This document shows, one piece after another, positions 1-25,707 of a stretch of 25,707 nucleotides of DNA. The DNA lies in the IMG/VR virus record IMGVR_UViG_3300050821_005596, positions 1 through 25,707 of that record; one strand, given 5' to 3'. Below the pieces are notes generated by a model. The model had not been told where the DNA came from and ran no database searches. It saw nothing but the letters and a program-made list of their open reading frames with translations. The DNA comes from a virus. The position numbers and the translations under genes were made by a program. Within the stretch, counting starts at the first letter, position 1, and every line of letters begins with the position of its first letter.

Positions 1-197
1 GGCCGCGTCTCTACAGTCTGTATGACCGCAAGTCCATTAGCACTTAAGGGCCCTCGACACGCATCCCATACGCTCGCTAGGTCCGCATACGATGATTTGA
101 AGTGTGGGTTCTTCTTATCCTTGATCGCATGCTCAATCTGTCCTTGGGCCTTAGCTAGTGCCGCGGCCAGTTCATTGATCTGTGGTGACATAAACAT
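1..197 (-). CDS. erf: ERF-family single-strand annealing recombinase (N-terminal part, cut by window edge)
   Basis: The minus strand is open from an ATG at 197 to the window edge (65 codons) and translates as MFMSPQINELAAALAKAQG, then HAIKDKKNPHFKSSYADLAS, then VWDACRGPLSANGLAVIQT. The stretch NPxFKSxYADLASVWDACRxPLxxNGLAV is the typical N-terminus of ERF-family proteins (P22 Erf relatives), which anneal complementary single strands during phage recombination and genome circularisation. The ribosome site AGGAG lies 6 nt before the ATG, in a leader CACACAGGAGTCAACC that recurs upstream of the gene at 815-1081. ATG 191 is an alternative start. It is the last visible gene of the leftward early operon. 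The C-terminus is outside the window. The family call rests on the recognised N-terminal motif and is quite firm. Confidence 0.88.
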   Translation of the reverse strand, partial: MFMSPQINELAAALAKAQGQIEHAIKDKKNPHFKSSYADLASVWDACRGPLSANGLAVIQTVETR

Positions 198-272
198 GGT
201 TGACTCCTGTGTGTGAAATTGGGTCAAATTTGGGTCAAATTAGGTCAGTTTACGAGATTTTTTCTCCTAAAC
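198..272. promoter_or_regulatory. Spacer before erf with 11-bp-spaced direct repeats and an imperfect hairpin
   Basis: Between erf and the next gene upstream are GGTCAAATT at 222-230 and 233-241 and the variant GGTCAGTTT at 243-251. The first two start 11 bp apart, about one helical turn, which suits an operator. Beside them is an inverted repeat, GTTTACGAGA (248-257) / TCTCCTAAAC (263-272), with one mismatch and a TTTTT loop, overlapping the stop of the 267-494 gene. On the minus strand the repeats read as TTGACC twice, so they could also be -35-like boxes. The function (operator, promoter or attenuator in front of erf) is inferred. Confidence 0.4.
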
Positions 273-494
273 ATAGTCTAACAGCATCCGGCTAGCGAAT
301 AACATGCAAAGCGCGCAAGCCTTGACGTCTTTTCCATCAAAGACACTAAGCAATTTTGTGATGTACTCATTTGACGTTGGTCCGTCGCTCATTATTCGCC
401 CCTCTTTCGCGTTCACTTCCCATTCATCAAATATGAGCAACATGAGTTCTTTGACTTCATTCACCTTGTCCAATGTCAGTAGTTCATTTTTCAT
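267..494 (-). CDS. Small hypothetical early protein (75 aa)
   Basis: This open frame of 75 codons begins MKNELLTLDKVNEVKELMLL and ends in a leucine- and methionine-rich segment. Its ATG overlaps the stop of the preceding gene by four bases (ATGA at 491-494), a sign of translational coupling. A GGAGG lies 12 nt upstream of the start. It looks helical, with no signal peptide and no recognisable domain. It belongs to the leftward early operon and probably acts early, for example in host take-over or recombination. I do not recognise the family. Confidence 0.65.
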   Translation of the reverse strand: MKNELLTLDKVNEVKELMLLIFDEWEVNAKEGRIMSDGPTSNEYITKLLSVFDGKDVKACALCMLFASRMLLDYV

Positions 495-760
495 TCTTCT
501 TTGTCCTCCTTTCGATTCATAATCCGTTCGATAGCGTACAGCAATCTAGCGACCGGAACGAAATCTTCCGGAGAACATTTTTCATTTAACATCCTCGTCA
601 TCAATTCAAAAATTCTTATTTCCTCGTCCATGATCAAACTCACGCATCTTGGCATACGAGCAACTTTCGACAATTCTCTTAAATTTAAATAACCATCCAC
701 ACACTCTTCAAAACGTTGTATCTGAATTTCTTCCTCTTCCCGTGTTTCGTTCTGCACCAT
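491..760 (-). CDS. Small hypothetical early protein (89 aa), acidic and helical
   Basis: The start ATG at 760 is preceded by a good AGGAGA ribosome site. The N-terminus is rich in Glu (residues 6-11), the middle holds EEIRIFELMTRMLNEK, and the end is lysine/glutamate-rich (MNRKEDKEE). A helical fold is likely, with no catalytic motif visible. The C-terminal pattern ED..LL..I..IM..K.DKE resembles the tails of the paired proteins at 13714-14386, but this is too weak to assert homology. The short AT-rich gap upstream (761-814) contains the palindrome at 798-811. Family not recognised. Confidence 0.68.
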   Translation of the reverse strand: MVQNETREEEEIQIQRFEECVDGYLNLRELSKVARMPRCVSLIMDEEIRIFELMTRMLNEKCSPEDFVPVARLLYAIERIMNRKEDKEE

Positions 761-781
761 ATATCTCTCCTGTCTTTTCGA

Positions 782-811
782 TTTACGAATACTTTTTCTC
801 GTATTTACGAG
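782..811. promoter_or_regulatory. Palindrome CTCGTA-TT-TACGAG with repeated TTTACGA motif
   Basis: The perfect inverted repeat CTCGTATTTACGAG (798-811) sits in the spacer between two early genes. The heptamer TTTACGA occurs at 782-788 and again at 804-810 inside the palindrome, and also at 249-255 in the erf leader. A dyad with a repeated half-site in an early-region spacer is typical of a regulator binding site; the candidate binder is the Cro-like protein at 1423-1668. No binding evidence is available. Confidence 0.4.
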
Positions 812-814
812 TAT

Positions 815-1081
815 TTAGACCACTCTCAGTTCTACGTCATCAGACGTTCTGGCTCTGATGCGAGGCAATCCATGAGGCATGTCGATCTTCAGCGCATCAC
901 AGACTTCCCCGAACAGGTCGTCTATTAAAATTAGATCAAATTCTCTTTGACCATATAGAAGTTGAACAATCTTCTTAATGCAAGGCTCAACTGAATCTAT
1001 AACGCGTGCGATTTCCAAAAAGTCTCCGCATTCTTTTCTATCATAACTATCTGATTCTGCATCGTAACGGTCGTAGCACAT
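815..1081 (-). CDS. Small hypothetical early protein (88 aa)
   Basis: The start ATG 1081 follows the leader GACACACAGGAGACAACCAC, which nearly matches the leader of erf and gives a strong AGGAG site. The protein begins MCYDRYDAESDSYDRKECGD and is acidic in its first 20 residues. A hydrophobic helical middle follows (IARVIDSVEPCIKKIVQLLY), then an Asp-rich stretch LILIDDLFGEVCDAL. No known domain is recognised. It sits in the leftward operon between two other small genes, and the gene-free stretch on either side is short. Confidence 0.68.
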   Translation of the reverse strand: MCYDRYDAESDSYDRKECGDFLEIARVIDSVEPCIKKIVQLLYGQREFDLILIDDLFGEVCDALKIDMPHGLPRIRARTSDDVELRVV

Positions 1082-1110
1082 GTGGTTGTCTCCTGTGTGT
1101 CAAAAATATT

Positions 1111-1281
1111 CTACACGTTTTTGGATTTACGGATACGGTACGTATCTTCTTCTCTTACAAGGTGCCTCACAAATTCCCGAAGATCTTTCGGATCTAGTGT
1201 CTTTAGGTAATCCAGGCATTCGGCTGGTAACTTGATGCCCGTTCTACGTTTCTTGCTTTTTGGTAGCTCTATCTGTTTCAT
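1111..1281 (-). CDS. Small basic hypothetical protein (56 aa), first gene of the leftward operon
   Basis: I chose ATG 1281 because GGAGG lies five bases before it (ACAGGAGGATAGG). A longer frame reaching 1413 would run through the promoter region and has no such site. The protein MKQIELPKSKKRRTGIKLPA has a basic N-terminal patch, then AECLDYLKTLDPKDLREFVRHL. The basic patch followed by a short amphipathic helix suggests a nucleic-acid-binding regulator, but no family is recognised. It is the first gene behind the promoter at 1306-1334. Confidence 0.62.
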   Translation of the reverse strand: MKQIELPKSKKRRTGIKLPAECLDYLKTLDPKDLREFVRHLVREEDTYRIRKSKNV

Positions 1282-1305
1282 CCTATCCTCCTGTCTATGT
1301 ACACC

Positions 1306-1334
1306 AATATCCAACATTGTGTGATTTAAGTCAA
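1306..1334 (-). promoter_or_regulatory. Sigma70-like promoter for the leftward early operon
   Basis: On the minus strand TTGACT (1329-1334) is followed after exactly 17 bp by GATATT (1306-1311). The -35 box matches the consensus in 5 of 6 positions and the -10 in 4 of 6. It would start transcription near 1300 and drive the small genes from 1281 down to erf. Its location in the divergent gap next to the Cro-like regulator gene fits an early leftward promoter. Predicted from sequence only. Confidence 0.6.
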
Positions 1335-1350
1335 CACAAAGATAAAAAAA

Positions 1351-1400
1351 ACAAATTCTTTGCGTTTTTTGCGTACTTTCCTGTACTCTATCTGTGTCAA
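1351..1400 (+). promoter_or_regulatory. Divergent control region upstream of the Cro-like gene
   Basis: The octamer TTTGCGTN occurs twice in a row (TTTGCGTT near 1359-1366 and TTTGCGTA at 1368-1375), followed by GTACTTTCCTGTAC at 1373-1386, two GTAC blocks six bases apart. TTGCGT (1360-1365) with TACTCT 18 bp downstream is a weak rightward promoter candidate. Such repeats between divergent early genes commonly act as operators. No single arrangement is convincing enough to name the promoter exactly. Confidence 0.35.
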
Positions 1401-1422
1401 TATTCCTAATCAAGGAGAAAAT

Positions 1423-1668
1423 ATGGGAATGATGCTACGCGAATACCTCTGGAAAAACAGATGGAGATTCAATCGTAAGGAATTTGCAGAGAGGGTAGGA
1501 GTGATTCCAACATACCTATCTTCGGTAGCGCATGGCTCTACTAGGCCCTCTATAAGCTTGGCCAAACGAATCGAAGAGGCTACACAAGGAGAGGTTGTCT
1601 GGCACGAGCTCATGGAGTTCTGTGAGGAGAACAGGAAACCCCGTAGCAAGGAGAAAAGTTCTGTTTGA
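1423..1668 (+). CDS. Cro/Xre-type helix-turn-helix regulator (81 aa)
   Basis: The start ATG 1423 follows AAGGAG with a 5-nt gap. Residues 18-55 form a helix-turn-helix: NRKEFAERVGVIPTYLSSVA, then HGSTRPSISLAKRIEEATQG, the pattern of XRE-family DNA-binding domains (AxxxGVxxxxLSxxxxGxxxPSxxxAxxIE). At 81 residues it is a single HTH domain with a short basic tail and no repressor-type dimerisation or peptidase domain. It is therefore Cro-like rather than CI-like. It is transcribed away from the leftward operon and followed by a strong terminator. It most likely binds the operators in the adjacent divergent region. Target sites are inferred. Confidence 0.85.
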   Translation: MGMMLREYLWKNRWRFNRKEFAERVGVIPTYLSSVAHGSTRPSISLAKRIEEATQGEVVWHELMEFCEENRKPRSKEKSSV

Positions 1669-1703
1669 CGTAAACACAATAAAAAATTAGATTAACAAAA
1701 AGG

Positions 1704-1737
1704 AAGGCCTCTAGACAACCACTTCTAGAGGCCTTTT
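1704..1737 (+). terminator. Rho-independent terminator, perfect 12-bp stem
   Basis: AAGGCCTCTAGA (1704-1715) pairs perfectly with TCTAGAGGCCTT (1724-1735) around an 8-nt loop, and TT follows, giving a run of four Ts at 1734-1737. It lies 35 nt after the stop of the Cro-like gene and separates it from the replication genes. The A-rich left flank means it may also work for minus-strand transcripts. Confidence 0.85.
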
Positions 1738-1836
1738 CACACACAGGATAACCTAGACCGCTTCAGCGTACCAGCGCATCGCAATCCAGAATCTTAACAT
1801 GGGCTTGCGTGTTTCCGCGCAAACAGGGGGATTTCC

Positions 1837-3147
1837 ATGTTAAAATTCGGTAGTCAGCGTATTCCCGACAGCCATTTACAGCAAGTTTTAAATGAAAAAC
1901 CCGGGCAAGACCACCCGGGTAAAAACAGGAGAATTGAGGGAGATCCCAACATACCAGTTCTGGAGGAATTGTCAATGAAAAATGTTAACAATTCTTCTTT
2001 GACTCTTTCCGAACCTTCGTTTACAGTGTCGAACGTAAATGAAAAACCCGAGCCGGGAAGCTCGGGTACAGGATATTCTAAAATTGGGTGCCTAGCAGCT
2101 CCAATCTTAGCATATCCGCATGAAAAGTCAATAAAAAACGATAGACTGACTGCGGTTGATGCTATGCCTTATGAAGCCGGATATATTCCGTCAGGCGTGC
2201 ATACACCTCTCGAAGATACGTCTTCTTCTTTGACTATTGATTCTGAATGCGATATTGTGCGCGATATAAATAAGAAACCCGAGCCGGCAAGCTCGGGTCA
2301 GGAAACTTCTATGATTGGATCATCTCTACCTCCGATCATAGCAGATTCCCCATTAGCAAAAAACGATAAAGATTTCATTGACGACGGGGTCACTATGTCC
2401 GAAGGATATGTAAAGCTCAAAAGAGAAGCTCTGGAGCTATTGTGCAATGATCCAGATGCTTTTTTGTTGTTAACATTGATAGCCCTTCGGATTAAACGAA
2501 CCGATTCCAAATATGCTAACAAAAAACTTAAGATCGGCGAAGCCATGATCGGCGATTACAGGACCATCGGGCTTACTCGAAAGAGATATCGAAGGGCCAT
2601 CAACAAGTTAATTGAATTACAAATTGGGGCCTTCAAAGGGGCCAACAAAGGAACGATCGCAACTCTATTAAATTCAGATATTTATGACGTAAATTTGGAG
2701 GCGGAAGGGCCAACAAAAGGGCCGGCTGAGGGCCAACAAAGGGCCACCAAAGGGGCCACTAACAAGAAGATTAAGAATGAAAGAAAGAAAGAAGAAGAAG
2801 AGAAGAGTAAGAGGCCTCCGGCCCCCCCCCCCGCTCCCGATTCCCTTTCTTCCAAATCAGCTTTCGGAGAGCACGGCAACGTGCTGCTCACGGCCGAACA
2901 GCACCAAAAGCTCTTAGAGATAAACGGCCCCGAGGATACAGCCTGGATGATCCAAAAGCTCGATGTCTCCATCCCCAACGCCAAGCGGCCGTACAAGTCC
3001 CACTACCACACGATGTGCCGGAAGGGATGGGTCAACGATGCCCTTCTAGAACATAAGGAAAAGGGAAATTCTGCAGTTAAACCGGGATATTCTTCAGCTA
3101 GAAAATTCAAAATAAGCTCTCAAGAGGGGTTAGAAAGGACTTTATGA
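1837..3147 (+). CDS. Phage replication initiation protein (O-like, winged-helix), with internal repeats
   Basis: This 436-aa protein has a recognisable initiator part from about residue 187. A winged-helix-like domain (SEGYVKLKREALELL to IYDVN) is followed by a Gly/Lys/Gln-rich segment (GPTKGPAEGQQRATKGATNK), a lysine/glutamate linker, a Pro-rich hinge, and a C-terminal domain near 350-405. This layout is typical of phage O/DnaD-like initiators that recruit helicase. The next gene, a DnaC-like loader, overlaps it by four bases. The first 186 residues are unusual tandem units with the signature N-E/K-KPxPxSSG. DNA hairpins encode that signature. ATG 1837 has a purine-rich AGGGGG site; ATG 1975 with TGGAGG is an equally good in-frame start. 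The gene holds GGGCCAACAAA iterons, so it probably contains the replication origin, as lambda O does. Confidence 0.8.
   Translation: MLKFGSQRIPDSHLQQVLNEKPGQDHPGKNRRIEGDPNIPVLEELSMKNVNNSSLTLSEPSFTVSNVNEKPEPGSSGTGYSKIGCLAAPILAYPHEKSIKNDRLTAVDAMPYEAGYIPSGVHTPLEDTSSSLTIDSECDIVRDINKKPEPASSGQETSMIGSSLPPIIADSPLAKNDKDFIDDGVTMSEGYVKLKREALELLCNDPDAFLLLTLIALRIKRTDSKYANKKLKIGEAMIGDYRTIGLTRKRYRRAINKLIELQIGAFKGANKGTIATLLNSDIYDVNLEAEGPTKGPAEGQQRATKGATNKKIKNERKKEEEEKSKRPPAPPPAPDSLSSKSAFGEHGNVLLTAEQHQKLLEINGPEDTAWMIQKLDVSIPNAKRPYKSHYHTMCRKGWVNDALLEHKEKGNSAVKPGYSSARKFKISSQEGLERTL
1899..2339. repeat. Three tandem hairpin units inside the initiator gene
   Basis: ACCCGGG/CCCGGGT (1899-1920, 8-nt loop), ACCCGAGC/GCTCGGGT (2046-2067, 6-nt loop) and ACCCGAGC/GCTCGGGT (2277-2298, 6-nt loop) are three perfect stems at the same place in three repeat units. 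In the second and third units each is followed by a further stem. ATTGG (2083-2087) pairs with CCAAT (2101-2105), and ATGATTGG (2311-2318) pairs with CCGATCAT (2332-2339). The third unit's A-to-G change turns a T-A pair into a T-G wobble, so pairing is retained. No T tract follows, so these are not terminators. Confidence 0.75.
2594..2814. repeat. Iteron cluster plus purine-rich tract: probable replication origin
   Basis: GGGCCAACAAA occurs exactly at 2639-2649, 2707-2717 and 2730-2740. Variants are at 2594-2604 (GGGCCATCAAC), 2627-2637 (GGGCCTTCAAA), 2741-2751 (GGGCCACCAAA) and 2753-2763 (GGGCCACTAAC). A strand-asymmetric A/G tract of about 50 nt (2761-2814) follows directly. Iterons within the initiator gene followed by an easily melted tract is the lambda-type arrangement. 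Origin function is inferred from that parallel. Confidence 0.6.
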
Positions 3148-3722
3148 AAACAAATCATTGGCAACGATGGGCGGATTTTTGCGCCACTTTCGGCGTTCCG
3201 CGAAAGATGCTTCACGCTGATCATAAGAACTTTAAGATCATATCGGACGTTCACGGACGAAGTTACCTCACTTTGGCTGAGGAATGGATTAAAAAACCTT
3301 GCTCGCTATTGCTTGAGGGCGATCCCGGAAGGGGAAAGACTTTTTTTATGCATGCTTTGGTCAAGGGTTTGCTTGAGAAGGCTGAAGTTCACCAAATATG
3401 CCTTATGCGCTCAAAAGATATCGACGACAGGATTTTGGCTGAATTTATGCAATATGGATATTCTACTAATTTCTTGAAAAGGCTAGCGGACGTGGAGTAT
3501 CTTTTGATTGATGATTTTGGAGTTCAAAGACTTACGGAAAGATCTGAAAGAGATTGGTACGATTTTGTTGATAGGAGAATTATGGATGAAAGGGTCACGG
3601 TTTTTAGTACCAATTTGGATAAAAAACAGTTCGTAGATGCTTTCGGAGGGCGTATTGCGTCCCGATTGGAAGAGTGTAAAAGGATCGTATTCGCAGGACC
3701 TGACCTGCGAAAACGAGATTGA
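3144..3722 (+). CDS. DnaC-like AAA+ helicase loader
   Basis: The 192-aa ATPase carries Walker A GDPGRGKT (residues 59-66), Walker B LLIDDFG (120-126), a sensor-1 STN (155-157) and a likely arginine finger in GGRIASRLE (168-176). This is the order and spacing of the DnaC/IstB group, which loads the replicative helicase on single-stranded DNA at the origin. It is shorter than typical DnaC (about 245 aa), with a short N-terminal partner-binding part. Its ATG overlaps the initiator's stop (ATGA at 3144-3147), consistent with a coupled initiator-loader pair. Confidence 0.9.
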   Translation: MKTNHWQRWADFCATFGVPRKMLHADHKNFKIISDVHGRSYLTLAEEWIKKPCSLLLEGDPGRGKTFFMHALVKGLLEKAEVHQICLMRSKDIDDRILAEFMQYGYSTNFLKRLADVEYLLIDDFGVQRLTERSERDWYDFVDRRIMDERVTVFSTNLDKKQFVDAFGGRIASRLEECKRIVFAGPDLRKRD

Positions 3723-3771
3723 CTAAAAACCTCGATAGTTTGATAATAATTTTTACTAATGAGGTCCCTGT

Positions 3772-4104
3772 ATGTCATATCCCAAGTCTTTAATCTCCAG
3801 GCTCAAAAAGAAACTTCCCGAAATGGCAACCGTCGCCGACATGGTCCGCCTCGGCGTTTACCGCTCCGCCCAGGGGGCCTACGCCGCTCGCAAATCCGGC
3901 CGCTGTCCCCCGTTCATCCGAGTGCCCTGCCGGGGAATAATCTACCCCCGCCAAGGGGTGCTGGACTTTTTCCAAGGCCTCGAAAATGAAAAAGGCGCCA
4001 AACCGCAAAAAGGGGATTCGATTCCGTCCGGGAATGGCAAAATTTCGCACGCTAGCATATCGCCATTGCGTCAAAATTCCAAAAACGACTCAGAGGTCGC
4101 CTAA
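3772..4104 (+). CDS. Excisionase/AlpA-like helix-turn-helix protein (110 aa)
   Basis: Residues 17-67 read ATVADMVRLGVYRSAQGAYA, then RKSGRCPPFIRVPCRGIIYP and RQGVLDFF. This is the winged-helix pattern of small excisionase or HTH_17-type proteins (xxTxxEMAxxLGV, then GxxPPxIRxGxRxxYxxxxVxxW). Such proteins bind DNA as transcription regulators or directionality factors. The C-terminal 40 residues are low in complexity and basic. GAGG lies before the ATG. Without an integrase in view, a regulatory role is more likely than excision. Recognition is by pattern and moderately sure. Confidence 0.65.
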   Translation: MSYPKSLISRLKKKLPEMATVADMVRLGVYRSAQGAYAARKSGRCPPFIRVPCRGIIYPRQGVLDFFQGLENEKGAKPQKGDSIPSGNGKISHASISPLRQNSKNDSEVA

Positions 4105-4107
4105 CAT

Positions 4108-4383
4108 ATGGAATCGCAGCCAGACACTGTTTCCGTGCGAAATTCAACCACCCTCAGGGAAAACGAGGAAAACAGCACGGCTTTTTTCTTCTGCACCCAA
4201 TGCCAGCACTTTTTGCCCATGGCATCCCGCTCCTACCGCGGCTGGAAATGCCGCAAGTGCGTGGCCGCTTACCAAAAGGCCTATCGCGATAAAAACAAAA
4301 AGCTACTTCAAGATAGGAAAAAAAGATACTTGCGAAATTGTAAGCTCAAACTAATTCGTGAACTAATGGAAAAGACTAAGTGA
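4108..4383 (+). CDS. Small CxxC...CxxC zinc-ribbon protein (91 aa)
   Basis: Cys29 and Cys32 (FFCTQC) and Cys48 and Cys51 (WKCRKC) are 15 residues apart. They are followed by YQKAYRDKNKKLLQDRKKRY. This matches small phage zinc ribbons that read CxxCxxxxPxxxFxxxxxxxxGxxxxCxxCxxxYxxxYxxKN, some related to HNH-associated zinc knuckles; no HNH residues are present here. A nucleic-acid-binding role is likely. It begins 3 nt after the previous stop and its own stop overlaps the GTG of the resolvase gene (GTGA). Confidence 0.7.
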   Translation: MESQPDTVSVRNSTTLRENEENSTAFFFCTQCQHFLPMASRSYRGWKCRKCVAAYQKAYRDKNKKLLQDRKKRYLRNCKLKLIRELMEKTK

Positions 4384-5114
4384 TACTAGAAATAGTTGGC
4401 GAACCAATTCCAAAGAAGCGACATAGATGCTCCTGCATTCAAGGCCGCCCACACACTTATGATATCCAACATGATGATATCGACAAAACACGCGCCTTCA
4501 TGCAAACACAGCTCCACGATTACCGCAAATCCCCAAACTATAGCCACAGATGGCAAGCCGACGATATCGACGTCGCCGAATCCTTCAGCGTCTTCTTCGA
4601 ATTCCATATCCTTCCCCCCAGCTCCCTCAAACATAAAAAAAATCTTATCCTATGGACCAAAGATGCCACAGCCCGACCAGATCTAGATAACATGGAAAAA
4701 TTTTACTTGGATTGCGGCACAGGAATATTCTGGAGCGATGACAAAAAAATTGTTAGAATTTCAAGCACTAAATACTATAGCGAAAATCCCAAAACACTTA
4801 TAAAAATCATTGGACACAAACCCATGGACATAGATGAGAAAGCTAAAGGCATTCTATCTCTACTTTCGCCTCAAGACTTTGATGCTCTCATCACAGCTTG
4901 CGCTCGTTTCGCGAAAGATGCAGACTTCCCTGATACGCCGTTTACGCGAACTAGCTCATGCGTTCAATCGGAGAGGACCGCCAGAATAGCCTACTTCATA
5001 AGTGAGCTCGCCTCCAAATATGGGAAAACATTCGCACGCATCGCTAATAAGTTTCCAGAATATCATAAACAGGCTCGAATAGACCTATACCCACCCATAG
5101 GATACCTAAAATGA
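4380..5114 (+). CDS. rusA: RusA-family Holliday junction resolvase with C-terminal extension
   Basis: The protein (GTG start, 244 aa) begins ILEIVGEPIPKKRHR, the RusA N-terminal strand. It carries the acidic cluster RPDLDNMEKFYLD (Asp101, Asp103, Asp111) followed by FWSDDKKIVRI (Asp120/121) and SENPKTLIKI. These are the metal-binding aspartates that cut four-way DNA junctions in RusA. The family is usually 110-150 aa. Here about 95 extra residues follow (LSPQDFDALITACARFAKDA onwards) with no recognised domain. With ERF at the left end it would complete a phage recombination pathway. The start overlaps the upstream stop. Confidence 0.87.
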   Translation: MILEIVGEPIPKKRHRCSCIQGRPHTYDIQHDDIDKTRAFMQTQLHDYRKSPNYSHRWQADDIDVAESFSVFFEFHILPPSSLKHKKNLILWTKDATARPDLDNMEKFYLDCGTGIFWSDDKKIVRISSTKYYSENPKTLIKIIGHKPMDIDEKAKGILSLLSPQDFDALITACARFAKDADFPDTPFTRTSSCVQSERTARIAYFISELASKYGKTFARIANKFPEYHKQARIDLYPPIGYLK

Positions 5115-5254
5115 AACAAAAGAACTCACATATGCTCACAAGGCTACTCCTCATCGCTAGCCTCTTCCTTATGACCAGCTGCACCGAACTGTGCGACCTC
5201 TTCATCGATCCAGAAGAAGGAGAACTACTCAGCCAATCGACCAGGGAAATCTAA
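5111..5254 (+). CDS. Tiny lipoprotein (47 aa)
   Basis: The frame MKQKNSHMLTRLLLIASLFL continues MTSCTELCDLFIDPEEGELL. It has a basic N-region, a hydrophobic stretch at residues 9-21 and a lipobox-like MTSC with Cys24 as the lipidation site. The mature part would be only about 24 residues, and acidic. The ATG overlaps the resolvase stop (ATGA), and the stop shares one base with the next ATG (TAATG). Small phage lipoproteins of this type are known as superinfection-exclusion factors (for example T5 Llp) or as Rz1 outer spanins. It lacks the Pro-rich tail of Rz1 and lies among early genes, so exclusion is the better guess. Confidence 0.65.
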   Translation: MKQKNSHMLTRLLLIASLFLMTSCTELCDLFIDPEEGELLSQSTREI

Positions 5255-5487
5255 TGAAACGCGAAATCCAAGTCCATTTTGATAACGGAGGACAAGTCTC
5301 CTGGCAGACTGATATCGATGATGAAAAAGACTGGCTCGAAAACTTTTGGTGCAAAAAACATTGTTGTGCCAGTGATGAAGCATCCGGCCGTTCTATATCC
5401 TTTCCCATCAAGAACGTCAACGCCGTCCTACTAACTCAACCACAACAAGATCCCATAGAGAGGTTGTATGCCGCTAACCAAGGGTAA
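5254..5487 (+). CDS. Hypothetical protein (77 aa)
   Basis: The start ATG 5254 overlaps the lipoprotein stop and follows AGGG. The protein opens [20 protein letters not shown], has the Cys-rich CKKHCCAS around residues 34-41, and ends with strands [16 protein letters not shown]. It is probably a small beta-rich fold. The three cysteines lie too close together for a standard zinc ribbon. An in-frame start at 5191 lies inside the lipoprotein gene and is less likely. Family not recognised. Confidence 0.65.
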
Positions 5488-5632
5488 GTCAAAAGCCGTT
5501 ATCAGCAAAAATATTGCAGAAATGATCTCTTCGGGTCACCCAAAAGACCAAGCAGTCGCCGCCGCGTATAACGAAGCAGGCAAGTCTCGCTCTAAAAAGA
5601 AAGCCAACAAAAAAAAGAGCCGTAATGAATAA
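5468..5632 (+). CDS. Short conserved-type phage protein (54 aa), basic
   Basis: ATG 5468 follows GAGAGG by 5 nt and overlaps the previous gene by 20 nt. The sequence [20 protein letters not shown], then [20 protein letters not shown], follows the pattern MPLxKGKSxxxISxNIxxxxxxGxPxxQAVAIA. Many tailed phages carry very short proteins of this kind with unknown function. The tail is almost all Lys, Arg and Asn, which suggests nucleic-acid contact. The pattern is recognised but the function is not. Confidence 0.75.
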
Positions 5633-5861
5633 CTGGATAGAGGACGAACGCGGTCAACTCATTAACCTCAATACAGTCCAAGCCGTCCGCTTCCAAACCG
5701 ATAGAGTGGAAAAGGAAAGATTCAGAGTAGTCCTAGCCCTCAACTTCAACGAAAATGGCGTTATCACAGTATTGTGTAAGCAAAAATTTGATTCCGTAGA
5801 TTCGGCCTACAAGTGGATCACAGGTGTCCTCCTAGGACTAGGAGATAACATATGTATTTAG
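5625..5861 (+). CDS. Hypothetical protein (78 aa)
   Basis: This ATG overlaps the end of the preceding gene by eight bases. The sequence [20 protein letters not shown], then [20 protein letters not shown], resembles small beta-sheet proteins that open with a W-x-x-x-x-G-xLINLxxVxx strand, found widely in phages and bacteria with no assigned role. A helix [12 protein letters not shown] closes it. There are no catalytic residues and no signal peptide. Confidence 0.65.
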
Positions 5862-5888
5862 ATATCACCCCAACTAAAGGAACCACAT

Positions 5889-6029
5889 ATGGACAAACAA
5901 ATACGTAAGCTAGAGAAAGAAAGCAAAAAAGAAACCAAAGGACTCAAACACCTGGAGAAGATGGACAAAAAACGAGATAAAGCTTGTGAGGTCGGCGAAA
6001 AGGAAATGAAGAAGAAACACAAGAAATAA
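5889..6029 (+). CDS. Lysine-rich coiled-coil mini-protein (46 aa)
   Basis: Opens at ATG 5889 after AAGGA. The sequence MDKQIRKLEKESKKETKGLK, then HLEKMDKKRDKACEVGEKEM, is nearly all Lys, Glu, Asp and Arg, with leucines spaced as in a short coiled coil. Its stop lies one base before the next ATG. It resembles the short Lys-rich proteins often found before phage terminase genes. The function is unknown. Confidence 0.55.
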   Translation: MDKQIRKLEKESKKETKGLKHLEKMDKKRDKACEVGEKEMKKKHKK

Positions 6030-6030
6030 T

Positions 6031-6342
6031 ATGCCCGAAATGTCCTCCAACTTCAACGAAGGTGAATACGATATGAACCATCCCAAAGGTTGCGACGAAA
6101 TTGTTCCCACAAGACTTCTCCGCCACCTCTCGAGAGAAGCCCTCGCCAAAATTGAATGGGCCAGAGAAGATAACGATGGATGCCGAGGCGCTCTCGTCGC
6201 TTCCCATCTTATCGTATGGGCCCAATGGACATATCAGGAAGCTACCCACTTCCTCGAACTCACAGGCATCGCAATAGACTACGGCGAACTAGACTTCTTC
6301 CTCGAAAGCGCCCTCTATGAAAAAGAAATAAAAAACAAATAG
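6031..6342 (+). CDS. Hypothetical protein (103 aa) upstream of terminase
   Basis: ATG 6031 follows the previous stop directly. ATG 6073 (MNHPKGCDEIVPTRLLRHLS) has a better GAAGG site and may be the true start. The core ALAKIEWAREDNDGCRGALV, then ASHLIVWAQWTYQEATHFLE, is predicted helical, with no domain I recognise. It sits just before the terminase small subunit (4-nt gap), so it belongs to the packaging transcript. Confidence 0.62.
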   Translation: MPEMSSNFNEGEYDMNHPKGCDEIVPTRLLRHLSREALAKIEWAREDNDGCRGALVASHLIVWAQWTYQEATHFLELTGIAIDYGELDFFLESALYEKEIKNK

Positions 6343-6346
6343 GATT

Positions 6347-6832
6347 ATGCCCCGAAAACCCACAGGAAAACCCACAGGCAGACCCGTCAGAGACTTCGAT
6401 AAAGCAGTCTTCGAAGAACTCTGCCATATTAACTGCACAATGAGCGAAATAGAGAAAATATTTCATACACAAGATGATGTCCTAAAACGATGGTGCGAAA
6501 GAACCTATGGAGCCTCTTTACAGGAAATCTACCACAGATATTCCGACGGTGGAAAGGCGTCCATAAGACGTAACCAAATCAAGCTTTCAGCAACCAACGG
6601 ATCAGTCGCCATCTGGCTAGGAAAATGCCTCCTAGGACAGCGCGACCCACAAGAAGCGGATAACACACAACGCATTGTCGGCGCACTAGAAAATATACGC
6701 CGCCTCGAAATAGTAAACGAATGCCGCGCCGCCATCAAAAAGGAAGTAAATGAACAATTCTCCAAACGACGAGATATTGAAGTTGTCACAGAAGCAGTAC
6801 GACAGCCTGATGGCCCCGAAGAAACGGTTTAA
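6347..6832 (+). CDS. terS: Terminase small subunit
   Basis: The 161-aa protein starts with a basic GKPTGRPVRDFD arm, then a helix-turn-helix (residues 16-50; FEELCHINCTMSEIEKIF, then DDVLKRWCERTYG). The phrase SIRRNQIKLSATNGSVAIWL, then GKCLLGQRDP, is the usual ending of the DNA-recognition part in small terminase subunits, which bind the packaging site on concatemeric DNA. A helical tail probably makes the oligomer. The end overlaps the large subunit gene by 83 nt, the common phage order. Confidence 0.88.
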   Translation: MPRKPTGKPTGRPVRDFDKAVFEELCHINCTMSEIEKIFHTQDDVLKRWCERTYGASLQEIYHRYSDGGKASIRRNQIKLSATNGSVAIWLGKCLLGQRDPQEADNTQRIVGALENIRRLEIVNECRAAIKKEVNEQFSKRRDIEVVTEAVRQPDGPEETV

Positions 6833-8060
6833 TATCTGGATAGGTGCCGTCCGTTCAGGTAAGTCCTACTCTTCCCTCATATGCTTCGAAGACTTCTGCA
6901 AGAATGGACCCCCAGGAGACTTCGCGGTAATAGGCCAGTCCATAGATGCCATCAAACGCAATGTCATCGCGCCCCTCACAGATATGATGGGCGACCGCAT
7001 GAGCGTGTCCATAGGTAATAGAATCGCTCACCTATATAACAGAAAAATACACCTCATAGGCGCAAACGATGAAAGAGCCGAACGGAAAATCAGAGGCTGT
7101 ACCCTAGCCGGCGCCTATGTCGATGAGATAACGATCCTACCCGAGGTGGTATGGAATACACTGAACTACCGCCTAAGCCTTCCAGGGGCTAAGCTGTTCG
7201 GTACCACCAACCCCGACTCACCCTTCCATTGGCTCAAAAAGAAGTGGATAGACCTCGCCGATGACCTCGATATACAGACATGGAACTTCACCCTCGAAGA
7301 TAACCCATCCCTCGATCCCATATTTGTCGCAAATCTACGAAAGGGCTATAAAGGGCTGTGGTATGAACGATTCATTGAAGGCAGATGGGTCCTAGCAGAA
7401 GGGACGATATTTGATTTCTTCGACCGTAGCCTACACGTTATTGACTTCCCTCCTGGCATTGCCGAGTATTACATTGTCGGCGTGGATTATGGTACGACTA
7501 ATCCTACGGCTTTCAGCCTCATTGGCTATTCCTCCAAAACTTATCCCAACAGGTGGCTTGAGAAAGAGTACTATTGGGACTCAAAAAAGACCCTTCGACA
7601 GAAAACGGACACAGAATATGCGGAAGATCTGCAAAAATTCATAAAAAATTACCCCCAAGTGCGTGCGATATACATTGATCCATCGGCCGTTTCATTCCGG
7701 GTCGAACTCAGGCGCCAAGGCTTCAATGGCGTCATCGAAGCACAGAACGAAGTCCTTGATGGTATACGCTATCATTCCATCCAGCTGAGCAACGGAACGT
7801 TCAAGGTATGCCGCAACTGCACCAAGTCTATAGAAGAGTATGGTACGTATAGATGGGATGCCAAGGCCTCGGCCCATGGCGAAGACAAACCCCTCAAAGA
7901 GAACGACCACCTGATGGACTCTATCCGCTATGCCCTCTACTCCGAATGGTTCCAGAAGGAAGGTCCCCGAATGACGGCCGAGGATGTCGAAAGGCTTAGA
8001 CGCGAAGCGCAGGGAGGAGACATGGGACACGGCAAATTCTTTGATGATAAGATGTGGTAG
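6750..8060 (+). CDS. terL: Terminase large subunit (PBSX/P22-type ATPase-nuclease)
   Basis: The 436-aa motor has Walker A GAVRSGKS (residues 32-39), Walker B AYVDE (122-126) and the coupling motif GTTNP (151-155). The RNase H-like nuclease has Asp246 in VGVDYG, Asp310 in YIDPSA, and Asp386/Asp390 in DHLMDSIRYA. It pumps DNA into the prohead and cuts it. The length is usual for the family. ATG 6750 lies inside the small subunit gene after GGAAG. Ile codons here are mainly ATA: 9 of the first 15, the rest ATC. This matches the tRNA-Ile(UAU) at 9394. Confidence 0.95.
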   Translation: MNNSPNDEILKLSQKQYDSLMAPKKRFNIWIGAVRSGKSYSSLICFEDFCKNGPPGDFAVIGQSIDAIKRNVIAPLTDMMGDRMSVSIGNRIAHLYNRKIHLIGANDERAERKIRGCTLAGAYVDEITILPEVVWNTLNYRLSLPGAKLFGTTNPDSPFHWLKKKWIDLADDLDIQTWNFTLEDNPSLDPIFVANLRKGYKGLWYERFIEGRWVLAEGTIFDFFDRSLHVIDFPPGIAEYYIVGVDYGTTNPTAFSLIGYSSKTYPNRWLEKEYYWDSKKTLRQKTDTEYAEDLQKFIKNYPQVRAIYIDPSAVSFRVELRRQGFNGVIEAQNEVLDGIRYHSIQLSNGTFKVCRNCTKSIEEYGTYRWDAKASAHGEDKPLKENDHLMDSIRYALYSEWFQKEGPRMTAEDVERLRREAQGGDMGHGKFFDDKMW

Positions 8061-8062
8061 AT

Positions 8063-8221
8063 ATGACCGATGCCTTAGAGATCTTAAGGCGCGGAGCCAG
8101 AGACAACCCAGCACTGCATAGAGCTTATATTCAGGAGCGCATATCCCTTATTTTTATACGAGTCTATCCCCGAAGATCAAAAAAAAGACAAAGAGCTAGA
8201 AATGAGTGTCGGACCTACTAA
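8063..8221 (+). CDS. Possible small protein after terL (52 aa)
   Basis: The frame starts two bases after the terL stop: MTDALEILRRGARDNPALHR, then AYIQERISLIFIRVYPRRSK. It overlaps the next gene by 20 nt. Its last 12 codons run across the 16-bp repeat at 8190-8205, so the C-terminus may be a by-product of an insertion. No ribosome site stands out. It could be the remnant of a longer gene. It is listed because it fills the gap and looks helical at its start. Confidence 0.35.
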   Translation: MTDALEILRRGARDNPALHRAYIQERISLIFIRVYPRRSKKRQRARNECRTY

Positions 8222-8525
8222 GCTTGTTTTTTTGATTCAACCCTGTCCTTGGTGCCGCAAGACACCTAAATTGGTTATTCCGGAAACATCCGACTATTAT
8301 AAAGATAAAGGTCCCATCACTTGGCTGGCCATCATTCAATGCGAAAATCGAAGCTGTCCTGTGCGTCCCAAGTCACAATATGTATCCATTCACAAGACTA
8401 GTCAGACGTTGTTATGGCGTTTCATGTTAAAGCTCGAAAAATTGGTTCATAGTTGGAACATGGGAAATCCCTTTCAAGCTATAGAATCGTCTGAGCTAGA
8501 CATAGGCCGAATGGATTTCAAATGA
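8202..8525 (+). CDS. Lar-like (restriction alleviation type) zinc protein (107 aa)
   Basis: The two cysteine pairs CPWC (Cys15, Cys18) and CENRSC (Cys47, Cys52) stand before and after WLAIIQ. This matches the PCPFCGxxPxxx...WxxIxCxxC layout of Lar-like proteins, which in some phages ease host restriction and in others have unknown roles. The last 35 residues are not recognised. The ATG follows AAAGAGCTAGAA, identical to the leader of the next gene. This suggests the gene was inserted between a duplicated leader. The zinc-ribbon call is fair, the function only suggested. Confidence 0.55.
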   Translation: MSVGPTKLVFLIQPCPWCRKTPKLVIPETSDYYKDKGPITWLAIIQCENRSCPVRPKSQYVSIHKTSQTLLWRFMLKLEKLVHSWNMGNPFQAIESSELDIGRMDFK

Positions 8526-8544
8526 ACACAAAAAAGAGCTAGAA

Positions 8545-8748
8545 ATGAACTGGACAAAAACAAAGGATGAACCAGTACCTCGCGATGGTAAGTTTACACT
8601 CGTCATAGCAGATAAAGTGGTCGAATGGGCTTTCTTCGCCGGATGGGGTTACTTCCTCACTGAGAATAATGAACAAATACCGGCTTCGGCAATCACTCAT
8701 TGGCTAAGGCCTACGGTTCCGCGGGGTTGCACTGTGAGAGGAAAATAA
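8545..8748 (+). CDS. DUF551-like small protein (67 aa)
   Basis: The sequence MNWTKTKDEPVPRDGKFTLV, then IADKVVEWAFFAGWGYFLTE, ends in ASAITHWLRP. The pattern W(x)nEPxPxDGxxxLV...W....ITHWxP is that of DUF551, a widespread phage family of unknown function. Two further members are at 9139 and 15244. The leader is the repeated AAAGAGCTAGAAATG. A compact beta fold with many aromatic residues is likely. Confidence 0.72.
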   Translation: MNWTKTKDEPVPRDGKFTLVIADKVVEWAFFAGWGYFLTENNEQIPASAITHWLRPTVPRGCTVRGK

Positions 8749-8749
8749 A

Positions 8750-9133
8750 TTGAAAGCTACGATAGATATTCATTGTTTGAAATGCAGATGTTCCGGTCGA
8801 ATCTCGGAATTCGATGGATTCAAATGGAGACCAATTGGAAGTATAATTGATTTCCGGCGTCTACATTTGGTTGAGTGCTACGGATTGCCTAGAGGCTATG
8901 ACCCGAGATATGATGATGAAAATGAGGATGCGGAATCGCCGCCTACAATATCTGAAATGTTTGATATGAAGATCACTGATCAGGATGGCCGGCCGGTAGA
9001 TCCTAAAGACCCCGCCTTATCTGAGATAGGAGTTAGTTCATATCCTGATAAAATCTCTTCCGAATCATATGTAGTGGAGCGCAAAGGATACGTTCCCAAT
9101 AGTTTTAGCCAATTTAAATCATTTTATGAGTAG
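8750..9133 (+). CDS. Hypothetical protein (127 aa), TTG start
   Basis: Translation most likely starts at TTG 8750. A strong GAGAGG lies 9 nt upstream and the TTG is one base after the previous stop. The N-terminus KATIDIHCLKCRCSGRISEF contains Cys9, Cys12 and Cys14, and Cys43 lies in LVECYG; a partial metal site is possible. The middle is acidic (DDENEDAESPP), and the C-terminal half has Pro/Asp-rich turns. No family is recognised. Confidence 0.62.
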   Translation: MKATIDIHCLKCRCSGRISEFDGFKWRPIGSIIDFRRLHLVECYGLPRGYDPRYDDENEDAESPPTISEMFDMKITDQDGRPVDPKDPALSEIGVSSYPDKISSESYVVERKGYVPNSFSQFKSFYE

Positions 9134-9138
9134 AGTGA

Positions 9139-9378
9139 ATGATGCAATGGGTAAAACATTCAGATCGAGAAATGCCCAAAGATGGCAAAATCTATCTGGT
9201 CTGGGGTGGGGGATTCTTCCATTTGGGGAAATGGTCGGATGAAATTAAATCATATACCTATTCAGATGACTATCTAAAATTTCCCGGATTAAAGGATGTA
9301 GATGAATTGACCGACGTGTCTGGTATTAGTTGGTGGGATGAAAGTTCAAAAGTAAATGGCGTCGAGGAACCCGAATGA
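9139..9378 (+). CDS. DUF551-like small protein (79 aa)
   Basis: MMQWVKHSDREMPKDGKIYL, then VWGGGFFHLGKWSDEIK, matches the DUF551 pattern WxxxxxxMPxDGxxxLVW...GxW and ends with ISWWDES in place of the usual THWxP. It is distantly related to the 8545 protein and lies in the same cluster, so the two may come from tandem duplication. ATG 9139 is doubled (ATGATG), with GAG five bases before. The gene ends 15 nt before the tRNA. Confidence 0.62.
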   Translation: MMQWVKHSDREMPKDGKIYLVWGGGFFHLGKWSDEIKSYTYSDDYLKFPGLKDVDELTDVSGISWWDESSKVNGVEEPE

Positions 9379-9393
9379 TTGAATGGCGAACGA

Positions 9394-9467
9394 GGACCAA
9401 TAGCTCAGCTGGTTAGAGCGGCACTCTTATAAGGTGTATGTCGCCGGTTCAAGTCCGGCTTGGTCTA
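9394..9467 (+). tRNA. tRNA-Ile(UAU), reading AUA codons
   Basis: The acceptor GGACCAA pairs with TTGGTCT (first pair G-U). The D stem is GCTC/GAGC, the anticodon stem GCACT/GGTGT (two G-U pairs), the anticodon loop CTTATAA with anticodon TAT at 9428-9430, and the T stem GCCGG/CCGGC with loop TTCAAGT. The discriminator is A, and CCA is not encoded. UAU is unusual in bacteria, where AUA is normally read by a lysidine-modified CAU tRNA. It matches the strong ATA bias of terL. It lies between the small genes and the portal. Confidence 0.93.
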
Positions 9468-9887
9468 TACTAAGGAGATCATATGTATCAGGGCAAGCGC
9501 TGGTGGGACCGTAAAGAAAGAATATTGAATGAAAATCTTTTAGACGCCTGTCCATTTCTATGGGACCCGACTAACGAAAGGAGTAACGGCAGAATCTTCG
9601 TTGATCTGTGTCAGCGGGTAAATGGTCCTAGAGATCATCGTACCTACCATGTGGTAGAGATATTTTTTTCATGGGCTTTTGGATACGATCATTACGAGAA
9701 CTCCAGGAGAATATGGTATCCGGACCTTTGGAATCTCCAGCATTATCGTTATCAGTTGACGCCCGAAGACTTCTTTGCCGATCGATATGCTTTTATTTGG
9801 GCACGCTGGCTTCGTTTCCGTTCTACCGCCGAAAGGCTGAAAGTGATGCTAAAGACCGGGCATCCTGTGTGGTAGGCTTGGTCTATA
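9457..9887. repeat. 13-bp direct repeat of the tRNA 3' end flanking one gene
   Basis: GGCTTGGTCTATA occurs at 9457-9469, as the last 11 bases of the tRNA plus two, and again at 9875-9887, starting at the last base of the 9483-9875 gene. The two copies are 418 bp apart and bracket exactly one gene. A repeated tRNA 3' end is what site-specific integration at a tRNA, or duplication of a tRNA cassette, leaves behind. Confidence 0.7.
9483..9875 (+). CDS. Hypothetical protein (130 aa) bracketed by the tRNA 3'-end repeat
   Basis: The ATG follows TAAGGAGATCAT, a very good ribosome site. The protein opens MYQGKRWWDRKERILNENLL and is rich in Trp, Tyr, Arg and Asp: FFSWAFGYDHYENSRRIWYP, then LWNLQHYRYQLTPEDFFADR. 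It is soluble, has no signal peptide or transmembrane helix, and I do not recognise it. It lies between the tRNA and a copy of the tRNA 3' end, so it is probably an inserted accessory gene. Confidence 0.65.
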   Translation: MYQGKRWWDRKERILNENLLDACPFLWDPTNERSNGRIFVDLCQRVNGPRDHRTYHVVEIFFSWAFGYDHYENSRRIWYPDLWNLQHYRYQLTPEDFFADRYAFIWARWLRFRSTAERLKVMLKTGHPVW

Positions 9888-9899
9888 AGTTGCTTAAAT

Positions 9900-9931
9900 T
9901 GTTTACTTGTCTGTAAAATGACAAATAAACA
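9900..9931. other. AT-rich inverted repeat before the portal gene
   Basis: TGTTTACTTGTC (9900-9911) and GACAAATAAACA (9920-9931) form a 12-bp stem with one mismatch and an 8-nt loop (TGTAAAAT), ending 11 nt before the portal ATG. It could be an operator, or an mRNA hairpin that affects portal translation. The only T run downstream is TTT, so termination is unlikely. Confidence 0.4.
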
Positions 9932-9942
9932 TTTAGGTTTCC

Positions 9943-12033
9943 ATGGTCTTATTTCCCCAGATAGACACGCTCTATTATACAGACGAAGATAGGTCCATCC
10001 ATCAGATGATGGAACACTTCTACGAGTCATCCATACAGATCAATCAGAGTTTTTGGAGCGAGGCTGATATCGATGCGCGCTTTGAAGCGGGCGATCAGAC
10101 ACTATGGAATGATGTATATGGGAATCTACCCGCTTTTAGGCGGCGCCAGCTGACGTTTAACCGCATTAGGCGCATCACTAATATGATAGGCGGTTATCAA
10201 CGCCAGCATCGTTTTAGCACCATTGTTACGCCCGTGGGTAATTCGGATGAGCAGACGGCCGACCAGTTGAGTCGTACGCTTATCCATGTGAATGAAAACG
10301 GCAATGTGCTCGAGACTATTTCCGAAGCATTTCATGGCGGCGCTCTCGTCTCTGGAATGAATCTGCTATCGGTATGGATGGACTACCGCCAAGATCCCAT
10401 CAACGGCGATATTCGAGTCGACAACACATCGTATAACGAATATTTGATAGATCCTTTCTTCAAGAAGCTCGACCTTTCCGACTGTAGGGCGCTATGGACC
10501 CGTAAATGGTTATCTAAGGTAGAGATCAAGTCCCTTCTTCCCGACAGAGATAAAGAGATAGATCAGATAATGCCCCGTGGATGGCGTGATGGCAAGTTTC
10601 AGTTTCAGCCTGAAGCCTATAACTACGCGATGCAAGACCTTATCAACTACGATGAATTCTATCATCTAGACTACAGACAAAGAAAACTTTTAGTTGACTC
10701 TATCACAGGTGAAACTCTGGAGTGGAAGGAAACTAAAGATTCTGGTGAACGTTTGGCTGAATTCCAAGGCAAATTCCCCCAGATTATGGTCGTAGAACAA
10801 ACCATTCCTACGGTCAAATTGGCTATTGTGGTGAATGGGCGCACGATGTATCACGGCCCGAATCCCATGGGCATCGACCGATATCCTTTTGTGCCCATTG
10901 TGGGCTATTATACTCCTCACATACCATACTTTCCCTGGCGTGTGCAGGGCGTTACAAGGGGTCTACGTGATGCGCAATATCTCTACAATCGTAGAAAGAT
11001 CATCGAGCTTGATATCTTAGAGAGTCAGATTAACTCTGGTATCAAATACAAAGAAGATTCTTTAATCAACCCCAAAGATGCGTTCCTCACAGGTCAGGGC
11101 CGGGCTCTTGGCCTAAAGAAAGAGGCCGATATGGGCGACGTCGAGGTGATGCAGCCTCCACAGATTCCGCCTTCAATGATTCAATTGTCGGAGATCTTGG
11201 GCAAAGAAATGGAAGTGATATCAGGCGTTAACGAAGAACTACTTGGAAGCGCGGTAGACGATAAGTCGGGCATATTATCCATGCTTCGGCAAGGTGCGGG
11301 CTTGACAACCTTGCAAATCCTCTTTGACCAGCTCAATACCGCACAGAAGTATCTTGGAGAGATATGCCTGGACCTCATCCAAGCCAACTTCAGTCCGGGC
11401 AAGATCAAGCGTATCTTAGGTGAAGAACCTACACAGCAGTTTTATTCCAGGGCATTCCAGAAATACAATTGCGTTGTCGAAGAAGGGCTTAATACCTCTA
11501 CACAGCGTCAGATGTCTTATGCACAGCTCCTCGCCCTTCGCGAGTCCGGCATCCCTGTTCCCACGAAGGTGCTCATCGAGACAAGTACCATGCAAGGCAA
11601 GAAGAAGCTTATCGAGGCTATCGAGCAGGAAGAGCAGAAGGCGGCTCAGCAGGCCGAAGAGGTCCATCAATATCAGATGGCTCTCCAACAAGCACAGATA
11701 GAGTCTATGAAGTCCAAGGCTTTGGCCGACCAAGGGCTTGGCGCCGAACGTGTCGCGCGTATCGAAGAGAACAGGGCCCTTGCCATCGAACGTGTAGCCG
11801 AAGCACAGAACCAGCGTTCCCTCGCGGCCTACCACGAGATCAAGGCCTCACAGGAACTGGAACATATGGATATCACTGGCCTAGAGAAGCTGCTCGGTAT
11901 CTTGCACACCATCCAGGAATCCAAGCGTGCAGCCGAACAGCATGATCTTGCCCTATTGCAAGGCCATCACCAGATGAAGATGCAACAGCAGGGACAGCAA
12001 CAAAATGTTGAAAAAGAAATGGCTCAAGTTTAA
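9943..12033 (+). CDS. Portal protein, P22 gp1-like
   Basis: This 696-aa protein matches P22-type portals: residues 55-110 (FRRRQLTFNRIRRITNMIGG, then YQRQHRFSTIVTPVGNSDEQ) are the typical N-terminal core. NEYLIDPFFKKLDLSDCRAL and GVTRGLRDAQYLYNRRKIIE are wing and stem parts. Residues 540-690 form a long Gln/Glu/Ala-rich coiled coil with many EEQKAAQQAEEV-type segments, like the barrel of P22 portal (725 aa). Twelve copies would form the DNA entry ring at the vertex. The ATG follows TTTAGG. The codon frame is continuous and no key part seems lost. Confidence 0.93.
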   Translation: MVLFPQIDTLYYTDEDRSIHQMMEHFYESSIQINQSFWSEADIDARFEAGDQTLWNDVYGNLPAFRRRQLTFNRIRRITNMIGGYQRQHRFSTIVTPVGNSDEQTADQLSRTLIHVNENGNVLETISEAFHGGALVSGMNLLSVWMDYRQDPINGDIRVDNTSYNEYLIDPFFKKLDLSDCRALWTRKWLSKVEIKSLLPDRDKEIDQIMPRGWRDGKFQFQPEAYNYAMQDLINYDEFYHLDYRQRKLLVDSITGETLEWKETKDSGERLAEFQGKFPQIMVVEQTIPTVKLAIVVNGRTMYHGPNPMGIDRYPFVPIVGYYTPHIPYFPWRVQGVTRGLRDAQYLYNRRKIIELDILESQINSGIKYKEDSLINPKDAFLTGQGRALGLKKEADMGDVEVMQPPQIPPSMIQLSEILGKEMEVISGVNEELLGSAVDDKSGILSMLRQGAGLTTLQILFDQLNTAQKYLGEICLDLIQANFSPGKIKRILGEEPTQQFYSRAFQKYNCVVEEGLNTSTQRQMSYAQLLALRESGIPVPTKVLIETSTMQGKKKLIEAIEQEEQKAAQQAEEVHQYQMALQQAQIESMKSKALADQGLGAERVARIEENRALAIERVAEAQNQRSLAAYHEIKASQELEHMDITGLEKLLGILHTIQESKRAAEQHDLALLQGHHQMKMQQQGQQQNVEKEMAQV

Positions 12034-12065
12034 GTTTTAATTGACAAACAACCTAGGGAGTTATC

Positions 12066-12314
12066 ATGAAACATGGACACAAACACCATAAGCACCACAG
12101 CGACCCCATCGTCGGCGGCGAATCAGAAAGAGAAGGACGCCCATGGGGCCATGGCGAGTATGCAAACATGCCCCAAGAAGTCAAGATGGAAGCGTATCCT
12201 AAGATGGCTTACCGGGATATGCCTGTTTTAGATGACACCGAAGGACGCCTGGAAACAGATGCTAAGGCAGCCGAACGTGGGTTCCGCCGTAACCTTGATC
12301 GGGGAATGTACTAG
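12066..12314 (+). CDS. Histidine-rich small protein (82 aa)
   Basis: CTAGGGAG stands before ATG 12066. The sequence MKHGHKHHKHHSDPIVGGES has seven His in the first 11 residues, a cluster able to bind metal ions. The rest is charged, with repeated short motifs (PQEVKMEAYPKMAYRDMPVL). It is probably intrinsically disordered. It lies directly after the portal gene; such His-tract proteins may be minor virion parts, but no assigned function is known to me. Confidence 0.65.
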   Translation: MKHGHKHHKHHSDPIVGGESEREGRPWGHGEYANMPQEVKMEAYPKMAYRDMPVLDDTEGRLETDAKAAERGFRRNLDRGMY

Positions 12315-12470
12315 ATGATCGATAGACATGGCGTGATAGATTTAAGTGTTTACCTTAAGGACTTCTGTGAGCAGGAAGACGCGGAGTTCTATGCCGCGCT
12401 GGCCGAAGCTCTTTCGCAGGAAGATACCTTGATTAAACAGGAAGAGAAAAATGACATACAGGCTCCTTGA
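12315..12470 (+). CDS. Acidic small protein (51 aa)
   Basis: The ATG follows the previous stop with no gap (TAGATG). MIDRHGVIDLSVYLKDFCEQ, then EDAEFYAALAEALSQEDTLI, is an acidic helical protein. It overlaps the next gene by 20 nt. It has no known family. Tight packing and consistent coding character support it as a real gene. Confidence 0.55.
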   Translation: MIDRHGVIDLSVYLKDFCEQEDAEFYAALAEALSQEDTLIKQEEKNDIQAP

Positions 12471-12726
12471 TTATGAATGGTTTTGTTGTGGGGAAGCCTC
12501 GGAAGAAGATAGAGATATCATCATCCGCGATCTGATGTCAGGAGATTATGTCACGCTATCCATAGATGAGAATGGCGGCAAAACGGTCGCTAACTTACTG
12601 ACCTTTAGCAATTTCTTTATCGAATGCGGAAGAGGTAGTTTCGATGCCAGTAATGCCACGTCCTTGGAAAGCAAAGAAGATATCGGCTCAGATCATGAAA
12701 GAGGTCGAGCCGCAGGGTCAGTCTAA
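12451..12726 (+). CDS. Hypothetical protein (91 aa)
   Basis: ATG 12451 follows AGGAAG. The first part MTYRLLDYEWFCCGEASEED is followed by strand-like RDLMSGDYVTLSIDENGGKT. The last 25 residues overlap the next small gene in another frame and are Ser/Gly/Glu-rich, so they may be unconstrained. Family not recognised. Confidence 0.58.
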   Translation: MTYRLLDYEWFCCGEASEEDRDIIIRDLMSGDYVTLSIDENGGKTVANLLTFSNFFIECGRGSFDASNATSLESKEDIGSDHERGRAAGSV

Positions 12727-12805
12727 CAAGACCGATACCAGCAAGAAGACGATAGAAGGCGAAAATAAGTTCGATAGAGACGTACGCAAGATGATCAAGA
12801 GGTAA
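12644..12805 (+). CDS. Small basic protein (53 aa) overlapping its neighbour
   Basis: This frame begins ATG 12644 after GAGGTAG (gap about 8), and reads MPVMPRPWKAKKISAQIMKE, then VEPQGQSNKTDTSKKTIEGE, ending KFDRDVRKMIKR. The first 83 nt overlap the gene at 12451 in a different frame. The good ribosome site, high Lys content and its stop one base before the next ATG speak for a true gene. Function unknown. Confidence 0.55.
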   Translation: MPVMPRPWKAKKISAQIMKEVEPQGQSNKTDTSKKTIEGENKFDRDVRKMIKR

Positions 12806-12806
12806 T

Positions 12807-13040
12807 ATGTCCAAAAGCTCACGCGTTCCCGGTACCTTCAAGAACATGGCTACTTTCGAGTCTAAGACTAAAGGGCTGCCGGGCGGGAAGGATAAGGCGC
12901 TCAAAGATACGAGGGTGCTAGACGAAGACTACTCGTACACAAGCGAAGCGTTTCCCGGAAAGATGTCCCGCGACCCTAACCTATCTAGGGCCGAGGGCAT
13001 GCATAAGATACATAAGCCCTTAACGTCCACTAAGAGCTAA
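12807..13040 (+). CDS. Hypothetical protein (77 aa), basic and disordered
   Basis: ATG 12807 lies one base after the previous stop with GAGGTAAT as ribosome site. The sequence MSKSSRVPGTFKNMATFESK, then TKGLPGGKDKALKDTRVLDE, is rich in Lys, Gly and Ser, suggesting an extended or disordered protein that may bind nucleic acid or a virion partner. No domain is recognised. It follows the small genes downstream of the portal. Confidence 0.6.
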   Translation: MSKSSRVPGTFKNMATFESKTKGLPGGKDKALKDTRVLDEDYSYTSEAFPGKMSRDPNLSRAEGMHKIHKPLTSTKS

Positions 13041-13042
13041 TC

Positions 13043-13222
13043 ATGCGTTATCCAGAAAAAAAGGTCCTAGTCCATCAAGTGGATAGCAAATGGTGTACCC
13101 AACGCGATAAATGGGTATATACCCTCCATCTTGGCGTAGAAGCGCCCCATGAAGACTTGATTAACCTACTACAGTTTGTGAGGACAATGTGTGACGGCGA
13201 GCCTACTATCCCCAGAAAATAG
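13043..13222 (+). CDS. Hypothetical protein (59 aa)
   Basis: Starts at ATG 13043, two bases after the previous stop. MRYPEKKVLVHQVDSKWCTQ, then RDKWVYTLHLGVEAPHEDLI, has alternating hydrophobic residues of a small beta or alpha-beta fold. It overlaps the GTG start of the following gene by 32 nt. Family not recognised. The gene is short, but reading continues cleanly between its neighbours. Confidence 0.52.
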   Translation: MRYPEKKVLVHQVDSKWCTQRDKWVYTLHLGVEAPHEDLINLLQFVRTMCDGEPTIPRK

Positions 13223-13643
13223 ACAGACGGTAGGCGCCGCGTCTGTTGAGTTGCTGTCTAAGCCCGACTACAAGCAGGGGGTCATAGACACGCAGCGCGA
13301 AATGACGAAAGGTTATATCGCCGAGCTTATCAAATGCGCGATGAATGGCAAAGTATGCTATGGAATCGAGAAGCCATTCTATGTATGCGTGCAGACGCGT
13401 AGAGAGCGCCTCTTAACAAACGTCATACGCAATCAGTTTTATCATAGACTGACGCGTCCTTCCCCAACCTACGATTTAGCACTTTACTGGTTTCATCCAA
13501 AGGAAGAGAAACTCGCTTTCGTATGGTGTATTCCGGATAAAGAGACGGTCCTAGATATGCAGATGTCGGGATTTTCGTCAGCAGAAGACGAAAAGCAGCT
13601 AGCCTGGTTCGTTAAGTGCTTCGTTGCTGGGACTCTAGTCTGA
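13191..13643 (+). CDS. Hypothetical protein (150 aa), GTG start
   Basis: GTG 13191 is preceded by GAGG at 13180-13183, with a 7-nt gap. The core QGVIDTQREMTKGYIAELIK, then CAMNGKVCYGIEKPFYVCVQ and TRRERLLTNVIRNQFYHRLT, is followed by Trp-rich strands ALYWFHPKEEKLAFVWCIPD. It looks like a compact soluble protein of the head region. I do not recognise a family. It is the last plus-strand gene before the opposing cassette; no clear terminator is seen between the converging units. Confidence 0.62.
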   Translation: MTASLLSPENRQTVGAASVELLSKPDYKQGVIDTQREMTKGYIAELIKCAMNGKVCYGIEKPFYVCVQTRRERLLTNVIRNQFYHRLTRPSPTYDLALYWFHPKEEKLAFVWCIPDKETVLDMQMSGFSSAEDEKQLAWFVKCFVAGTLV

Positions 13644-13713
13644 ATTTTGTGCTTTTTCGCTCGTTCCATCATCTTCATAAACTGCTCTTCCGTATCTGAC
13701 TTCTGCTCGGCTG

Positions 13714-14034
13714 TTATGATGATGTCTCCTTGGCATCTTTTTCCTTCATCTTTTTGCGCAGGGCTAACAGTGCCGATAGAGCGTGGACGTCTTCTTCATC
13801 ACCTTGGAATAAGATCGCAAAATTTCCTTCTGGATAGCTTCGAAGCAAGGGACTGAAATCACCAGTGGTTTTGTTAGCCTCCGAAAAAATCACTATGGCC
13901 GACAAAAGCGCGCCATCTAAGAAACTCTTTGGGTCTTCAATCATCATTGGAGTAAGCAGTTGGACAAACTTTTGCATGAAAGGATCTCGGAAACCCTCAA
14001 AAAAGGACATAATTTCTTTTTCAACGTCTTTCAT
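13714..14034 (-). CDS. Hypothetical protein (106 aa), paralogue of its neighbour
   Basis: I chose ATG 14034 because GGAG lies six bases before it; ATG 14046 is the other candidate. The C-terminal part GNFAILFQGDEEDVHALSAL, then LALRKKMKEKDAKETSS, corresponds to ISLVLFEGNMEDCEALREFL, then KLRQKMKNGDSDERR, of the next gene, so the two are tandem paralogues. The middle LLTPMMIEDPKSFLDGALLS is helical. It ends the minus-strand cassette. No family is recognised. Confidence 0.62.
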   Translation of the reverse strand: MKDVEKEIMSFFEGFRDPFMQKFVQLLTPMMIEDPKSFLDGALLSAIVIFSEANKTTGDFSPLLRSYPEGNFAILFQGDEEDVHALSALLALRKKMKEKDAKETSS

Positions 14035-14386
14035 CGCTATCTCCATTTTTCATTTTCTGTCTTAACTTGAGAAATTCGCGTAAGGCTTCACAGTCTTCCA
14101 TGTTGCCTTCAAATAATACTAATGATATGGGAATTTTTCTTATCGTAGTCGCGCTCCAATTTCTAAAAAGAGGTTCATGATCGTCTATTAATCCACTTAA
14201 AGTTCCAAAGCTGACTGCAGCAATATCATAACAGGCTTCTGAGATCGCTAAAAAGCATGGAACCCGTCTCTCTGGAAGAGCCTGTTCCACTATGTAGGCG
14301 GACAATTTTGTAAATATATCTAATATCGTTGCTTCCATATCTTTTTCTAGAAGTTTTTTTATCTCATCTGGCTTAGGTATATTCAT
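14021..14386 (-). CDS. Hypothetical protein (121 aa), paralogue of its neighbour
   Basis: ATG 14386 follows GGGAG with a 7-nt gap and overlaps the stop of the previous gene (ATGA). The sequence MNIPKPDEIKKLLEKDMEAT, then ILDIFTKLSAYIVEQALPER, gives way to ALREFLKLRQKMKNG at the C-terminus. It shares the motif IxLVLFEGxxEDxxALxxFLxLRxKM with the 13714 protein. It is soluble and helical. The function is unknown; being kept as a pair suggests a complex or divergence after duplication. Confidence 0.64.
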   Translation of the reverse strand: MNIPKPDEIKKLLEKDMEATILDIFTKLSAYIVEQALPERRVPCFLAISEACYDIAAVSFGTLSGLIDDHEPLFRNWSATTIRKIPISLVLFEGNMEDCEALREFLKLRQKMKNGDSDERR

Positions 14387-14628
14387 GGATAATCTCCCAA
14401 TAAGTCAGGCGCATCTTCCGATACAGCCCTCGAATCGCTGTATGCATCGCCTTCAGCGGGCTCACGCAACGAGCTATCTCGATATGCATGGTATTGCGGG
14501 TCTTGATGACTGATCACATAGGGAGCATGTAAAGCGGCTTTACAGGAGTCTTCATATCCCTCTCCGGGAGTGGCAGCCTGCATACTGATAGCAGTCAGAA
14601 TGTAAAACAGTGCATGTGCTTCGCTCAT
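14383..14628 (-). CDS. Hypothetical protein (81 aa)
   Basis: ATG 14628 overlaps the previous stop by four bases (ATGA), and GAGGAC lies before it. The first half MSEAHALFYILTAISMQAAT is a hydrophobic helix. The second half is acidic with Asp/Ser/Tyr-rich repeats (YEDSCKAALHAPYVISHQDP). It is probably a small helical protein with a disordered tail. No known domain. It is the neighbour of the SPFH-like gene. Confidence 0.58.
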   Translation of the reverse strand: MSEAHALFYILTAISMQAATPGEGYEDSCKAALHAPYVISHQDPQYHAYRDSSLREPAEGDAYSDSRAVSEDAPDLLGDYP

Positions 14629-15026
14629 TTATTTGTCCTCGTAGCTTCCAAGATTGGTAAGTTTGCTTCTGTAGGCACATAGATAACGCTGTTTGAACTA
14701 TTTTGCAGGCCGTCTATCCATAGGTAACGCAGATAAGATTCGTTGCCTTTGAGTGAATCGCCGATGATCTGATTGGCTTTGGCGATGCCTTCAGCGCGAA
14801 TGATCTCTGCTTCGGCTAGGAATTTGGAAGATTCTTTCTTGGCCAGTGCTTCACATGTAGCTATCTGGCGGCTAGACTGTGCTCTAGACAGTTCGGCCTG
14901 ACCAGTCATTCCTTCACGCCATACCGTTATGAACGGATGAATGAATAGGAAGTAGAGACTGATAGAAAAAAGCGCACATCCAAACCATGAAACTAAAGAT
15001 CGATTCGATATTGTGTCATCGTCCAT
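14625..15026 (-). CDS. Small membrane-anchored SPFH/prohibitin-like protein (133 aa)
   Basis: Residues 12-33 form one transmembrane helix (VSWFGCALFSISLYFLFIHP). A coiled coil follows: GMTGQAELSRAQSSRQIATC, then EALAKKESSKFLAEAEIIRA and EGIAKANQIIGDSLKGNESY. It ends LRYLWIDGLQNSSNSVIYVP and TEANLPILEA. This is the C-terminal half of stomatin/prohibitin/HflC proteins, with the conserved AEAExxRAxGxAxAN and the VIYVPTExxLPI ending. The ordinary Band-7 domain is missing. HflC relatives bind FtsH, so a phage copy might influence FtsH or membrane domains; that is inference. The gene overlaps the next by ATGA. Confidence 0.8.
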   Translation of the reverse strand: MDDDTISNRSLVSWFGCALFSISLYFLFIHPFITVWREGMTGQAELSRAQSSRQIATCEALAKKESSKFLAEAEIIRAEGIAKANQIIGDSLKGNESYLRYLWIDGLQNSSNSVIYVPTEANLPILEATRTNK

Positions 15027-15244
15027 TACTTTTGTTCCTTTCTGTGAATGATTTCGTCTAGCTGTGCGTTAGCCCTTTTGAGTCTTCCATTTATGCTGTC
15101 ATTGCTCAAGGCCTGTTCGTCGCGTCTTTCGATCATCAACGTACGTATCTCGTCGGCAAATCGGCTAAGACAGACCATTAGATAGGCCACACCGAACAAG
15201 ATTATCGCTAAAAAGAGCAGGATCACATGCAAGATATGTTCCAT
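15026..15244 (-). CDS. Membrane-anchored coiled-coil protein (72 aa)
   Basis: The N-terminus MEHILHVILLFLAIILFGVA, then YLMVCLSRFADEIRTLMIER, has a hydrophobic helix (4-25) followed by a charged helix with coiled-coil heptads. It ends RRDEQALSNDSINGRLKRAN and QLDEIIHRKEQK. Such type II anchored helices resemble phage inner spanins or small holin-like proteins, but no lysis partner is in view. Its start shares one base with the stop of the upstream DUF551-like gene (TGATG). Confidence 0.65.
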   Translation of the reverse strand: MEHILHVILLFLAIILFGVAYLMVCLSRFADEIRTLMIERRDEQALSNDSINGRLKRANAQLDEIIHRKEQK

Positions 15245-15684
15245 CAGTCCTTTATCCTTGGTTTAGTGTTCCAGTCTTCGGGTGGATAGGGCGCATGAGT
15301 CCAATAAACATGATAGAGATCTGTAGCCAATCTAGCACAATGTTCCTCGCGGAACAAAAAAATCATGGGTCCACACATTTCCGGCACCAAAGCTATCACT
15401 GGTTTATTGAGGGGGGGTATCTCTATTCTGGAGTCGTTCCATTCAGAAATATGAGCTTGATCAAAGCGAGGATATGGAATCCAATGGGTGATTCCTTCAA
15501 TCCATTCTGCAGTAGCCTCCTCGATTCTATTAAGTCTCTCAACAAATTCGTCGTAATCTTCCTCTCCATCGTAAGACATATCTTCATCAGATATTTCTAA
15601 ACAAATCTCATCAAGCACACCCTCTCTCCAGACAAGGACTCGTTCATATCTAGGAGGTATTTCATCTTCAACGCGCGTCCACAT
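15244..15684 (-). CDS. DUF551-like protein with two repeats (146 aa)
   Basis: ATG 15684 overlaps the upstream stop (TGATG); GTG 15687 is an alternative start. The first DUF551-like unit MWTRVEDEIPPRYERVLVWR ends EWIEGITHWIPYP, and a second SRIEIPPLNKPVIALVPEMC ends LYHVYWTHAPYPPEDW. The typical signature is W(x)PxxxxxVLV...ITHWxP, here doubled. At 146 aa it is about twice the usual size, so it likely arose by internal duplication or fusion. Function unknown. It is acidic and soluble amid membrane proteins. Confidence 0.68.
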   Translation of the reverse strand: MWTRVEDEIPPRYERVLVWREGVLDEICLEISDEDMSYDGEEDYDEFVERLNRIEEATAEWIEGITHWIPYPRFDQAHISEWNDSRIEIPPLNKPVIALVPEMCGPMIFLFREEHCARLATDLYHVYWTHAPYPPEDWNTKPRIKD

Positions 15685-15899
15685 CACTTATTCCTGTAGC
15701 GTTCTTCGATGGCGCAGAGCCTACCATGGAAGTCTTTGATTTCTTGCTGAATGGCAATAATTTGTGATTGTATGCCCTGCATCATAGAAAGCATTTGGCG
15801 GTTATCAGCCCTACTTTCCGACCTACTCCAAAGAAAAAGTGGAAGTACCCACGCTGCATTACCGAAAACGATCACTAAAACTTGTATCCAATCCATCAT
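15684..15899 (-). CDS. MDW-family membrane coiled-coil protein (71 aa)
   Basis: The sequence MMDWIQVLVIVFGNAAWVLP, then LFLWSRSESRADNRQMLSMM, contains one transmembrane helix (4-24) with a basic SRSESRAD cap. It continues QSQIIAIQQEIKDFHGRLCA and IEERYRNK as a coiled coil. It is a paralogue of the gene at 15896: the 16-residue ending IKDFHGRLCAIEERYR is identical. ATG 15899 overlaps that gene's stop (ATGATG) with GGAG before it. Related copies sit at 22987 and 23254. Function unknown. Confidence 0.72.
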   Translation of the reverse strand: MMDWIQVLVIVFGNAAWVLPLFLWSRSESRADNRQMLSMMQGIQSQIIAIQQEIKDFHGRLCAIEERYRNK

Positions 15900-16129
15900 T
15901 TGCTCCTATACCGCTCTTCGATAGCACATAGTCTTCCATGGAAGTCTTTGATCTCTTGTTTGATATCCATGGAAATCTGTAGAAGATCTTTTCTATCCGC
16001 AGCAGCGATGGCAGCCGCTTCCCGTCTATCAGCGTTGGCCTCTGTTCTCAGACAGAAGAACATACCAATCATGGTCAGATACATTCCCGCTGTCGTAGCC
16101 AGTAAGATGGCGAATTGATTCCAGTCCAT
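15896..16129 (-). CDS. MDW-family membrane coiled-coil protein (77 aa), first gene of cassette
   Basis: ATG 16129 follows GGGGG; upstream codons to 16183 would be inside the promoter and are excluded. MDWNQFAILLATTAGMYLTM, then IGMFFCLRTEANADRREAAA, is a transmembrane helix (6-28) with a charged cap, and the coiled coil ends in DIKQEIKDFHGRLCAIEERY. It resembles a small type I anchored coil. It is the promoter-proximal gene of the minus-strand cassette. The family occurs four times in the window. Function unknown. Confidence 0.72.
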   Translation of the reverse strand: MDWNQFAILLATTAGMYLTMIGMFFCLRTEANADRREAAAIAAADRKDLLQISMDIKQEIKDFHGRLCAIEERYRSK

Positions 16130-16154
16130 ATTTTTCCCCCTGTTTATGTCCTTC

Positions 16155-16183
16155 AATATAGCAATTCGACCGGCCTTTTGCAA
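16155..16183 (-). promoter_or_regulatory. Promoter for the minus-strand cassette
   Basis: TTGCAA (16178-16183) lies exactly 17 bp from TATATT (16155-16160, minus strand), matching the consensus boxes in 4 and 5 of 6 positions. Transcription would begin near 16148, about 20 nt before the start of the 15896 gene. It gives the cassette independent expression, opposite to the late genes. A perfect TTGACA also occurs further upstream on the same strand near 16245-16250, but lacks a good -10. Confidence 0.6.
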
Positions 16184-16426
16184 TCTCGAAATTTAAAGAA
16201 TTCCCCTCTGAATGAAAGGGTTTGATCTGGTTAAGTCTAAATATGTCAATAAAATATTATTTGCTAAATATTGAATATTTTAGTATTTATGAAGTTGCCA
16301 TTGAGAGGGATGTGATCCACGGGCCCTGGTGTCCCGGATGATTCTCTCTCTCTTCGGCACCACTTTAGAGCGTCGACGGCTTTCGGTCGTTTGTTATGCA
16401 GTAATGGTTTCGCAAACCGAGGACAC
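16184..16426. other. Gene-free divergent leader between the cassette and scaffold
   Basis: I see no convincing gene in these 243 bases. The left half is AT-rich (16241-16290) and includes TATTAT at 16255-16260, 18 bp after a weak TTAAGT, a possible rightward promoter. The right half is GC-richer with short inverted elements such as CCACGGGCCCTGG at 16317-16329. It could be a structured leader of the scaffold-capsid mRNA. No recognisable riboswitch. Confidence 0.35.
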
Positions 16427-17146
16427 ATGAGCGAACTACTTGATCAAATAGATGCGGTACCGGAAGTCATCGAACCGGAACAAGAGACAGCGCATGTTCC
16501 CGAGGCAGAGGATTCTCCAGCACCAACCACCCTTCAACCTCAATCTCCTCCGCAAGAGGACATTCAGGAGAAGAACTGGAGAGCCGCCCGCGCCCGTATG
16601 GAGGACCAACAACGGCATATCCAGACACTTCAGCAAGAACTAGAGCTAGTACGTAGTAGGCAAATTCCCTCTTCTCCGGAAGAAGAAGAGATTGAGTTCG
16701 AGACGCCAGCCGAGAAGCGGCTATTCGAGAAGGTGAAAGCTCTCGAAGCCAAGGTTTCCGAAAGGCAGAGGAAGGATGCCGACTATGTGCTAGATAGACT
16801 CAAGCTTAAGTATCCGGATTTTGACGATGTGGTGAACTCCGAGAGCATTACCTATCTACAAACCAACAACGCCGCACTTGCAAGAGCTTTGGCATCGCTT
16901 AAAGATGATCCATACGAGCAAGGTCAAGCCGCATACGACGCTCTAAAAAATACCGAATGGTTCCAACAGAGGCATACGATGCAAGACAAAGCAAAGGTCC
17001 AGCAGAATACCAAGAAACCCGTATCTGTGCAGGCTGTGCGTAAGCAGGGCGCTTTGTCAGAGGCTAACCTATTCGCTAACGGTCTGACGCCGGATCTAAA
17101 AAAATGGCTTCAACAAGAGATGGCCGAGTCACGCAAGAGGGCGTAA
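16427..17146 (+). CDS. Scaffolding-like protein upstream of the capsid gene
   Basis: ATG 16427 is preceded by GAGG. The 239-aa protein has an acidic Pro/Glu-rich N-terminus, then coiled-coil segments (RARMEDQQRHIQTLQQELEL; PAEKRLFEKVKALEAKVSER). KYPDFDDVV and a C-terminal basic end follow. Acidic, helical proteins directly before the coat gene are usual phage scaffolds that guide prohead assembly and leave afterwards. The position and features fit; the sequence family itself is not specific. Its stop lies inside the capsid gene's ribosome-site hairpin. Confidence 0.78.
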   Translation: MSELLDQIDAVPEVIEPEQETAHVPEAEDSPAPTTLQPQSPPQEDIQEKNWRAARARMEDQQRHIQTLQQELELVRSRQIPSSPEEEEIEFETPAEKRLFEKVKALEAKVSERQRKDADYVLDRLKLKYPDFDDVVNSESITYLQTNNAALARALASLKDDPYEQGQAAYDALKNTEWFQQRHTMQDKAKVQQNTKKPVSVQAVRKQGALSEANLFANGLTPDLKKWLQQEMAESRKRA

Positions 17147-17160
17147 ACCGTGAGGTTTAC
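17143..17160 (+). promoter_or_regulatory. Hairpin over the capsid ribosome binding site
   Basis: GTAAACC (17143-17149) pairs with GGTTTAC (17154-17160) around the tetraloop GTGA (GNRA class). The stem contains the scaffold stop TAA. The GAGG that serves the capsid ATG at 17163 lies in the loop and right arm. Ribosomes finishing the scaffold would melt the stem, so capsid synthesis may be coupled to scaffold translation. Inferred from structure. Confidence 0.55.
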
Positions 17161-17162
17161 TA

Positions 17163-18817
17163 ATGATTACCACGTCCTCAGTGCTTCCTGCACCGGTACA
17201 ACAATCGTTTAGTTATAAATTATTGTCTGTACCTGTTCCCTACATGATCCACAAGATACCTGCCCAGTTTAAGAATATGCCACGCAATGGTGGTACTACT
17301 CTTAGAATGCGTCGGTACAATCCATTGGCTACTGCTACAGTACCTTTGGGTAATAGTGGTATCACACCTCCTCCACAACAGCTCACCTCTGTTGATATTG
17401 ATGCCAAGATTGACTTCTACGGCACATACGTATACTTGAATGAACAGGTAACGCTCCAGAACCAAGACCCTGTACTAAACGAAGCCGCACAACGTCTTGG
17501 CGTGTCTCTACGTCAGACCGAGGACGAGCTCACACGTAACATGCTTGCGTCGACGGCTTCGTTCATCAACTGCGTGGGCGGTACTAATGGGGATAACCCC
17601 ACAGAAATGGCTAGAAGCGACGTTGACAACGTGGTTCAGACCCTCGCTGGCAATAACGCTTACACCATCGCGGACAATATCGAGGGCGACGACAAGTTCG
17701 GTAAAGTGTGTGCCGAAGTAAAATCTTCTCTGATTGACTTGGAACTCCTCGCTGCCTGATAGGCGGACGGAAGACAAGGGCGAAGGCTAATTAATGCCTC
17801 TTTTATTAAGGACTTTGAGTTTATGAAGACATTCAATTCGAAAGGCCAAGACCTCGGGGGAAACTCTATAGGAAGTCTTTTCCAAAAATGTTTTTCTAAA
17901 CTCCAGCATGATTTCAGCATGTTCCTTTTTGCAGATAAGATATGGGATGATCAACTTAAGAAGCTGATCCATCAATTTTCTGGTGGTATACCATTCATAT
18001 TGAAGTCTCCATTTAGGGTTATGTTTGGCTCTGTTTTTATGGAAAAGATTGCCGCCAAATTTGGCGTGAATCCATTCCATAAGTTTCTTATCGGTGTTAA
18101 CGATTTGAAAGCGTGGAAAATAATCAATTGCATCCGATCGCTGTCTCGATTGGATATATATAGATCCTTCTCCGTCGATAATCCCGGCAAGGTAAGAAAG
18201 CTCTGCAACAGTCCACATGTTGTCTCCTTTTTAGGTAGATTATACCAAAAAGAGGTATTATTGGCTACGTTGAACGACTAAGTGAGAAGACGCCGCAAGG
18301 CGAAGCGATAGTCTGAACTCTATGGTAACATAGAGAGGGAGATCCGAAGAGGTTTCCCCGCCAATTATTAAATAAAACTTAATAATTGGTCACAAAAGTA
18401 ACAGAACCGACAGCTCCTGTCCGTGATAGCTATTTCGCTCTAGGTTCGACAAACCTGATAAGGACTATTGAGAACGTTTCTGGCTTCATCGCCAAAGCTC
18501 AATATCCTTATCAAGCGACTGTGCTGCGTCCTGAATGGGGCTCGATTAGCAATCTAAGATTGTTATTGTCTAGCATCGGTAGTGTTTCGCCAAATGCTTC
18601 CGGACTGGGTAATGATGTCTACAATGTATTCTGCGTGGGTATGGAAGCATACTGTTGCGTGGAACAAGATGGCTATTCGGCACAGTTCATATACCGTCCA
18701 CCTATCTATGATGGGCCACTCGCCCTGAATTCAAGCTGCGGCTACAAGTTCGCCGAAGTGCCTAGAATCCAGAACGATGCATGGGTAATAAATCTTAGAA
18801 CAACGCTGAAACCGTAA
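17163..18817 (+). CDS. Major capsid protein, N4-gp56-like, split by a group I intron
   Basis: Exon 1 is 17163-17702 (180 codons) and exon 2 is 18410-18817 (135 codons plus stop), giving a 315-aa product after splicing. Exon 1 carries the N4-gp56-type stretch VDIDAKIDFYGTYVYLNEQV, then PVLNEAAQRLGVSLRQTEDE and LTRNMLASTASF. The junction reads ...EGDDKFG then TAPVRDSYFALGSTNLIRTI, restoring the usual family sequence. Exon 2 has GFIAKAQYPYQATVLRPEWG and ends ...INLRTTLKP. It forms the HK97-fold shell. Without splicing, exon 1 would run 18 codons into the intron and stop at TGA 17757. The start follows the hairpin-masked GAGG. Confidence 0.9.
17787..18218 (-). CDS. Antisense LAGLIDADG homing endonuclease in the intron
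   Basis: This gene lies on the strand opposite the capsid gene. The 143-aa protein begins MWTVAELSYLAGIIDGEGSI, with LAGIIDGEG (residues 10-18) as the single LAGLIDADG motif. Later parts include FQIVNTDKKLMEWIHAKFGG and EYTTRKLMDQLLKLIIPYLI-like helices. One motif means it probably works as a homodimer. It cuts intronless capsid alleles so that the intron spreads. The ATG follows AAAAAGGAGACAAC. The stop lies in a hairpin loop (AGGC/GCCT) of the intron core. It is somewhat short for the family but looks intact. Confidence 0.9.
   Translation of the reverse strand: MWTVAELSYLAGIIDGEGSIYIQSRQRSDAIDYFPRFQIVNTDKKLMEWIHAKFGGNLFHKNRAKHNPKWRLQYEWYTTRKLMDQLLKLIIPYLICKKEHAEIMLEFRKTFLEKTSYRVSPEVLAFRIECLHKLKVLNKRGIN
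18239..18267 (-). promoter_or_regulatory. Intron-internal promoter for the antisense endonuclease
   Basis: On the minus strand TAGCCA (18262-18267) is followed, after exactly 17 bp, by TATAAT (18239-18244), a perfect -10 box with a 4/6 -35. The start of transcription would be close to 18232, 14 bases before the ATG, with AAGGAG between. The gene therefore does not depend on capsid transcription. Confidence 0.65.
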
Positions 18818-18827
18818 GGAGGACGAC

Positions 18828-19826
18828 ATGGGTACATTAGATCATTATATCCAAGGTTCGTTTACTGCTGACGGTAACGGACACATCCTAAGCATCCGTA
18901 GCGATGTTGACTTCATCGAAGTGGATAACCTGACGCGTATTGAGACCCCACAAGCCGGGACGGGAGTTAAATTCCGCTGGCAACGTGGTATGCCAGTCGC
19001 TTCAGCTCTTCAAGAGAAGACGGATGGTTCCGGCAATATGAGTACGAGTCAGATCCTAACCGGCGGCTTTTCGCCCGTTACCACTACTCAGCCTGTGCCT
19101 TCATCGCCCTTGCTGACCGGCACAACTATTACCAACGCAGCTCCTCCTGTAGCGTCTTCAGCCAACACGGGCGCACTCGCTAATGGTAATATCGTGAAGA
19201 TTATCAATGCTACTGGGGCGCCGCAGCTCAATGGCTATGACTTCACGGTCAATACAGTGGTAGCGAATACCAGCTTCAATCTGCAATATATGATTGCTCC
19301 TGGAAACGCGGCTACGGCCTTTACGTATCGATTCTACACTCAAAATGCCATGTTCTATCCTCGTCGGAACTTCGTTGTGAACGTCACACAGGCTACCCAA
19401 GCCGTTGTGACGCTTTCCATCACACATGGACTGACGGCCGGACAAGAAGTGGTCTTTACCAACTTCGGCAAGTTCTTTGGTATGACCCAGCTGAACAACG
19501 TACGCGCTACGATTCAGTCGGTAAACACCACGAACAACACCGTAACCATCAACGTGGATACTACAGGTTTCACCGCGTGGACGTTCCCCACAGCGACTAA
19601 TGCCGCTACACCATTTACACCCGCTCAGATGATTCCTTTTGGTGATGGACTAGACCCAACTAATACTTTGCAGACTTCTGCAACATTGGCAGGTGCTACC
19701 CAGAACCAGGCGGTAATCGGTATGTTTCTAGCTGGAGGCGCTAACGGACCGGCCGGTCAGAGTGGTGACGTTATTTATTGGAGAGCATGGAAAGCTGAAC
19801 AGATTCAGACCACCTTCTTCTCGTAA
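18828..19826 (+). CDS. Head decoration-like or minor capsid protein (332 aa)
   Basis: AAGGAGG six bases before ATG 18828 gives strong initiation. The first 60 residues (SFTADGNGHILSIRSDVDFI, then EVDNLTRIETPQAGTG) look like a head-binding part. The rest is Thr/Asn/Ala-rich beta structure, with a module AVVTLSITHGLTAGQEVVFT, then TQLNNVRATIQSVNTTNNTV. It ends with TPAQMIPFGDGLD. The same module recurs in the 20391 protein and, more distantly, in the 24162 protein. Directly after the coat gene, a surface decoration or support protein is most likely. It is followed by a terminator. Confidence 0.68.
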   Translation: MGTLDHYIQGSFTADGNGHILSIRSDVDFIEVDNLTRIETPQAGTGVKFRWQRGMPVASALQEKTDGSGNMSTSQILTGGFSPVTTTQPVPSSPLLTGTTITNAAPPVASSANTGALANGNIVKIINATGAPQLNGYDFTVNTVVANTSFNLQYMIAPGNAATAFTYRFYTQNAMFYPRRNFVVNVTQATQAVVTLSITHGLTAGQEVVFTNFGKFFGMTQLNNVRATIQSVNTTNNTVTINVDTTGFTAWTFPTATNAATPFTPAQMIPFGDGLDPTNTLQTSATLAGATQNQAVIGMFLAGGANGPAGQSGDVIYWRAWKAEQIQTTFFS

Positions 19827-19872
19827 TAAATTTTAAAATATGGTCTTTTCCGTAATAATGGAAATAGATCTT

Positions 19873-19912
19873 GGGACCTGCCAATGCGCAAGGGTTGGCA
19901 GGTCCCCCTTTT
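19873..19912 (+). terminator. Rho-independent terminator inside the structural operon
   Basis: GGGACCTGCCAA (19873-19884) pairs perfectly with TTGGCAGGTCCC (19895-19906) around a 10-nt loop, followed by CCTTTT. The stem is GC-rich. The next gene's GGAGG begins at once. It would lower expression of genes after the capsid and decoration proteins, as many phages do. The T run is short (four), so some read-through is expected. Confidence 0.8.
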
Positions 19913-19920
19913 GGAGGAAT

Positions 19921-20391
19921 ATGGCTAGACCACGCAAAGTTAAGGAGGAACCAGTGACAGTACCACAAGAAGCACCCGCAAAATTAGGCTATACCGACCT
20001 ATTTCATAAGATAGACCATCTGAGCGGTAAAGATAGACAGCGTTTTACTAAGACTCTGACCACAGAAGAGAAAAAGGCGTATATCGCTTATTGCAAAGAA
20101 CGCGATTGTGAGAAAGTCACAGGCATATTCCGCTGTTTCGAGCCTGTTGGAGGCACAGTAGAAATGAATGCCATGGCCTATCCGGGTGAAGATCCCGTGA
20201 AATATGCATTCTTTGATGGCATGGAATATACAGTCCCACGATATGTCGCAAGGCGCTTTGAAAATGAGTTTCAAGGTGTCGGCACCTGGTATCCAACGCA
20301 TTCCCATATCATGGATATCAATGGACAACCGATAATCAACGTAGCTAAGAAAAACCGTCGGTTTGGCTTTAGCTCGATGGACTTCCAATAA
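19921..20391 (+). CDS. Hypothetical structural-region protein (156 aa)
   Basis: ATG 19921 is preceded by TTTTGGAGGAAT; earlier codons would fall in the terminator, so this start is firm. The protein MARPRKVKEEPVTVPQEAPA, then KLGYTDLFHKIDHLSGKDRQ, has a basic, Pro-rich arm followed by helices. A beta part follows (GIFRCFEPVGGTVEMNAMAY) and ends FENEFQGVGTWYPTHSHIMD. It may be a connector-linked protein; the family is not recognised by name. The stop overlaps the next ATG (TAATG). Confidence 0.62.
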   Translation: MARPRKVKEEPVTVPQEAPAKLGYTDLFHKIDHLSGKDRQRFTKTLTTEEKKAYIAYCKERDCEKVTGIFRCFEPVGGTVEMNAMAYPGEDPVKYAFFDGMEYTVPRYVARRFENEFQGVGTWYPTHSHIMDINGQPIINVAKKNRRFGFSSMDFQ

Positions 20392-20756
20392 TGCCGGGAC
20401 AGATAGTTGTTCCTACACCTGGATCAGTCTTGCAGGGGCCGATATTCTCCGATTTCGAGCCCCAGCGCGTGCTTATTGCCGCTGTTACCAATGCAGCGCG
20501 AGCAGTAGTGACAACATCCACTCCTTTTGATTTCCAGGATGGCATCTATGTGCGGCTTATAGTTCCGCCCATATATGGGATGGTGTTGTCCTATGTACAG
20601 ACGATCATCCAGATCATGGATTCGACGCACTTCATCACTAACATAGACACCTCGAACCTCGACCCTTTCGTGCCCCCTAACATTGTCCTTCCTCTAGGCT
20701 TCACGCCCGCGCAGGTGGTGCCCATGGGAGACGAAACGCGTAACATAGCGGCCTAA
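20391..20756 (+). CDS. Beta-rich structural protein (121 aa) sharing a module with the decoration protein
   Basis: The sequence MPGQIVVPTPGSVLQGPIFS, then DFEPQRVLIAAVTNAARAVV, is followed by GIYVRLIVPPIYGMVLSYVQ and IIQIMDSTHFITNIDTSNLD, ending TPAQVVPMGDETRNIAA. This lines up with the C-terminal module of the 18828 protein: VVT...G..V......GM...V.....Q.....FT.NIDT......F.P...TPAQ..P.GD. It is thus a single-module relative, probably an adhesin-like or head-tail joining part. The start overlaps the preceding stop. Confidence 0.62.
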   Translation: MPGQIVVPTPGSVLQGPIFSDFEPQRVLIAAVTNAARAVVTTSTPFDFQDGIYVRLIVPPIYGMVLSYVQTIIQIMDSTHFITNIDTSNLDPFVPPNIVLPLGFTPAQVVPMGDETRNIAA

Positions 20757-20759
20757 TCT

Positions 20760-21839
20760 ATGGCGATATATCCTCCTACAACACCTCCGGGTCTTCCTAA
20801 TGCCCTAGGTGACATCGTCACTAAGATACGGCGTATCACCAAGTCTCCGAGTCCCAACCAGATCACGGATGATCAGATTCTTCAGTACGTCAACACATAC
20901 CTACTGTATGACTTCCCCGCGGAATTGCGCCTTAAGAACATGCTATCCAATTATACCTTTGCTACCATACCCAATCAAGAAACGTATCTTCTGCCTACCG
21001 ATAGTATCATCACGATAGAGCCCCCACTATATATCAATGGCTATCAGTCGCACTTCACGCAATCGCAAGAAGACTTCTATCGGCTCTATCCCAAATTAGG
21101 CCTGATGGAAAGTAATCTAGCCTTCGGCAACGGAACGCAGGGACCCTATACGTTCACACTCACCAATAGCCCTATCTTCCAGAACAATGTGACTATAGCC
21201 GCTACCGATTCTACTGGAGCATATGCCACGGCGGTAGATATCCCCATAAGCACCGATATAGGCGCACTTGCCGGCGTATCGATCCAGGCGGGATCTGTCA
21301 TAAACTACGTGACAGGTGTTGTAAGTATATTATTTAATAACAATATTCCGGGCGGAAACCCCATCAACTGCCAAGTGGTTCCTTATGTGCCTTCAAGGCC
21401 TGTGGCAGCCCTATTTTATCACGATACGATATATCTTCGGCCTGTCCCCGACGCAGCCTATCTTGTGAATGTCCAAGCATTCATCAATCCCATCGCATGC
21501 CTGAATGGACAAATTCACAACCCTCCAACAGTCGGCGGCACAAATGATCCCAACTTTCCATCACCTCCCGTGGCCGTGAATGTCCCTGAAGGCTTTGTCA
21601 ATACGAACGATACGGCCCAGATAAAGCAATGGTGGCAACTGATTGCTTGGGGCGCTGCCATGAAGATCTTCGAAGATCGTGGAGACGTAGAAAACATAGC
21701 CCGCTTTATGCCGATATTCGACAAGCAGTTAAGACTTGCACTGCGCCGAACACTTGTAGAAATGTCCAGTGAGCGCGCCGCAACGATATTTACAGACCAG
21801 ACGCAATATCCTATCGGAAACTTTTTTAGCCAGTTTTAG
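20760..21839 (+). CDS. Head-tail connector (adaptor) protein (359 aa)
   Basis: The N-terminal part LGDIVTKIRRITKSPSPNQI, then TDDQILQYVNTYLLYDFPAE, is typical of phage adaptors of the gp4 or gp6 sort. Residues near 105-205 are inserted beta modules (TGAYATAVDIPISTDIGALA, VSIQAGSVINYVTGVVSILF). The C-terminal part returns to helices (QIKQWWQLIAWGAAMKIFED, then RFMPIFDKQLRLALRRTLVE). It would form a ring below the portal to attach the tail. The adaptor call is by layout and position. The start ATG is three bases after the previous stop. Confidence 0.7.
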   Translation: MAIYPPTTPPGLPNALGDIVTKIRRITKSPSPNQITDDQILQYVNTYLLYDFPAELRLKNMLSNYTFATIPNQETYLLPTDSIITIEPPLYINGYQSHFTQSQEDFYRLYPKLGLMESNLAFGNGTQGPYTFTLTNSPIFQNNVTIAATDSTGAYATAVDIPISTDIGALAGVSIQAGSVINYVTGVVSILFNNNIPGGNPINCQVVPYVPSRPVAALFYHDTIYLRPVPDAAYLVNVQAFINPIACLNGQIHNPPTVGGTNDPNFPSPPVAVNVPEGFVNTNDTAQIKQWWQLIAWGAAMKIFEDRGDVENIARFMPIFDKQLRLALRRTLVEMSSERAATIFTDQTQYPIGNFFSQF

Positions 21840-21845
21840 GTGTAG

Positions 21846-22982
21846 ATGATCATCCAAGGCGACTGCTTAGACGTAATGAAGACCTACCCCGACAACCACT
21901 TCACGGGCATTGTCACTGATCCTCCATATGGGATTTCCTTCCTTGGAAAAGATTGGGACCATAGTATCCCTGGAGTTCCATATTGGCAAGAAGCGTTACG
22001 CATCTGCAAACCGGGTGCCCATCTACTTGCTTTTGCTGGCACACGCACTTTCCATAGACTTGCGTGCGCGCTGGAAGACGCCGGTTGGGAAATAAGGGAC
22101 TGCATTAACTGGATGTATGGCTCAGGGTTTCCCAAATCGCATAACTTTGGCAAGAAAATAGGTGACGAATGGCAAGGATATGGAACCGCTCTAAAACCCG
22201 CATGGGAGCCGATCCTAGTCTGTATGAAGCCATGCGATGGCACTTTCGCTAACAATGCCGAAACGCATGGGTTGGCGGGAATAAATATCGATGCCTGTAG
22301 GATTGGAGTCGAAGGGGGAACAAAGAGATCTGGACAGGCTGATTATCCTAAGACGGAACAAGGAACGGTAGATAGATCGATTCATTGGGCGAGAACTGGT
22401 CATAGTATAAATCAACTAGATAAAGGCCGCTGGCCCGCAAACGTTATCCTTGATGAGGAAGCGGGCGAAATGCTGGATGGGCAGAGTGGAGAACTAAAAA
22501 GTAGAATATTCTATAGTCAAGGTACCAATTCAACCACATTTAATGGATGTCTAGGACGTAATCCAAAATTAAGAACGGATACGAAAGGTTATACTGATTC
22601 CGGAGGCGCCTCGCGCTTCTTCTATTGCGCTAAGCCTAGTCCTTCGGAAAGGGATGAGGGAATGGGGGAATCACCAATATTCGAATCGCAAACCCTTTAT
22701 GGATGCACGTCTCCGGGAAGAAACGTACCGAAACATGGAGGAAAGAGGAAAAATAACCATCCTACCGTCAAGCCTATCAAGCTAATGCAATATCTTCTCA
22801 AGCTGATAGCCCCTCCTAAGAACGCGCTAATCCTGGACCCGTTCGCGGGAAGCGGTAGCACACTCGTAGCCGCATGCAAGTTGGGGATAGATTGCGTCGG
22901 CATTGAATTGAGCGCGGAATATTGCGAGATCGCGCGTGCTAGGCTAGAAAACTGCAAAGATTTATTTACAAAGGCCATGTGA
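21846..22982 (+). CDS. Beta-class DNA methyltransferase (N4-cytosine or N6-adenine)
   Basis: The 378-aa protein has the catalytic DPPY at residues 25-28 (VTDPPYGISF) and the AdoMet motif DPFAGSG at 331-337, in the order of a beta-class enzyme. Between them are KPAWEPILVCMKP, RWPANVILDEEAGEMLDGQS, then ASRFFYCAKPSPSERDEGMG. NNHPTVKPIKLMQYLL is the usual lead-in to motif I. It modifies phage DNA, probably against host restriction. No restriction partner is present, so it is an orphan. The position inside tail genes is unusual. The ATG is six bases after the previous stop. Confidence 0.9.
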   Translation: MIIQGDCLDVMKTYPDNHFTGIVTDPPYGISFLGKDWDHSIPGVPYWQEALRICKPGAHLLAFAGTRTFHRLACALEDAGWEIRDCINWMYGSGFPKSHNFGKKIGDEWQGYGTALKPAWEPILVCMKPCDGTFANNAETHGLAGINIDACRIGVEGGTKRSGQADYPKTEQGTVDRSIHWARTGHSINQLDKGRWPANVILDEEAGEMLDGQSGELKSRIFYSQGTNSTTFNGCLGRNPKLRTDTKGYTDSGGASRFFYCAKPSPSERDEGMGESPIFESQTLYGCTSPGRNVPKHGGKRKNNHPTVKPIKLMQYLLKLIAPPKNALILDPFAGSGSTLVAACKLGIDCVGIELSAEYCEIARARLENCKDLFTKAM

Positions 22983-22986
22983 TGCC

Positions 22987-23244
22987 CTACTTGCGTTCTT
23001 TATATAGCTCTTTGATCTCACGCTGCATTTCACGTACTTCATTTTGGGATTCTCTTACATCGAACTGCATTTGCTTAACCTCTAACTGCACATCTCTAAT
23101 CTCCACCTGGATATCCAAAATAGTATGCATGGTCGCATCTATGCGGGCAAAAGTGGCTCGACGATCCGAATTTGATTCAGATCTATTCCAAAGAAATATT
23201 CCTGCTATGGTAGCTAAGAATATTGAAAACTGTGTCCAATCCAT
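22987..23244 (-). CDS. MDW-family membrane coiled-coil protein (85 aa)
   Basis: The frame MDWTQFSIFLATIAGIFLWN, then RSESNSDRRATFARIDATMH, has a transmembrane helix (5-19) and the family cap WNRSESxSDRR, followed by IQVEIRDVQLEVKQMQFDVR and a perfect-looking coiled-coil tail. It is clearly related to the 15684/15896 pair (WSRSESRAD; QEIKDFHGRL). The upstream gene stops 9 nt before its ATG. The ribosome site is weak (GAGTAAAG). It lies antisense to the structural operon, between the methyltransferase and the tail-fibre gene. Confidence 0.68.
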   Translation of the reverse strand: MDWTQFSIFLATIAGIFLWNRSESNSDRRATFARIDATMHTILDIQVEIRDVQLEVKQMQFDVRESQNEVREMQREIKELYKERK

Positions 23245-23253
23245 GATTAGTCT

Positions 23254-23463
23254 TTACTCATTTCTAGAGCGCAACATATCAATGAGCACGAAGTGTAAAG
23301 TATCTATCCTTGATATAGCCGTATCCACACTATGTGTAAGATTAGTAATATCTGTATGCAAACGATTTTCCATTCGAGACATCATCCATAGCATCAAAGC
23401 ACTGAAAACACAGAACACAGCAAATATCATTCCCAAAATAGTCCAAACTAGATTCCAGTCCAT
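23254..23463 (-). CDS. MDW-type membrane coiled-coil protein (69 aa)
   Basis: ATG 23463 follows AAGGAGG; longer upstream codons are not needed. MDWNLVWTILGMIFAVFCVF, then SALMLWMMSRMENRLHTDIT, has a long transmembrane stretch (5-28) and a coiled coil NLTHSVDTAISRIDTLHFVL. It is the most diverged of the four MDW-type copies. With 22987-23244 it forms a two-gene minus-strand insert. Its promoter is not convincingly found. Function unknown. Confidence 0.66.
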   Translation of the reverse strand: MDWNLVWTILGMIFAVFCVFSALMLWMMSRMENRLHTDITNLTHSVDTAISRIDTLHFVLIDMLRSRNE

Positions 23464-23529
23464 GAGGCGTCCTCCTTTTTGCATGATCTTACCAGCTTTA
23501 AAATTCCAGATCCACCGAAAGGAATCTTT

Positions 23530-24162
23530 ATGAATTTCCAATATAATCCAGCGGTACCCCAAGCGCAGATGGCGCCTTCGCAAAGCCAGCCCATAATGCT
23601 GGGCAATTTCCAGTATCTATGTGGTTCTGCCGGAAAGGGTCTATTGCGTGATCACAACATGCTACTCAATAACGTGCCGGCTGGCGACGGAATCCATCTA
23701 CAGACCACCTTTCTGAATCGCACAGTAAGCCCCGGATTTGCTGGCGGGAACGGCGTGCTCTATACTCAGGAGATCACTCCTCCGGCGGGGCCTGCCGCCG
23801 CACAGCTCTTCTTTGATGCAAGCAGTCCGAGTGCGCCTGTGCAACTGACCAGCCATACACCCGTCAAAGGCACGTCAGGTTTCACATATCTTCCCGGCGG
23901 TCTGATTCTCATATGGGGAAAGAATACCGCCGCGAATGGAACTGTAATATCATTTCCCAATGATCCCGCGACTTCCTCTCCTTTGATGCTTTCGGCGGCC
24001 GCATATGCCGTAGTGATCAGCGAAAACGATGGCGCCAACTTCGACTTTATCAAAGCTACACTGATCGGCCCTACCGGCTTTACCGTTGTCATCATTCGAT
24101 CAGCAGGAGGAGGACAGACAACTCCCGTAATCTTTAACTGGATAGCCATAGGACCCGCTTAA
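23530..24162 (+). CDS. Tail-fibre-like protein with a gp53-type C-terminal domain (210 aa)
   Basis: ATG 23530 follows GAAAGGAATCTTT; the upstream codons down to 23479 cross the leader of the opposing gene. The N-terminal half (GKGLLRDHNMLLNNVPAGDG, then TFLNRTVSPGFAGGNG) is not recognised. The C-terminal GGLILIWGKNTAANGTVISF, then NDPATSSPLMLSAAAYAVVI and ENDGANFDFIKATLIGPTGF, follows the pattern GLIIQWGxxxxxxxGxxVxFPxAFxxxPxVxxxxxx. That is the knob-like end found on many tail fibres. The short length suggests a fibre tip or head fibre. The stop overlaps the next ATG. Confidence 0.65.
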   Translation: MNFQYNPAVPQAQMAPSQSQPIMLGNFQYLCGSAGKGLLRDHNMLLNNVPAGDGIHLQTTFLNRTVSPGFAGGNGVLYTQEITPPAGPAAAQLFFDASSPSAPVQLTSHTPVKGTSGFTYLPGGLILIWGKNTAANGTVISFPNDPATSSPLMLSAAAYAVVISENDGANFDFIKATLIGPTGFTVVIIRSAGGGQTTPVIFNWIAIGPA

Positions 24163-25707
24163 TGCAACCTCTGCTTATCGCTCCATACAACGTTGGCGTA
24201 GAACAAGATCTTAAGCCATTCATGATCCCGGAAGATGCCTTCCCGAACATCCTGAATGCTTTCATATATCGCGGGCGTGTGCAAAGAAAGTCGGGTTATC
24301 AGCTACTTGGGAGACTAGAGCGTCTACTCACTAGCGCAGCGCTGATGGGAAACTTCTCATCGACCACCACGACTTATAATCTGTTTACTATGCTTAGCAT
24401 CACAGAGCCGAATGCACAACTTGCAATAGGCTTCGTTATCACTATCGGTGCTCCAGATAGTCAGACGTTGACAGATTCCGGCACGGGCATTTTAGCTATT
24501 AGTCCTGTCGATGCCACCAAGATTACTTCCGCAACGATCAATTATTCCACAGGTGTGCTCACCCTAACATGGGGAGGCGTTGTAGCAAATAGCACGGGAA
24601 CATTGACAGGAGGCTATTTCCCCGAACTTCCAGTGATGGGAGCGCGAGTCAGAGATCTAGTAGCGACGCCAAACCAGAATCAGACGGTATTTTTTGATAC
24701 GACATATGCCTATATCTATACGGGCACGGTATTTGAAGAATTGGCCTCCACGCTACCCACAACATGGCATGGAACAGATTCACAGCAATTTTGGGCCACC
24801 AACTTCCAGACGGACAATCTGAACAATCAGCTTTTTTGGGTAACGAACGATAATCCTGGACTTCAAGGCTACACAATTACCGCCGCCACATCCGCCAATC
24901 CTATCGTTGTCACAACCACAACGGCGACACCCCTAATTCAAACGGGCGACACAGTATATTTGTTCAACATGAGCAATCCGAACTTCAATTTCGTAACCGG
25001 CATAGCGACAGTGGCGGGCAACAACATTAGTATCCCTGTAAATGGCAGCGGTTTCGGCGCTGCTGCGACCTCAGGAGTTATTCTCACGCCCAATAGAAAT
25101 ATATCTGGTGACGGAATCCGCTATTACAATGGCTCAACGTGGACAAACTTCAATCCTCTAACAAATGGCGTGAATGCTGTCGAAACAGCTCTGATGCTCA
25201 TTCCTTATAAAGATCGACTTGTGCTGCTCAACACAATAGAGGGGGCAGATCCCTCACTTGGTTCAAACGAAGTCTTCTCACAAAGGGCCAGATGGAGCCA
25301 GAATACGGCAGGTAGTACCAGCGGAGCAACAGATGCAGTTAATGGATGGCGTGATGATATCGTGGGTCGCGGTGGCTTCGTCGATGCTCCAACAGGAGAG
25401 AGTATCGTTAGTGCTGGCTTCATCAAAGACACACTCATTGTGTATTTTGAAACCTCCGCCTGGCAGCTTGTCTATACCGGCAATGAGATACTCCCCTTCA
25501 CCTGGCAACGCATCAATGCGGAACTGGGCGCCGATTCAACCTTCAGCGCCGTACAGTTCGATGGAGGACTCATCTGCTTCGGCAATGTCGGCATACACGC
25601 GGCCAATGGTGGAACGACACAACGTATTGACCAGGTTATTCCTGACACGGTATTCAATATCCACAATCAGACGGATGGTCCCAAACGTACCAGCGGTATC
25701 CGGGACT
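24162..25707 (+). CDS. Large tail or DNA-stabilisation protein, cut by window edge
   Basis: The frame is open from ATG 24162 (TAATG overlap) to the window end, at least 515 codons. It opens MQPLLIAPYNVGVEQDLKPF, then MIPEDAFPNILNAFIYRGRV and QRKSGYQLLGRL, a signature I associate with podovirus tail proteins that bind the connector (PxxAFxxLxNAYVWRGRxxxRxGxxLLGRL). It continues with Ig-like beta modules: a SATINYSTGVLTLTWGG segment, then TSANPIVVTTTTATPLIQTG and DTVYLFNMSN. Later repeats (RLVLLNTIEGADPSLGSNEV; FIKDTLIVYFETSAWQLVYT) look like beta-propeller blades. It resembles P22 gp10-like tail factors in layout. The end is missing. Confidence 0.68.
   Translation, partial: MQPLLIAPYNVGVEQDLKPFMIPEDAFPNILNAFIYRGRVQRKSGYQLLGRLERLLTSAALMGNFSSTTTTYNLFTMLSITEPNAQLAIGFVITIGAPDSQTLTDSGTGILAISPVDATKITSATINYSTGVLTLTWGGVVANSTGTLTGGYFPELPVMGARVRDLVATPNQNQTVFFDTTYAYIYTGTVFEELASTLPTTWHGTDSQQFWATNFQTDNLNNQLFWVTNDNPGLQGYTITAATSANPIVVTTTTATPLIQTGDTVYLFNMSNPNFNFVTGIATVAGNNISIPVNGSGFGAAATSGVILTPNRNISGDGIRYYNGSTWTNFNPLTNGVNAVETALMLIPYKDRLVLLNTIEGADPSLGSNEVFSQRARWSQNTAGSTSGATDAVNGWRDDIVGRGGFVDAPTGESIVSAGFIKDTLIVYFETSAWQLVYTGNEILPFTWQRINAELGADSTFSAVQFDGGLICFGNVGIHAANGGTTQRIDQVIPDTVFNIHNQTDGPKRTSGIRD

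Follow-up and report, generated by a model that had tools for sequence, protein, structure and literature searches.

The 5' part of the replication initiator gene in this 25.7-kb IMG/VR virus record (the entire stretch was analyzed and is called the window below) probably carries a lambda pO/oop/tO-like control unit that has been triplicated and overprinted in frame on the coding sequence. We give this reading, in which the transcripts are predicted, a probability of about 0.6. It is built on computed features of the three units, U1 to U3: their hairpins, the strand polarity of the T-runs, promoter-like sites, the recurrence of the arrangement at the same position in other phages, and the absence of constraint on the protein when U2 is compared with U3.

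The initiator open reading frame (1837-3147) encodes 436 amino acids and combines a conserved part with a long in-frame N-terminal extension (Table 1). A DnaD-like domain begins at residue 188, beside the ATG at 2395, based on a match to the phrog_2514 profile, and homologues from Vibrio phage 1.177.O, phage HS2, and several IMG/VR phages begin at the same position. Since this is where both the domain and the unextended homologues start, residues 1 to 186 are an addition. The structure model of the conserved part has a winged-helix fold with weak PDB matches only; this domain, adjoining a DnaC-like loader, places the protein with the O-like/DnaD-like initiators. The extension is open in frame throughout, with codon usage consistent with the frame. 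Ribosome-site-like sequence precedes 1837 and 1975, and a weaker one precedes 2395. Two relatives, L101 and L088 (domains 48 to 51% identical), have a single extension of 52 to 53 codons, whose start lies behind a good ribosome site in L101 and overlaps the preceding stop codon as ATGA in L088. Homology between the extensions of different phages was not significant at the protein level for L088 or most pairs, the exception being L101 against U1 (P = 0.014). A search for close relatives of the full 436-residue protein in viral contigs returned none, and phages related through their terminase (53 to 69% identity) had no detectable homologue of this initiator. Programmed -1 frameshifting at GAAAAACCC was rejected, as the slippery heptamer is absent in frame. 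A 12-bp perfect hairpin, terminator-like on both strands, lies between the upstream HTH gene and the initiator gene (1704-1735).

Table 1. Features of the initiator region (window coordinates; transcription signals are predictions)
Feature	Coordinates	Strand	Details
In-frame N-terminal extension of initiator, contains U1, U2, and U3	1837-2394	+	186 codons; open frame; predicted disordered, pLDDT about 38
U1 hairpin and T-run, predicted intrinsic terminator	1899-1920	-	dG -14.7; T-run TTTTCATTT; leftward RNA about 1941 to 1895
U1 antisense promoter TTGACA-16-TATGTT	1948-1975	-	TG extension (TGG-TATGTT); 10 of 12 consensus
U2 hairpin and T-run, predicted intrinsic terminator	2046-2067	-	dG -15.2; leftward RNA about 2097 to 2041
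U2 second inverted repeat, candidate operator	2071-2117		overlaps -10; P = 0.015
U2 antisense promoter TTGACT-16-TAAGAT	2104-2131	-	TG extension (TGC-TAAGAT); 9 of 12 consensus
U3 hairpin and T-run, predicted intrinsic terminator	2277-2298	-	dG -16.5; T-run weaker; leftward RNA about 2328 to 2272
U3 second inverted repeat, candidate operator	2301-2349		overlaps -10; P = 0.025
U3 antisense extended -10, TGC-TATGAT	2335-2340	-	poor -35; 7 of 8 to TGNTATAAT
Conserved part of initiator (DnaD-like, winged helix)	2395-3147	+	phrog_2514, E 2.1e-5; homologue starts
Iteron-like repeats inside initiator gene, candidate origin	2637-2757		about 11 bp (AGGGCCAACAA)
DnaC-like helicase loader	3144-3722	+	phrog_50, E 8e-28

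Each unit contains a perfect GC-rich stem, as a preliminary description of this DNA had reported: ACCCGGG/CCCGGGT in U1 (7 bp) and ACCCGAGC/GCTCGGGT in both U2 and U3 (8 bp), the exact U2/U3 pattern having an expected count of 0.00 in window shuffles. The same description had all three units sharing N-E/K-KPxPxSSG, which is true of U2 and U3 only; U1 reads NEKPGQDHPG and thus has NEKP and the stem in common with the other two, without PxPxSSG. U2 and U3 are in register at an offset of 231 nt across about 125 nt, and the sequence common to them, AAACCCGAGCNNGNAAGCTCGGGT, has no other occurrence in the record. The second stem described for two of the units is present as a long inverted repeat in U2 and U3, and is explained in part only by the reading given here. 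Some of the changes that separate U1 from U2/U3, and U2 from U3, are compensatory double changes. RNA folding z-scores for U2 and U3 were -5.4 and -5.5 on the plus strand and -5.5 and -3.9 on the minus strand; U1, as a 91-nt fold, was not unusually stable (z = -1.2). The unit spacings, 147 and 231 nt (1889-2299), are multiples of 21 and so compatible with both the reading frame and a 10.5-bp helical repeat, which may be chance.

On the minus strand, a T-run follows every hairpin in the window (CCCGGGTTTTTCATTT, GCTCGGGTTTTTCATTT, and GCTCGGGTTTCTTATTT), derived from the EK (or KK) codons ahead of each hairpin. Terminators on the sense strand were rejected, as the plus strand of the window has no such T-run. 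The hairpins of L101, L113, and L123 have the minus-strand T-run as well; in L101, alone of all these, the plus strand has a T-run too. An extended -10 is located on the same strand ahead of the terminator, at 28 to 37 nt in U1 to U3 and at 28 to 46 nt when the relatives are included, which would give antisense RNAs of about 47 to 59 nt in the window. These promoter-like sites are matches to a consensus that may not be that of the host; a score of 7/8 or more to TGNTATAAT is reached in 2.3% of random 50-nt windows. The extended -10 of the relatives reads TGC-TATAGT (L101), TGG-TATGAT (L088), and TGC-TATAAT with TTGCAA at 17 nt (L123), and the -10 falls at ATG-42 or -43 in L088, L101, L113, and L123. 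The signals vary in quality: L088 has the hairpin and -10 with a T-run that is not clean, and L113 has the terminator with a weak -10. Inverted repeats lie over the -10 (P = 0.015 to 0.035 in U2, U3, L088, and L123; 0.075 in L101; up to 0.16 across phages), which suggests regulation of the promoters by a dimeric DNA-binding protein. Rfam gave only sub-threshold matches; these were to small-RNA families and fell on the U1 minus strand. The idea that antisense terminators alone are rare was rejected: these loci have 85 terminators, of which 46 lie antisense to the gene 5' of them. It is the combination with a promoter that is specific.

We scored this combination with a detector that takes a promoter followed by an intrinsic terminator within about 110 nt. 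Applied to both strands of the entire window, it ranked the three units highest (20.9, 20.1, and 18.5; next, 16.5). In lambda, used as the positive control, oop was its single hit across 1.8 kb, with a length of 78 nt against the known 77. An antisense module was present at the initiator start in 6 of 21 homologous lineages, the window included, with unrelated sequences, compared with 27 of 2,520 windows drawn at random and, among other gene starts, 6 of 473 (Fisher P = 2e-6); the thresholds had been fixed after part of these sequences had been inspected, and leaving aside the window, L101, and L123, which were most used in setting them, the count is 3 of 18 (binomial P about 0.002, by hand). 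The module is absent from the other 15 homologues. It is the highest-scoring one of its locus in L101, L123, L127, L084, and L085, and L011, counted among the six, has it at an unrelated initiator (phrog_11233, E 5e-27). That gene (L011:1212-2195) has an antisense promoter-terminator module of 77 nt at its start. Among five further annotated phages, Pantoea phage PdC23 has the module, again as the top of its locus, and the detector found none at the other four initiators; Dulem virus 31 was also scanned, with its initiator not confidently placed.

The hairpins are kept where the protein drifts. Codon divergence between U2 and U3 is near neutral (pN 0.36, pS 0.41; 17, 15, and 15 differences at the three codon positions), so the two show no protein constraint, and their stems are nonetheless kept, with all 16 stem bases identical. 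At the sixth stem pair of U1, G-C replaces A-T and pairing is retained despite different amino acids. By synonymous resampling, the probability of the observed stems was 0.014 for U1, 0.007 for U2 and U3, and 0.002 for L101 and L088. In several homologues, a hairpin of differing sequence sits at a similar distance upstream of the domain ATG: 77 nt in L101 (arms TTAAAACCCGGGT..ACCCGGGTTTTAA), 85 nt in L088 (CAGATCCGAGG..CCCCGGATCTG), and 97 nt for U3 of the window. In L113 and L123, which have no extension, it is in the untranslated leader, 74 to 80 nt before the ATG. An alignment of seven stems has 96% paired cells and double changes at five pairs, a count that is partly circular, since the sites were chosen for being hairpins, and whose independent part is the positional recurrence. 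Near-neutral codons, perfect stems, and a hairpin recurring in divergent phages together support the proposal that selection acts on DNA or RNA structure and not on protein alone. Just before the homologous initiator of another lineage (L105:3916-3988) is a 15-bp perfect inverted repeat (ATAGAAAAGCACAGG/CCTGTGCTTTTCTAT) with a 42-nt loop.

If the units function like oop, RNA polymerase would initiate leftward at the extended -10 of each and, some 50 to 60 nt further on, halt at the GC hairpin and T-run. Each of the three units would yield a short RNA that terminates itself and is antisense to the initiator mRNA in its 5' part. These RNAs would probably adjust both the synthesis of the initiator and the transcription that enters the origin rightward. 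Being antisense to the initiator's own message, they may act directly on it through RNA-RNA pairing, via convergent transcription, or both. We infer transcription, termination, and a regulatory effect of the units in this scheme. The relatives have a single unit ahead of the initiator, and in-frame tandem duplication would have raised the number to three in this phage; since the reading frame runs through the units, the protein would thereby have acquired a disordered, little-constrained extension.

Lambda offers the closest parallel. OOP RNA is 77 nt long (PMC3349717) and pairs with cII mRNA, and pO works against the rightward promoter and influences activation of the origin (PMC3985674, PMC3349717). 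Both systems place a short leftward unit with a self-terminating RNA, predicted in our case, at the start of the initiator, and both have an initiator gene with internal iterons adjoining a helicase-loader gene (PMC3349717, PMC3985674). Lambda has one copy, located between cII and O, whereas three are found here inside the initiator reading frame, and the 77-nt RNA of lambda contrasts with the 47 to 59 nt predicted here. The computed promoter-like sites in U1 to U3 provide a leftward antisense promoter at the initiator start, and terminator structure plus T-run predict that the transcript would be self-terminating. Antisense overlap with the 3' end of a cII-like gene is absent, as the upstream HTH gene (1423-1668) ends over 200 nt away from the terminator of U1. 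Sequence homology with oop/pO is likewise absent: a blastn search with 1700-3800 gave no match in 50,697 phage records, among them that of lambda. Given that these two defining features are lacking, we do not file the units as oop; by analogy, they would work like oop rather than be oop. Plasmid replication initiators are subject to antisense control of the CopA/RNAI type. DnaA in B. subtilis is likewise under antisense control (PMC12112137). In these systems, as in the one predicted here, a short RNA is antisense to the initiator message in its 5' part; they differ in that here the units lie within a coding extension and in three tandem copies.

The location of the origin bears on an alternative in which the palindromes are DNA binding sites, as operator or origin, for the initiator or a repressor. 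Tandem inverted repeats upstream of an initiator, their overlap with the -10 in several phages, and spacings in multiples of 21 are all in keeping with such sites. However, the palindromes differ among phages with 44 to 51% identical domains, save for a loose ACCCG core, and a T-run would be superfluous for a pure binding site. A separate iteron array inside the conserved domain is also the more usual origin signature; L088, L101, and L123 have their own iteron-like arrays at the same place, with other sequences. The hairpin units, 147 and 231 nt apart, are not the closely spaced direct repeats of an iteron origin. The gene order, with an antisense unit, an initiator with internal iterons, and a helicase loader, resembles that of lambda, and from this order and the iterons we consider the iterons a likelier site for the origin than the hairpins. 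The origin element suggested earlier for the hairpins is thus better located there, and binding sites are an improbable explanation of the units overall.

Two further alternatives concern the sense transcript and the coding sequence. Hairpins in the mRNA could control translation from 1837, 1975, or 2395, and so, for example, the ratio of long to short initiator. Strong sense-strand folds (z about -5.4), the ribosome-site-like sequences at the three starts, and homologues beginning at 2395 are consistent with such an element. The hairpins, however, lie 97 to 475 nt upstream of 2395, and L113 and L123, which have no extension, keep the hairpin with its T-run in a leader that is not translated. 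Translational control, raised in the preliminary description, could still operate, but it is not the best fit because the polarity of T-run and promoter, which it leaves unexplained, points to an antisense transcript; we regard it as unlikely. It had also been proposed that the repeats derive from a mobile palindrome that entered in frame, like the Rickettsia palindromic elements; such an insertion would then have been amplified. As in those elements, hairpin-bearing palindromes are read in frame within a gene and add a dispensable-looking protein part. Dispersed copies in unrelated genes are missing, though: this gene alone has the units in the window, the one match in the viral collection was unrelated, an ordinary terminator in another phage, and the longer unit pattern had no match in viral contigs. 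Moreover, the copies form a tandem array that stays in register through the flanks, so that duplication explains their number, and relatives have a comparable unit at the same place ahead of this one gene. A mobile origin is thus very improbable.

Returning to oop-like antisense control, its fullest form holds that three gene-internal, in-frame antisense units make three RNAs, that the extension is mainly a by-product of overprinting, and that this amplified counterpart of oop represents a general design recurring before unrelated phage initiators. We advance this tentatively, at a little under even odds. If it is true, leftward antisense units beside the initiator would be a recurrent design of phage replication regions and not a lambdoid specialty, occurring also in phages without oop sequence homology. 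Such units could be duplicated and taken up into coding sequence, and regulatory DNA would shape a protein N terminus whose own evolution is near neutral. It would then be possible to test in independent systems what lambda pO does in origin control, a matter of long debate.

Elsewhere in the record, a tRNA-Ile gene (anticodon TAT; 9394-9467) lies amid the structural genes. The major head protein gene (17163-18817) is split, with 17163-17759 corresponding to positions 23-201 of phrog_1357 and 18386-18817 to positions 202-305. Between the two parts are a homing-endonuclease open reading frame of the LAGLIDADG/HNH family on the opposite strand (17787-18218) and a weak group I intron match on the plus strand (18152-18335; E = 0.04, below the gathering score). 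The arrangement resembles a capsid gene interrupted by an intron, with the endonuclease gene antisense.

Follow-up and report, generated by a model that had tools for sequence, protein, structure and literature searches.

A putatively mobile group I intron with an antisense LAGLIDADG gene in the major capsid gene of an environmental tailed phage

Introduction

The major capsid protein gene of the tailed phage described here is interrupted after codon 180 by what is, very probably, a mobile group I intron that splices itself from the capsid mRNA and spreads by homing, with a homing endonuclease gene (HEG) of the LAGLIDADG family. The HEG lies in intron loop L6, is read antisense to the capsid gene, and is preceded by promoter-like and Shine-Dalgarno (SD) sequences of its own. 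HEGs in phage introns are usually described in the sense orientation, and they need to be kept from disturbing the splicing of the host gene. Encoding the HEG on the opposite strand, under a predicted promoter of its own, appears to be a recurring solution in this phage lineage. More than 60 non-redundant sequences carry the arrangement, which makes the timing of HEG expression, antisense interference with splicing and the retargeting of guide sequences testable.

Phage capsid introns as such are of an already known kind. What is new is the wider pattern, made up of the antisense HEG with its own predicted promoter, the dozens of insertion sites in one essential late gene and the apparent retargeting of guides; the open full texts that our literature search covered yielded no description of antisense HEGs as a systematic feature of a phage lineage (subscription papers fell outside its scope). 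The initial annotation of this DNA had recognised the intron but was incomplete, as it missed both the antisense HEG and the lineage-wide pattern of multiple introns. Introns of this family escape both automatic annotation and the general Rfam model, so that in databases the capsid genes of these phages, a common environmental group, will look broken.

The interrupted capsid gene

The window (the whole stretch of DNA analysed, an IMG/VR viral record of 25,707 bases) derives from a tailed phage, with a terminase gene at 6750-8060, a P22-type portal gene at 9943-12033 and the capsid gene downstream. Identification of the capsid gene is based on PHROG 1357 (major head protein) and a sub-threshold match to PF25209. 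Exon 1 covers positions 23-201 of the PHROG profile and exon 2 resumes at 202, the ORF at 18386-18817 matching the same family as exon 1 at adjacent profile positions. An intact homolog of 316 aa (L005) matches PHROG 1357 along its length (4.6e-29); the AlphaFold model of an intact capsid homolog had a pLDDT of 33.6 and was left out of the identification. There are 523 homologs of exon 1 in IMG/VR, and exon 2 is 87-92% identical in amino acid sequence in its closest homologs.

We compared the junction in 80 exon 1 homologs sampled from IMG/VR. In 77 of these exon 2 follows exon 1 directly, with a gap of 0, and the remaining three have inserts at the identical nucleotide (L003, 224 nt; L017, 462 nt; L043, 229 nt). 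All four inserts, including that of the window, start with AAA, end with G and contain GCCGAA, which is complementary to TTCGGT. Relatives thus hold occupied and empty alleles of one site, as is characteristic of a mobile intron. Exon 1 of L003 is 93% identical to that of the window, and its 224-nt intron has no endonuclease gene, so the window insert looks like a short intron to which a HEG-bearing loop has been added. The initial annotation had proposed that the capsid gene is split and that joining 17702 to 18410 restores it in frame, which is borne out by the contiguous homologs, the same-nucleotide inserts and the adjacent PHROG positions. The comparison with intron-less relatives, one of the checks that it suggested, gives the same answer, the 77 empty-site homologs being uninterrupted across the junction, and the truncated 198-aa product that it predicted from unspliced message agrees with a stop after 18 insert codons (Table 1).

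The intron of L017 (3873-4334), at the same capsid site, differs in its cargo. In place of the LAGLIDADG HEG, an ORF in the sense orientation runs through P6, P7 and P3; it contains two CxxC...CxxC pairs, and a Pfam search with it returned nothing better than 0.017. Its P7 has an apparent extra bulge with compensating changes.

Table 1. Coordinates of the capsid exons, intron elements and antisense gene in the window
Feature	Position	Strand	Evidence or remark
Exon 1, major capsid protein gene, codons 1-180	17163-17702	+	PHROG 1357, 1.1e-18
P1, 5' exon part TTCGGT, U at 5' splice site	17697-17702	+	Pairs with GCCGAA 17712-17717
Group I intron, 707 nt, ends with omega-G 18409	17703-18409	+	Empty-site homologs, covariance model matches
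Internal guide: TGT (P10) 17709-17711, GCCGAA (P1) 17712-17717	17709-17717	+	
P3, 5' strand	17724-17730	+	Pairs with 18284-18290; 7/7 pairs compensatory, 26 cores
P4-P5 region	17738-17778	+	P4 is 17738-17741 with 17775-17778; P5 between
In-frame stop TGA ending unspliced product	17757-17759	+	ORF 17163-17759
P6/P6a, 5' side	17779-17790	+	Overlapped by stop codon of antisense HEG
LAGLIDADG homing endonuclease gene, 143 aa, LAGIIDGEG motif, inside L6	17787-18218	-	LAGLIDADG_1, 5.5e-6
152-aa sense ORF, shadow of HEG	17823-18281	+	No family match
Shine-Dalgarno AAAAAGGAG before HEG start codon	18224-18232	-	
Extended -10 TGGTATAAT of HEG promoter (predicted)	18239-18247	-	
P6a/P6, 3' side	18261-18270	+	
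P7, 5' strand ACGACUA, bulged C, G-binding pair	18274-18280	+	P7 paired in 100% of cells
P3, 3' strand	18284-18290	+	
P8 hairpin	18291-18302	+	Compensatory change in 4/4 pairs
P7, 3' strand	18309-18314	+	
P9 hairpin	18318-18335	+	Compensatory change in 6/7 pairs
P9.1 (18337-18359) and P9.2 (18361-18389) hairpins	18337-18389	+	Drawn by sequence inspection alone
Exon 2, major capsid protein gene	18410-18817	+	PHROG 1357 from profile position 202

Splice-site pairings and ribozyme core

Comparative sequence evidence confirms the 707-nt insert as a group I intron. A U precedes the 5' splice site in the U-G pair of P1 and a G stands at the 3' end of the intron; the conserved core includes the P3/P7 pseudoknot, P4, P6 and P8; and the guide pairs with the 3' exon, TGT at 17709-17711 facing the first ACA of exon 2 at 18410-18412 (P10). 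In L043 both strands of P10 have changed (ACT pairs with AGT, compared with ACA/TGT in the window). The empty alleles fix the junction in the window and in the three relatives with an insert at this site. P1 entered the alignment scoring as a mild bonus, and P1 statistics at other sites therefore lack independence. At the codon-180/181 site, TTCGGT is present in 18/18 occupied alleles and about 19/75 empty ones (Fisher 2e-9, relatedness ignored), the empty alleles varying freely at two synonymous positions of this motif. A P10 of two or more contiguous pairs can be formed in 85% of 107 introns, compared with 28% when exon 2 is shuffled.

Introns in all the capsid genes fetched were mapped by spliced protein-to-DNA alignment, and 26 cores were aligned to a structure drawn by hand that comprises P3 (pseudoknotted with P7), P4, P5, P6, P7, P8 and P9. 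Over the 26 cores this structure is paired in 94.6% of cells, compared with 76.4% when shuffled and at most 45.1% when slid, and at 25 of its 38 pairs both partners have changed. P3 to P9 are backed by covariation or invariance, with compensatory changes in P3, P5, P6, P8, P9 and also in P10; of the peripheral helices that bear on the subgroup, neither P2 nor P7.1/P7.2 was seen. The P1 with its U-G pair, the P10 and the exact splice sites that the initial annotation had read from this one sequence are therefore upheld by empty and occupied homologs, and the P3, P7, P8 and P9 that it thought could be drawn are upheld by the aligned cores.

A covariance model built from related cores matches the window at 17718-17875 and 18245-18339 (73.8 and 50.3 bits), the match being split into two halves because the HEG is inserted in L6. 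The Rfam model RF00028 reaches 18.3 bits at a relaxed cut-off, compared with a cut-off of 50, which means that standard annotation misses the intron. At the gathering cut-off an Rfam scan of the window reported a tRNA alone, scans of L003, L017 and L043 gave nothing relevant, and related short introns score 26.9 bits against RF00028 or nothing. A covariance search had been put forward as a check on the intron, and its outcome is divided, positive with the purpose-built model and below cut-off with the general one. We read the shortfall of RF00028 as low sensitivity of a general model for this intron family rather than as the failure of a defining feature.

With these pairings, the late capsid transcript would fold so that P1 and P10 select the splice sites, an external G would attack after U17702, and the exons would be joined 17702/18410. 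The yield of phage particles might then depend on how efficiently the intron is removed, as the initial annotation suggested.

The antisense endonuclease gene

The HEG fills L6, its stop overlapping the P6a stem, and lies antisense to the capsid gene. It encodes a single-motif LAGLIDADG protein with the I-CreI/I-MsoI fold. A family profile made with 22 relatives matches I-MsoI at 5.5e-17 and I-CreI at about 1e-8, and the AF2 model of the product (pLDDT 92.7) finds I-MsoI and I-CreI as its best PDB matches (TM 0.8). The motif, together with the alpha-beta-beta-alpha-beta-beta-alpha fold of the model, points to a LAGLIDADG enzyme of the I-CreI type. When compared with the 67%-identical HEG of L318, dN is 0.23 and dS 1.77, and the differences at codon positions 1, 2 and 3 are 0.28, 0.16 and 0.44; judged from this pair, the HEG frame is under purifying selection.

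Upstream of the gene, the extended -10 is separated by a 17-nt spacer from a weak -35, TAGCCA, at 18262-18267 on the minus strand. The exact TGNTATAAT occurs once in the window, where about one occurrence is expected by chance across the whole length, so that it is the position of the match that counts and not its presence. When this upstream sequence is shuffled, a promoter score as high is obtained in 0.0004 of cases. Promoter-like matches are nevertheless not proof of a promoter. No clear intrinsic terminator was found on the minus strand between the HEG stop and exon 1.

We infer that transcription of the HEG would begin near 18230, driven by a sigma70-like extended -10 promoter of its own, and that the SD of the gene would serve its translation. 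Such signals would allow the HEG to be expressed independently of late capsid transcription, leaving the ribozyme on the sense strand undisturbed, and any advantage to the intron may lie in this timing. The product, a predicted homodimeric LAGLIDADG nuclease of the I-CreI/I-MsoI type made from the opposite strand within L6, would cut capsid alleles that lack the intron in co-infecting phages, and the intron would be copied in during repair of the break.

The antisense arrangement across the lineage

Relatives of the HEG were gathered from IMG/VR by a profile search, a search with the single sequence by exact 8-residue patterns having given no confirmed relative. Inside PHROG-1357 capsid genes, HEG domains are antisense in 84 cases and sense in 3 (65 and 3 when non-redundant). 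Antisense HEGs were the seeds of the profile, so common descent inflates the antisense count. HEG-blind samples contain about 14 antisense contigs compared with 2 sense HEGs. With HEG starts taken at least 8 codons upstream of the LAGLIDADG motif, a promoter score of 10 or more is found in 53% of 58 non-redundant antisense HEGs compared with 4.6% of shuffles, and an SD in 72% compared with 4.9%. At the level of sequence, then, antisense HEGs have promoter and SD matches of their own well above chance. In a HEG tree of 104 rows the antisense label costs 8 changes compared with 31 when shuffled, with starred branches forcing at least 3, which indicates that the antisense state is inherited, though not strictly within one clade; it is kept on deep branches of the tree.

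Outside the capsid lineage, some HEG relatives adjoin or occupy other capsid-like genes, as judged by inspection. They are in the sense orientation in L358, L366, L394 and L396, and antisense, in or beside such genes, in L331 and L337.

Many sites and movement within one gene

A total of 107 introns, chosen for a good P1 and a conserved 3' end, map to at least 48 codon positions of the capsid gene in 73 loci, which include a few near-copies, with up to four introns per gene; with a distant reference, the position of some introns is known only to within a few codons. L318, the nearest HEG relative, has an intron 72% identical to that of the window over most of its length; this intron interrupts the same gene at codon 23, where it again follows TTCGGT|AC and has an unchanged guide. 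Another relative of the window intron (L319, 68%) is at codon 178 with a different guide, matching GAGAAT, and adjoins an uninterrupted copy of the insertion site used in the window. This pattern fits ectopic movement within one gene, by re-use of a guide in the one case and by its change in the other. As whole-intron relatives, L318 and L319 are possible instances of intragenic transposition.

It is quite possible, though we would not count on it, that in this lineage the capsid gene is a common hunting ground of a single system of intron and antisense HEG, in which the nuclease is made ahead of late capsid transcription or independently of it, the introns reach new sites of the gene with guides that are changed or re-used, and the antisense RNA may in addition time splicing.

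Alternative explanations

The stop that exon 1 meets after 18 insert codons could also mean that the capsid gene is broken or frameshifted, through assembly error or as a pseudogene, and that the insert is no spliced intron. This is extremely improbable given that the reading frame is restored exactly, that inserts occur at the same site in independent contigs, that the insert ends are conserved and that P3, P5, P6, P8, P9 and P10 have compensatory changes; the same-site inserts and the 77 contiguous homologs led us to reject a pseudogene or an assembly error. The 152-aa sense ORF might likewise be taken for the gene of the intron, with the antisense ORF as its shadow, as the frame opposite the HEG is nearly open; such open frames often face a coding sequence. 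We give this next to no credence: the sense ORF is without a family match, the LAGLIDADG motif, the Pfam, PDB-profile and fold matches, the SD and the promoter are all on the antisense ORF, and the sense ORF was rejected on finding a sense-strand stop in the two closest homologs, in which the HEG frame is conserved.

Two further explanations accept the spliced intron and concern the antisense gene. The HEG may be a silent passenger that arrived backwards and goes unexpressed in this phage, in keeping with its weak -35 box and with the failure to find a clear intrinsic terminator past its stop. Against this are the purifying selection on the antisense frame seen in the comparison with L318, an intact catalytic motif in a full fold, SD and promoter matches far above shuffles throughout the lineage, and the antisense state retained deep in the HEG tree, and we consider a silent HEG quite unlikely. 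Selection may instead have acted on the antisense RNA, the HEG mRNA pairing with the intron or exon 1 and so delaying capsid splicing until late infection. The predicted promoter lies inside the intron and no minus-strand terminator was found before exon 1; a related idea of antisense interference has been put forward for myxomycete rDNA introns (PMC9548176). However, the introns of L003 and L043 at the same site have no HEG, and the antisense RNA must therefore be dispensable, which makes selection for it improbable, if a little less so than a silent passenger. A spliced, mobile intron whose antisense HEG is expressed for homing is the explanation that we prefer.

Comparison with known systems

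The closest described case is that of mycobacteriophage LittleE (Cluster J; JF937101), in which splicing of a group I intron in the capsid gene has been shown by RT-PCR (PMC3706429). As in the window, the intron interrupts a major capsid gene and a LAGLIDADG ORF lies on the bottom strand (9064-9597, minus), which a profile search places in the HEG family of the window (1.9e-31). LittleE differs in having a different capsid gene and a single intron, and its ribozyme gave no match to the covariance model built here. The available part of its description contains no lineage-wide pattern, promoter or retargeting (PMC3706429). Multiple introns are known from crAss-like phages of the Zeta and Delta groups, with several group I introns per major capsid protein (MCP) gene and five MCP fragments in one genome; they resemble our lineage in this respect, but the frames are co-directed and an antisense HEG goes unmentioned in the part of the account available (PMC7886860). 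HEGs opposite the ribozyme with a separate promoter have been described in the myxomycete nuclear rDNA group I introns Dir.S956-2 and Dsq.L2066, which, unlike that of the window, are of the His-Cys type, reside in eukaryotic rDNA, involve polyadenylation as well as spliceosomal introns, and are neither phage-borne nor LAGLIDADG (PMC9548176).

The window HEG shares with I-CreI and I-MsoI the fold (TM-score 0.8) and a single motif with its conserved acidic residue, at about 18-23% identity over the fold. Those two are enzymes of rRNA introns in algal chloroplasts. The introns of T4 td, nrdB and nrdD and of SPO1 have a group I core like that of the window, and the T4 introns carry sense HEGs. An intron core of the window's own family is found in a cultured phage, Desulfovibrio phage 7757 (L401, OR395405 78311-84405; 113 bits), but there the adjacent ORF is in the sense orientation, HNH-like and located behind an RNR-like gene, as judged by inspection. 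The RNR-like gene of phage 7757 apparently also holds an intein, the record is without annotation, and the phage is a possible laboratory test case.

Host labels and other features of the window

MAGs that carry the capsid gene have been assigned to Simkaniaceae, Parachlamydia, Methylococcaceae and Methanomicrobiales. Since these assignments contradict one another and probably result from faulty binning, no host is claimed. Capsid relatives L397 and L398 are on MAG contigs of 35-40 kb binned as Simkaniaceae and Parachlamydia, which is probably mis-binning; if that binning were true, a tailed phage infecting Chlamydiota would deserve attention.

Elsewhere in the window, a tRNA-Ile gene with anticodon TAT is located among the late genes (9394-9467). 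At 13714-14386 the minus strand has two similar small ORFs, 110 and 121 aa long, that are paralogous, and a second set of short minus-strand paralogs (15684-16183 and 22987-23583), each with a hydrophobic N-terminal stretch and a charged C-terminal half, appear to be intragenomic duplicates.
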